From: Nautiliaceae bacterium
GTDB taxonomy: Bacteria; Campylobacterota; Campylobacteria; Campylobacterales; Nautiliaceae
DNA: 43,637 nt
Assembly: GCA_027062285.1 (NCBI GenBank)
Contig: JAMOTL010000035.1
Span: forward strand, 1-43,637
Reading direction: 5' to 3'
Part shown: in pieces, positions 1 through 43,637 of the stretch
Numbering within the stretch: position 1 is the stretch's first letter
Layout of the letters: each line of letters begins with the position of its first letter
Translations under genes and position numbers: made by a program
Notes under the pieces: generated by a model
Told to the model about the DNA's origin: nothing
Database searches by the model: none
Seen by the model: the letters and a program-made list of their open reading frames with translations, nothing else

Positions 1-39
1 TTTTAAAGAAGCTTAAAAAATGATATAATTTCACTCTCG

Positions 40-127
<88 letters not shown>

Positions 128-143
128 TTACTTCAAAAACTCT

Positions 144-223
144 GTAATTTCGGTATCTTTTAAAAATTAAAGAGGTAAGTGTCAGTCGTTTTTGGCGGAT
201 TTTTACTGACAATTTAACTGACA
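144..223 (+). other. Candidate integrase arm-type sites, left end
   Basis: GTAATTTCGGTAT (144-156) and two ACTGACA copies spaced 12 bp apart (205-211, 217-223) recur in the same strand orientation inside the right end (5775-5787, and 5740-5746 with 5752-5758). Sharing two separate motifs between both ends fits integrase or excisionase arm sites. An inverted GTCAGT at 181-186 may be another half-site. The role is inferred. Confidence 0.6.
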
Positions 224-232
224 GTTTTTAAA

Positions 233-464
233 TAATACCAAAACACAAAATAACTTTTACATTTACCTTTTCTTGGTACTGACTAAATACGCTCAACAAG
301 AGTGCAATTTTTTTAACACTTCGAAAAAGCTAAAAAGTGCGAACCGCTGCGCTTTTGAGCGCACTTTTTTAACGCTTTTTCTCCGTTAAAATTTGCAATT
401 GTTTCGCTTTATTTAGTCAGTATCCTTTTGTCTAATGTTTAATTTATTTTTAGGATTGGTATTA
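233..464. repeat. Large nested imperfect palindrome
   Basis: The outer arms are TAATACCAA (233-241) and TTGGTATTA (456-464). Inner arms are TACTGACTAAATA (277-289) and TATTTAGTCAGTA (410-422). A central stem AAAAAGTGCG pairs with CGCACTTTTT around 333-370. Between these the two halves align imperfectly, so almost the whole 230 bp can fold on itself. No gene is seen here. It could be a MITE-like insertion, a structured RNA, or a recombination or replication site of the element. Confidence 0.65.
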
Positions 465-476
465 CCTTTATTTAAA

Positions 477-779
477 TCATTTTTCTAATGCAAAACAATG
501 TAATTGATAAATAGCGATAATTCCCAATGCTAAAAGAATAATAAAATTAAATATCAAATTCACAGAACATAAAAACCATTCAAGCATATTTTGATAATTA
601 TTGAAAATTTTTAATTTTTTTACTTTTATAGATTTTAATTCATCTTGTTCGGTAAATTCATTTGCTTTGTGGTATTCTTCTGTTTTTTCATACTCTTTAT
701 TATTTTCATGGATATCATTTTCTATAAACCCAAAATAATCGCCCTTTATATTTTTGGTTATGAAATTTAATATTGTCAT
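477..779 (-). CDS. Small membrane-anchored hypothetical protein
   Basis: This is a 100-residue ORF that I do not recognise. Its N-terminal two-thirds is hydrophilic and rich in E, K and N; one hydrophobic segment (about residues 70-93, LFSVNLIF-like to AIYQLHC) would anchor the C-terminus in a membrane. No convincing ribosome binding site precedes the ATG. A second ORF in another frame (715-858) overlaps the start and carries a lipobox-like FFISSC, so the true start or frame is uncertain and the locus may be a decayed gene. It lies downstream of the Sel1-repeat gene on the same strand, in the cargo part of the element. Confidence 0.4.
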   Translation of the reverse strand: MTILNFITKNIKGDYFGFIENDIHENNKEYEKTEEYHKANEFTEQDELKSIKVKKLKIFNNYQNMLEWFLCSVNLIFNFIILLALGIIAIYQLHCFALEK

Positions 780-875
780 TTTTATTAATGGATACTTTAA
801 AATATCTATTACAGCTAGAAATAAAAAATATACTAAATAAAGACATACTAAAAAACATAAAAACTCTAATATGAT

Positions 876-1019
876 TTATTCATAATTGGGAGGTGTTTTA
901 CTAAATACTAAATTAAAAATAATTCCCTTTGGTATAACTTTAAGATAAACTATAAGCAAAGAAATCAAAGAAAGAGTAAAAAGTTTTTTCTTTATTTTAA
1001 CAGTTTCTTCAGAAAACAT
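876..1019 (-). CDS. 47-residue hydrophobic peptide coupled to the Sel1 gene
   Basis: This small ORF starts MFSEETVKIKKKLF and ends KTPPNYE. Its ATG overlaps the stop codon of the Sel1-repeat gene (TGATG, 1017-1021), which suggests translational coupling. A hydrophobic stretch at about residues 13-38 looks like a single membrane span. I do not recognise a family. It may be an accessory of the secreted Sel1 protein or simply a relic. Confidence 0.45.
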   Translation of the reverse strand: MFSEETVKIKKKLFTLSLISLLIVYLKVIPKGIIFNLVFSKTPPNYE

Positions 1020-2068
1020 CAATATCCCATCCTCTTTAATTTTGCATACTTATCACATCCAAATTGTAATCCCATATCACAAGCTTTTCCATAATAGTAT
1101 AGGGCTTTTTGATAATCAAGTTTTACTCCTCTGCCATATTCATAATTAAGTCCAAGACTAGCGCACCCTCTAGCATTTCCACCGTCACAGGATTTTTTGA
1201 AAAGTTTAGTTGCTATATAATAATCTTGTCTTACTCCTTGTCCTTTTTCATACATCCATCCAAGATTATTGCACCCCAAAGCATTTCCACCATCACATGC
1301 TTTTTTGTAAAGTTCTGCGGCTTTGAAGTAGTTTTGTTTTACTCCATCTCCTTCATCATACATCCATCCAAGATTATTGCACCCCAAAGCATTTCCACCA
1401 TCACATGCTTTTTTGTAAAGTTCTGCGGCTTTGAAATAATTTTGTTTTACTCCATCTCCTTTTTCATACATCACTCCAAGATTATTGCACCCCAAAGCAT
1501 TTCCACCATCACATGCTTTTTTGTAAAGTTCTGCGGCTTTGAAGTAGTTTTGTTTTACTCCCAGTCCTTCATCATACATCCATCCAAGATTATAGCACCC
1601 CGAAACATTTCCACCATCACATGCTTTTTTGTAAAGTTTTGCGGCTTTGAAGTAGTTTTGTTTTACTCCATCTCCTTTTTTATACATCACTCCAAGATTA
1701 TAGCACCCCAAAGCATTTCCACCATCACATGCTTTTTTGTAAAGTTCTGCGGCTTTGAAGTAGTTTTGTTTTACTCCATCTCCTTTTTTATACATCACTC
1801 CAAGATTATTGCACCCCAAAGCATTTCCACCATCACATGCTTTTTTGTAAAGTTCTGCGGCTTTGAAGTAGTTTTGTTTTACTCCCAGTCCTTCATCATA
1901 CATCCATCCAAGATTATAGCACCCCAAAGCATTTCCACCATCACATGCTTTTTTGAAAAGTTTTGCTGCTTTTTGATAATTTTTGCTCTTAATTGCTTGT
2001 AAACCTTCATTAACATATCCTGCAAAAGAAAATGTAATAACCATTAAAAATAAAATTAACTTTTTCAT
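1019..2068 (-). CDS. Secreted Sel1-repeat (Hcp-like) cysteine-rich protein
   Basis: The 349-residue protein has a signal peptide (MKKLILFLMVITFSFA) followed by about eight 36-residue Sel1-like repeats of the form ACDGGNALGCYNLGWMY..G.GVKQNYFKAAELYKK. Each repeat carries a pair of cysteines eight residues apart, as in Helicobacter cysteine-rich proteins (Hcp), where they form intra-repeat disulphides; this implies an oxidising periplasmic or extracellular location. Sel1 and TPR solenoids bind proteins or peptidoglycan fragments; the ligand here is unknown. A good AAGGAG precedes the ATG. The central repeats are nearly identical in DNA, suggesting recent expansion or gene conversion. It is cargo of the tRNA-Ser element. 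Confidence 0.9.
   Translation of the reverse strand: MKKLILFLMVITFSFAGYVNEGLQAIKSKNYQKAAKLFKKACDGGNALGCYNLGWMYDEGLGVKQNYFKAAELYKKACDGGNALGCNNLGVMYKKGDGVKQNYFKAAELYKKACDGGNALGCYNLGVMYKKGDGVKQNYFKAAKLYKKACDGGNVSGCYNLGWMYDEGLGVKQNYFKAAELYKKACDGGNALGCNNLGVMYEKGDGVKQNYFKAAELYKKACDGGNALGCNNLGWMYDEGDGVKQNYFKAAELYKKACDGGNALGCNNLGWMYEKGQGVRQDYYIATKLFKKSCDGGNARGCASLGLNYEYGRGVKLDYQKALYYYGKACDMGLQFGCDKYAKLKRMGY
1160..1980. repeat. 108-bp tandem repeats within the Sel1 gene
   Basis: The marker gcatttccaccatcac recurs with a strict 108-bp period at about 1173, 1281, 1389, 1497, 1605, 1713, 1821 and 1929. Each copy encodes one 36-residue Sel1 repeat. Central copies differ at only a few bases, so copy number could change by slippage or recombination without breaking the frame. 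Confidence 0.9.
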
Positions 2069-2169
2069 TGTTCTCCTTTTTAAAACAAGTTTTTAATACT
2101 TTCTTTAATTTTTTCCTACAAACTTTTAGAGCTAAAATCCATCCGCACCTACAATTAATGGTATTTCTA

Positions 2170-2250
2170 CCTCACACACTCTTTATAATACCTGTCACAC
2201 CTAAACTCAATAAGACAATCTGTATCGAATTCACATCCATCGTCCATTAA
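2170..2250 (-). pseudogene. Fragment of a small cysteine-rich protein
   Basis: The minus strand encodes MDDGCEFDTDCLIEFRCDRYYKECVR and then a stop. The CxFDTDC..C...C pattern resembles the short disulphide-rich knots found in secreted proteins. It has no start context or signal peptide and open frame continues only about 12 codons upstream. I read it as a remnant just upstream of the Sel1 gene. The rest of 2069-2378 shows only AT-rich sequence and the start signals of the two flanking genes. Confidence 0.25.
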
Positions 2251-2378
2251 AATAGAAGCAATAACCCTTTTTATCCTATCCCTTTAAACAATAACAAGTT
2301 TTTCAATTATACACTCTCGTTCTCCAAATTTCAAGGGAAAAAGTTTATTTGTTGAAATAATTATCCCATAGGATGTAG

Positions 2379-2630
2379 ATGAATAACGATATTAAAGAGT
2401 TTTATAAAATAATTTCTTCCAATGTTAAGAAAAAAAGAATTGAAAAAGGCTTTTCCCAGCTTGATTTGGCTTTTGAAATCGGTATTAAATCAGTAGCTTT
2501 TTATTCTAACTGTGAAAATTTAAGATACGGCAAGCATTTTAATTTGGAACATTTATATAAACTCTCAAATGCTCTTAATATAAATATATGTGAATTTTTT
2601 GAAGGTATTGACTCTATTAAAAAATCATAA
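2379..2630 (+). CDS. XRE-family transcriptional regulator
   Basis: The 83-residue protein is essentially one lambda-repressor-type HTH domain: KKKRIEKGFSQLDLAFEIG (about residues 17-35) forms helices 1-2 and the start of the recognition turn, and LEHLYKLSNALNINICEFF is the typical helix 4-5 ending. There is no effector domain. AGGATG lies before the ATG. The gene is convergent with the relaxase gene and their 3' ends overlap by 6 bp. It probably controls element genes such as transfer or excision functions, but no operator could be assigned. Confidence 0.8.
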   Translation: MNNDIKEFYKIISSNVKKKRIEKGFSQLDLAFEIGIKSVAFYSNCENLRYGKHFNLEHLYKLSNALNINICEFFEGIDSIKKS

Positions 2631-3920
2631 ATCTCCAATATTTTTACTGCTTTTTATACGTTTTTTTGAAATATGCGTTAATGTTTTGTTTATTTCAATT
2701 TTTTCAGTATTTTTACTTGATTCTTTTATTTCCATTTCCTCATAATCTCTTTCAACTTTAAGTTTTGTATTTTCATCTTCTAAATCTTTGATTTTTGTTT
2801 TTAAAATTTGATTTTTTTCTTTTTCCTGTTTGAGTTCCTTTTGAAGCCGTTTGACTTTGAAAACGGCATCAATGAATTCTTTGCCGTAGTCTTTTTTGGT
2901 TGATGTTGTATATTTGATTATCTTTTTAACCGTAGAGATTTTAATTATTTTTTCTTTTTTAATCAATCCTGTTTCGGTTGAGTATTTTTCAATAAGCTCA
3001 AGCTGTCTTTTTCGGATTTTTTCTTTGATAGAGTTTTCAAATTCGTTTAGCATATGGTTTATGTCTTTAAGGCTTGAAACTTTTAAGAGTTTTTTTATTT
3101 GCGAGAGGGTTTGATAGTCTTCTTTGGTAAAAATTTTATATTGTCTGTTTTCTTTCTGAAGCTTATTATAATCTTTCATTTGATTTTTTAATTTTTGAAT
3201 TCTTTTTTCAAGTCCTTGTTTGGTAAGTTCGAGTTTTCTGATTTGCGCGTTTTTAAGCAATAAATCTTTTTTAAGTTTTTTGTTTTCTTCATCTTTTTGT
3301 TGCAGCTCATTTTTAAGTTTAGCAACTTCATCGTTTTTAAGTTTCATGGCTCTTTTATATTCGTAGGTGTCAAGCCTTTTTGGTCTTTTTTTCTTTTCTT
3401 GAGTATAGTTTATGCCTCTTGGCATATTTAATATTTTGGCTATTTCATCCTGAAGGGTGATTAAATCTTTTCTGTCCATTTTTCTTCTGACACTAATCCC
3501 TTCGTTGTCTATTCCCATAAAAAGTATATGTGCGTGATAGTTAATAATTTTGTTTCCGTTTTCGTCAATGTGTCCTTCGTCTTTATGGATTGCTAATTGG
3601 ATTACTTTGGTGTTGTATCTTTTCTCAATAAATCTGACTATTTTTTTCAAATCCTCTTTTGTATGTTTTTCATTAAGATTGATTATTGCACTGAAAAGCG
3701 TTATCGTTTTTTTATGCAGTTTTTTACCGGTTCTTTTCCGGTAAAGCTCGGTTCTTTTTTTCAGTTCCGAAAAATATAATTCCATTGCTTCGTTTGCTTT
3801 TATATTGCAGTAATTGTCTTTTGTGGAAAAAATAGAGTTTTTGGTTTTCTTTTCCCTGCTGTTGTGATAGAATTCTCCTATATTTGCTTTTTCTATATGG
3901 ATTGAGGATTTCCTAATCAT
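2625..3920 (-). CDS. MobV/Pre-type relaxase (plasmid mobilization)
   Basis: The N-terminal domain resembles MobV/Pre relaxases. The key metal-binding region HKDEGHIDENG..INYHAHI (about residues 115-135) matches their HxDExxxHxH motif III. RSSIHIEKANIG at the start fits motif I. From about residue 190 to the end it is a lysine/glutamate-rich coiled coil, as in pMV158 MobM. I chose the ATG at 3920 (MIRKSSIH) because AAGGAG sits six bases before it; an ATG at 3965 lacks a comparable signal. The product should nick oriT and pilot the excised element into a recipient using a helper conjugation system. An 18-bp palindrome 50 bp upstream is the candidate oriT. Confidence 0.8.
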   Translation of the reverse strand: MIRKSSIHIEKANIGEFYHNSREKKTKNSIFSTKDNYCNIKANEAMELYFSELKKRTELYRKRTGKKLHKKTITLFSAIINLNEKHTKEDLKKIVRFIEKRYNTKVIQLAIHKDEGHIDENGNKIINYHAHILFMGIDNEGISVRRKMDRKDLITLQDEIAKILNMPRGINYTQEKKKRPKRLDTYEYKRAMKLKNDEVAKLKNELQQKDEENKKLKKDLLLKNAQIRKLELTKQGLEKRIQKLKNQMKDYNKLQKENRQYKIFTKEDYQTLSQIKKLLKVSSLKDINHMLNEFENSIKEKIRKRQLELIEKYSTETGLIKKEKIIKISTVKKIIKYTTSTKKDYGKEFIDAVFKVKRLQKELKQEKEKNQILKTKIKDLEDENTKLKVERDYEEMEIKESSKNTEKIEINKTLTHISKKRIKSSKNIGDL

Positions 3921-3969
3921 GCGTAACTCCTTCTTTGCACGAAGCAATTTGAGCTTGCCGAACAATTGC

Positions 3970-3987
3970 GTAGTGCGTACGCACTAC
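3970..3987. other. Candidate oriT palindrome
   Basis: gtagtgcgtacgcactac is a perfect 18-bp palindrome about 50 bp upstream of the relaxase start. MobV origins of the pMV158/pUB110 kind sit in the same place and carry a TAGTGNGTTA-like nick core; TAGTGCGTA here matches most of it. Activity is inferred. Confidence 0.6.
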
Positions 3988-4097
3988 ACGTTTTCGTAAA
4001 CTCAAACGCTTGTGCTTTTTTATATATTTATATGAGTTTGAATTTTTTTATTGGATTGCAAGAAAAAAGAAGAAATCTGGAAAGATAAAATTGAAAG

Positions 4098-4277
4098 TTA
4101 GTTGATTGAAGAAGATGTTTGAGGCTGATTGTTAGAAAGTGAGAGAAGTCTGTTTAATTCAGATTGAGTAATATTGATTTGCTCTTTTATCTTTTTTATT
4201 TTAGATTCAAGCAGGGCTTCTTCTTTTTGCAGTTTTTCTAATTTGTTGATTAACTGTTTTATTTTTTTGTAATCCAT
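4098..4277 (-). CDS. Small coiled-coil protein, possible mobilization accessory
   Basis: The 59-residue product MDYKKIKQLINKLEKLQ... is almost entirely a heptad-rich coiled coil (about residues 3-45), with a polar tail. I chose the ATG at 4277 because AAGGAG lies just upstream; the longer frame to 4400 would run through the divergent promoter. It is encoded upstream of the relaxase on the same strand, with the oriT-like palindrome between them, the position of MobC-like accessory proteins. No family is recognised. Confidence 0.6.
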   Translation of the reverse strand: MDYKKIKQLINKLEKLQKEEALLESKIKKIKEQINITQSELNRLLSLSNNQPQTSSSIN

Positions 4278-4295
4278 GGGAGAACTCCTTTTGTG

Positions 4296-4394
4296 CTTAA
4301 TTATAATAAAGAAATTGTCTTTGAATAAAAAATAAAAAAAATTTAGAAATTTTTTCAATTTCGGGTTTTTTTTAAATTCTTTATTATAATTAAG
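4296..4394. promoter_or_regulatory. Mirror-image divergent promoters
   Basis: The 18-bp sequence cttaattataataaagaa (4296-4313) recurs inverted at 4377-4394. Each copy contains TATAAT reading outward, one toward the coiled-coil and relaxase genes, the other toward the excisionase-like gene. Identical -10 regions facing both ways would let one regulator bind both and co-ordinate transfer with excision. Confidence 0.65.
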
Positions 4395-4413
4395 TAACAA
4401 AAAGGATAAGCCT

Positions 4414-4629
4414 ATGAAGCCTTTTTGTTACTCTACATCTAAAATGGCAAACTATCTCGGTGTAAGCAAAGATTTTCTTTTAAAAAACAAAAACAGACTT
4501 TTCAAAAAAGGAATCCACTATTATGAGCCTTACGGAATAAATAAAACGTTATGGAATGTTTCCCAAATGGAAAAATGGATAACGGGAAAAGAAGAAAATC
4601 CTTTTAAAGAGATTTTAAATGAGCTATAA
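4414..4629 (+). CDS. Excisionase-like HTH protein
   Basis: The 71-residue protein has a winged-helix/AlpA-like DNA-binding fold: TSKMANYLGVSKDFLLKNKNRLFKKGIHYY (about residues 8-37) followed by LWNVSQMEKWITG, the tryptophan-containing wing and helix seen in many excisionases. It is the gene immediately before the integrase, and AAAGGA precedes the ATG. Probable role: directing excision of the tRNA-Ser element and perhaps repressing its own promoter. Assignment is by fold and position. Confidence 0.7.
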   Translation: MKPFCYSTSKMANYLGVSKDFLLKNKNRLFKKGIHYYEPYGINKTLWNVSQMEKWITGKEENPFKEILNEL

Positions 4630-4646
4630 TTGTATTACGATTGGCA

Positions 4647-4666
4647 CTTACCTCACGGGAGGTAAG
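4647..4666 (+). promoter_or_regulatory. Hairpin sequestering the integrase ribosome binding site
   Basis: CTTACCTC (4647-4654) and GAGGTAAG (4659-4666) form a perfect 8-bp stem with a 4-base loop. The GGGAGG ribosome binding site of the integrase lies in the loop and 3' arm, two bases before the ATG at 4669. Folding would hide the site and lower integrase translation unless the hairpin is opened, for example by ribosomes finishing the upstream gene. Confidence 0.6.
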
Positions 4667-4668
4667 AG

Positions 4669-5778
4669 ATGATAGAAAATCCAAAAGTCAGTTTGTTTAA
4701 TAGAAAAGGGAAACTATACGTTCAGTATTACGTAAACGGCAGGTGTGTTCAAAAGTCACTTAAAAGGGATTACACCAAAGAAAATATTAAACTTGCTAAA
4801 AAGTATGTTATCCCTGAAATTGAAAGAAAAATACTTCTCGGTGAGATTCAGGATAACAGGGTTAAACCTAAAGAGTTTGAGTATTACGCCACTATATATT
4901 TAAGACAAAAAGAAAATTTAAAAAGCTACTATGAATACGAAAATATTGTGGTAAACCAATTTTTTCCGCTTTTTAAACACAAAAAGGTAAATGAAATCAC
5001 TAAGGGCGAAATAAAAGAGTGGATAGATAACAGGCTTAAAGAGGTAACGCCGAAAAGGTTAAGGAATATCCTTAATATATTAATCGCCATTTTAGACATA
5101 GCCGTAGAATACGAGCATATACAAATCAATCCTGCTAAAAACATTAAACTGCCTTCACACGTTAAAGTAAGGGAAATGAAACCTTTTAGTGAAAAAGAGG
5201 TTAAACTCTTAATAAACAATGCTCAAGGTCAGTTCAAATGTTATTTAGCAATAGCCTTTTATACGGGAATGCGTCCGGGTGAGATTATAGCCCTTACGAT
5301 AAGCGATATTAATCTTAACGAAATGTATATCAATGTAAACAAAAGAATAAGAAAAGGCGAAACCGATACACCCAAAACAAAAAACTCTATAAGAAAAGTC
5401 CCTGTATTTCAAAACCTTAAACCGTATCTTGAAGAGCTGATTAAAAAAGCGAAAAAGAAAAAAACATTTAATCTTTTTACAACCAAAACGGGTAAAAGGT
5501 ATTATTCGTCGGACAAACTTCATCCTCAGTGGTATGCTTTGCTTGAAAAGTGTAATATAGAAAAGAGAGTGATGTATAACACAAGACACACGTTTGCCAC
5601 ACTTGCCATAAAAAGAGGCGTTCCTATTTTCAACGTATCCCAGATACTCGGTCACAGGAACACTCAGGAAACCCTTGAAACTTACGCCAAATTTATCAAC
5701 AACGAACATCTACAGCTTGACAGAAACCTGGAGCTGTTCACTGACAATTCCACTGACAGTTTGTCGAAAAAGGCGTAA
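4669..5778 (+). CDS. Tyrosine recombinase (integrase) of the tRNA-Ser element
   Basis: The 369-residue protein has an N-terminal arm-binding domain (KGKLYVQYYVNGRCVQKSL), a SAM-like core-binding domain (about 65-160) and a C-terminal catalytic domain. Visible catalytic residues are the first Arg in TGMRPGEIIAL, then HxxR as YNTRHTFATLA, LGHRN with the second His, and the Tyr of ETLETYAKF. It should integrate the element into the 3' end of tRNA-Ser. Its last codons overlap the right-end ACTGACA arm repeats, so the gene end and the att region are fused. Translation may be restrained by the hairpin just upstream. Confidence 0.93.
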   Translation: MIENPKVSLFNRKGKLYVQYYVNGRCVQKSLKRDYTKENIKLAKKYVIPEIERKILLGEIQDNRVKPKEFEYYATIYLRQKENLKSYYEYENIVVNQFFPLFKHKKVNEITKGEIKEWIDNRLKEVTPKRLRNILNILIAILDIAVEYEHIQINPAKNIKLPSHVKVREMKPFSEKEVKLLINNAQGQFKCYLAIAFYTGMRPGEIIALTISDINLNEMYINVNKRIRKGETDTPKTKNSIRKVPVFQNLKPYLEELIKKAKKKKTFNLFTTKTGKRYYSSDKLHPQWYALLEKCNIEKRVMYNTRHTFATLAIKRGVPIFNVSQILGHRNTQETLETYAKFINNEHLQLDRNLELFTDNSTDSLSKKA

Positions 5779-5787
5779 TTTCGGTAT
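5740..5787 (+). other. Candidate integrase arm-type sites, right end
   Basis: ACTGACA occurs at 5740-5746 and 5752-5758 with the same 12-bp spacing as at 205 and 217, and GTAATTTCGGTAT occurs at 5775-5787 as at 144-156. The ACTGACA pair lies inside the integrase codons for TDNSTDS. Confidence 0.6.
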
Positions 5788-5797
5788 TGTCAACATG

Positions 5798-5814
5798 TCC
5801 CGCCCTCTCCGCCA
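5798..5814 (+). repeat. Attachment site, right end of the tRNA-Ser element
   Basis: Exact 17-bp copy of the tRNA-Ser 3' end, including CCA, 20 bp after the integrase stop codon. It marks the boundary between element and chromosome. Confidence 0.93.
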
Positions 5815-5923
5815 GATAAAATACTTCGAGCTTCTAAAAATACTTCAATTGATTTTATTATTTTGGCATTTTTGTACTTCTTTATATGTTTTTTATTGGT
5901 AAAATTATTTAAAAAGGTTTTTA

Positions 5924-6850
5924 ATGAAATTTACTTTTTTTGGAACATCTGCCGGAAGACCTACAAAAACAAGAAATGTTTCCGGAATTGGAATGGAAAT
6001 AGAAAACGAGTACGGCTGGTATCTTTTTGATTGTGGGGAAGGAACTCAGCATCAGATTTTAAAAACCCCTCTTAGTATTTATAAACTTAAAACTATTTTT
6101 ATCTCTCACATACACGGAGACCATGTTTACGGATTGTTCGGATTAATTACTTCAAGAATGCTTGATAAATGTGAAACTCCTTTAAAAATTTATGCTCCAA
6201 AAGGCGTAAAGGAGATGGTTGAGGCTGTTGTTGATATTTCGTATGAACATTTAGGGTATGAGTTGAGTTTTATTGAAATTTACGGAGGGTTTGAGGAAGA
6301 ATTTGAAAATTTTAATTTAAAAGTATTGCCTCTTATACATTCGGTTGAGAGTCTGGCTTTTTATATTCAAAGAAAACCGAAAATCAAGTTAAACGCTCAA
6401 AAATTAATAAAAGACGGGCTTAATCCGGGAAACGAATATAAAGATATTCAAAATGGTATAGATGTAGAAAAAAACGGAAAAATTTATAAAGCTTCGGAAT
6501 ATACGGAAATAATCGATGGAGAAAAAATAATAATAGCTGGAGATAACGCAGAGCCCGATTATCTTGGCAAATATTTAAAAGATTTGGATTTATTAATACA
6601 TGAAGCAACATACACTGCTGAAGTCTTTGAAAAGATGGAAACCAAATATCTCCATACAACTGCTAAAAGTCTGGGAATTGCAGCTGAAAAATATGGAGTT
6701 AAAAACCTGATAGCTACACATATTTCTCCAAGATTTGAGAAAGAAGAAATTTTAGAAGAAATCAAAAAATATTATACGGGGAATGTTTATGTGGCAAACG
6801 ATTTTGATATTTATGAATTAAAAAATTCTATTTGTCGGAAATTTTCGTAA
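5924..6850 (+). CDS. rnz: Ribonuclease Z
   Basis: The 308-residue metallo-beta-lactamase protein starts MKFTFFGTSAGRPT, as RNase Z proteins do. The zinc-binding motif HIHGDH is at about residues 62-67; further ligands are likely in AGDNAEP (about 206) and ATHIS (about 264). It processes the 3' ends of precursor tRNAs, mainly those lacking an encoded CCA. The gene follows the chromosomal edge of the first element and its 3' end overlaps the convergent dnaX by 23 bp. AAAGG precedes the ATG at short distance. Length and motif order are normal for bacterial RNase Z. Confidence 0.93.
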   Translation: MKFTFFGTSAGRPTKTRNVSGIGMEIENEYGWYLFDCGEGTQHQILKTPLSIYKLKTIFISHIHGDHVYGLFGLITSRMLDKCETPLKIYAPKGVKEMVEAVVDISYEHLGYELSFIEIYGGFEEEFENFNLKVLPLIHSVESLAFYIQRKPKIKLNAQKLIKDGLNPGNEYKDIQNGIDVEKNGKIYKASEYTEIIDGEKIIIAGDNAEPDYLGKYLKDLDLLIHEATYTAEVFEKMETKYLHTTAKSLGIAAEKYGVKNLIATHISPRFEKEEILEEIKKYYTGNVYVANDFDIYELKNSICRKFS

Positions 6851-8303
6851 TTTTAACATCACTTCCGAAAATTTCTCTTACTTTTCTAATGACGTCTTCA
6901 GATTTGTTGTTTAGGATATTTTGCTGAGGTTGTTTGGGTTTTGGTATTTCTTTTTTTTGAGGCTCTTTTGGACATCTTATTACTTCTATTTGAGTACCTA
7001 TTCCGAAAACGTCGTTGATTAAAGGTCTTATTACCGGAGAAAAGAATCTTCTAAACATCTGCTTACATTCTTCATCGGGACAGCTTTCCCATTTTAATAT
7101 TCCGTTTTCAAAAGAGATAAATTTGAGGCTTGTTTCAAAACAGATTCCTAAATCCTCATCTTTTTCTTTAATTTTATTTATTAAAGTTTTAAACAGTTCT
7201 TCTCCATCAGGTTTTGTAATTTCCGGTAGATTTTTAGGTTTATAAGCGTTTATGTCAATTTTTTGTTCTAAGTTTTTAATTAGATCGTCTATTTTGTGAG
7301 GTTTGGTTGCCTCGATCATTCTAAAAAACATTAAACTTAAAATAAATTCATTATCACTGTGGTATTTAATAAGTTCTCTCGTATCACTTAAAATATTAAA
7401 AAATCTCTGCATTGTAATAAGCGGTAAACTTCCCGTAAACATAGCTTCTTTTAAATATAATATTATTTCGTCCAATATTGATTCGATATCATAATCTTTT
7501 ATTTGATTTATTATTTTAAGTAGTACCTTTTTATTGCCGTCAAAAATTGCTTTAAAAATATCTGAAATAATTTCCGGATTTATTACTCCAAGCATATCAA
7601 CTACTTTATCAAGGGTTATTTCCCCTCCACTGTAGGCTATTGCCTGGTCAAGAAGAGTTAAAGAATCTCTTACACTGCCTTTTGCCGCTTTTACAATAAG
7701 TCTTAAAGCTTCGTCTTCGAAATGTATGTTTTCATTTATTAATACTTTTTGAAGATAATTTTCAATGGTGCGTTCGGGTATTTTATTGAATCTGAAATGC
7801 TGAACGCGGCTTAATATGGTAGCGGGTAATTTAAGTGGGTCTGTGGTAGCCATAATGAATTTTACGTATTCAGGTGGTTCTTCAAGGGTTTTTAAAAGAG
7901 CATTGAAGGCTTCATTTGTCAGCATATGGACTTCGTCTATTATAAATATTTTGTATCTACCGATAGAAGGTTTATATTTTGTATGTTCTATCAGCTCCCT
8001 TATATCCTCTATTTTTCTATTACTGGCGGCATCCATTTCTATAATATCCATGTGTCTGTTTTCATTTGCCAGAACACAGTTTTCGCATGTTTCGCATGGA
8101 TCTGAACTGACGCCTTTGTCACATTGTAAAGCTTTTGCGAAAATTCTTGCCGTAGTAGTTTTTCCGCTTCCCCTTAATCCTGAGAAAAGATAGGCATGAG
8201 CTATTCTGTTATTATCAAGGGAGTTTCTTAAAGTTTTAACTATTGCGTCTTGTCCTATAATTTCTTCAAATCTTTTGGGTCTGTATTTTAGAGCTAAAAC
8301 CAA
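6828..8303 (-). CDS. dnaX: DNA polymerase III subunit gamma/tau
   Basis: The 491-residue clamp-loader ATPase opens ALKYRPKRFEEIIGQD. It shows Walker A GLRGSGKTTT (about residues 42-51), a four-cysteine zinc module (CDKG...CETCENC, about 61-79), Walker B IFIIDEVHML, and the sensor/SRC region ATTDPLKLPATILSRVQ. The C-terminal part is short and charged, closer to a compact tau. It loads the sliding clamp and organises the replisome. The start appears to be TTG at 8303, preceded by AAAAAAGG. It lies in an operon with the small gene at 8327-8611 and is convergent with rnz. Confidence 0.95.
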   Translation of the reverse strand: MVLALKYRPKRFEEIIGQDAIVKTLRNSLDNNRIAHAYLFSGLRGSGKTTTARIFAKALQCDKGVSSDPCETCENCVLANENRHMDIIEMDAASNRKIEDIRELIEHTKYKPSIGRYKIFIIDEVHMLTNEAFNALLKTLEEPPEYVKFIMATTDPLKLPATILSRVQHFRFNKIPERTIENYLQKVLINENIHFEDEALRLIVKAAKGSVRDSLTLLDQAIAYSGGEITLDKVVDMLGVINPEIISDIFKAIFDGNKKVLLKIINQIKDYDIESILDEIILYLKEAMFTGSLPLITMQRFFNILSDTRELIKYHSDNEFILSLMFFRMIEATKPHKIDDLIKNLEQKIDINAYKPKNLPEITKPDGEELFKTLINKIKEKDEDLGICFETSLKFISFENGILKWESCPDEECKQMFRRFFSPVIRPLINDVFGIGTQIEVIRCPKEPQKKEIPKPKQPQQNILNNKSEDVIRKVREIFGSDVKITKISDK

Positions 8304-8326
8304 ATGAAGCCTTTTTTAAAATTATA

Positions 8327-8611
8327 TCAAGAATTTTTGAGGATTGCTTCGTTTAATTCATAAGCAATTTTTTCTTTTAAATCATTTATAGTGCCTTCAA
8401 AATCTTCAGGAGATATTTGATAATTTATTAATCTTTGCATCTCTAAAAATTCTTGAATATCGCCGAAAGTCGTGGCATTTAAAAAAAATTCAATTGTTTC
8501 TCTATCATAACTGTCATCAACTCTATCTAATAATTTTTTTAAATATTTTTGTTCTTGTCTGTTAGTATGAGTCAGTCGTGATAAGAAGTCGGTTATTTTC
8601 ACATTAAACAT
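8327..8611 (-). CDS. Small conserved-looking hypothetical protein upstream of dnaX
   Basis: The 94-residue, mostly helical and acidic soluble protein (MFNVKITDFLSRLTH...) is of no family I recognise. I prefer the ATG at 8611, preceded by AAAGGA, over the ATG at 8635, because a TATAAT box on this strand (8643-8648) would place the transcript start almost on the latter. The stop lies 24 bp before dnaX, so the two probably share a transcript. Confidence 0.65.
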   Translation of the reverse strand: MFNVKITDFLSRLTHTNRQEQKYLKKLLDRVDDSYDRETIEFFLNATTFGDIQEFLEMQRLINYQISPEDFEGTINDLKEKIAYELNEAILKNS

Positions 8612-8731
8612 TATTTCCTTTCTAAAACTTTCCATCTTAAATATTATAACACATAATATTAACCTTTTTATAAAAGAGTGGAATAAAAGTAATTAAGGCT
8701 TTTATATAAGTGACTGACACTTATATTGAGA

Positions 8732-8760
8732 TAATGGTAGTGAGGGGGAGACTTGAACTC
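8732..8760. repeat. Attachment site, left end of the tRNA-Met element
   Basis: A 29-bp sequence beginning taatggtagtg and ending ttgaactc is identical to 18137-18165, the 3' end of tRNA-Met. Beyond it the sequences diverge. The gap from 8612 to 8994 otherwise holds the promoter of the upstream gene and the integrase arm sites; no gene is supported. Confidence 0.94.
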
Positions 8761-8876
8761 ACTCACTCTACATTTTCGTTGATTTTCATTGGTTTTTAAA
8801 TGTTCCTTATTTTCGGGCTTTTTGATTTTTACTTTTTGAGATGATATACTTTGATTTGCTATTAAATAGCTCAAAA

Positions 8877-8959
8877 GGGGACACCCAAGGGGACACCCAT
8901 TTGAAGAAAAGACTTAAAACTCCCGATACAATGGGAAAAATTAGCTTTTGGGTGTCCCC
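8877..8959. other. Candidate arm-type sites, left end of the tRNA-Met element
   Basis: GGGGACACCC occurs at 8877-8886 and 8889-8898, 12 bp apart, and inverted as GGGTGTCCCC at 8950-8959. The same motif pair occurs at 18073-18092 near the other end, about 11 bp apart. This GC-rich motif stands out in AT-rich DNA and fits integrase arm binding; the inverted copy is close to the integrase promoter region and may autoregulate it. Confidence 0.65.
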
Positions 8960-8994
8960 TATTATTAGGAGACCACCGAAAATAAGGAGTTTTT

Positions 8995-10086
8995 ATGGCT
9001 ATAAAAGTAAGCGATTATAAAGATATTGGACTACCGAATATTAAACAACACAAAAAAGATAAATTAAAATTTTTGATTCAGTTTAAACAAGATGGTAAAA
9101 AGGTTAGGAAAGTGATAACCCTTAAAGAAAGACCCAATTGGACGCTAAGAGAATATAAAAAAGAGCTTATGAGAATACTTGCCGAACTTAAAAACGACGT
9201 AGAGGCTGGATATAAACAAAATGAGTATATGAAAGTTGATGAATTGTTTGAACTTTTTATGCAAAATAATCCGACAAGTGAAAGCTGGGATAAAAAAAGA
9301 AAGGAAATATATAAAAGATACGCAAAGGATGAAATCGGCTCTAAAAGACTAAAAGACGTCAAACCTTTACATATCGGGAAAATTATATCAAAAATGAGAG
9401 ATAAAGGCTTATCACCTAATACCCAAAATAAAGTGCTGGTTATTTTGCGCCCAATGTTTGAGTTTGCAATTCACAACAAGCTCATAAAAGAAAATCCGGT
9501 AAAAGATATTCACATTAAACAAAAAGACACCAAAAAAATTGTAATAAACGCACAGGAGAAACTAAAAAGAATATATCAGGGTATTATGGAACTATATGCC
9601 GACGACCCTTATTATAGGGCATTTTTCCTTTTTGCACTCAGCGGTAGGAGAAAAAGTGAAATATTACAGCTTAGGTGGGAAAATATAGACCTTGAGAATA
9701 ATTACTATTGGATAGCGGACGCAAAGCCGAATGAAAATCAACGTTACGACCTGCCGCCATTAATCAAAGAGGCTCTGCTTGAACTTGGAGTTAAGCGTAA
9801 AGGCTGGGTATTTTATAGCTTTAATAATCCAGCAGAACATCTTAAAAAGCCTGATAGACAGGTTGATAAATTAAAAGAATATCTAAAAATGCCTGAATTC
9901 TCACTTCATTACTGCCGCCACATATTAGCCTCCGCACTTATAGAAAAAGGGATACCTACATCGATTGTTAGCGGTGTATTAGGACATAAAAACGCAACGA
10001 CTATCAACAGGTATGTAAGTATCAATTACCACACCTCTACTCAAAAAGCAAATCAGGAAATGCTTGAAATAATAGAGCCGAAATAA
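8995..10086 (+). CDS. Tyrosine recombinase (integrase) of the tRNA-Met element
   Basis: The 363-residue integrase has an N-terminal arm-binding region (about 1-60), a core-binding helical domain (about 70-165) and a catalytic domain. The visible catalytic set is SGRRKSEILQLRW (first Arg), FSLHYCRHILAS (HxxR), LGHKNATT (second His) and NRYVSI (Tyr nucleophile). AAGGAG sits six bases before the ATG. It differs from the integrase of the tRNA-Ser element, so the two islands are independent acquisitions. It reads inward from the left attachment site, about 235 bp away. Confidence 0.93.
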   Translation: MAIKVSDYKDIGLPNIKQHKKDKLKFLIQFKQDGKKVRKVITLKERPNWTLREYKKELMRILAELKNDVEAGYKQNEYMKVDELFELFMQNNPTSESWDKKRKEIYKRYAKDEIGSKRLKDVKPLHIGKIISKMRDKGLSPNTQNKVLVILRPMFEFAIHNKLIKENPVKDIHIKQKDTKKIVINAQEKLKRIYQGIMELYADDPYYRAFFLFALSGRRKSEILQLRWENIDLENNYYWIADAKPNENQRYDLPPLIKEALLELGVKRKGWVFYSFNNPAEHLKKPDRQVDKLKEYLKMPEFSLHYCRHILASALIEKGIPTSIVSGVLGHKNATTINRYVSINYHTSTQKANQEMLEIIEPK

Positions 10087-10267
10087 GCCTCTTTTTTCTT
10101 TTAGGTTTATATACATACCTGCTGAGGTGATTTTTTGATTGTAGGGCTGTTTTAGAGCGAATTAAGAGTATATTTTGTAGGATAATGAGCTACAAAAATT
10201 ATTTACACCCGTTTTTTGTTTCGATATATTATAGCAAACGAAATCAACCTCATCACTTATTATGTGA

Positions 10268-10273
10268 TATAAT
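10268..10273 (+). promoter_or_regulatory. Promoter of toxin-antitoxin module 1
   Basis: A TATAAT box lies at 10268-10273, 26 bp before the ATG. An inverted repeat ATCAC-N7-GTGAT overlaps it on the upstream side and may be an operator. The sequence from here through the start codon closely matches the region upstream of module 2. The rest of 10087-10299 holds no gene I can support. Confidence 0.6.
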
Positions 10274-10299
10274 AAATTAAATTATTCAGGAGTAATGCT

Positions 10300-10683
10300 A
10301 TGACAATGCAAATAGACTTAAGGAAAGTTTTTAAATTCGATAGGGAGCTCCAAAAACTTATAGGACAGCTTGAAATATTTAAAAATTTTTTGACTGCTCT
10401 TAATGCCGACGATTTATCTAAAAACGATAAAAGAGAGCTTATAGAAATCGCAAGGCTTTTGTGGGAACTTAAAGATGAAATACAAGACAATGAGGCTGTA
10501 TCTAAAATAAAAGAGCTTTTTAGACTTATCGCTTATAAAGTAGAAGAGGGAAAAACTGAAGAGGATAAAATTTGGGCTTTAAGAGGAGATATAGGTTATC
10601 TTGATTATTTAGAGGCAAAAGAAAAAGGAACTTTAATAACAGGAGACGCTGAAACGCTTATAAGGCAAATTGATGAGTTATAA
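10300..10683 (+). CDS. Putative antitoxin of module 1
   Basis: The 127-residue protein is predicted mostly helical and acidic. It starts MTMQIDLRKVFKFDRELQKLIG, closely resembling the start of the second module's first gene. I do not recognise the family; the antitoxin role is inferred from its place just upstream of, and overlapping by 11 bp, a RelE/YafQ-like toxin gene. CAGGAG precedes the ATG. It is longer than most RelE-family antitoxins (70-95 residues), and no classical HTH or ribbon-helix-helix is obvious. Confidence 0.6.
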   Translation: MTMQIDLRKVFKFDRELQKLIGQLEIFKNFLTALNADDLSKNDKRELIEIARLLWELKDEIQDNEAVSKIKELFRLIAYKVEEGKTEEDKIWALRGDIGYLDYLEAKEKGTLITGDAETLIRQIDEL

Positions 10684-10948
10684 GATAATAACAACCGATA
10701 AGTTTATGAAAAAACTTGCTAAGCTCATCAAGAAAAATCCTGAATTAAAACCGAAAATCGCTAAAACTTTTAAACTTATCGAAAATGATATTAATCATCC
10801 GTCTTTAAGACTTCACAAATTAAAAGGAGAATTAAGCGATAAATACAGCGTGTCGGTAGATATGAGTTACAGGATAATACTTGAATTTATTGTAACCGAA
10901 AAAGGCGTTATCCTGCTTGATATAGGCTCTCACGATGAGGTGTATTAA
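10673..10948 (+). CDS. RelE/YafQ-type toxin
   Basis: The 91-residue basic protein has the ParE/RelE fold signature: KFMKKLAKLIKKNPEL at the N-terminus, RLHKLKGELSDKYSVSVDMSYRIILEF in the middle, and a closing strand GVILLDIGSHDEVY typical of YafQ/HigB-like 'plasmid stabilization' proteins. Such toxins are usually ribosome-dependent mRNA endonucleases. I use the ATG at 10673, inside the end of the antitoxin gene, for translational coupling. The paired H..H and terminal H-D-E residues fit the YafQ branch, though the catalytic set cannot be confirmed by eye. Confidence 0.82.
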   Translation: MSYKIITTDKFMKKLAKLIKKNPELKPKIAKTFKLIENDINHPSLRLHKLKGELSDKYSVSVDMSYRIILEFIVTEKGVILLDIGSHDEVY

Positions 10949-10997
10949 ACACTATTTCCCTATCTGTGAATAAAAACTATCAAATCAAATTATGTGT

Positions 10998-11003
10998 TAT
11001 AAT
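10998..11003 (+). promoter_or_regulatory. Promoter of toxin-antitoxin module 2
   Basis: The TATAAT box lies 27 bp before the ATG at 11030. About 55 bp, from TATGTG before the box through the start codon, is nearly the same as upstream of module 1, including ATTCAGGAGTAA. Confidence 0.6.
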
Positions 11004-11029
11004 AAATTAAATCATTCAGGAGTAACACA

Positions 11030-11422
11030 ATGACTATGCAGATAAATCCGCTTAAAGTATTTAAACTAAATTTAAGCACTGATAATATTGAAGAGCTTAT
11101 TGGTAAAGCTAAATTAATAAATGAGATTATATCTACACTCCCCGATAATGAAGTTAAATCAAATAAAGATGAGTTTATTGCTTTTAGTAATGAGCTAAAT
11201 GAGCTTTTAGAGGAAATAGATGAAATTTTAATGAAAAAATATATAAAAGAGCTTGACCTGCTTTTTAAGGCTGTGAACGATATTATAGAAACTATTAGCG
11301 ATAAATTAGGCGAATATGCTGTGAAAAATATTATTATAAAGTCTGCAGATAGAGTAAACACTCAAAAAGATGAAGAGTTTATTAGTTTTGATGAGGTTAT
11401 AGAGGCGTTAAATGAAAATTGA
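11030..11422 (+). CDS. Putative antitoxin of module 2
   Basis: The 130-residue acidic helical protein begins MTMQINPLKVFKLN, sharing the MTMQI..(K)VFK start and a following LIG motif with the module 1 protein, then diverging. It overlaps the next toxin gene by 11 bp, the same overlap as in module 1. The C-terminus (EEFISFDEVIEALNEN) looks like the toxin-wrapping tail of Phd/RelB-like antitoxins (DEVIEAL is common there). The function is inferred from context. Confidence 0.62.
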   Translation: MTMQINPLKVFKLNLSTDNIEELIGKAKLINEIISTLPDNEVKSNKDEFIAFSNELNELLEEIDEILMKKYIKELDLLFKAVNDIIETISDKLGEYAVKNIIIKSADRVNTQKDEEFISFDEVIEALNEN

Positions 11423-11654
11423 AATATCTAAAACTGCTTTTAAGACGTTGAAAAAGATTGATAAAAAGTATCAAAAAATCATACTTGAAAAAATTAAACT
11501 GCTTGAAAGCTACCCCGATACTCCAAATATTAAAAAACTTACAAATCATTATCCGCCTTACAGGTTCAGGGTTGGCGATTACAGGGTTTTATTTGATGTG
11601 GAGGATGATATTATAAGAATACTTGATATAAAACATAGAAAAGAGGCATATTAA
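11412..11654 (+). CDS. RelE-family toxin
   Basis: This 80-residue protein is a clear RelE/ParE superfamily member: KTAFKTLKKIDKKYQKIILEKI, then KKLTNHYPPYRFRVGDYRVLFDV, and a closing IIRILDIKHRKEAY. The RVGDYRVLF and IKHRKEAY blocks are characteristic of RelE mRNA interferases, with R in GDYR and the terminal H-R-Y region as likely active-site positions. It differs from the module 1 toxin, which is of the YafQ branch. Its start lies inside the antitoxin gene. Confidence 0.9.
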   Translation: MKIEISKTAFKTLKKIDKKYQKIILEKIKLLESYPDTPNIKKLTNHYPPYRFRVGDYRVLFDVEDDIIRILDIKHRKEAY

Positions 11655-11680
11655 TGAAAGCACAAGTTTAGGTTTTTAAG

Positions 11681-11965
11681 ATGAAATATAACGATTGTAA
11701 TAGATTTTTAGAAATATATGAAATTGAAGTTGAACATTTTGACCTTGATACATTTGAAGAAGATTTGATGAATTTACCATACGAAATTGAAACAATAGGA
11801 GAAAATCTATCAAAATTAAATGATGAACAGCAAAGGAAATATTTTCATATTAATTCAAAACTTAGCAAACTGATTAAAAGATATAAACCTAAAAATCACA
11901 TTCAGAAATGGATAGTAAAAAAGACAAAGGAAAAATTATCTAAATATCCTCCACCTCATCCTTGA
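11681..11965 (+). CDS. Hypothetical protein next to the toxin-antitoxin modules
   Basis: The 94-residue soluble, mixed-charge helical protein (MKYNDCNRFLEIYEIEVEHF...) belongs to no family I recognise. It follows the second toxin by 27 bp but has no good ribosome binding site (GTTTTTAAG before the ATG). It converges with, and overlaps by 26 bp, the repressor gene. It may be an accessory of the stability region. Confidence 0.5.
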   Translation: MKYNDCNRFLEIYEIEVEHFDLDTFEEDLMNLPYEIETIGENLSKLNDEQQRKYFHINSKLSKLIKRYKPKNHIQKWIVKKTKEKLSKYPPPHP

Positions 11966-12836
11966 ATTTTAGTAACTTCTCTATTATCTTATCTTTAAAG
12001 GCAGGCGGGGCGTATTGCAGCAATTCGCATATCTGTTTGTCTTTTGGGTCGGTTGGGGCTGGGATAACTTCATTTTGTATTTTTTCCAGCTCTTTTTGTT
12101 TTTTGAGTTTTTTGATGTTTTCTATTGTGAGAGGTAAGCCGATGTCTTCTAAGTCTGCAAGGTCTTTTTTCATTAATTCAATTTTTATATTTATAAAATG
12201 CTCATCATTATCCCAATCCATTTTTTTTAATTTATTTTCAATGCAACGAATATTGTTGTTTTCAAATGACCTATTTTTTAAAAAATCAAAGTATATATTT
12301 ATATTTTCTTTAAAACAAGATGGTTTAATAGGTAAATTTTCAATTTTATATATAGTTAAAATAATAATAATTTCGTGAAAAATTAGTAAGCAATTGTTAT
12401 CTGTGTTGTTTATAAATCGTTCTTTAATTAATTTTTCAATATCTACATTCAGTAGCATTAAAGTAAACTCGTCAATTTTATACAATGAGTAATTAATAAT
12501 TGTTTTTTCTGTTTTTGAAGTAAAATCTCTTATTAAATCTTCATTAAGAAAATCTCCATAATAAAAATACAAAAATCGTCTAAACGCTTTTGAGAACTTA
12601 GTCAGCTCATACTCTTTTAATATTTCGTCTGTAATCTCATCAAACTTAAATATCTCATTATCCAAACCCTCTAAGGCACACACTGCTTTTACATACTTAT
12701 TTTCGGGAATAGCTGGTATTTTACCCATTTCTACTTTTTCTATTAATGATTTACTTACTTCTAAATATTCAGCAAATTTTTTTTGGCTCATTTTATATTT
12801 TTGTCTTATTTGTTTAATAAATTCATTCTTTTTCAC
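11940..12836 (-). CDS. XRE-type repressor of the tRNA-Met element
   Basis: The 298-residue protein has an N-terminal lambda-type HTH (FIKQIRQKYKMSQKKFAEYLEVSKSLIEKVEMG, about residues 5-38). A long helical, I/N/K-rich middle follows, with no known fold to my eye. The C-terminal helix ICELLQYAPPAFKDKIIEKLL may oligomerise. There is no LexA-type Ser/Lys protease motif, so release from repression would not be by RecA-driven cleavage; an antirepressor or satellite-type inducer is more likely. The start is GTG with AAGGGG upstream. It is divergent from the excisionase operon, across two operator dyads. Confidence 0.78.
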   Translation of the reverse strand: MKKNEFIKQIRQKYKMSQKKFAEYLEVSKSLIEKVEMGKIPAIPENKYVKAVCALEGLDNEIFKFDEITDEILKEYELTKFSKAFRRFLYFYYGDFLNEDLIRDFTSKTEKTIINYSLYKIDEFTLMLLNVDIEKLIKERFINNTDNNCLLIFHEIIIILTIYKIENLPIKPSCFKENINIYFDFLKNRSFENNNIRCIENKLKKMDWDNDEHFINIKIELMKKDLADLEDIGLPLTIENIKKLKKQKELEKIQNEVIPAPTDPKDKQICELLQYAPPAFKDKIIEKLLKFKDEVEDI

Positions 12837-12857
12837 ATCATTCCCCTTAAATATGAT

Positions 12858-12914
12858 TTGACAATAAGCATTAAATGATGTAAAATAACATCAATTGATG
12901 TATATAACACATCA
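12858..12914 (+). promoter_or_regulatory. Lysogeny-switch promoter with two operators
   Basis: TTGACA (12858-12863), a 17-bp spacer and TAAAAT (12881-12886) form a near-consensus promoter for the rightward operon. Two dyads of TGATGT/ACATCA overlap or follow it: TGATGT-N6-ACATCA at 12876-12893 and TGATGT-N7-ACATCA at 12896-12914. A further ACATCA half-site (12835-12840) lies at the repressor start codon. The arrangement fits repression of the operon and self-control by the adjacent XRE protein. Confidence 0.78.
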
Positions 12915-12967
12915 AAACAATTCTTTTGAAAGTATACCAAAAAACATACCACCTGAAAGGAGAGGCA

Positions 12968-13231
12968 ATGAATAGACAAGCATTGTTAGAGCAAATCGGT
13001 GTAGAGGAAATTCAAAGGCTTATGGCTGAGGCTATTAAAGAGATGGTAAAAAAAGAGTGGTTAACGCCTGAGGAGTTGCAAGAGGAATACGGCATAAGCA
13101 TTCACGCACAAAACCGTATGAGAATGGAAAGACGCATACCATACAGCAAAATAGGCAAATTCGTTAGATACAAAAGGAGTGAAATTGAAAAATGGCTTGA
13201 AGACCACAAAATCGAAATGATAGGCGGGTAA
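12968..13231 (+). CDS. Excisionase/AlpA-like HTH protein
   Basis: The 87-residue product has the Xis/AlpA pattern: EWLTPEELQEEYGISIHAQNRMRMERRIPYSKIGKFVRYKRSEIEKWLEDH (about residues 30-80), a helix-turn-helix followed by a wing (IGKFVRYKRSEIEKWL). The ATG at 12968 is favoured by AAAGGAGAGG just upstream; the ORF is open to 12926 but lacks a site there. As first gene of the repressor-controlled operon it probably promotes excision and may also act as an early regulator. Its end overlaps the next start (TAATG). Confidence 0.8.
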   Translation: MNRQALLEQIGVEEIQRLMAEAIKEMVKKEWLTPEELQEEYGISIHAQNRMRMERRIPYSKIGKFVRYKRSEIEKWLEDHKIEMIGG

Positions 13232-13542
13232 TGAAATCTATCAATTGGAGAACGCTTACCAGCCGTCGTGTAGTTAAGTGTATAGACAAGCTCTTAGCTG
13301 GAGAAGAGCTAAACAGGGCAACGAATAACTGCTCTTTTACGCATTTATCAAAAATAATCGTGGAGATAAGGAAATATATCGGCAAAGATGGAATTGTGAA
13401 TATACCAAGCGGTATAGGGAAAATTACAAGTTATAAGTTAGCAAATAATGATGAGGTAAGGCAAAGGTTATTAGAGCTAAAAGATGAGATTATTAGCAGA
13501 ATAGAGGCAAAAACCTCTACTAAGATTGACAATGAAAAATAA
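13231..13542 (+). CDS. Hypothetical protein, early operon gene 2
   Basis: The 103-residue basic protein (MKSINWRTLTSRRVVKCIDKLL...) has its start coupled to the upstream stop. It contains IIVEIRKYIGKDGIVNIPSGIGKITSYKL in the middle, which looks like a small alpha/beta domain. No family is recognised. The position in a tightly packed early operon suggests a regulatory or replication accessory role, which is only inference. Confidence 0.6.
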   Translation: MKSINWRTLTSRRVVKCIDKLLAGEELNRATNNCSFTHLSKIIVEIRKYIGKDGIVNIPSGIGKITSYKLANNDEVRQRLLELKDEIISRIEAKTSTKIDNEK

Positions 13543-13570
13543 GCACAAAATTATATCAAAAGGACTGACA

Positions 13571-13819
13571 ATGGAGAATAAGCAACAAACATTTCAGAAA
13601 AAAATATTAAGTTCAAAGTTAAATTATGCGAGAGAAAAATTTAATCACTCTGAAATAAAAGATTTTATAGAAAGTGAACTTGGGTTTGGTTTTGAGGATA
13701 TAGCGGTTTATGAGATGGTTGAAAATCAAAAAAAACTTAGACAATTACAGGCTGGTAATAGCGATATAGTAATAGTCGTTTATCAAAACGGGAATTGTGA
13801 TATTAGTTATCCATTGTAA
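13571..13819 (+). CDS. Hypothetical protein, early operon gene 3
   Basis: I use the ATG at 13571 (MENKQQTFQKKIL, 82 residues) because AAAGGA sits before it. The C-terminal half contains three short beta strands (DIVIVVYQNGNCDISYPL). A near-duplicate of the start region (GACAATG-AAAATAAG) lies about 40 bp upstream, so the frame is open earlier too. No family is recognised. Confidence 0.55.
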   Translation: MENKQQTFQKKILSSKLNYAREKFNHSEIKDFIESELGFGFEDIAVYEMVENQKKLRQLQAGNSDIVIVVYQNGNCDISYPL

Positions 13820-13828
13820 AGAGTTTAA

Positions 13829-14014
13829 ATGAACGCTGAGGTTAAAAAACTGCAATCATACATAACACTGCTTAAAAATGAAATCAATGAGTTAGAAAGG
13901 CTGGAAATAAACGATAACGGCACTATCCAGCCGCCACTGCTTTTGCTTTTAAACAACGCATACAAACAAATCAAATACGTCAGGTATCAGATAAAGGCGG
14001 ACAATGCAAAATAA
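13829..14014 (+). CDS. Hypothetical helical protein, early operon gene 4
   Basis: The 61-residue helical protein (MNAEVKKLQSYITLLKNEINELE...) is a likely coiled coil over residues 3-26 with a second helix (LLLLLNNAYKQIKYVRYQIKAD). It starts 9 bp after the previous stop and overlaps the next gene by 11 bp. No family is recognised. Confidence 0.55.
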   Translation: MNAEVKKLQSYITLLKNEINELERLEINDNGTIQPPLLLLLNNAYKQIKYVRYQIKADNAK

Positions 14015-14204
14015 ATGGCTCAGTATTGAAAAAATAAACACCTCAACAGATACAGCTATATTAAAAGAAACGGAAGAATTTTTTAATGAAATAGAGAAAG
14101 AGAAAAATATAGCTGCAAAAATATTGAATGAAATAGAAATGGAACATAAACGTTTAATCTCTAAATTTCTAAAGGACAATGATGAACTACAAAAAACAAG
14201 TTAA
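14004..14204 (+). CDS. Hypothetical helical protein, early operon gene 5
   Basis: The 66-residue acidic helical protein (MQNKWLSIEKINTSTDTAIL...) is preceded by AAAGGCGG. It overlaps both neighbours, by 11 bp upstream and 26 bp downstream. No family is recognised; small helical proteins of this kind in satellites are often regulators or phage-interference factors, but nothing here proves it. Confidence 0.55.
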   Translation: MQNKWLSIEKINTSTDTAILKETEEFFNEIEKEKNIAAKILNEIEMEHKRLISKFLKDNDELQKTS

Positions 14205-14409
14205 TCATTACTTAGGGATTGAATTTATAAAAAAGTCAATCTATTCGGATAATCAGATTAAAGCACTTACGGGAGTGAATTTATCACAGCTTAGGCACTT
14301 ATGGATTTTTAGTAGCCGCAACCGCTTTAAAGAGGCAGTGGATAATCTTATTCACAATGATGTGAAAATTGATTTTAAAAAGATAAACGGATATAAGGAG
14401 GGGAAATGA
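14179..14409 (+). CDS. Hypothetical protein, early operon gene 6
   Basis: The 76-residue basic protein contains YSDNQIKALTGVNLSQLRHLWIFSSRNRFKEAVDNL (about residues 21-57), which looks like a helix-turn-helix with a basic recognition helix. AAAGGA precedes the ATG. It overlaps the antirepressor gene by 4 bp. It may be a small DNA-binding protein; this is a weak call. Confidence 0.55.
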   Translation: MMNYKKQVNHYLGIEFIKKSIYSDNQIKALTGVNLSQLRHLWIFSSRNRFKEAVDNLIHNDVKIDFKKINGYKEGK

Positions 14410-15179
14410 ACTTACAGGTATTTAATGGGGAATTTGGAGCGATTAGAGTATTAAGAGATGAGGCAGGAGAGCCTTGGTTTGTATTAAATGAAGTTGCAAA
14501 AATCCTTGGAATAAAAAATATTACAGATTTAAAAAAAAGACTTAACCCAAAGGGGTTAGGTCAGACCGAACTCCTTACAAAAGGTGGAAAGCAGAAAGCT
14601 TATATAATCAATGAGCCGAATTTATTTAGGACTATTTTAAGAAGTGATAAGCCAGAGGCTAAAAGATTTGAAGATTGGCTGGTTGAGGAAGTATTACCGG
14701 CAATTAGAAAACACGGCTTATACGCCACAGATGATGTAATAGAAAAGACTTTAAATAATCCTGACTTTATGATTGAGATTTTACAAAAATTCAAAGAGGA
14801 AAAGCAAAAGAGAATAGAACTTCAGCAAGAACTCCAGCAAAACCAGCCTTATATAGTTTTTGCTAAGCAGGTAGAGACTTCCAAAACTTCTATTAAAATA
14901 AGAGAGTGGGCGAAAATCATAAGCAAGAGAGGCTATACAATAGGGCAGAACCGACTTTTTAAATGGTTAAGGGATAACGGCTATCTCATGATAAATAATG
15001 AGCCGTATCAGGTGTATATAGACAGGGGATATTTTGAAGTTAAAAGTAAGACAATTCATACACCTACAGGGGAAAAACAGGTTAAGACAACTTATATAAC
15101 TTCAAAAGGTCAGGTTGCGTTGACTGAAAAAATTATCGAGTTTTTAAAATCTAAGAAAGCGGCTTTACAAGCTGGATGA
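14406..15179 (+). CDS. BRO/KilAC phage antirepressor
   Basis: The N-terminal BRO-N domain (about residues 1-105) shows GAIRVLRDEAGEPWFVLNEVAKILGI and the closing EDWLVEEVLPAIRKHGLY. A coiled-coil linker follows (EEKQKRIELQQELQQ). The C-terminal KilAC/ANT domain has TSIKIREWAKIISKRGYTIGQNRLFKWLRDNGYLM and TTYITSKGQVALTEKI. This is the standard phage antirepressor, which lifts repression by a cI-type protein. A strong AAGGAGGGG precedes the ATG. Given the adjacent repressor without a protease motif, it is the likely inducer of the element. Confidence 0.93.
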   Translation: MNLQVFNGEFGAIRVLRDEAGEPWFVLNEVAKILGIKNITDLKKRLNPKGLGQTELLTKGGKQKAYIINEPNLFRTILRSDKPEAKRFEDWLVEEVLPAIRKHGLYATDDVIEKTLNNPDFMIEILQKFKEEKQKRIELQQELQQNQPYIVFAKQVETSKTSIKIREWAKIISKRGYTIGQNRLFKWLRDNGYLMINNEPYQVYIDRGYFEVKSKTIHTPTGEKQVKTTYITSKGQVALTEKIIEFLKSKKAALQAG

Positions 15180-15192
15180 GTAAGGATTATCA

Positions 15193-15360
15193 ATGAAAAA
15201 CGCTGAGGTAAAAATCTACAAATTAGACGACGGCTTATATCAGATAGAAGCAGGTAGAAAAGCTGTCGTATTAGCGGCTAAGAGCAGGTCTGAGGCAATA
15301 AAAAAGGCTTGCCGCTACCTGCCTATTGAGTGCAATAAAATCGCCTTACAGACCAAATAA
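15193..15360 (+). CDS. 55-residue hypothetical protein
   Basis: A short gene beginning MKNAEVKIYKLDDGLYQIEAG and ending ALQTK, with AAGGAT ahead of the ATG. The pattern beta-beta-alpha (VKIYKLDDGLYQIEAGRKAVVLAAKSRSEAIKKA split across strands and a helix) resembles small modified DNA-mimic or regulatory domains. It sits 13 bp after the antirepressor gene and 24 bp before the replication gene, in the same operon. No family is recognised. Confidence 0.6.
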   Translation: MKNAEVKIYKLDDGLYQIEAGRKAVVLAAKSRSEAIKKACRYLPIECNKIALQTK

Positions 15361-15384
15361 CAACCTCATCAAAAAGGGAAATTA

Positions 15385-16635
15385 ATGAGAGAGTTTATAA
15401 CGATAAGGCAAAAAGCCTTTTATGAGTTTCTAAGTGATTATAACAAAGATAAGCCAAAAGAGCAACAGATATGGCTGGATTTAAAAGATATAGCTATATT
15501 TGAGTATATAGCTCAGTTATGCACCACAGAACACGAAAAGATTAAGCAAAGCCGAATAATCATTGACGATACGGAATACACTCATATAGCTTACAAAAAG
15601 ATTATTGAGGATAATCCGCTTTTGTATATTAAAGCAAAAAACAAAGCTCAAGTATTGGGTAATAAGATAAATAAGTTAGTAAAAATTGGTTTACTAAATA
15701 AATATTTTTCTCAAGAAAAAGGCAGTAAAACATACTATACCTTATCACTAAAAGGTTATACCCTTATCACTGAAAAGTTAGAGGGGGTATCATCAAAAAG
15801 TGATAGGGGGTATCATTCAGAAATGAGAGGGGGTATCACTGAAAAGTTAGACAATAGTAAGTATAATATAGATAGTTATAATAGTAAGAATAAAATAGAA
15901 AGATTTAAATATATATACGCAAATCTCTCTTTTTTTGAAAAAAAACTTCTTATTCTCTTAGGGAACTTACAAAAACATTTTGAAACTTACAATCTAAAAG
16001 TTAACACCTATAAGAAACATTTAGAAATATTTAGGGGATTATCATCTAAGTATGAAGAACAAGACCTCATAACAGCTATATATGCAAGAGCCATTAAGGC
16101 AATAAAAGAGACAAGCGGTAGTCAGTTAAAGACAATAGCAAATCCTAACTTCCTAAAAGCAAGTATGGAGGATTTACTATTAGAGGCTAAGGAGTTCATG
16201 GAATATGAAGAGTTAGATGAGGATAGTATTGAGACTGAATTTTATTTTATGGCTGATGTTGGAACATATCTGAACTTTTATGGTGAAATAGACAGGTATT
16301 CAGGAGAGTTTATAGATAAAGCTGGTGATACAAAGAACATCGAAACATTAGAGGAAGATGTCTTCTTAATGAGAGAGTATTTAAAGCAGTCCGGAATTGA
16401 AATAGCAAGCAATATTAAATCGTTTCTATTAGGTAATGCTATTGAAAATGTAAAATATGACCTCATAATAGCTAAACGATTTTACATTCTTAATAATGAA
16501 AATTACAAAGATTATCTATATATTTTTGAGGATATAGATAAGATGTTAGAGTTTTTTAATAAGAAATTTTCAGTAAAAGAAATAAATTACGAAGAATTAA
16601 AGCAGCAATTAATGGAAAAAGTCTCAATCAAATAA
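15385..16635 (+). CDS. Replication initiator-like protein with embedded origin
   Basis: The 416-residue protein has an N-terminal winged-helix region (about residues 1-125, WLDLKDIAIFEYIAQLC.. to GLLNKYFSQEKGSKTYYTLS) like phage and plasmid replication proteins. A low-complexity linker follows (about 125-170, rich in S, K, G and N), then a helical C-terminal half. The linker DNA carries a 23-bp repeat array and an AT-rich tract. The design parallels lambda O, where the initiator gene contains its own origin. AAGGGA precedes the ATG. The sequence family is not recognised, so the call rests on architecture and the iterons. Confidence 0.65.
   Translation: MREFITIRQKAFYEFLSDYNKDKPKEQQIWLDLKDIAIFEYIAQLCTTEHEKIKQSRIIIDDTEYTHIAYKKIIEDNPLLYIKAKNKAQVLGNKINKLVKIGLLNKYFSQEKGSKTYYTLSLKGYTLITEKLEGVSSKSDRGYHSEMRGGITEKLDNSKYNIDSYNSKNKIERFKYIYANLSFFEKKLLILLGNLQKHFETYNLKVNTYKKHLEIFRGLSSKYEEQDLITAIYARAIKAIKETSGSQLKTIANPNFLKASMEDLLLEAKEFMEYEELDEDSIETEFYFMADVGTYLNFYGEIDRYSGEFIDKAGDTKNIETLEEDVFLMREYLKQSGIEIASNIKSFLLGNAIENVKYDLIIAKRFYILNNENYKDYLYIFEDIDKMLEFFNKKFSVKEINYEELKQQLMEKVSIK
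15732..15924 (+). other. Iteron array with AT-rich tract: candidate replication origin
   Basis: Five units of 23 bp begin at 15732, 15755, 15778, 15801 and 15824. Their 3' halves share TATCAxTxAAAAG-like sequence and the last three also share AGRGGGGGTATCA. The period is not a multiple of 3, so the repeats fall in different reading frames, showing selection at DNA level. About 80 bp of very AT-rich sequence (15847-15924) follows directly, as a strand-opening element would. Confidence 0.72.
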
Positions 16636-16740
16636 AACACTCTCAAATTGCCCTCTCACAGCCTCTACAATCAACGAAAATGGATTTTGGGTATGGTAAT
16701 GAGGTGTAGAGATGCTTATAATAGCTTTTTTCAATTGTGA

Positions 16741-16746
16741 TATAAT
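16741..16746 (+). promoter_or_regulatory. Probable -10 box for the small membrane protein
   Basis: TATAAT in the context GTGATATAATGAG, 28 bp before the ATG at 16775. It resembles the toxin-antitoxin promoters (GTGATATAATAAA), hinting at shared control within the element. Confidence 0.5.
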
Positions 16747-16774
16747 GAGTTATGATTATTTTAAGGCTGGATAA

Positions 16775-16966
16775 ATGAAAGATATTATTTTAATGTGGAA
16801 AATAGCAAGGTTTTTCATTGCTTTAACAATAGCGGTCATAAGCTGGGTGATATTGAATATTGTTTTAGCTTTTTTCATTAAAAGCGACATTGTGATTTTA
16901 ACCATCTCAACTTCTTTTATTTTACTTACGCTTTATCTCTATACCAAGGAACTTATAAGAGAATAA
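16775..16966 (+). CDS. Small two-span membrane protein
   Basis: The 63-residue protein has two hydrophobic segments, about residues 11-34 (FFIALTIAVISWVILNIVLAFF) and 39-57, separated by a short KSD turn. It has its own promoter-like sequence and AAGG ahead of the ATG. No family is recognised. Small membrane proteins at this position in satellites or prophages may be toxins, holin-like or superinfection-exclusion factors; this is speculation. Confidence 0.55.
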   Translation: MKDIILMWKIARFFIALTIAVISWVILNIVLAFFIKSDIVILTISTSFILLTLYLYTKELIRE

Positions 16967-16994
16967 GCGGGTCCTGCTTAGAGAGAATTTTGTC

Positions 16995-17275
16995 TGCGGG
17001 CACTTTCGACCGCAAAATTTACTCACACAATACGATTTTTTTAGGTTTACATATTTACACAATGATTTTTGAAACTTCTTTTTAAAAGCAAGTAATATCG
17101 GTGGGGTTTAAGCATTTTTTTAAAAATTATTGTGTAACATTATTGAAACTTTTAGGCTTACTTCAAGGAATGATTTTATAGAGGTTACATTATATACCGG
17201 TTTTCCATTCTTTGAATATTTGAAGTAAAAATTTTCGTTATGAGTGTATGAAATTTGGAGTCGCGAGTGCCCGCA
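16995..17275. repeat. Nested inverted-repeat region, non-coding
   Basis: Perfect 10-bp ends TGCGGGCACT (16995-17004) and AGTGCCCGCA (17266-17275) extend imperfectly to about 25 bp. Inside lie ACACAATGATTTTT (17057-17070) against AAAAATTATTGTGT (17122-17135), and TTACTTCAA against TTGAAGTAA with a GGAATG/CATTC pair around 17158-17230. The whole 280 bp could fold into several stems. It may be a MITE-like insertion or a structured RNA or DNA site. No gene is seen between 16967 and 18139. Confidence 0.6.
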
Positions 17276-17291
17276 AATGAAATTCAAGCAA

Positions 17292-17334
17292 AAAAGGACC
17301 CAACAGGGACATTAAAAAGTCAGCGGGTCCTTTT
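17292..17334. terminator. Stem-loop, possible terminator
   Basis: AAAAGGACCC (17292-17301) pairs perfectly with GGGTCCTTTT (17325-17334) around a 23-base loop. It could end transcription in either direction. The right arm sits in AGCGGGTCCT, which also occurs at about 16968, so recombination history is another reading. Confidence 0.45.
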
Positions 17335-17385
17335 AGGTGAAAATCGCCTGCGGTGGTCGCCAACCCCAGTTTTCACACACACAAA

Positions 17386-17602
17386 GTTAACTAAAAAGTG
17401 GTTAACATTCTTGACAAAATGCTTAATATCCCCGAAATATAGGGATTTTTAAAGAGGTAACCGATGTCAACCAGTTAACTATCGGTTGACAAATTTAGTT
17501 AACTTTTTCTTATAAGCTCACCGAAATTTAGGGCTTTTGAGAGAGTTAACCAAAAAGTTAACCACTTGACAAAAAGTTAACCAGCAGAGTTAACCAGTTA
17601 AC
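17386..17602. repeat. GTTAAC repeat array
   Basis: Nine exact GTTAAC palindromes start at 17386, 17401, 17474, 17498, 17545, 17557, 17576, 17589 and 17597, plus a GGTAAC variant at 17456. Several extend to AGTTAACC. A larger dyad, TGTCAACC...GGTTGACA, encloses the copy at 17474, and a degenerate 40-bp unit (CCGAAATWTAGGG.TTTT..AGAG) is duplicated at about 17430 and 17520. This is a probable protein-binding array such as a centromere, replication or packaging site. Confidence 0.75.
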
Positions 17603-17887
17603 TTTTGAGAGAGGGTGGGTTAAAAATTATTTACCCTACATATTAGCAATCGGACGCCCAACACTGAAAAAACAAAAACCGCTTTTAAGGTAGAGGGGGT
17701 ATCCTGCTTACCGACCCCTTGCTAAGCCCCTGCCTAAGCCCAGCAATACAACACCCGTATACTGATTATTAATTCCCTTTTAATAGGCATAATTCAAGCT
17801 ATAAGTGAAAAAAAGCAATACAAATTCCCAGCTTTTGCCTGTAAAAGTGAACGGGTTATCAGAAAAAATCAACAGGATTTTTGAAAA

Positions 17888-17970
17888 GGAAACAAAAGGA
17901 AACACGACTTTTAAAGTTTCCAAAGGTTTCCATTAAAGAATAAACTAAACACTGCTAAACAAAACTAAAC
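17888..17970. repeat. GGAAAC/GTTTCC dyad and 10-bp-phased CTAAAC repeats
   Basis: GGAAAC at 17888 and 17898 faces GTTTCC at 17916 and 17926, forming a dyad with 10-bp spacing inside each arm. Downstream, CTAAAC occurs at 17945, 17955 and 17965, exactly 10 bp apart. One-helical-turn spacing suggests co-operative protein binding on one DNA face. Confidence 0.6.
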
Positions 17971-18072
17971 GGATTTTGATTTTTTTTTAGAGAAAATATA
18001 TTTTGTTAACTAAATTTTATTCTTCTTGAAGAAGATATTTAGAAGTTAAATTTTGAGAAAATTGCTTACTAA

Positions 18073-18092
18073 GGGACACCCAAGGGGACACC
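18073..18092 (+). other. Candidate arm-type sites, right end of the tRNA-Met element
   Basis: GGGACACCC (18073-18081) and GGGGACACC (18084-18092) repeat the motif pair found at 8877-8898 in the left end. They lie 45 bp inside the right att core. Confidence 0.65.
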
Positions 18093-18136
18093 TCATCAAT
18101 TTTTAAGCTATCAAAACATCGATTTTATGGGAGTTT

Positions 18137-18165
18137 TAATGGTAGTGAGGGGGAGACTTGAACTC
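18137..18165. repeat. Attachment site, tRNA-Met end (right att)
   Basis: 29 bp identical to 8732-8760; 26 of them are the 3' end of tRNA-Met including CCA. The tRNA is complete on this side. Confidence 0.94.
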
Positions 18166-18216
18166 CCGACCTCCGGCTTATGAGACCGGCGCTCTAGCCA
18201 GCTGAGCTACCCCACC
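18140..18216 (-). tRNA. tRNA-Met (anticodon CAT)
   Basis: Read on the minus strand, the acceptor GGTGGGG pairs with CCTCACT (two G-U pairs) before A-CCA. The D arm begins TAGCTCAG. The anticodon stem CCGGT/GCCGG encloses CTCATAA, anticodon CAT, and the T arm is GGGAG-TTCAAGT-CTCCC. The first base pair is G-U, not the C-A mismatch of initiator tRNA, so it is an elongator Met tRNA or, less likely, an Ile2 tRNA whose C is modified to lysidine. It is the integration site of the second element. Confidence 0.93.
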
Positions 18217-18231
18217 GCTGTGTGGATTGAA

Positions 18232-18260
18232 ATGATAATAAAAAATATGTTTTATGTCAA
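18232..18260 (-). promoter_or_regulatory. Promoter of tRNA-Met
   Basis: On the minus strand TTGACA (18255-18260), a 17-bp spacer and TATCAT (18232-18237) lie just upstream of the tRNA 5' end, so the tRNA keeps its own promoter outside the element. Confidence 0.75.
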
Positions 18261-18378
18261 GAGTTGTTGAGCGATATGTTACAAAGTGTAACATATTTTC
18301 TCATAAATTTGCCTAAAAAGAATAATAAATTGGGAAAATGTTATAATAAATATTAAATGAAAATTAAAAGGAGAACAA

Positions 18379-19371
18379 ATGAAATTATTAAAAAGTGCTT
18401 TAAGTTTAGCATTGCTTGCGAGTTTGGGGTTTGCGGCTGATTATGTGATTAAATTTTCTCATGTAGTGTCACCTAATACACCAAAAGGAAAAGCGGCCGA
18501 TTATTTTGCCAAAAGAGTGGAAGAACTCTCTCATGGAAAAATTAAAGTAAAAGTTTATCCTAACGCACAGCTTGGGAAAGATAAGGTGATATTAAAAAAA
18601 TTAAAGTTTAATACCGTTCAAATGGCAGCTCCTACTTTTTCTAAATTTACGGGTCTTGTGCCACAGCTGGGATTATTTGATCTTCCGTTTTTACTAAAAA
18701 ATGAACAACATCTTCATAAGGTTCTTGACGGGGAAGTAGGAGAGAAACTAAAAGATATGGTTACGAAAAAAGGATATGTTGCACTTGCGTATTGGGATAA
18801 CGGATTTAAACAGTTAACTGATAATAAAAGACCTTTAATTAAACCTGAAGATTGTAAAGGGTTAAAATTCAGAGTTATGAGTTCAAAAGTTCTTATTGAA
18901 CAGTTTAAGGCTCTTGGAGCTATTCCTGTAGTACTTCCGTTTAGCGAAGTGTATTCGGCTCTTCAGCAAGGAGTTGTTGACGGACAAGAAAATACGATTT
19001 CAAATATTTATACGAAAAAATTTTATGAGGTTCAAAGATATATGACTATGACAAATCATGGATATCTCGGATATTTGGTAGTTATGAGTAAAAAATTTTG
19101 GAACAGACTTCCTAATGATATGAAAAAAGTTATACTTCAAGCTATGAAAGAAGCGACTGAAAAAGAGAGAGTTTGGGCAAAAGAGCTAAACAACGATCAG
19201 TTAAACAAAATTAAAGAATACGCACAAAAAACAGGAAAACTTGAAATTGATTATCTAACTCCTCAGCAAAGACTTCTATGGGAGAAAAAACTAAGAAGTA
19301 TTTATCCTAAATTCTACGATACAATCGGAAAAGATTTAATTCAAGCTGCTATTAAAGAGGGAGAAGAATAA
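18379..19371 (+). CDS. dctP: TRAP transporter substrate-binding protein
   Basis: The 330-residue periplasmic protein has a signal peptide (MKLLKSALSLALLASLGFA) followed by DYVIKFSHVVSPNTPKGKAADYFAKRVEELS, the standard DctP opening. FRVMSSKVLIEQFKALGAIPVVLPFSEVYSALQQGVVDGQENTISN-type sequence (split here; about residues 175-220) includes the arginine that binds the substrate carboxylate and the conserved VDGQEN. Close to DctP for C4-dicarboxylates such as fumarate, malate and succinate. A TATAAT box at 18342-18347 and AAAGGAG precede it. It heads a dctPQM operon; the hairpin after it may set a higher level for this subunit. Confidence 0.92.
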   Translation: MKLLKSALSLALLASLGFAADYVIKFSHVVSPNTPKGKAADYFAKRVEELSHGKIKVKVYPNAQLGKDKVILKKLKFNTVQMAAPTFSKFTGLVPQLGLFDLPFLLKNEQHLHKVLDGEVGEKLKDMVTKKGYVALAYWDNGFKQLTDNKRPLIKPEDCKGLKFRVMSSKVLIEQFKALGAIPVVLPFSEVYSALQQGVVDGQENTISNIYTKKFYEVQRYMTMTNHGYLGYLVVMSKKFWNRLPNDMKKVILQAMKEATEKERVWAKELNNDQLNKIKEYAQKTGKLEIDYLTPQQRLLWEKKLRSIYPKFYDTIGKDLIQAAIKEGEE

Positions 19372-19378
19372 AACTTCT

Positions 19379-19396
19379 GGGGAGTTTTCCCCTTTT
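19379..19396 (+). terminator. Intercistronic hairpin between dctP and dctQ
   Basis: GGGGA (19379-19383) and TCCCC (19388-19392) form a short stem with a GTTT loop, followed by TTTT. As a weak attenuator or RNA end-stabiliser it could give more binding protein than membrane subunits. Confidence 0.5.
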
Positions 19397-19409
19397 AAAG
19401 GAAAAAATC

Positions 19410-19970
19410 TTGTTAAAGATATTCGAAAAGATAATAATCTCTGTAACTGTATTTCTGACTTCTTTTTTAATTGCTTCAGGGGTTCTTTTAGCTTTTGTAA
19501 ATGTTGTTGCCAGGTTTGTGTTTCATGAAGGAATAGACTGGGCGTTTGAGCTGACAAGCTATCTTTTTATTTGGTCTGCCATGTTTGGGGCGGCTTATCT
19601 TTTTAGAGTTGGCGGACATATTAAGGTTACGATTTTAGTGGATTTACTGCCGCCAAAAGCTGCAAAGTTTGTAATACTTTTAGCTGATATTATTACGCTT
19701 TTTTATATAGTTTTAGTAGGATATTTCGGATATCTTTTTATATTTGACCCTGATTATGGGGTATTTGCAAGCGGTGAAGTGAGTGTAGATTTGAATATTC
19801 CGATGTGGTATGTTTATACTATAATTCCTATTAGTATGATAATTGCCGCTATTTTAATGAATTATAAAATTATTGAAGATGTAAAAACTCCGGCTGATGA
19901 AATAGCGAGTAAGAGTGAGAGTGAAATGATTATAGAGGAAGTAAAAGAAAATTTAGGAGAAATCAAGTGA
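19410..19970 (+). CDS. dctQ: TRAP transporter small membrane subunit
   Basis: The 186-residue protein has four membrane spans (about residues 8-33, 46-68, 87-108 and 127-150), normal for DctQ, and the conserved RFVFHEGIDWAFELTSYLFIW region. It bridges the binding protein and the large permease in sodium-driven C4-dicarboxylate uptake. The start is TTG at 19410, with AAAGG eight bases before; no other start keeps the first span. The C-terminal tail is unusually long and acidic (about residues 158-186). It overlaps dctM by 4 bp. Confidence 0.88.
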   Translation: MLKIFEKIIISVTVFLTSFLIASGVLLAFVNVVARFVFHEGIDWAFELTSYLFIWSAMFGAAYLFRVGGHIKVTILVDLLPPKAAKFVILLADIITLFYIVLVGYFGYLFIFDPDYGVFASGEVSVDLNIPMWYVYTIIPISMIIAAILMNYKIIEDVKTPADEIASKSESEMIIEEVKENLGEIK

Positions 19971-21250
19971 TAGTAGCAACACTTTTCGGGCTTTTTTTTC
20001 TTTTTTTACTTTTAAGCGTGCCTGTTGCCGTTTCTCTTGGACTCTCTACAATGATTACTGCTTATATTTTTGAAGGAAAAGATTTACTTATAGATTTAGC
20101 AAGCAATCTTTTTACGCAGCTAGATAAATATGCGTTAATGGCTATTCCAATGTTTATTTTAGCGGGGAATCTTCTAAGTAAAGGCGGAAGCGCTAAAAGA
20201 ATAATTGAGTTCGCAAAAGCTTTTGTCGGACATCTTCCGGGAGGTCTTCCGATTGCGGCTATTTTTGCGAGTATTATTTTTGCGGCTGTTTCAGGAAGTT
20301 CGCCTGCCACCGTGGCGGCAATCGGGTCTATTATGTTTGGGGCCATTATGGCTGCCGGATATCCTAAGACATATGCGATAGGTACTATTACGACTGCGGG
20401 TAGTTTAGGTATTTTAATACCTCCTAGTATTGTTATGATTATTTACGGAGTTACGGCCGAACAAAGTATAGGTAAGCTTTTTATGGCGGGAATAATTCCA
20501 GGACTTCTTATAGGGTTTATGCTTATAGCTGTTACGTATGTGGGAGCATTAAGACTTGGATTCAAAAAGACAAAACCCGCTTCCTGGAAGGAAAGATGGC
20601 AGAAGTTTAAGGAGTCTTTCTGGGCTTTAATGACTATTGTAATTATCATCGGTGGGATTTACGGAGGTATTTTTACTCCTACTGAAGCTGCGGCTGTAAG
20701 TGCGATTTGGGCGTTATTCGTATCTTTATTTATTTATAGGGATATTAAAATCACCGAGCTTGGGGATGTTTTTTTTGAAAGCGCTAAAACCAGTGCGATG
20801 ATTTTATTTATTATCGCAAACGCATCCATGTTTGCTTATTTTCTAACCCTTGAAAATGTTCCTCAGATGCTTACCGATTTTGTCGTAAATATGCACTTAA
20901 ACAAAGTAATGTTTTTAATAGCGGTAAATATTATTTTGCTAATAGCCGGGAATTTTATGGAACCAAGCTCCATTATTATGATTATGGTGCCTTTACTTTT
21001 ACCTGTTGCTACGATGCTAGGAATCGATCCTATTCATTTCGGAGTTATTATTACTATTAATATGGAACTTGGAATGCTAACTCCTCCTGTTGGGCTTAAT
21101 CTTTTCGTAGCCAGCGGAATAACGGGTGAGCCTATAAAAGAAGTTGTCAAATCGGTACTTCCTTGGTTTTTGGTGCTTTTAGTCGGTTTGTTACTGATTA
21201 CGTATATTCCTGAAATTTCATTATGGCTTCCAAATACAATGATGAAATAA
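19967..21250 (+). CDS. dctM: TRAP transporter large permease subunit
   Basis: The 427-residue, highly hydrophobic protein has about 11-12 spans. Family motifs include PVAVSLGLSTM, the LMAIPMFILAGNLLSKGG scoop region, VSGSSPATVAAIGSIM and GTITTAGSLGILIPPSI. It is the ion-coupled channel of the TRAP system. The start is GTG inside the dctQ stop (GTGA). Length and motif order are standard. Confidence 0.93.
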   Translation: MIVATLFGLFFLFLLLSVPVAVSLGLSTMITAYIFEGKDLLIDLASNLFTQLDKYALMAIPMFILAGNLLSKGGSAKRIIEFAKAFVGHLPGGLPIAAIFASIIFAAVSGSSPATVAAIGSIMFGAIMAAGYPKTYAIGTITTAGSLGILIPPSIVMIIYGVTAEQSIGKLFMAGIIPGLLIGFMLIAVTYVGALRLGFKKTKPASWKERWQKFKESFWALMTIVIIIGGIYGGIFTPTEAAAVSAIWALFVSLFIYRDIKITELGDVFFESAKTSAMILFIIANASMFAYFLTLENVPQMLTDFVVNMHLNKVMFLIAVNIILLIAGNFMEPSSIIMIMVPLLLPVATMLGIDPIHFGVIITINMELGMLTPPVGLNLFVASGITGEPIKEVVKSVLPWFLVLLVGLLLITYIPEISLWLPNTMMK

Positions 21251-21308
21251 TATTCAAAAAACTTTAGTAATTGGCACTAAAAAAACTTTAAAAAAAATAT
21301 AAACTTTC

Positions 21309-21337
21309 TTGACTTCTTTTCGCTTTTATTATATAAT
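21309..21337 (+). promoter_or_regulatory. groESL promoter
   Basis: TTGACT (21309-21314), a 17-bp spacer and TATAAT (21332-21337): a near-consensus vegetative promoter 38 bp before groES. No full CIRCE inverted repeat is seen; a TTGGCACTAAA sequence at about 21274 resembles only half of one. Confidence 0.8.
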
Positions 21338-21375
21338 TTCAGCAGTTAAACCAATTTTATAAAAAGGAGGCGGGA

Positions 21376-21651
21376 ATGTTTAGACCTATAGGACTAAGAG
21401 TACTTGTTGAAAGATTAGAAGAAGAAGCTAAAACAGCAAGCGGAATCATTATTCCTGATAATGCTAAAGAAAAACCACTTGAAGGAAAAGTTGTAGCTAT
21501 TTCTAAAGAAGTGGAAGAAGATGAAAACCTTCCTATAAATGAAGGTGATATCGTAGTATTCGCAAAATATGCGGGAACTGATATTACAATTGATGGAAAA
21601 GAATATTTAGTGTTGAATACTGATGATATTCTTGGAAAAATTGAAAAATAA
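21376..21651 (+). CDS. groES: Co-chaperonin GroES
   Basis: The 91-residue protein begins [17 protein letters not shown] and has the mobile loop [20 protein letters not shown] (about residues 15-34), which docks on GroEL, then EGKVVAIS and the conserved [14 protein letters not shown]. It forms the heptameric lid of the chaperonin. GGAGG precedes the ATG; groEL follows after 16 bp. Confidence 0.97.
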
Positions 21652-21655
21652 TTAA

Positions 21656-23305
<1,650 letters not shown>

Positions 23306-23420
23306 TTCCCTCTTCCTCTTTTTTTACTTCTTTTTAATCTCTCTGACACTTTATTTTTATGTTTTTTTATTTATTATTTTGTTATAATCATTAATAAATC
23401 AATTCTTAAGAAAGGTGCGT

Positions 23421-24293
23421 ATGAAAATTTCATTGGTTTTAAGCGGAGGTGGGGCTAGAGGATATGCTCATATTGGTGTTATAGAAGAATTAAAATCTTA
23501 TGGTTTTGAAATCGTCAGTATTTCCGGAACGTCTATGGGAGCGGTAATAGGCGGTGTGGAAGCTTGTGGGGCGCTTGACAAGTATAAAGAGTGGGTAATG
23601 AGTTTGGATTTTTTAGATATTTTTAAATTTTATAAACCTCCTTTTAAATTGGACGGAGATAAAATATTCAATAAAGTTAAAGAATTGGCGGGAGAGCATA
23701 AAATTGAAAATCTTCCGATTAAATTCACTGCTGTCGCCACGGATTTAACAAAGAAAAAAGAGATATGGTTTCAAAACGGAGATTTGTGGACAGCGGTGAA
23801 AGCATCGAGTGCTATTCCCGGTTTTTTTGAACCGATAAATATAAACGGTAGAATCTTAGTAGATGGGGGAGTTTTAAATTTAATGCCTGTTGCGCCAGTA
23901 ATGAGCGATATGAGTGATATTATTATAGCTGTTAATTTATATGGAGATAATAGAATACTTGATATTAAACTGCCTAAAGAAATAACGAAAAAACAAAATT
24001 TGTTAGAAGAAGTATGGAAAAAAATTTTCAGTGAAAAAGAAGACGTAGTAACTCAATCGATAAATTTGATGATGGAAACTATTTTTAGATATAGACGTGC
24101 TGAATATACACCTGATATTGAAATTAAAATCCCACAAAATATAGCTATGTGGTACGATTTTCATAAAGCTCCGGAACTTATAGAAATAGGGAGAATTTTA
24201 GCAAGAGAGGCTCTTGAAGACGCACAAAAACAGGGTATAATTACTCTAAAAAAGGAGAAAAATGCAAAAAATATACACAAAAAACGCTCCTGA
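23421..24293 (+). CDS. Patatin-like phospholipase (RssA-like)
   Basis: The 290-residue serine hydrolase begins MKISLVLSGGGARGYAHIGVIE with the oxyanion-hole GGGxRG. The nucleophile elbow is GTSMG (about residues 40-44), and the catalytic Asp is in LVDGG (about 153-157), giving the Ser-Asp dyad of patatins. The likely activity is hydrolysis of membrane phospholipid acyl chains; the exact substrate is unknown. I use the ATG at 23421 (AAAGG upstream) rather than the in-frame GTG six bases earlier. Its end overlaps ridA by 32 bp. Confidence 0.9.
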   Translation: MKISLVLSGGGARGYAHIGVIEELKSYGFEIVSISGTSMGAVIGGVEACGALDKYKEWVMSLDFLDIFKFYKPPFKLDGDKIFNKVKELAGEHKIENLPIKFTAVATDLTKKKEIWFQNGDLWTAVKASSAIPGFFEPININGRILVDGGVLNLMPVAPVMSDMSDIIIAVNLYGDNRILDIKLPKEITKKQNLLEEVWKKIFSEKEDVVTQSINLMMETIFRYRRAEYTPDIEIKIPQNIAMWYDFHKAPELIEIGRILAREALEDAQKQGIITLKKEKNAKNIHKKRS

Positions 24294-24636
24294 AGCGATA
24301 GGACCTTATTCTCAAGCTATCAAAATCGGAAATATGATTTTTACTTCGGGCCAAATTGCCCTTACTCCCGAAGGGGAATTTTTAGATGCCGATGTAAAAA
24401 CCCAGACAAAACAAGTATGTGAAAATATAAAAGCGGTTTTAGAATCTTCGGGGGCTAAAATAGAAAATGTAGTAAAAACTACGATTTTTTTAGATGATAT
24501 TAACAATTTTACGGCTGTTAATGAAGTGTATGGTGAATATTTTGCGCATAAACCGGCAAGGAGTACCGTAGCGGTTAAAGAATTACCTAAAGGAGCTAAG
24601 GTAGAAATCGAGTGTGTGGCAGTTATCGAAGAATAA
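24262..24636 (+). CDS. ridA: RidA family enamine/imine deaminase
   Basis: The 124-residue protein begins MQKIYTKNAPEAIGPYSQAI and shows FTSGQIALTPEGEF, the central KTTIFLDDINNF and the C-terminal RSTVAVKELPKGAKVEIECVAV. That arginine is the one that binds the carboxylate of the 2-aminoacrylate-type substrate. It detoxifies reactive enamines from PLP enzymes. AAAGGAG lies within the upstream gene, so it is translated from the same message. Confidence 0.95.
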   Translation: MQKIYTKNAPEAIGPYSQAIKIGNMIFTSGQIALTPEGEFLDADVKTQTKQVCENIKAVLESSGAKIENVVKTTIFLDDINNFTAVNEVYGEYFAHKPARSTVAVKELPKGAKVEIECVAVIEE

Positions 24637-24721
24637 ACTTAGAGAAAGCTTAATTTAAGTTTAGTTTAAGAATAGTAAAGTAATATTTCACACTAAAAAA
24701 CCAATTTAAAGGGTTATGAGA

Positions 24722-25033
24722 ATGTATGCAATTATAAAACATGGTGGAAAACAATATAAAGTTAATGTTGGGGACGTATTAGACCTTGATAGAATCGAAG
24801 GCGCAGAGCCAAAACAAACTATTGAAATTAGTGACGTTCTTTTAGTATCCGGAGATGAAACTAAAGTAGGTAATCCGACAGTTGACGGAGCTAAAGTAGT
24901 TTTAGAAGTAATCGGAAACTATAGAGGAAAAAAAGTTATTATTTTCAAAAAAAGAAGAAGAAAAGACTCTAAGAAAAAAAGAGGTTTCAGAAGAGACTTC
25001 ACTAAAGTTAGAGTAAAAGAAATCGTAGCTTAA
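24722..25033 (+). CDS. rplU: Ribosomal protein L21
   Basis: The 103-residue protein [18 protein letters not shown]... matches bacterial L21, with [19 protein letters not shown]-like basic C-terminal sequence that binds 23S rRNA. The ATG at 24722 is chosen over 24716 because it fits both the family start (MYA) and the AAAGGG spacing. It leads the rplU-rpmA-obgE cluster. Confidence 0.97.
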
Positions 25034-25047
25034 TTTAAGGAGTAGAA

Positions 25048-25308
25048 ATGGCACATAAAAAAGGGCAAGGGTCAACTCAAAATAACAGAGACTCAGCTGG
25101 TAGAAGACTCGGCGTTAAAAAATTCGGTGGAGAATTTGTAAAAGCTGGTAATATTATTATCAGACAAAGAGGAACAAAAGTTCATCCTGGAAACAACGTA
25201 GGTATGGGTAAAGACCATACAATTTACGCGTTAATTGACGGATATGTAAAATTCGAAATTAAAGATAAAGATAGAAAAAAAGTTTCAGTTTATCCTACAA
25301 AAGATTAA
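25048..25308 (+). CDS. rpmA: Ribosomal protein L27
   Basis: The 86-residue protein begins [20 protein letters not shown] and continues [14 protein letters not shown], standard L27 sequence. The N-terminal tail reaches the peptidyl transferase centre. It lacks the N-terminal leader seen in Firmicutes. AAGGAG precedes the ATG, 14 bp after rplU. Confidence 0.98.
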
Positions 25309-25416
25309 TTCTTTCCCCCTTCTTTTTATTTTTCACTTTTCAATTTGTTGTTTAAGATTTTTTTAAGTTTTTTGGTAAAATAATAAAAAATTAAAAAAGT
25401 TTATATAGGAGAAGTA

Positions 25417-26502
25417 ATGTTTGTTGATAATATTAAACTTACCGTCAAATCCGGTAAAGGCGGAGCGGGATGTGTAAGTTTTAGACGTGAAAAGTTCGTA
25501 CCAAAAGGTGGACCTGACGGAGGAGACGGCGGAAAAGGAGGAGATGTTATTATTGAATGTGATAATAATACCCATACGCTGTCTCATTTTAAAGGTAAAA
25601 GGTTATTAAAAGCTAAAAACGGTCGTCCGGGAGAGGGCAGAAAAAAACATGGAGCAAACGGAGAAGATTTGATTCTTAAAGTACCTCCAGGAACGTTAAT
25701 AAAAGATGCAAATACCGGAGAAATTTTACTTGATATGAAATATCACGGGCAAAGAGAAGTGTTGCTTGAAGGAGGAAGAGGAGGTCTTGGAAACTGGCAT
25801 TTTAGAGGCAGCAGAAACCAGGTGCCAAGATATGCCCAACCCGGTGAAGAAGGAAAAGAGCTTGAGATTGTAATGGAGCTTAAACTTATTGCTGACGTTG
25901 GTCTTGTTGGGTTTCCAAATGCCGGGAAATCCACTTTAATATCAGCCCTTAGCAACGCAAAACCTGAGATTGCCAATTATGAATTTACAACGCTTACTCC
26001 AAAACTAGGAGTTGTAAAAATAGATGAATACAGAAGCTTTGTAATGGCGGATATTCCGGGAATTATTGAAGGGGCGCATGAAGGAAAGGGGCTCGGTCTT
26101 GAATTTTTAAAACATATCGAAAGAACAAAAATTATTCTTTACGTAATTGATTTAGCATCATTTAGAGATCCTGTTTATCAGTTTAAAACTTTACAAAAAG
26201 AGCTGAAAAATTACAGTGAAAAACTCGCAAGCAGGGATTATGCTATAGCATTAAATAAAGTGGATGCTGTTGATATTTCAAAAGTTGAAGAATTTTTTGA
26301 AAAACTGGGAATAGAAAAAACCGAGCCGAAATATGGTGCCGACCCTGAACTTCCGTGTCATTTTGATGATAAAACGTTTGTACTTCCTATAAGTGCGGCG
26401 GCAAGAATAAATCTTGAGGCTCTAAAATTTGCTTTGGCGGATATGGTAGAAAAAGCTAAAAAAGAAGAAGAAAATGCGGAAAATGAAGAGACTGGTATTT
26501 AA
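25417..26502 (+). CDS. obgE: Obg family GTPase
   Basis: The 361-residue protein has the glycine-rich Obg fold (about residues 1-158; [29 protein letters not shown]). The G domain follows: G1 GFPNAGKST (about 166-174), G3 [12 protein letters not shown] and G4 NKVD. A short acidic C-terminus ([13 protein letters not shown]) replaces the longer extension of some homologues. It takes part in 50S ribosome assembly and stringent control. AGGAGAAG precedes the ATG. Its end overlaps proB by 29 bp. Confidence 0.97.
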
Positions 26503-27247
26503 AGTAGGTACGGCTACGCTTTATGAAAACGGAAAGCTCTCTCCTAGAATTGACAAGATAGTGGAGTTACTGGCGAAATTGAATAAAGATTATGAAATTA
26601 TGCTGGTAAGCTCGGGTGCAGTAGGAGCCGGATATACGAAATGCCCTCTTGATAAAAACAAGCTCGAAAACAAACAGGCCCTTGCTGCTATCGGTCAGCC
26701 TCTTTTGATGAGAGAATATAAAGAGAGATTTAATAAATATGGAATAACCGTGGCCCAGGTGCTTGTAACGGCTGCTGATTTTGATTCTAGAAAAAGAACC
26801 GAAAACGCTAAAAAAATGATAAACGTTTTACTGGAAAACAAAGTTATTCCCATTATAAACGAAAACGATTCTGTTTCGGTCGAAGAGATACTTTTTGGCG
26901 ACAACGACCAGCTTAGCGCTTATGTTACGTATTATTTCGATGCCGATATGCTTTTTATTATAAGTGATATCGATGCGTTTTACGATGATAATCCTAAAAC
27001 AAATAAAAACGCAAAACCTATTGAGATTGTGGAAAACATAGAAAACGAATGGCTTATTCAGGAATGTAATCCAAACGATGCTTTTGCCACAGGCGGAATT
27101 GTTACCAAACTAAAAGCCGCTAAATTTTTAATGGAAAGAGGCAAGCCTATGTTTTTGACAAGCGGTGAAAATCTTGAAGCGATTGAAGACTTTTTAAAAG
27201 GCAATCAGACAAAAGGAACACTCTTTAGACCTAAGGAGGTCGCATGA
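26474..27247 (+). CDS. proB: Glutamate 5-kinase, short form
   Basis: The 257-residue amino-acid kinase has FKVGTATL near the start, [12 protein letters not shown] (about residues 44-55), [10 protein letters not shown] and [11 protein letters not shown] (about 139-149), and [13 protein letters not shown] near the end. It phosphorylates glutamate, the first step of proline synthesis. It has only the kinase domain; the C-terminal PUA domain of E. coli ProB is absent, as is usual in this phylum. The start could be the ATG at 26474 or at 26483. It overlaps obgE and smpB. Confidence 0.94.
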
Positions 27248-27699
27248 AAGTAGTCGCTACAAACAGAAAAGCTTATCATGATTATGATATTTTTGATAAG
27301 TATGAAGCTGGAATTGAGCTTAAAGGAAGCGAAGTAAAAGCCCTTAGAGCCGGCAGGGCCAACCTTAAAGACAGTTTTGTTAAAATAAAAGACGGGGAAG
27401 CCTGGTGGGTTCAGGGGCATATAAGTAATCTTGATACGACATACAATGCATTTAAACATGATGAGAAAAGACCTAGAAAACTGCTTTTACATAAAGACGA
27501 AATAGCAAAACTTGCCGGATATACCAGTGAGAGAGGATATACTCTAGTACCTACAAAAATTTATTTTAACAACAAAAATAAAGCAAAACTTGAAATTGCC
27601 GTGGCAAAAGGTAGAAAATTACATGATAAAAGACGTGTTATGAAAGAAAAAGAATTAAAAAAAGAAGCGGCAGCCGCTATGAAGAGGTATGGTTTTTAA
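27244..27699 (+). CDS. smpB: tmRNA-binding protein SmpB
   Basis: The 151-residue protein shows [38 protein letters not shown] and the basic tail [16 protein letters not shown], all typical. It delivers tmRNA to stalled ribosomes for trans-translation. AAGGAGG lies upstream and the start overlaps proB by 4 bp. The tmRNA gene itself is not in this window as far as I can see. Confidence 0.97.
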
Positions 27700-28144
27700 G
27701 TTCTTTTAAATCTTCTAAAACTTTAGCCGCATGGCCTTTTGCTTTTACTTTTTTATATTCTTTTACAATATTTCCATCAGGGTCTATAATAAAAGTTGAA
27801 CGGATTACCCCTTCGTATTCTTTACCATACATTTTTTTCTTACCCCATGCGCCGTAGGCTTTTAAAACTTCTTTATTTTCATCACTGAGTAGGGTGATTT
27901 TAAGTCCGTGTTTTTCTATAAAATTACAGTGTTTTTTGGGACTATCAGGACTTACTCCAATCACTATAGCACCAAGGTTTTCAAATTCATCCAAAAGTTC
28001 ACTGAATTCTTTTGCTTCTGTTGTACATCCGGGGGTATTGTCTTTTGGGTAAAAATATAGCACTATCCATTTTCCTTTCAGGTCTCTGAGACATATCTCA
28101 ACCCTGTCTTGATTTGGAAGGCAAAAATCAGGTGCTTTTTTCAA
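27677..28144 (-). CDS. bcp: Bcp/PrxQ-type peroxiredoxin
   Basis: The 155-residue thioredoxin-fold peroxidase contains [20 protein letters not shown], with the peroxidatic cysteine at residue 40. The resolving cysteine usual five residues later is a lysine here, so the enzyme is either 1-Cys or uses C73 ([11 protein letters not shown]), as PrxQ variants with the resolving residue in helix 3 do. It reduces peroxides with thioredoxin. The start is TTG at 28144 with GGAG six bases before. It converges with smpB with a 23-bp overlap. Confidence 0.93.
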
Positions 28145-28162
28145 AATTCACTCCTTTTTTTC

Positions 28163-28189
28163 TAAATTATAACAAAAATATGCCGATAT
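28163..28189 (+). promoter_or_regulatory. Sigma-28 (FliA) promoter of the chemoreceptor gene
   Basis: TAAA (28163-28166), exactly 15 bases, then GCCGATAT (28182-28189) match the flagellar sigma-28 consensus TAAA-N15-GCCGATAA at all but the last base. The box ends 34 bp before the chemoreceptor start, placing the gene in the motility regulon. Confidence 0.85.
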
Positions 28190-28223
28190 CACTTAAAATG
28201 ACCTGAGTTTAGAAGGAGCGTCA

Positions 28224-30218
28224 ATGGGTAAAATGATGAATCTCATCAACAAAATTTCTTTAAGAACTAAAGTGTTGATGATTGTATTAATGTCGATAAT
28301 TATGGTTACTTATTTTACAGGGAAAGAACTCATTAAGCATTATGAGTTCGTTGATCAAAAAGAAAAGCTTACCGAATTGATTACACTTAGCGAATCATTA
28401 AGCCGTTTAATTCACGAAACGCAAAAAGAAAGAGGAGCGAGTGCCGGATATCTTGGAAGTCACGGTAAAAAGTTTAAAGAAATACTTCCGAAACAAAGAA
28501 AACTTACCGATAAAAGAATTCAGGAATATAAACAGGTAGTAGCGAAGATTGATTTTAAACAATTTCCGTCTGAATTTAAAACAGAGATTGATAAATTAAA
28601 TCAATATCTGGCTGAGCTTCCTCAAATAAGAAAGAAAGTAGATAATTTTCAAATTTCAGTACAAGATGAGGTTAAATGGTATTCAAATATGAATGCTCAA
28701 ATTCTTAAAATTATCGGGATGAGTGCAACTTATGCTCCTAATGAAAAAATTGCTATGGATTTGGCTGCTTACACTTCGTTTTTGAAAGCAAAAGAGCGTG
28801 CGGGTATAGAAAGAGCGGTGCTAAGTGCTACATTTGGGGCGAATAAGTTTTTACCGGGAATGTATACCAAGTTTGTTACTCTCGTAGCAAAACAAGAAGC
28901 TTATATTGACGATTTTTTAACATTTGCTAATAAAGAAATGAAAGAGATGTATAAAAAGGCGATAAGTAATCCGGCGTTTAAAGAAGTTCAAAAAATGAGA
29001 GATATAGCTATGATGATGCATAAAGAAGGTAACTTTAACGTGGATCCTGAGTATTGGTTTAAAACGATTACCAAAAAAATTAATGTTTTAAAACAGATAG
29101 ATGACAAAATTGCTGAAATTATTAAATCTGATTTGGCAAAAATAAAAGATACGGCAATTAGGGATGTTATAATAGGAACAGCATTAATTATCATTATTAT
29201 TTTATTCTCTTATATGATTGTAAAATCATTCAGTGTTCAAATAGGAAGTCTTAAAAATCTGATTTTAATGATGGCAAAAAATAAAGATTTATCAATTGAT
29301 GTAAAAATTTATGAAGATGACGAATTTGGTGAAATCAGAAAAGCCATAAGAGAATTTTTAAGCTCATTACAAGAAGTTATGCTAAGTGCTCACAGAAGTT
29401 CAGTTGAAAATAAACAGGTAACTTCTACTCTTAAAAATTCTTTTGAAAAAATTACTGATAATATTCAAAAAGAAGCTGATATTGTGATTGAGGCTTCCGA
29501 AAAAGCTGATGATATTAAAGAAAAACTGACAAATGAAGCGCAAACATCAAAAGCTGTAAAAGAGAATATTTTACAGGCAAACGATTCGCTAAAAGCTGCT
29601 ATAGAAATTATTGAAGAAACATTGAGAAACATTGAACAAAACGCCCAAAACGAAAACGAGCTTGCTTTAAAATTACAACAACTCTCACAAGATGCCGAGC
29701 AGGTTAAAAACGTATTAACAGTTATTCGTGAAATCGCCGATCAGACAAATCTTTTAGCTTTAAATGCCGCTATTGAAGCGGCAAGGGCCGGAGAGCATGG
29801 AAGAGGATTTGCGGTAGTGGCCGATGAGGTTAGAAAACTGGCCGAAAGAACTCAAAAATCTCTTGGTGAAATTGACGCTACGATAAATGTTATTGTTCAG
29901 GCTATAAACGCTACAAGCGATGATATGAATAAAAATGTGGAGAGTGTAAATAAAGTTACAGAAAATACAAGCGAAGTTCAAAACAGAATCCAAAATGTGT
30001 CTGATAAAATGGATAATTTGGTTCAAAAAGTGGAAGTTAATGTTGAAGAAATTGAAAAAATAGTAAAAATTATGCAAGAGTTTATAACTGAGATGAAAAA
30101 AATCGAAGAGTTATCTGAAGTTAATAAAGAGAGCGTTATTAAAAATCAGTCTTATATAGACAGAATAGCAAAACTTGCAGAGGAACTTCTAAAAGAGATT
30201 TCTCAGTTTAAAATCTGA
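28224..30218 (+). CDS. Methyl-accepting chemotaxis protein with NIT sensor domain
   Basis: The 664-residue receptor has a first membrane span at about residues 15-33, then a periplasmic helical NIT-type domain (about 40-310) with the signature [18 protein letters not shown], and a second span at about 314-336. A HAMP-like region follows (about 337-392), then the cytoplasmic signalling domain with hairpin tip [20 protein letters not shown] and [28 protein letters not shown] domains are linked to nitrate/nitrite sensing, which fits its position beside amt-glnK. AAGGAG precedes the ATG and a sigma-28 promoter lies upstream. The ligand is inferred. Confidence 0.93.
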
Positions 30219-30239
30219 GAATCTCTTTTTGATTCTCAG
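30215..30239. terminator. Bidirectional terminator between the chemoreceptor and amt genes
   Basis: CTGAGAATC (30215-30223) and GATTCTCAG (30231-30239) form a perfect 9-bp stem with a TCTTTTT loop, exactly in the gap between convergent stop codons. Confidence 0.85.
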
Positions 30240-31415
30240 TTAAATCGTTCTTTTAAACTCAGGATATGCTTCCATACCGCATTCATTAACATCAAGACCT
30301 TCTATTTCTTCATCTTCTTTTATTCTAAAAGGTATAATTTTATTGATAAAATAAATTAAAATATATGATATGGTAAAGGTAAAAACTCCGACAATTACCA
30401 TTCCTTTTATTTGAGCTATTAAACTGACGTTTTCTGCGAATATACCTGCGGCGATTGTTCCCCAAATTCCGTTTATAAGATGAACCGATAAAGCCCCTAC
30501 AGGGTCGTCGATTTTAAGTTTGTCAAAAAAAGGTACGCCGAAAAAGACTAAAATTCCACCCACGATACCGATTAGAAGTGCTTCATACGGAGTTACGACA
30601 TCCGCTCCGGCGGTAATGGCTACAAGACCTCCGAGAGAACCGTTTAAAATCATCGTAATATCGAATTTTTTATATTTTAAATAATTTAAAACCGCTACTA
30701 TAAAGCCACCGGCGAGTCCGGCATTATTAGTATTTAAAATTACAAGCGATACAGTTTCGGCTGCTTTTTTACTTGAAATACTACCGACGCTTCCGCCGTT
30801 AAAACCGAACCATCCTATCCATAAAAGAAACGCTCCAAGCATTACAAGAGGTATATTACTGGCGGGAATTACTTTAATTCGGCCTTTTTTTAGATATCTG
30901 CCTTTTCTAGGTCCTATAATTAAAGAAGCGGCAAGCAGTGCCCATCCTCCAGTGGAATGGATAACCGTTGATCCGGCTAAATCATGTAAATTTGAAATAT
31001 CAAATAATGTATTCTGAAAAATATTATATCCCCATGTCCAATTAACAACCAAAGGATAAATCAATCCTGCCATAATGATTGAAAAAATACCAAGAGGGAT
31101 GATTTTTAATCTTTCACTTACTCCTCCGCTTACTATATTTACAGTTTTTCCTACAAAGGCCATTTGAAATAAAAAAGCGGCATATTTGCTTATACTGCTG
31201 TCGTTCCATTCTCCAAAAGCGATATTATATCCCCACAAAAAGAAAATCAAACTTGCCGTTATATAGATAATAGTGTTAATAGTGAGTACGGTGGTTACGT
31301 TTTTTGTTCTGACAAGTCCGGCTTCAAGCATTGCAAAGCCAGGTACCATCAATATAATTAATACAAATGCTACAATAATAAAAAAAGTATCAATAATCCA
31401 AGCAAAATCCATCAT
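30240..31415 (-). CDS. amt: Ammonium transporter
   Basis: The 391-residue Amt/Mep/Rh-family protein has 11 spans. Family landmarks are the opening MVPGFAMLEAGLVRTKNV, DLAGSTVIHSTGGWALLAA with the first pore histidine (about residue 148), LLWIGWFGFNGGS, and the second pore region LSVHLINGIWGTIAAGIF. It conducts ammonium into the cell and is normally blocked by the adjacent PII protein when nitrogen is plentiful. It lies 14 bp after glnK in one operon. Confidence 0.97.
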   Translation of the reverse strand: MMDFAWIIDTFFIIVAFVLIILMVPGFAMLEAGLVRTKNVTTVLTINTIIYITASLIFFLWGYNIAFGEWNDSSISKYAAFLFQMAFVGKTVNIVSGGVSERLKIIPLGIFSIIMAGLIYPLVVNWTWGYNIFQNTLFDISNLHDLAGSTVIHSTGGWALLAASLIIGPRKGRYLKKGRIKVIPASNIPLVMLGAFLLWIGWFGFNGGSVGSISSKKAAETVSLVILNTNNAGLAGGFIVAVLNYLKYKKFDITMILNGSLGGLVAITAGADVVTPYEALLIGIVGGILVFFGVPFFDKLKIDDPVGALSVHLINGIWGTIAAGIFAENVSLIAQIKGMVIVGVFTFTISYILIYFINKIIPFRIKEDEEIEGLDVNECGMEAYPEFKRTI

Positions 31416-31429
31416 TAGTATTCCTTTGA

Positions 31430-31777
<348 letters not shown>

Positions 31778-31870
31778 TTAAATTAAATTATTGTAATAAT
31801 ACATAGAATTTTAAGAAAGATTGAGAATTGATTTGATTAATTTTTATACAAAAGAGAAAAAGAGGAAAGT

Positions 31871-32395
31871 TTACCAGATTCCTAATTCTTTACAGACTTT
31901 AGAATCTATTTTAGTAGTTATATCGTATGATTTTTTAATTTTAGGGTCTTTGATTTTATAGTTATAAACTATTTTTCCATTATTTTCTAAAAATATAATA
32001 ATATTTGGGTTTGTACATAATTTTGCGGCCTGATTTTGGGTTAGAAGTCTTACAAATACTTTTTTAAATGCTTCGTTGTTTTTATTCATGGCATCCGCAA
32101 AATTTTGTGAAACATTTGAAATAGTTCCGTTATATACCAATACTCTTTTATTTTTATCATATTCCGCTTTTTGAAGAGTTGTGGTTTTATCTACTTTTTT
32201 CGGTAGTTTTTTATTTAATTCTTGTACGGCAACTACCAAAGCTTCATTTAAATCTTCCCACTTTACATTTTGTTGGTGTGCTATTTGTTTTGCTTTTAAG
32301 TATTGTTCATGCAAAGGATTTTGCTGGTTTGTTTGTGAAAAGGCAATTGACGTCAAGGCTACACATGAGAGTAAAAATTTGACAAAAAATTTCAT
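31871..32395 (-). CDS. Secreted hypothetical protein
   Basis: The 174-residue protein has a clear signal peptide, MKFFVKFLLSCVALTSIAFS, cut before QTNQQNP. The mature part is basic and lysine/asparagine-rich; two cysteines (in KLCTNPNI and KVCKELGIW) could form one disulphide linking the end to the FLENNGKIVYNYKIKD core. The pattern suggests a small alpha/beta periplasmic domain. I do not recognise a family. I chose the ATG at 32395, preceded by AAAAAAGG; the frame is open to 32425 without a signal. Monocistronic. Confidence 0.7.
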   Translation of the reverse strand: MKFFVKFLLSCVALTSIAFSQTNQQNPLHEQYLKAKQIAHQQNVKWEDLNEALVVAVQELNKKLPKKVDKTTTLQKAEYDKNKRVLVYNGTISNVSQNFADAMNKNNEAFKKVFVRLLTQNQAAKLCTNPNIIIFLENNGKIVYNYKIKDPKIKKSYDITTKIDSKVCKELGIW

Positions 32396-32465
32396 TTTAT
32401 ATCCTTTTTTCAAATTATAACACATAAAACAAGTAATAAAAGTTTATAAAAAATTAAAAGAAAAA

Positions 32466-33635
32466 TTATAGGATTTTGATTTTTCCTATAAGCTCTTTTG
32501 CTTTTTTTAAGGCTTCTTTTGAAGTTTTATCACTTACCAAAAGAACACCCATTCTGCGTCCCGGATGAGCTTCGGGTTTTCCGAATACTATAAAGCGGCT
32601 TTTATCACTGAATACTTCAGGGTCGATTTCGAATGTAGGAATATAAGAATCTCTGTCTGCTTTAAACGCAGCAGAGGCTCCCGGAGTTAAAAATTCAAAT
32701 CCAAGAGGCAGGTTAAGCACAGCTCTTATATGAAGAGCAAATTCGCTTTGGCTTTGAGTGATTAATGTCACAAGTCCTGTATCGTGAGGACGTGGGCTGA
32801 CTTCACTGAAATAAACTTCGTCACCTTTTACAAATAATTCGACTCCGAAAATTCCTCTGCCTCCAAGTCCTTCTACGATTTTGCGCGCAATTTCCTGAGC
32901 TTTTTTTAATGCCGTTTCGCTCATTTCCATCTCTTGCCATGAGAAGATATAATCTCCTCCGCTTTGAATATGTCCTATCGGCGGACAAAATACTATTTCT
33001 TGATCGTTTTTGGCGGTTAAAAGCGTAATTTCATAATCAAAATCTATAAATTCTTCTACGATAAGTTCCTCCGCGCTTCCTCTGGCATCCGCTTTTGCAA
33101 ATTCCCAGGCGGTAATTACTTCTTCAGGGCTTTTTACGATACTTTGTCCGTGTCCTGATGAGCTCATAATAGGTTTAACAACTACCGGATATCCGAGTTT
33201 ATCACATGCTTCTTTTAAGTCTTCATATGTTGATACGAATTCGTATTTTGAAGTTTTAAGTCCAAGTGTCTCAGCTGCAAATACACGAATATTTTTTCTG
33301 TTCATTGTCTTATTGACAGCCTCTGCGTTTGGAATGACATTGATTCCTTCTTTTTCAGCCTCAAAAAGAGCTTCTATGTTTATAGCTTCTATTTCAGGCA
33401 GTACGAAATCAGGTTTTTCTCTTCTTATAACATCAAGTACTTGGTCTTTATTTTTCATATTAATTACATATGATTTTTGAGCTACGAGCATAGCAGGAGC
33501 ATTTGGGTATCTGTCAACGGCAATTACTTCACATCCAAGGCGGTTTGCTTCAATCGCCACTTCTTTTCCCAGTTCTCCACTTCCAAGCAGCATGATTTTA
33601 ATTGAGTTTGATTTTAAAGGGGTGGATAGTTTCAT
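32466..33635 (-). CDS. purT: Formate-dependent GAR transformylase 2
   Basis: The 389-residue ATP-grasp enzyme begins [10 protein letters not shown] and shows [21 protein letters not shown] (about residues 13-33), [16 protein letters not shown] (ATP-grasp loop, about 148-163) and [17 protein letters not shown], specific to PurT. It uses formate and ATP to formylate GAR in purine synthesis, sparing folate; this suits an organism with formate available. I use the third codon as start because AAGG then has correct spacing. Monocistronic. Confidence 0.96.
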
Positions 33636-33667
33636 AATCATCCTTTTTTTAGATGATTATAACATTT

Positions 33668-33708
33668 TTGATATTTATCAAGAAATAAAAATTCGAGTAT
33701 TGATATCA
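33668..33708. promoter_or_regulatory. Dyads upstream of feoAB, possible Fur site
   Basis: TTGATA-TT-TATCAA (33668-33681) and the palindrome TGATATCA (33701-33708) lie between purT and feoA. AT-rich dyads there are expected for iron control by Fur, but the match to the Fur consensus is weak. Confidence 0.35.
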
Positions 33709-33735
33709 TACTGTAAAAATTTTTAAGGAGAAGGT

Positions 33736-33960
33736 ATGAGACTTAATGAATTAAACATAGGGGAAAGTGGAATTATTAAAAAAATTCACGCAAAAGAGCC
33801 TTTAAAATCAAAGCTTCTTTCAATGGGTATAACAAGAGGGGAGAAAGTAAAGGTTTTAAAACATACTCTGGCAAAAAATACGTTTGATATAGAAGTGGGT
33901 AATTCAAGCATTGCTCTAAGAGAAGAAGAAGCAGAGCAAATCGAAGTAGAAAAAATATAA
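33736..33960 (+). CDS. feoA: Ferrous iron transport protein A
   Basis: The 74-residue SH3-like protein MRLNELNIGESGIIKKI... has LLSMGITRGEKVKVLKHTLAKNTFDIEVGN and ends ALREEEAEQIEV, all typical FeoA. It is the cytoplasmic partner of FeoB. AAGGAGAAGG precedes the ATG and feoB follows almost directly. Confidence 0.94.
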   Translation: MRLNELNIGESGIIKKIHAKEPLKSKLLSMGITRGEKVKVLKHTLAKNTFDIEVGNSSIALREEEAEQIEVEKI

Positions 33961-33969
33961 GGAGAAATG

Positions 33970-35991
33970 ATGAAAGAGATTAAAATAGCATTAGTCGGTC
34001 AGCCGAATGTCGGTAAAAGTCATCTTATCAATTCAATTTCGGGTGCGACTTTGCATGTCGGAAATTTTTCAGGCGTGACTGTTGAAAAAAAAGAAGTGGA
34101 ATTTGAAAGGGGAGGGTATAAACTGAAACTTATAGACCTTCCGGGGACATATTCCCTTCATCCTTATACGCCTGAAGAAAAGGTAACTAAGGAGTTTTTA
34201 TTAAATGAAAAATATGATTTGATATTAAATGTGGTGGATTCAAATCAACTTGAAAAAAATTTGGCTTTTACGTGGCAGCTGGCTGACATGCAACATCCTA
34301 TGGTAGTAGCTTTTAATATGTATGACGAATACGCAAGACAAGGGGGTGAGATAGATACGGATAAATTTTTTACTTTAACGAATATTAGGGCTGAGAATGT
34401 ATCTGCTAAAGAGAAATTCGGGCTTGAGGAGCTTTTTAGTAAAGTTATTAAAACATATGAGGAAAAAAATATTCCAAGAGTTTATTATTCCGAGATAGTA
34501 GAAGAAGAGATTGAAAATTTAAAAGAAAAGATAAAAGATTGTGAATTTTCTAAAAGATTTGTAGCAATTCGTTTGATAGAAGATGATGAGGATATTTATA
34601 AAATAGTTCATGAAAAACCTTGGTACAGTGATATTCTTGATATTTTAAAAGCGGCAAAAGAGAGACTTAGAATCGAATATGACGAAGAAGACACTAAAAC
34701 TATAATGTTTGAAGAGAGGTTTGCTTTAAGTAAAGGAGTTGTAACTCAAATAGCCAAAAAAGCAGTAAAAGAGACGCTGACAGAAAAAATAGATAAAATC
34801 TTAATTCATCCAATCTTAGGGCTACCAATATTTTTGTTTATTATGTGGGCTATTTTTCAGGCGACTTTTAGCCTAGGAAGTATTCCAATGGATTATATTG
34901 ACGCAAGTTTCGGGGCGTTTGGAGAATGGGTTGGAGGATTGTTGCCTGAAGGGTTTGTAAAAGATGCTGTGGTTAACGGTATTATTCCGGCAGTTGGTGC
35001 GGTTGTTATGTTTTTACCGAATATTTTGATTTTATATCTTGGAATTAATTTAATGGAGCAGACCGGATATATGGCAAGGGCTGCTTATGTGATGGACGGA
35101 GTGTTAAAAAGATTCGGGCTTCAGGGAAGGTCGTTTATTCCGCTTGTAAGCGGGTTTGGATGCAGTGTGCCGGCATATATGGCCGCAAGAACGCTTAAAA
35201 ATCCAAAAGACAGACTAATTACCATGCTTGTAATTGGATTTATGAGCTGTGGTGCAAGACTTCCTGTTTATGTACTTTTTGTCAGCGCGTTTTTTGCTCC
35301 TGAAATTCAGGGAAATGTTTTGTTCGCCATATATATCGGAGGAGCGTTAATGGGGCTGATTGTGGCTAAAATTTTAAGAATTGTTTTATTCAAAGGTGAA
35401 CCTGAGCCGTTTGTAATGGAACTGCCAAAATACAGATTTCCAAAAGTTAAAGCCATTCTTTTTGATTTATGGATAAAAACAAAAATGTATCTTAAAAAAG
35501 CGGGAACTTTTATCGCAACGGCAAGTTTGATTATTTGGTTTTTGAGTTCGTATCCTGTGGATAAAAAAGAACTTCAAAATATTCCGGAATCCGAGCAGCA
35601 GACATATATACTCGAACACTCATATCTTGCTCAGATTGGTAAAGCTATTAACCCGGTGTTTGAACCTCTTGGATTTACATGGAAAGAGACCGTATCGATA
35701 ATAGCGGGACTTGCGGCAAAAGAGGTGGTTGTTTCCACTATGGCGGTTCTTTATCATACTCCTGATAGTGATGAGACAAGCAAGGAGCTGATTGAAACTA
35801 TTAGAAAAAACATTCCTTTTGCAACGGCTGTTGCGATTATTTTGATAATAATGTTTTACTCACCTTGTCTTGCGGCAATGGGAACGTTTTGGGCGGAAGT
35901 GCCTCAGTGGCAGTGGAGACTTTTTTATACGATATATCCTAATGTATTTGCTTATATTGCGGCACTTATTGGCTATATGATAGCTAAATAA
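33970..35991 (+). CDS. feoB: Ferrous iron transport protein B
   Basis: The large GTPase-permease (673 residues) has G1 GQPNVGKSHL (about residues 10-19; Q replaces the commoner N), a switch region with NFSGVTVEKK, G3 DLPGTYSL and G4 NMYDE. A helical linker follows (about 165-275). The permease has two Gate motifs: SGFGCSVPAYMAARTL, and AKEVVVSTMAVL nearer the end. It imports Fe(II) across the inner membrane. I favour the second of two adjacent ATGs (33970) because the GGAG spacing is better. Confidence 0.96.
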   Translation: MKEIKIALVGQPNVGKSHLINSISGATLHVGNFSGVTVEKKEVEFERGGYKLKLIDLPGTYSLHPYTPEEKVTKEFLLNEKYDLILNVVDSNQLEKNLAFTWQLADMQHPMVVAFNMYDEYARQGGEIDTDKFFTLTNIRAENVSAKEKFGLEELFSKVIKTYEEKNIPRVYYSEIVEEEIENLKEKIKDCEFSKRFVAIRLIEDDEDIYKIVHEKPWYSDILDILKAAKERLRIEYDEEDTKTIMFEERFALSKGVVTQIAKKAVKETLTEKIDKILIHPILGLPIFLFIMWAIFQATFSLGSIPMDYIDASFGAFGEWVGGLLPEGFVKDAVVNGIIPAVGAVVMFLPNILILYLGINLMEQTGYMARAAYVMDGVLKRFGLQGRSFIPLVSGFGCSVPAYMAARTLKNPKDRLITMLVIGFMSCGARLPVYVLFVSAFFAPEIQGNVLFAIYIGGALMGLIVAKILRIVLFKGEPEPFVMELPKYRFPKVKAILFDLWIKTKMYLKKAGTFIATASLIIWFLSSYPVDKKELQNIPESEQQTYILEHSYLAQIGKAINPVFEPLGFTWKETVSIIAGLAAKEVVVSTMAVLYHTPDSDETSKELIETIRKNIPFATAVAIILIIMFYSPCLAAMGTFWAEVPQWQWRLFYTIYPNVFAYIAALIGYMIAK

Positions 35992-36001
35992 TCTTTGACC
36001 T

Positions 36002-36022
36002 GAGCAGGTCGTTAAACTGCTC
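36002..36022 (+). terminator. Weak hairpin after feoB
   Basis: GAGCAG (36002-36007) and CTGCTC (36017-36022) form a stem with a 9-base loop followed by TTTAATT. An alternative GACCTG/CAGGTC pairing overlaps it. It may partly terminate feoAB before the porin gene. Confidence 0.45.
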
Positions 36023-36045
36023 TTTAATTCTTAAAAGGAGGTATA

Positions 36046-37080
36046 ATGAAATTAAAGAGTTTAGTTTTAAGTGTTGCTTTGATTTCAGGTCTTAGCGCTT
36101 ATGATATATCAAAAAATCAAACACTTGAAGGTTATTTGAAAATTCACGCGGAGAGCGATACCGAATCAGATGCGGGATTTAGTATGGCGTCTTTTGGTCT
36201 TAAATATCGGCACAGTATTAATGAATTTACATTTAACGCAGCCGCAATTGCTAATTTTAAAATAAGCGAAGAAAAAGATGCTTACGATGATGATGCTAAT
36301 AAATTCGGTGTAAGAGAATTTAATATTGAGTATGTAAAAGATAAATTTAGCGCCATTATCGGTAGGCAGGAGCTTGACTTTGCGTGGATTGGGGATTATC
36401 ACGACGCGGTAATGCTTGGATATAAAAACGGATATGATGTAAAACTTGGTGTTTCAAGAGGTAAAATAGTGCTTGATGACGATGCGCCTTTGGAGGATTA
36501 TGAAAGGATAAAAGACAAGGATGGGAAAAACTCTAGTTTATATTTCGGGGATTTAAAATTAAAAAAAGAGTCTTTAAAACTAAATCCTTATCTTTTTGGT
36601 GTAAAAGATAAATTTTTGGGGTATGGTATTATAGCACAATTTGAAAAAAAGAAGTTTAAGGTTCTTGGACATTATGCCAGAAGTGATGAAGAAGCTGGTG
36701 ATGATGGCTGGATATATCAAATTGAAGGGGGATATTCTGCTTTTGCTGATTTGAAGTTCGGATATATTCAAACGTCAAAAGATGGGATTGGCTCTCTTGC
36801 GGATTACGGGGATAATATAAATCCGTTAGAGGAGGGAAATTTAGTGTATGAAGCCGATGCTAAAACTTTTTATATCGGTGCTGAAAAAGAAATTAAAAAA
36901 TTTAAACTTGGAGCTATGTACGGAAAAACCGACACCGATAATTTAGATGAAGATGAGATTAATTTTAATTTAACTTATGCTTATAACGATAATTTGGAAT
37001 TTGAATTTATTTACAGCCGAACGGATAATGATAATGAAAAAACAAATAATTTTAAAGGAAGTGTGACTTATAGTTTTTAG
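36046..37080 (+). CDS. Outer-membrane porin-like beta-barrel protein
   Basis: The 344-residue protein has a signal peptide (MKLKSLVLSVALISGLSA) followed by alternating-residue beta strands, many aspartates, and a C-terminal SVTYSF with the terminal phenylalanine recognised by the Bam machinery. The start TLEGYLKIHAES, the central IIGRQELDFAWIGDYHDAVMLGYK and the repeated FKLGAMYGKTDTDN-type strands resemble epsilonproteobacterial Opr/major porins. Position after feoB suggests, but does not prove, a role in iron or cation entry. AAAAGGAGG precedes the ATG. Confidence 0.82.
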   Translation: MKLKSLVLSVALISGLSAYDISKNQTLEGYLKIHAESDTESDAGFSMASFGLKYRHSINEFTFNAAAIANFKISEEKDAYDDDANKFGVREFNIEYVKDKFSAIIGRQELDFAWIGDYHDAVMLGYKNGYDVKLGVSRGKIVLDDDAPLEDYERIKDKDGKNSSLYFGDLKLKKESLKLNPYLFGVKDKFLGYGIIAQFEKKKFKVLGHYARSDEEAGDDGWIYQIEGGYSAFADLKFGYIQTSKDGIGSLADYGDNINPLEEGNLVYEADAKTFYIGAEKEIKKFKLGAMYGKTDTDNLDEDEINFNLTYAYNDNLEFEFIYSRTDNDNEKTNNFKGSVTYSF

Positions 37081-37213
37081 GTAATAAAATGATTAAAGAA
37101 AAAGAAGAGTTTTTTGACGTTGTATTTTTTTAATAATTTATTTGTAATTTTTACTGCCAAGCTCCTTTAAGGAATTAAAAATGGATTCTCCTATTTTATG
37201 CGAAATTTTATAC

Positions 37214-37235
37214 GGGGATTAATTTTTTAGTCCTC
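37214..37235. terminator. Terminator between porin and arsR genes
   Basis: GGGGATTA (37214-37221) pairs with TAGTCCTC (37228-37235) with two G-U pairs and a TTTTTT-type loop, followed by a T-rich run. It lies between convergent genes. The remaining part of the gap (37081-37213) holds only very short open frames. Confidence 0.6.
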
Positions 37236-37253
37236 TTTCTCTCCTTTTTTAAT

Positions 37254-37556
37254 TTAAATAGAACATTCTTTAAGAGTCGGGAGGTCGATTTTTAATTTTT
37301 CAATTTCGTCTAAAGCCGCTTTTTTAAAGCCTTTTACTTCTTTTATAGAATATAAAACTTTTTTTCCTTTTCTTTTTGACTTTAAAAACCCGGCGTCTTT
37401 TAAAATTTTCAGATGCCTTGAGAGGCGGGACTGAAGCATATTAAAACTTGCTTCAAGTTCGCATACGCATCTTTCGTTATATTTTAATAAAAACTTTAAT
37501 ATTTTTATTCTCGTTTCGTCTTTAAGAGCGGATACGGTTTTTACAAATTCTTCCAT
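37254..37556 (-). CDS. ArsR-family metalloregulator
   Basis: The 100-residue winged-helix repressor has SALKDETRIKILKFLL, the metal-site helix ERCVCELEASF, the recognition helix LQSRLSRHLKILKDAGFL and the wing RKGKKVLYSI. The CVC pair is the As(III)/Sb(III) binding site of ArsR (CVCDL in E. coli); a further cysteine is in the tail LKECSI. I use the ATG at 37556 (AAAGG upstream); its start lies 2 bp past the exporter stop, so the two are translated together. A dyad over the shared promoter is the likely operator. Confidence 0.88.
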   Translation of the reverse strand: MEEFVKTVSALKDETRIKILKFLLKYNERCVCELEASFNMLQSRLSRHLKILKDAGFLKSKRKGKKVLYSIKEVKGFKKAALDEIEKLKIDLPTLKECSI

Positions 37557-37558
37557 TT

Positions 37559-38569
37559 TCATCCTTTGAAAATGTTTTTTAGATTTCTTAGAGTATTGAC
37601 TAAAGTTATGGTCCATAAGAAAAACAGTAACCAAAAAATAATAAATCCCAAAATATCAATTATTTCAATATTAAGAGTTTTTGCTATTAAATGAGTGGAT
37701 GCCGTATATGCGCCTAGCGGGAATATAAACGCCCACCACGCCATTGAATAGTTAAGCTCTCTTTTTTTAATGTATCTTAATGTCATTATGATGGACATTC
37801 CAAGCCACCAAAGCCCGAATCCCCAAAAAAGCAGTGCAAAAATATAAAACGGTTCTTTATCTGTTATGAAAGATGTTTTTGAAACGATGTTTATCAAAGC
37901 GATGTTTCCGGCCCCAATCGGACCTAAATTAATCCATACGGTAGGAGCTACTTTTCCCGGAAGCGGAGAGTGAAGAATAAGTCTGTAAACGATAATTGCC
38001 AAAAAAGCAAGGTACAAGAAAAATCCTCCTCCCCATCCTAAAACATTTATTAATGTAATAATTTCCTGATAAATTCCATTATTTAAAGGCTCAAAAAACG
38101 CCCCGGCTATTGGAATTACGATAAGTCCCACCGGTGGAATATACCATCCGGGATTAATATGGTGAATTTCTATGTTTTCATGACAAAACATTATAAAAGA
38201 GATTAAAAACGCAAAAAAGATTGTTAGTAATGCCCCCGCCAGCCAGAAAATTTCAGCCAGTTTAATGTTGTGAAAAATAATAATAAAACCTCCCGCAATT
38301 ACAAGCATTGCAATAGCAATTGTAGGATAAAATGCTGATGTTACCGGATGAAAAAGGTCTTTTTTTGCTTCTTTGAAAAACAAAAGCCATCTTAACGTCC
38401 ATAAAACCAAAAAAACGAAAAACATACTTATGTTAAAATAAAACAATGCTTTTGATATTGGAAGTAAAATAGGTAAATAGCTGCTGAAAAGTTTACAGCT
38501 TACTGCAAGTATTCCTGTTCCCATTATACTTGCAAACCATGAAGGTGCGAAATTTTTAATGTAATTCAT
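37559..38569 (-). CDS. TDT-family transporter (TehA/SLAC1-like)
   Basis: The 336-residue protein has about ten hydrophobic spans and starts MNYIKNFAPSWFASIMGTGILA; the PSWFxxxMGTG motif is diagnostic of the tellurite-resistance/dicarboxylate transporter family. Later segments PGWYIPPVGLIVIPIAGA and MAWWAFIFPLGAYTAST are also typical. Members move anions such as malate, sulfite or tellurite-related species. Co-transcription with an As-type ArsR suggests a toxic-oxyanion stress role here. GGAGGG precedes the ATG; the promoter holds a putative ArsR operator. Confidence 0.9.
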   Translation of the reverse strand: MNYIKNFAPSWFASIMGTGILAVSCKLFSSYLPILLPISKALFYFNISMFFVFLVLWTLRWLLFFKEAKKDLFHPVTSAFYPTIAIAMLVIAGGFIIIFHNIKLAEIFWLAGALLTIFFAFLISFIMFCHENIEIHHINPGWYIPPVGLIVIPIAGAFFEPLNNGIYQEIITLINVLGWGGGFFLYLAFLAIIVYRLILHSPLPGKVAPTVWINLGPIGAGNIALINIVSKTSFITDKEPFYIFALLFWGFGLWWLGMSIIMTLRYIKKRELNYSMAWWAFIFPLGAYTASTHLIAKTLNIEIIDILGFIIFWLLFFLWTITLVNTLRNLKNIFKG

Positions 38570-38593
38570 ATGACCCTCCTCAATTTTTTTATA

Positions 38594-38634
38594 ATTATAC
38601 CACTAATATATAAACATATCAAGATATATTGATA
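38594..38634 (-). promoter_or_regulatory. Promoter and putative ArsR operator of the TDT-arsR operon
   Basis: On the minus strand TTGATA (38617-38622), a 17-bp spacer and TATAAT (38594-38599) form a strong promoter. TATCAA-N6-TTGATA (38617-38634) is a perfect dyad covering the -35, the place an ArsR repressor would bind to block transcription. Confidence 0.75.
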
Positions 38635-38697
38635 CGTTTATGCTGATTTTCCTTTATTTTAATTTAAATTTATTGTGGTATTATTACAAACTAGATA

Positions 38698-38719
38698 ATG
38701 ACAATCGCTTATATGTCAT
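38698..38719. promoter_or_regulatory. Dyad upstream of nrdA
   Basis: ATGACA-N10-TGTCAT is a perfect inverted repeat 39 bp before the nrdA start. It could be a regulator site for nrdA; it does not match an NrdR box. Confidence 0.4.
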
Positions 38720-38757
38720 AAAATTAAATTACTATTTTTTTATTTAAAAGGAGATGA

Positions 38758-41199
38758 ATGTATCCGGGAATAACAGTTATAAAAAGAGACGGCAGACGCG
38801 AGCCGCTTGATATCAGCAAGATAAGAAAATATACGATGGCCGCCTGTGAGGGACTTGATGGGGTGGATTACAGCGAGCTTGAACTCGACGCAAAACTTCA
38901 GTTTCGCGACGGAATTACCACTGAAGAGATTCAGGATACCTTAATAAAAACAGCCGTAGATAAAATAGATATAGACAGACCAAACTGGAATTTTGTGGCG
39001 GCAAGACTTTTTTTATATGATTTATACCATAGAGTTACGGGATTTAGCGGTTATAATCATCTTAAGGAATATTTTGAAAAAGGCGAGAAGGCCGGAAGAA
39101 TTCTACCGGGATTAAAAGAAAAATATGACCTAAATGATTTAAACAATTACATAAAACCGGAGAGGGATTTACAGTTTACTTACCTTGGTATTAAAACTCT
39201 TTATGACAGATATATTATAAAAGACAAGCAGGGAAATCCGATAGAGCTTCCTCAGCAGCTTTTTATGGGTGTTGCTATGTTTTTGGCTCAAAACGAAACG
39301 AATCCTGAGAGTATCCCTGATAGTGATAAAAATAAAGTTGATTTAAATGACCCTAAATCAATCAGGGGATACTGGGCTAAGAAATTTTATGATGTTATTT
39401 CTAAATTCGAAGTAATGGTGGCAACGCCAACGCTTTCAAATGCAAGAACTACCCGCCATCAGCTCAGCAGCTGTTATGTGGGAAGTATGAACGACAATAT
39501 CGAAGGTATTTTTGATGACTATAAAGAGATGGCTCTTTTATCAAAATTCGGCGGTGGAATAGGATGGGATTTTAGCAAAATAAGAGCTCTTGGCAGTTTT
39601 ATCGACAATCACAAAAATGCGGCCGGAGGGGTTATCCCTTGGCTTAAAATCACAAACGATATAGCAATAGCCGTTGACCAGCTTGGTACCAGAAAAGGGG
39701 CTATAGCCGTTTATCTTGAGCCTTGGCATATGGATATTTTGGACTTTTTGGATTTGAAAAAAAACAGCGGAGAAGAAAGAAGAAGAGCTCATGACCTTTT
39801 TCCGGCTTTATGGATTCCGGATTTATTTATGAAAAGAGTACAAGAAGACGGTCTTTGGACTCTTTTTGACCCGTATGAAACGGGGGACTTGACAGACCTT
39901 TACGGAGAAGAGTTTGAAAAGAGATATATAGAGTATGAAAACGACGAAAATATTTCAAAAAGAAGAATAAAAGCAAAAGAGCTTTGGAAAAAGATTTTGC
40001 TTGAATATTATGAAACTGGAAATCCTTTTCTTTGCTTTAAAGACAACGCTAATAAAAGAAATCAAAACGACCATGCCGGAATTATCAGAAGCTCAAATTT
40101 GTGTACGGAAATTTTTCAGAATACAGAGCCAAACCACTATAAAGTAAAAGTGACTTTTGAAGACGGAAGTGAGAAATTTTTTGAAGAAGATGAAGATGTT
40201 AGAGTCTCTTTGGGAGAGGTCGAGGTAGTTGTCAAGGGTAAAAAAATTACTTCCCTTCATTCAATTGACGGGAAAAAAGTCTATATGGTGGAAAAAGTGC
40301 CGTTTGACGGTAAAACGGCGGTTTGTAATCTGGCCAGTGTAAATCTAAGCCGTGTAAATACGCCTGAAAAGATAGCCGAGGTTGTTCCTATTGCTATTAG
40401 AATGCTTGATAATGTGATTGATTTGAATTATTATCCGGTTAAAAAGACAAAAGATACGAATCTCAAAAACAGAGCCATAGGTCTTGGGGCCATGGGTGAG
40501 GCTCAGCTTTTAGCCGAAAGACAGATTTTCTGGGGAAGTGATGAACATCTGAAACTAATTGATGAAATATTTGAAGGTATCAGTTATCATGCTATTAACG
40601 CAAGCTGTGATTTGGCAAAAGAAAAGGGTATTTATCCAGAGTTTGAAGGCAGCAGATGGTCTAAGGGAATTTTACCTATAGATACGGCAAGCGAAGAGGC
40701 TAAAAAACTTGTGGAAAGAGACCTCTTTTCGGCTATGCAGTATGACTGGGAAGGGCTTAGAAAAAAAGTAAAAGAAGGTATAAGAAACGGATATTTAATG
40801 GCAATAGCGCCTACGAGTTCTATTTCCATTCTTACAGGTACCACTCAGACTATTGAGCCTGTTTATAAAAGAAAATGGTATGAAGAAAATCTAAGCGGTC
40901 TTATTCCTGTGGTTGTTCCAAACCTTTCAGCTGAAACATATATGTTTTATACTCCGGCATACGAACTTGACCAGAGAATTCTTGTAAAAGCCGCAGCCAT
41001 CAGACAAAAATGGATAGACCAGGGGCAGAGTCTTAATATTTTTATCACAACCGATAAAGCCAGTGGAAAATATCTGAATGAGATTTATACTCTTGGGTGG
41101 AAATTAGGACTTAAGTCGTTTTATTATTTAAGAAGCCAGTCTCCTGAAGTTAATGAAGAGGTAATGGACAGAAGCGTTGAGTGTTTTGGATGTCAGTAA
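38758..41199 (+). CDS. nrdA: Ribonucleotide reductase class I, alpha subunit
   Basis: The 813-residue protein has an N-terminal ATP-cone-like region (VIKRDGRREPLDISKIRKYT). Active-site cysteines are C239 (QLSSCYVGS), C449 (SSNLCTEIFQ, thiyl radical position) and C523 (TAVCNLASVNLS). Other landmarks are the substrate loop APTSSISILTGTTQ and the C-terminal redox pair ECFGCQ. It makes deoxyribonucleotides with a separate NrdB, which is not adjacent. Between C449 and C523 there are 73 residues, against about 22 in E. coli; the insert (about 460-510) is beta-rich and too short for an intein. AAGGAG precedes the ATG. Confidence 0.96.
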   Translation: MYPGITVIKRDGRREPLDISKIRKYTMAACEGLDGVDYSELELDAKLQFRDGITTEEIQDTLIKTAVDKIDIDRPNWNFVAARLFLYDLYHRVTGFSGYNHLKEYFEKGEKAGRILPGLKEKYDLNDLNNYIKPERDLQFTYLGIKTLYDRYIIKDKQGNPIELPQQLFMGVAMFLAQNETNPESIPDSDKNKVDLNDPKSIRGYWAKKFYDVISKFEVMVATPTLSNARTTRHQLSSCYVGSMNDNIEGIFDDYKEMALLSKFGGGIGWDFSKIRALGSFIDNHKNAAGGVIPWLKITNDIAIAVDQLGTRKGAIAVYLEPWHMDILDFLDLKKNSGEERRRAHDLFPALWIPDLFMKRVQEDGLWTLFDPYETGDLTDLYGEEFEKRYIEYENDENISKRRIKAKELWKKILLEYYETGNPFLCFKDNANKRNQNDHAGIIRSSNLCTEIFQNTEPNHYKVKVTFEDGSEKFFEEDEDVRVSLGEVEVVVKGKKITSLHSIDGKKVYMVEKVPFDGKTAVCNLASVNLSRVNTPEKIAEVVPIAIRMLDNVIDLNYYPVKKTKDTNLKNRAIGLGAMGEAQLLAERQIFWGSDEHLKLIDEIFEGISYHAINASCDLAKEKGIYPEFEGSRWSKGILPIDTASEEAKKLVERDLFSAMQYDWEGLRKKVKEGIRNGYLMAIAPTSSISILTGTTQTIEPVYKRKWYEENLSGLIPVVVPNLSAETYMFYTPAYELDQRILVKAAAIRQKWIDQGQSLNIFITTDKASGKYLNEIYTLGWKLGLKSFYYLRSQSPEVNEEVMDRSVECFGCQ

Positions 41200-41201
41200 T
41201 T

Positions 41202-41227
41202 AAGTAACGCCGAGTCGTTACTTTTTT
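41202..41227 (+). terminator. Rho-independent terminator of nrdA
   Basis: AAGTAACG (41202-41209) and CGTTACTT (41216-41223) form a perfect 8-bp stem with loop CCGAGT, followed by TTTT. Confidence 0.92.
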
Positions 41228-41238
41228 ATAGGAATAAA

Positions 41239-42306
41239 ATGCTAAAAATCGAGTCAGATAAAAAAACAATTCGTTTGGTGGGGTCTTTAAATAAAGAAAC
41301 GATACCAGTTGTTTATTATCTCAAAAAAGAAAAAAATCTAACATTAGATTTATCGAAACTTACGGATATGGATTATGAAGGCGCTTTGTTTTTAATTGAG
41401 CTTTCAAAAAACAATACCCTTACAAATTTCCCTTCTCGTTTAAAAGAAATGTATGATTTCGTATATTTAACGGTAAAAGATTTGAATATTCCCTCCCCGC
41501 CAGGGATATTAGTGCAGATAAGAGAATATTTCATTAAAATTTTTGATGCGATAAAAGAAAATACTGTAAATTTTTTGCTTTTTTTCGGGGAATTTATCTA
41601 TTTTTCAATTTTTTTAATTACACATCCTTGGAAATTCAGATTTAAAGAAACGGCTGCGGTTATGGTAAAAGCAGGAGCCGGGGCGCTGCCTATTGTGGGG
41701 CTTACTTCTTTTTTGGTCGGAGTGGTTATGGCTTATCAAGGGGCGGTGCAGCTTAGTAAATTCGGGGCTAATATTTTTATTGTGGATATGCTTGATATTT
41801 CGATGTTCAGGGAAATAGCACCGCTAATTTCGGCGATTGTGGTAGCGGGAAGAAGCGCTTCTTCATTCAGTGCAGAAATCGGGGTCATGAAACTCACAGA
41901 AGAAATCGACGCTATGAAAACGCTGGGGTTCGAGCCTTTTTGGTTTCTAATAATTCCGAGGGTTGTAGCTATGATAATAGCCATGCCTTTGATAGTTTTT
42001 TTTGCTGATATGATCGGGGTTTTTGGTGGAATGCTGATTTCTTTTATCGATTTGAATATCGGATTTGATATGTTTTTAGAAAGAACAAAAGACGTATTGG
42101 AGTTAAAACAGGTTTTTATAGGACTTGGAAAAGCTCCTTTTTTTGGAACAGTAATAGCCCTTATAGGAACGTACAGGGGGTTGCAGGTCAGAAATTCGAC
42201 GCAGGATATAGGTAAATATACCACAAAAAGTGTCGTAAACGCAATTTTCTGGGTAATAGCGCTTGATTCGTTGTTTTCAATAATACTTGCAAAGCTTGGG
42301 ATATGA
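41239..42306 (+). CDS. mlaE: MlaE-type permease with N-terminal STAS domain
   Basis: The 355-residue protein has an N-terminal STAS-like domain (about residues 1-95, with LTLDLSKLTDMDYEGALFL) fused to the MlaE permease (about 100-355; five to six spans). Permease hallmarks are GLTSFLVGVVMAYQGAVQL, REIAPLISAIVVAGRSASSFSAEIG split across one helix pair, and EEIDAMKTLGFEP. The fusion joins the roles of E. coli MlaB and MlaE. It moves phospholipid between membranes to keep outer-membrane asymmetry. The start follows AGGAAT; its end overlaps the ATPase gene by 4 bp. Confidence 0.93.
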   Translation: MLKIESDKKTIRLVGSLNKETIPVVYYLKKEKNLTLDLSKLTDMDYEGALFLIELSKNNTLTNFPSRLKEMYDFVYLTVKDLNIPSPPGILVQIREYFIKIFDAIKENTVNFLLFFGEFIYFSIFLITHPWKFRFKETAAVMVKAGAGALPIVGLTSFLVGVVMAYQGAVQLSKFGANIFIVDMLDISMFREIAPLISAIVVAGRSASSFSAEIGVMKLTEEIDAMKTLGFEPFWFLIIPRVVAMIIAMPLIVFFADMIGVFGGMLISFIDLNIGFDMFLERTKDVLELKQVFIGLGKAPFFGTVIALIGTYRGLQVRNSTQDIGKYTTKSVVNAIFWVIALDSLFSIILAKLGI

Positions 42307-43052
42307 AAGAAATAATAAAAGTAAGAAATCTTATAACTAAATTCGGAAAAAAAATTATTCACGACAATATAGATATAACGGTATATGAGGGTGAAATTTA
42401 TGGAATTTTAGGAGCTAGCGGCAGTGGGAAAAGCACTCTTATGAGGGAGATGATACTGCTTGAGGACAGATTTAAAGGCACCATTGAGGTAATGGGGAAA
42501 AACGTAAAAAAACTTAGTTTAAAAGATGAAATAGAACTTGTTAAAAACTGGGGCGTTTTGTTTCAGTTCGGGGCGCTGTTTTCTTCAATGAACGTTTTGG
42601 AAAATATAAGCATCGTGCTTGAAGAATATACCGATTTACCAGAAGAACTTATTGAAAAAACCGCTTTATCGAAACTTAAACTTACTGGGTTAAAAGAAGA
42701 AGCAGCATATCAGATGCCAAAAAGCCTTAGTGGAGGTATGGTAAAAAGGGCGGCACTTGCAAGGGCGCTTGCACTTGATCCTAAACTTTTGTTTTTGGAC
42801 GAACCGACAAGCGGACTTGATCCGGTAAGTGCCAGGGCGTTTGATTCTTTAATAAAAGAGATTCATTCACTTTTTAAACCGACTGTGGTAATGGTGACAC
42901 ACGATCCCCAAACGATTGTGAATGTGCTTGATAGGTTTTGTATTCTTGCAGAGAAAAAGGTAATATTTGAAGGTACGTTTCAAGAGGCGGTTAATTCTAA
43001 AAATAAAAAAGTGCAAAAATTTTTAAAACCTATACTTATGGAGATAGAATGA
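42303..43052 (+). CDS. mlaF: MlaF-type ABC ATPase
   Basis: The 249-residue ATPase has Walker A GASGSGKST (about residues 36-44), Q-loop VLFQFGALF, signature LSGGMVKRAALARAL, Walker B LLFLDEPTSGLDPV and the switch histidine in MVTHDP. It energises the MlaE permease for phospholipid transport. Overlaps of 4 bp with both neighbours show an operon. Confidence 0.95.
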   Translation: MKEIIKVRNLITKFGKKIIHDNIDITVYEGEIYGILGASGSGKSTLMREMILLEDRFKGTIEVMGKNVKKLSLKDEIELVKNWGVLFQFGALFSSMNVLENISIVLEEYTDLPEELIEKTALSKLKLTGLKEEAAYQMPKSLSGGMVKRAALARALALDPKLLFLDEPTSGLDPVSARAFDSLIKEIHSLFKPTVVMVTHDPQTIVNVLDRFCILAEKKVIFEGTFQEAVNSKNKKVQKFLKPILMEIE

Positions 43053-43637
43053 ACAGAAGAGTGAATTATTTAGTTTTGGCAATTTTTACTATTGTTTTAA
43101 GTATTGGGCTTGTTTATTTTATATACTGGCTTGGGAATTTCAATATCAATAAAAAACCTAAAAACTATTATAAAGCGGTTTTTCACGAATCCGTTTCGGG
43201 ATTAAACATAGCCTCTCCCGTAAAATACATGGGATTGAATATCGGAAACGTAAAAAAAATTACGATTAATCCGGATGAGCCTGATTCCGTAATCGTAACA
43301 TTCAGTGTTGACAAAAACATCCCTTTAAGGTCGGACTGTTACGCTTTTATCGAACTTGAAGGTATTACAGGGCTTAAATACATTGAAATTGAAGGGGGAA
43401 GTAAAAATTCGCCTGTTTTGCAAACGTCAAAAACAAATCCAGCGGTTATAAAAACAATACCTTCTTTTAACGCTAAACTGTTTGAGACACTCTCAAGCAC
43501 CACCGCTAAATTAAACAAACTTTTAGATAATATAAACGGTGTCTTAAGCCGTGAGAAAATTTCCCGTTTTCAAAATATTCTGATGCATTTAGAAAATATT
43601 TCGGCATATCTGGATAAAAATAAATATTTATTTGAAA
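43049..43637 (+). CDS. mlaD: MlaD-like MCE-domain protein (partial)
   Basis: The first 196 codons are present; the gene runs off the window. There is one N-terminal membrane anchor (about residues 7-29, YLVLAIFTIVLSIGLVYFIY), then an MCE domain: YYKAVFHESVSGLNIASPVKYMGLNIGNV split over strands, followed by CYAFIELEGITGLKYIEIEGG. After this starts a helical region (LSSTTAKLNKLLDNING). It would form the hexameric periplasmic lipid-binding ring of the Mla system. ATGA overlap with mlaF. Confidence 0.92.
   Translation, partial: MNRRVNYLVLAIFTIVLSIGLVYFIYWLGNFNINKKPKNYYKAVFHESVSGLNIASPVKYMGLNIGNVKKITINPDEPDSVIVTFSVDKNIPLRSDCYAFIELEGITGLKYIEIEGGSKNSPVLQTSKTNPAVIKTIPSFNAKLFETLSSTTAKLNKLLDNINGVLSREKISRFQNILMHLENISAYLDKNKYLFE

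What the first reader, a model, noticed from the sequence alone, without database searches (positions are those of the whole stretch)
233..464. 230-bp nearly self-complementary region next to the left att site
Three nested arm pairs (233/456, 277/410, 333/361) and imperfect pairing between them make almost the full segment a palindrome. The TACTGACTAAATA arms contain the ACTGAC core of the putative integrase arm sites. It may be an excision-control structure, a folded single-strand recombination substrate, or a MITE.
Basis: seen in the sequence. Interest (0 to 1): 0.55.

Follow-up and report, generated by a model that had tools for sequence, protein, structure and literature searches.

The report
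Transposase-less hairpin repeat inside another repeat
The palindrome beside the integration site is a 150-base mobile hairpin without genes of its own that jumped into a second, older palindromic repeat; its family is spread through vent-dwelling relatives, and no link to the neighbouring integrase was found.

Summary
The palindrome is real: 0 of 200 shuffles fold as well, as RNA of either strand or as + strand DNA. But it is two nested repeats. The core (275-424, 150 bp) is a miniature inverted-repeat element (MITE). Model R1 finds its family in 19 of 21 genomes of the host's family (E<=0.01) and, divergent relatives included, in 32 of 248 of the order (E<=1e-7). Copies carry 8-bp target duplications: at least 7/8 identical in 15 of 71, against 0.8 in shuffles. 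One insertion has a clear empty site in the same genus. In the window the duplication has decayed to CTTTTCTT/CTTTTGTC (267-274/425-432). The outer arms (229-274, 425-466) belong to a second palindromic repeat that also occurs without the core.

The att/integrase reading fails: a sister island with the same att end and arm sites lacks the hairpin, and no integrase relative lies in the 71 copy loci (median flank about 500 bp).

Less ordinary: arms vary yet stay complementary, and an apical cap can be 96% alike where arms are 53-60% alike (one pair of eight). No autonomous partner was found. Most likely a transposase-dependent selfish repeat; a selected RNA or terminator role is unproven.

The parts
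275..424 (+). core MITE: 150-bp imperfect hairpin, ends GGTACTGACTAAATAC ... TATTTAGTCAGTATC
   Evidence: model R1 160.9 bits, E 1.3e-28 in the own genome (this copy was among the 24 the model was built from); boundary from the 8-bp duplications and the empty site of another copy
267..274 (.). left target-site duplication CTTTTCTT
425..432 (.). right target-site duplication, decayed: CTTTTGTC (6/8); CTTTTCTT in L009 and L030
229..274 (+). left part of the outer palindromic repeat (TAAATAATACCAAAACAC...); ends with the left duplication
   Evidence: 89% to the G005-derived query; repeated in G005 and G015
425..466 (+). right part of the outer repeat (...GGATTGGTATTACC); one half of its own small hairpin is missing in the window copy. 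Sequence match covers 434-466; 425-433 is assigned from the duplication
329..375 (+). apical cap GCTAAAAAGTGC...GCGCACTTTTTTAACGC, the module compared between subfamilies
348..363 (+). terminator-like hairpin followed by CTTTTTTAAC
   Evidence: 2 terminator-like sites in 130-800 against 0.1 in shuffles
290..304 (+). second, weaker terminator-like hairpin CGCTCAACAAGAGTG followed by CAATTTTTTT
180..223 (.). integrase arm-type repeats (TGTCAGT 180, ACTGACA 205 and 217): part of the integrative island, not of the hairpin; that Int binds them is inferred

Best explanation
Window 275-424 is one copy of a transposase-less MITE family of Campylobacterota. It was inserted by a transposase acting in trans that recognised ends of the type GGnACTGACTAAATRC and duplicated 8 bp of A+T-rich target. 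Here it landed inside an older palindromic repeat (229-466), and the composite is found at three further loci (L009, L030, L014/L290). It lies in the integrative island beside tRNA-Ser by chance and takes no part in integration or excision. Shown: dispersed copies, target duplications, an empty site for another copy, nesting, absence from a sister island's att end. Inferred: the transposase (not found), a cut-and-paste or copy mechanism of DDE type, the order of insertion, and the mainly selfish nature of the element, with incidental effects as a hairpin or terminator in transcripts.
For: Copies: 4 places in the own genome (the C104 and C39 mnmG copies look like one locus in two strains) plus one divergent copy; 22 of 60 related genomes by blastn; 19 of 21 family genomes at E<=0.01, own genome included; 32 of 248 order genomes, 11 of 73 genera, at E<=1e-7. 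Duplications: 71 copies, mean 8-bp identity 0.528 against 0.378 shuffled (0 of 2000 as high); at least 7/8 in 15 against 0.8 expected (maximum 6); 11 perfect, of which L009/L030 share one composite and L022/L053 share the same octamer, so 9-10 are independent. Empty site: G004 AAAAAGTCTTAATTTGGTATAATGG against G000 TTAATTTG-[element]-TTAATTTG; G003, G006 and G014 also lack it there. A related 165-bp family in G058 (44 matches, some partial or reverse) has 7-bp duplications: 0.740 against 0.502, 0 of 1000, in 28 of 29 loci examined. Nesting: L009 and L030 with CTTTTCTT on both sides; outer repeat without the core, e.g. L288. 66 of 71 copies do not overlap a predicted ORF of 70 codons or more by over 60 bp. 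Sister island without hairpin.
Against: No autonomous element with these ends: 20 regions in G058 (one 2-kb pair of ends, L197, encloses a 4Fe-4S protein gene) and 20 in the host family; no IS1595-type DDE domain in 21 genomes. Other transposase families were not searched. 56 of 71 copies fall below 7/8, the window copy (6/8) among them. Ends differ between subfamilies, which is odd if one transposase reads them. The outer repeat shows no clear duplication of its own (by eye).
Confidence: 0.9

Rival explanations
1. A selected structured RNA or transcription element (bidirectional terminator, mRNA-stability hairpin) that was spread as a MITE and is now maintained by the host.
For: Covariation on 24 chosen copies: 26 pairs with changes on both sides (shuffled 19.1), 116 such cells (shuffled 48.3), slid controls at most 11 pairs and 26 cells. 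+ strand terminator-like sites in 33 of 71 copies against 5.5 in shuffles, - strand 19 of 71 against 6.0. Copy before uvrA shared by two genomes of one genus: element 140/146 identical, adjacent 60-mers 52/60 and 49/60 (Fisher p 0.0013). Cap 96% alike in L139/L129 with arms 60% and 53% alike.
Against: No orientation preference in the 60 copies with both neighbours called: ++ 22, -- 16, -+ 11, +- 11. Nothing over the hairpin reaches an Rfam gathering score (LPR17 14.5 bits against 98; none). Fresh duplications, and absence at the mnmG site in four relatives. In L008 against L132 the arms (0.80, 0.85) are more alike than the cap (0.71). Covariation also arises if each subfamily founder had matching arms, or by template switching between arms.
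Confidence: 0.2
2. An excision-control structure or folded single-strand recombination substrate of the adjacent integrative island.
For: It lies next to the left att end and its arms contain ACTGAC, as do the arm-type repeats.
Against: Sister island L309 has the same att end and arm sites but no hairpin; no R1 hit at E<=0.1 in L306-L309; copies lie at genes such as mnmG, luxS, rplS/groEL and uvrA; no integrase relative in the 71 copy loci (short flanks).
Confidence: 0.02
3. A single 236-bp element rather than two nested ones.
For: The composite occurs at four unrelated loci: window, L009, L030, L014.
Against: The core occurs alone with its own 8-bp duplications; the outer repeat occurs without the core (L288, L278; right part only in L287); nearly the same site holds 82- and 79-bp elements with similar ends in L275 and L282.
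Confidence: 0.07

Closest known systems
Correia/NEMIS elements of Neisseria
   Same: about 107-155 bp, long stem-loop, terminal repeats, target duplications (PMC2229807, passages seen)
   Different: those have TA at the termini; here ends are GGn...nCC with 8-bp duplications; other host; RNase III processing not tested here
ERIC (enterobacteria)
   Same: palindromic intergenic repeat with very variable copy number (PMC10969869, passages seen; PMC2229807)
   Different: listed with TA termini; sequence homology to ERIC was not tested by alignment
YPAL/RU-2 of Yersinia
   Same: 168-bp mobile element with target duplications and no TA termini (PMC2229807, passages seen)
   Different: its duplications vary from 3 to 26 bp; here 8 bp (7 bp in the G058 family)
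REP elements (GTAG/CGTC families, also in Sulfurovum)
   Same: palindromic and dispersed (PMC3733652, abstract start and passages seen)
   Different: REPs are 20-40 bp; the core here is 150 bp with duplicated targets. The outer repeat, about 50 bp in its simplest form, is nearer to that size

Membership tests
bacterial MITE | short (under 300 bp), no coding capacity | tested here: met
   150 bp; no ORF of 60 aa or more overlaps 275-424
bacterial MITE | terminal inverted repeats | tested here: met
   13-nt arms 100% complementary; helix 1 90.4% paired over 24 copies
bacterial MITE | target-site duplication | tested here: met
   family level: 15 of 71 at 7/8 or better against 0.8 in shuffles; the window copy alone has 6/8
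bacterial MITE | multiple dispersed copies and an empty site | tested here: met
   empty site for the mnmG copy, not for the window copy
bacterial MITE | ends shared with an autonomous transposon | tested here: inconclusive
   none found in 20 + 20 regions around listed ends; one transposase family searched genome-wide
MITE of an IS1595-type transposon | DDE_Tnp_IS1595 transposase in host genomes | tested here: not met
   0 of 21 family genomes; control search matched 1 of 14
Correia/ERIC/RUP group | TA dinucleotide at the termini | tested here: not met
   core edges GG..C next to 8-bp duplications; feature from PMC2229807
known structured RNA (Rfam 15) | match at a family's gathering score | tested here: not met
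   in window 1-1200 only the tRNA reached it; none in 6 loci with copies
integrase accessory or excision site | conserved in sister islands | tested here: not met
   absent at the one sister left end that was located, L309; no R1 hit at E<=0.1 in L306-L308 as fetched
integrase accessory or excision site | binds Int or Xis | not testable with these tools
   none
integron attC site | attC core sites and folded-strand recombination by IntI | not tested
   recalled comparison only

The most novel reading that the evidence does not exclude
What is kept across the wider superfamily may be not the ends but the apical cap (CTAAAAA - stem - GCCCTTCGGGTT - stem - TTTTTTTAACG). Closely similar caps sit on elements of different bacterial families whose arms are nearly unrelated, and two such families duplicate 8 and 7 bp of target. 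The cap would be a portable RNA module, a bidirectional terminator or RNase-resistant tip, carried by different MITE frames under different transposases and selected for its effect on transcripts, as in the conserved copy before uvrA. Against it, in the closest pair across families (L008/L132) the arms are more alike than the cap.
Probability: 0.13. Interest if true: 0.65.

Novelty: new member of a known kind. Interest (0 to 1): 0.38.

Why it matters
It gives a clade studied mainly for its vent metabolism a repeat family with defined boundaries and a usable search model, and it removes a false lead on the integrative island. The nesting, and caps shared by elements with different arms, offer a testable case of whether MITE interiors rather than ends are kept by selection. 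No MITE family of this clade turned up in the library searches (listings only). Passages of PMC2628731 report no typical transposons in Nautilia profundicola and one potential transposase.

Tried and rejected
att/excision structure: rejected by sister island L309. Single-unit palindrome: rejected by nesting. Duplications directly at CTGAC in the 71 copies: absent at that offset (0.298 against 0.297 shuffled, n=7); found 4 nt further out. The earlier impression that locus-specific flanks pair by compensation (0.577 against 0.391 over 5 nt, 0 of 1000) is mostly explained by the element reaching 4 nt further out than first assumed. Autonomous transposon: none in 20 G058 regions (8 ORFs from 6 of them scanned against Pfam, no transposase) nor in 20 host-family regions (ORFs there not scanned; the list was checked for pairs by eye); IS1595 none. 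RNAalifold on the 64-copy alignment gave only 4 pairs, since the variable arms are misregistered; the structure used came from single-sequence folds of 24 copies that I chose, so the counts lean towards it. Two viral-contig pattern hits are not copies by R1. No match of the element in phage or plasmid records; two Pantoea plasmid hits at E 0.5 for a related copy; no phage match for another; no viral contig with the cap pattern. A 22-mer of the tRNA 3' end with up to 3 mismatches occurs once in the window; the shorter att repeat near 5800 was seen by eye. Rows dropped before counts: L001, L005-L007, L029, L035 (duplicates, tRNA/att-only or very short matches); then L002 (near-identical to L003), L014, L080, L091 (interrupted or poor), hits spanning fewer than about 110 model positions, and two contig-edge copies (L060, L061); 71 remain. 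One search used 64 of the 71 and one search used 24. In G058, L186 was skipped. The 71 include the window copy, members of other families of the order, and orthologous or composite pairs (L004/L011, L009/L030). In one search two of ten planned pairs could not be scored, because the module was not recognised in 3 of 18 representatives.

Full report
Observation. The segment is truly self-complementary. One search finds the arms at 233-263/434-464 and 277-289/410-422, and folding 225-470 gives one hairpin containing the third pair, beyond all 200 shuffles as RNA of either strand and as + strand DNA.

Copies. The own genome has the core at four places; two of them, at mnmG on contigs C39 and C104, look like one locus in two strains of the bin. 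A covariance model R1, built from 24 chosen copies, finds it in 19 of 21 genomes of the host family, own genome included, at E<=0.01 (reverse-strand rows of the same place occur there) and in 32 of 248 genomes of the order, 11 of 73 genera, at E<=1e-7. The weaker hits that I read (G058, G087, G056) are divergent relatives with the same architecture but other arms. An exact-pattern scan of named genomes gave 19 stretches, all from bins labelled Nautiliaceae, Nautiliales or Campylobacterales (the pattern fits 38 of 64 known copies).

Boundaries and mobility. Scanning offsets in 71 copies showed direct repeats just outside GGnACTGAC...GTCAGTnCC. At 8 bp the mean identity is 0.528 against 0.378 in shuffles, 0 of 2000 as high; 15 of 71 copies have at least 7/8, against 0.8 expected and a maximum of 6; 11 are perfect, 9-10 of them independent. 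The other 56, the window copy with 6/8 among them, are below that mark. At mnmG (named) G004 has the uninterrupted AAAAAGTCTTAATTTGGTATAATGG, where G000 has TTAATTTG on both sides of the element; G003, G006 and G014 also lack the element there. A related family in G058, with 44 matches, some partial, has 7-bp duplications: 0.740 against 0.502, 0 of 1000, 28 of 29 loci.

Nesting. In the window the octamers are CTTTTCTT (267-274) and CTTTTGTC (425-432). In L009 and L030 the same composite has CTTTTCTT on both sides. The sequence outside (229-274, 425-466) is itself repeated, with 9 matches in G005 and 17 in G015. In L288 it is a perfect small hairpin without the core, and in L275 and L282 elements of 82 and 79 bp with similar ends sit at nearly the same point. 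So an older palindrome was probably hit by the core element, and the composite is now found at the window, L009, L030 and L014/L290.

No link to integration. The island is about 128-5814: the tRNA-Ser 3' end recurs as CCCGCCCTCTCCGCCA at 5799-5814 (seen by eye), an integrase lies at 4669-5778, and ACTGACA repeats lie at both ends. Sister island L309, at a tRNA-Asp, matches window 99-230 at 92%, including the arm repeats, and loses alignment from window position 224 with no hairpin following. R1 found nothing at E<=0.1 in L306-L309 and one partial weak hit in L310. L309's integrase is 64% identical to the window's, L308 is a short contig, and the left ends of the L306 and L307 islands were not located. 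A 78% match to window 97-209 in the own genome (L006), beside an integrase fragment, also has no R1 copy on its contig. Among 70 other copy loci, 3 contain a tRNA gene: L022 tRNA-Ser, L026 tRNA-Leu, and L076 tRNA-Ser with the same GGA anticodon as the window's. None of the 71 has a relative of the two window integrases, with a median shorter flank of about 500 bp. The shared ACTGAC is best read as coincidence between the MITE's end and the integrase repeats.

Structure and possible function. On 24 copies 86.3% of cells are paired (79.2% shuffled, 36-53% slid), 26 pairs have changes on both sides (19.1 shuffled) and 116 cells do (48.3). Subfamily ends differ yet remain complementary (read by eye). 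+ strand terminator-like sites occur in 33 of 71 copies (5.5 in shuffles) and - strand ones in 19 (6.0) (own criteria). 66 of 71 copies do not overlap a predicted ORF by more than 60 bp, and the 60 with both neighbours called show no orientation preference (simple ORF calls). One orthologous copy before uvrA is more conserved (140/146) than the adjacent 60-mers (52/60, 49/60) (Fisher p 0.0013), a single case. The cap is 96% identical between L139 (host family) and L129 (family f10), whose arms are 60% and 53% alike. Other pairs are weaker: L139/L127 0.82 against 0.51 and 0.52; L101/L127 0.72 against 0.44 and 0.56; L008/L123 0.60 against 0.49 and 0.55. L008/L132 is the reverse, cap 0.71 and arms 0.80 and 0.85 (8 pairs scored, 15 of 18 representatives gave a module, and in L127 the match began too early, which lowers its values).

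What it most likely is. A transposase-dependent, non-coding MITE nested in another repeat. The transposase is not identified: no inward pair of ends enclosing a transposase was seen in 20 + 20 regions around listed ends, and IS1595-type domains are absent from 21 genomes; ISL3, IS256, IS6 and others were not searched. Nothing over the hairpin reaches an Rfam gathering score, and no phage or plasmid record in the collections matches the element.

Literature. Searches of the held library (listings) and passages of PMC2628731, PMC3733652, PMC10969869 and PMC2229807 show bacterial MITEs of the same general kind but none from this clade. Most subscription papers are not held.

Noticed in passing
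window 128-5814: Small integrative island: tRNA-Ser 3' end repeated as CCCGCCCTCTCCGCCA at 5799-5814, tyrosine integrase 4669-5778, ACTGACA repeats at both ends; sister islands in G001 and G010, one of them at tRNA-Asp.
   Followed up: partly
window 1019-2068: Sel1-repeat protein encoded by similar (79-81% alike, one 68%) 108-bp tandem DNA repeats inside the island.
   Followed up: no
window 8995-10086 and 18140-18216: A second tyrosine integrase and a tRNA-Met gene, possibly another integrated element.
   Followed up: no
L007 1501-1545 (own genome C90): A tRNA gene, by its sequence tRNA-Asp, followed by CATTACTTCAAAAACTC, the same sequence as after the window's tRNA-Ser: perhaps a remnant att end of a relative of the island.
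   Followed up: no
L006 1501-1612 (own genome C12): Another tRNA-Ser-like 3' end with a 78% match to window 97-209 and an integrase fragment just downstream: probably a decayed island.
   Followed up: no
L004 and L011: Orthologous copy between a promoter-like sequence and the start codon of uvrA in two genomes of the genus, more conserved than its flanks.
   Followed up: partly
L076 479-641 and 702-789 (G002): A divergent copy lies about 60 bp upstream of a tRNA-Ser (GGA), the same tRNA as in the window but on its other side.
   Followed up: no
G058 (right flanks of L177 and L168): Another repeat containing TTACGCAAAGCTTGAGCA[AG]AGCCCA next to MITE copies.
   Followed up: no
flanks of L043, L058, L067, L071, L072 (G001): Several G001 copies lie in low-complexity stretches of the kind TTCACAAACTCACAATTTCAC.
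   Followed up: no

Follow-up and report, generated by a model that had tools for sequence, protein, structure and literature searches.

Two tandem toxin-antitoxin modules on a Nautiliaceae integrative element appear to join a new helical antitoxin head to different tails and RelE-superfamily toxins

Modular type II antitoxins are a known kind, in which a DNA-binding or otherwise folded part is combined with an exchangeable neutralising element (PMC10440598). The locus described here resembles the Panacea or promiscuous antitoxins and NetFlax (PMC8832971, PMC10440598) in that one antitoxin domain occurs with several toxins and neutralising elements seem exchangeable, while it differs from them in an unrelated domain, in its restriction to one bacterial family and in toxins of the RelE superfamily only. 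Compared with RelBE systems, including archaeal RelBE (PDB 3bpq RelE3, 1wmi PHS013), the second toxin matches in sequence, the antitoxin gene comes first and overlaps the toxin gene, and the antitoxin has a RelB-like C-terminal tail, but no relation could be detected between the helical head of this antitoxin and the short RelB-like antitoxins encoded with the relatives of this toxin. The Phd/YefM plus RelE/YafQ-like pairs of Campylobacteria (e.g. L018, L104-L122) share with the first module the 11-nt gene overlap, which is common among them, and contain toxins up to 64% identical to its toxin; their antitoxin is, however, a Phd/YefM protein of about 84 aa, to which the first antitoxin is unrelated in its head and weakly similar in its tail. 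DinJ-YafQ pairs, including that of the H. pylori tfs4 ICE (PMC7584586), likewise combine a YafQ-like toxin and overlapping genes, in that case on a mobile element of Campylobacterota, but have DinJ-family antitoxins, and the first toxin here falls far below the YafQ cut-off. The twin modules appear to be another instance of the mixing and matching by which toxin-antitoxin (TA) modules are known to evolve, with only the head family being new.

The window, i.e. the whole analysed stretch of 43,637 nucleotides, belongs to the 1.55-Mb genome of a hydrothermal-vent-type bacterium, and the nearest named relatives carrying this antitoxin are Nautiliaceae metagenome assemblies. A complete element of about 9.4 kb (8732-18165) is integrated in the 3' end of a tRNA-Met gene (18140-18216, minus strand). 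It is bounded by an exact 29-bp direct repeat of the tRNA-Met 3' end, with the attL core at 8732-8760 and the attR core, situated within the 3' end of the tRNA gene itself, at 18137-18165. The element carries a tyrosine integrase (8995-10086, plus strand; Pfam Phage_integrase, E=7e-20; phrog_1, E=2e-43), the two TA modules adjoining it, two HTH genes, one repressor-like and one excisionase-like, and an Ant-type antirepressor. The element genes that were scanned included none recognisable as encoding a capsid or another structural protein, and PADLOC returned nothing meaningful. Repeats of the GGGACACC type close to both element ends (8878 and 18073) look like integrase arm sites. Nine of the 15 GTTAAC motifs of the window are clustered within 240 bp (17380-17620) in a long gene-poor stretch and may represent the iterons of a replication origin; upstream of the cluster lies an ORF of 416 aa (15385-16635) for which no Pfam or PHROG family was matched. 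A further ORF of 94 aa (11681-11965), located between the second toxin and the repressor-like gene, matched no family either; it was considered as a relative of the second antitoxin and ruled out, as the two were unrelated on comparison.

Both modules are encoded on the plus strand. The first comprises antitoxin AT1 (10300-10683, 127 aa) and toxin tox1 (10673-10948, 91 aa), the second antitoxin AT2 (11030-11422, 130 aa) and toxin tox2 (11412-11654, 80 aa). Antitoxin and toxin genes overlap by 11 nt in each pair and all four genes are intact. The original prediction had given these positions, lengths and overlaps correctly, as well as the common antitoxin start 'MTMQI..KVFK'. The antitoxins are acidic (pI 4.8 for AT1 and 4.4 for AT2) and the toxins basic (9.4 for tox1 and 9.6 for tox2). 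Judged from their genes, which are small and overlapping, with an acidic antitoxin followed by a basic toxin of known family, both have the make-up of type II TA modules. The 11-nt overlap had been put forward as a feature of the twins; it does occur in both, but it does not mark them out, being found also in a relative of AT2/tox2 (G018) and frequently among the relatives of tox1 and of tox2 that have other antitoxins.

Tox2 could be placed in the RelE/ParE superfamily by Pfam ParE_toxin (E=1e-12; 48.8 bits against a cut-off of 23), phrog_1213 (E=1e-20) and the PDB entry RelE3 3bpq (E=6e-6). For tox1, the best named profiles were YafQ and RelE/StbE, all below their curated cut-offs. Membership of the YafQ family, for which TIGR00053 gave 34.8 bits against 87.25 and Pfam YafQ_toxin PF15738 26.5 against 30, was not obtained, so that of the description 'YafQ-like' only a loose likeness holds. 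The superfamily profiles ParE_toxin (22.6 bits, cut-off 23) and RelE_StbE (26.3, cut-off 27.9) were missed narrowly, and phrog_1213 gave a RelE-like match (E=2e-8). The tox1 family is widespread in Campylobacteria. Both toxins keep the residues conserved among their own relatives, in tox1 among others H48, K49, S61, Y66, R67 and H87. They are barely similar to each other and match different profiles, in agreement with the original view that the toxins differ, and represent separate branches of the RelE superfamily. From what is known of the family, we take both to be mRNA interferases, presumably ribosome-dependent.

In Pfam, NCBIfam and PHROGs no meaningful match to either antitoxin was obtained, and PDB sequence and fold searches yielded only chance-like matches to helical proteins. 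The AlphaFold model of AT2 is a helical bundle, ordered to about residue 93 and followed by a tail (97-130) with a pLDDT of about 35-40 and a terminal helix; that of AT1 resembles it, with an additional helix and a short tail, the last 30 residues having a pLDDT of about 45-66. With only five readable members and one relic in the head family, both models reach no more than moderate confidence (mean pLDDT 69-73) and no solved fold was matched. AT1 has no N-terminal Phd/YefM domain (no Pfam match; head against the Phd-type profile, E=0.32) and AT2 no strand-helix-helix domain of the RelB or ribbon-helix-helix kind (no Pfam match; head against the RelB-like profile, E=0.11), both models being all-helical; throughout the hhalign comparisons of heads with partner profiles E stayed at about 0.1-0.3, with neither Phd-type nor RelB-like antitoxins being matched. 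The earlier description of helical antitoxins without a recognised DNA-binding fold agrees with these results. It had further been stated that the antitoxins diverge after a common N-terminus. This is not simply so: the bodies are about 29% identical, but AT1 deprived of residues 1-12 still exceeded all of 5000 ordinary and all of 5000 hydrophobicity-preserving shuffles against the profile of the AT2 lineage, and because the match persists without these residues AT1 is assigned to the same family as AT2. The homology extends through the helical head (residues ~7-93), which is acidic overall. As far as the Pfam, NCBIfam and PHROG libraries go, the predicted head family is new, as the original prediction had suspected. 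Of the 'common regulatory head' proposed there, the shared head stands; the word 'regulatory' found no backing in a DNA-binding fold or a conserved operator.

The usual partners of tox1 relatives in Campylobacteria are Phd/YefM-type antitoxins of about 84 aa, for which Pfam PhdYeFM was the best of the two profiles scanned, but below cut-off; 29 of them, taken from those tox1 relatives whose upstream gene could be read, formed the Phd-type tail set. Most tox2 relatives are paired with short antitoxins of RelB-like type, and one of these scores above the RelB cut-off. Since their codons overlap the toxin gene, the last four residues of each tail were removed before comparison. The AT2 tail scored 15.0 bits against the RelB-like tail profile, a value reached by none of 3000 shuffles and lying above all 29 Phd-type tails; the tails of the relatives in G018 and G014 behaved in the same way, and hhalign placed the tail of the AT2 lineage with RelB-like (E=5.7e-5) and not with Phd tails (E=0.29). 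For AT1 the Phd profile gave 2.2 bits (p=0.03 against shuffles, with 18 of 45 tails of the other class scoring higher), a weaker result than the pairwise comparison with Phd tails (p=0.004), and hhalign gave a weak E=0.007 for Phd and 0.08 for RelB-like; as tail cuts, set memberships and scoring methods were picked after the sequences had been seen, the AT1 values especially should be read with caution. The view that each tail is clearly of the type found in its toxin's usual partners was therefore given up: it holds for AT2 and only weakly for AT1. Based on these profile and hhalign results, AT2 is predicted to be a new head with a RelB-like toxin-binding tail, like the usual partners of tox2, and a Phd-like tail in AT1 is plausible. 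Some of the more distant tox1 relatives (L125, L031, L032, L039 and L040) have RelB-like and not Phd-type partners, for which reason antitoxins appear to have been exchanged on more than one occasion in this toxin family.

We take it that the tails occlude the toxins, presumably by wrapping round them. It could be argued instead that the folded surface of the head neutralises the toxin, in a Panacea-like manner, and that the tail similarity is incidental. One head family occurring with three different RelE-like toxins would fit this, as would the poor assignment of the AT1 tail, but the AT2-lineage tail is far more like those of the antitoxins usually found with this toxin than shuffled sequences are, and flexible tails, as predicted here, go with linear neutralisation; we regard neutralisation by the head as quite unlikely.

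Outside the Nautiliaceae nothing credible related to the antitoxins was found in viral contigs, plasmids, phages or about 400 Campylobacteria genomes; the latter were searched with alignment A1, and a phylum-level draw returned essentially the same genomes. Within the family, the relative in G018 (L073) is 71% identical to AT2 and is accompanied by a tox2 relative of 79% identity. That in G016 (L074) is 77% identical to AT2; there, at L074 202-612, the antitoxin head is fused to the last ~14 toxin residues by a deletion, which has apparently removed the tail and the toxin body. A distant member in G014 (L075, 36% identical) is paired with a third RelE-like toxin, and directly after this pair a third small gene (2390-2629, 79 aa) without a Pfam match was observed. 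In another genus (G015, L010), an AT2 relic decayed by frameshifts and stops ends about 30 bp from its tRNA-Met gene. The decay in G015 and the deletion fusion in G016 could point to modules that are degenerate or silent, without an active toxin; given the four intact genes of the window and toxins that retain their family-conserved residues, this appears improbable for the twins.

The two modules share a leader. Leader 1 (10259-10314, plus strand) contains an extended -10 (TGATATAAT), the 5' UTR, a ribosome-binding site and codons 1-5 of AT1, the -10 and the ribosome-binding site having been read off the sequence; leader 2 (10989-11044, plus strand) is 88% identical to it. This direct repeat, with 49 of 56 nt identical, bears out the near-identity from the -10 box through the start codon that was originally noted. 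The next-best match to it in the window reached 33/56 on the strand of the leaders and 34/56 on the opposite one, and the two leaders form the only strong pair of the whole genome (E=5e-14; next E=0.007, not near a TA gene), so that the repeat is not due to chance. Ahead of the -10 region only 17 of 39 positions are the same in both leaders, and after about codon 5 the DNA identity of the twins falls off.

The extended -10 TGnTATAAT, an ordinary promoter feature in Campylobacterota, is present in both leaders and in those of all relatives. Apart from it, no operator conserved with the antitoxin head was found in the relatives' leaders. A candidate operator, ATCAACCTCA, which lies upstream of AT1 and recurs in inverted orientation before the G016 copy, was discarded in view of 63 near-matches in the window and an inconsistent position. 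A consensus promoter scan gave no more matches than shuffles, and an RNA structure common to the leaders was unsupported (z = 0.7 and 0.8).

Of the 41 positions before the start codon, leaders 1 and 2 have 36 in common. The leader of the relic in G015 shares 32/41 with leader 1 and 28/41 with leader 2, while those of G018, G016 and G014 agree with either at 19-21/41, near the other pairs in the set. Along 470 nt that take in the leader, the G015 relic is 81% identical in nucleotides to the AT2 region; its match to the AT1 region is limited to the 56-nt leader. As this AT2 relic carries the leader, the latter most likely belongs to the AT2 lineage.

The original prediction had suggested for the twins duplication followed by toxin replacement. 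A fuller version would have one module duplicated in tandem, the bodies then diverging and toxin 1 being replaced, while selection preserved the leader as a shared operator for cross-regulation. The homologous heads and the 88% identity of the leaders agree with such a history, and so does a 7-bp inverted repeat over the -10 box of leader 1 (TTATTAT-N5-ATAATAA), reduced in leader 2, as read from the sequence, to 5 bp per arm. However, the leaders of AT2 relatives with 71-77% protein identity show no greater likeness than those of unrelated loci, no operator beyond the extended -10 accompanies the head, and the G015 relic has an AT2-type leader while AT1 is only distantly similar to AT2. Plain duplication was consequently not supported, and we consider this history unlikely. 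Recombination at the leader and start region fits better, because an 88% identical leader sits on antitoxins of about 29% identity, which uniform divergence does not explain. By recombination, the AT2-type leader and start region would have come to stand before an AT1 module that had already diverged, or have been imposed on it by homogenisation; the direction and timing of the event are read from the single relic in G015. As the relic at the tRNA-Met gene is single-copy, it suggests that the single-module state came first, and we infer that module 1 could also be lost through recombination between the direct repeats.

Taken together, we consider it probable that the element carries two tandem type II modules whose antitoxins consist of a folded helical head, of a new family restricted to Nautiliaceae, and a flexible C-terminal tail, that tail-toxin units have been recombined, and that the AT2-type leader moved onto AT1. 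The head presumably dimerises and may regulate. It would have been combined with different tail-plus-toxin units, RelB-like by sequence in AT2 and, suggestively, nearest the Phd-type in AT1. Stabilisation of the element and phage defence are the usual proposals for TA modules; here, element stabilisation would be the likely role, and possibly defence.

The locus is a tractable case, since the usual partners of each toxin, the new head, its pairing with a third toxin and a relic with a single module can all be seen, and the modular-antitoxin model of a fold with an exchangeable tail can therefore be tested on it. It also adds an antitoxin family missed by current libraries, as a result of which genes upstream of such RelE-like toxins stay unannotated. 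More tentatively, and with a fair share of doubt, the head may be a reusable chassis on Nautiliaceae mobile elements, with recombination at the leader/start and at the head-tail boundary swapping tail-plus-toxin units. If so, tandem modules under near-identical leaders would accumulate in these bacteria and may cross-regulate.
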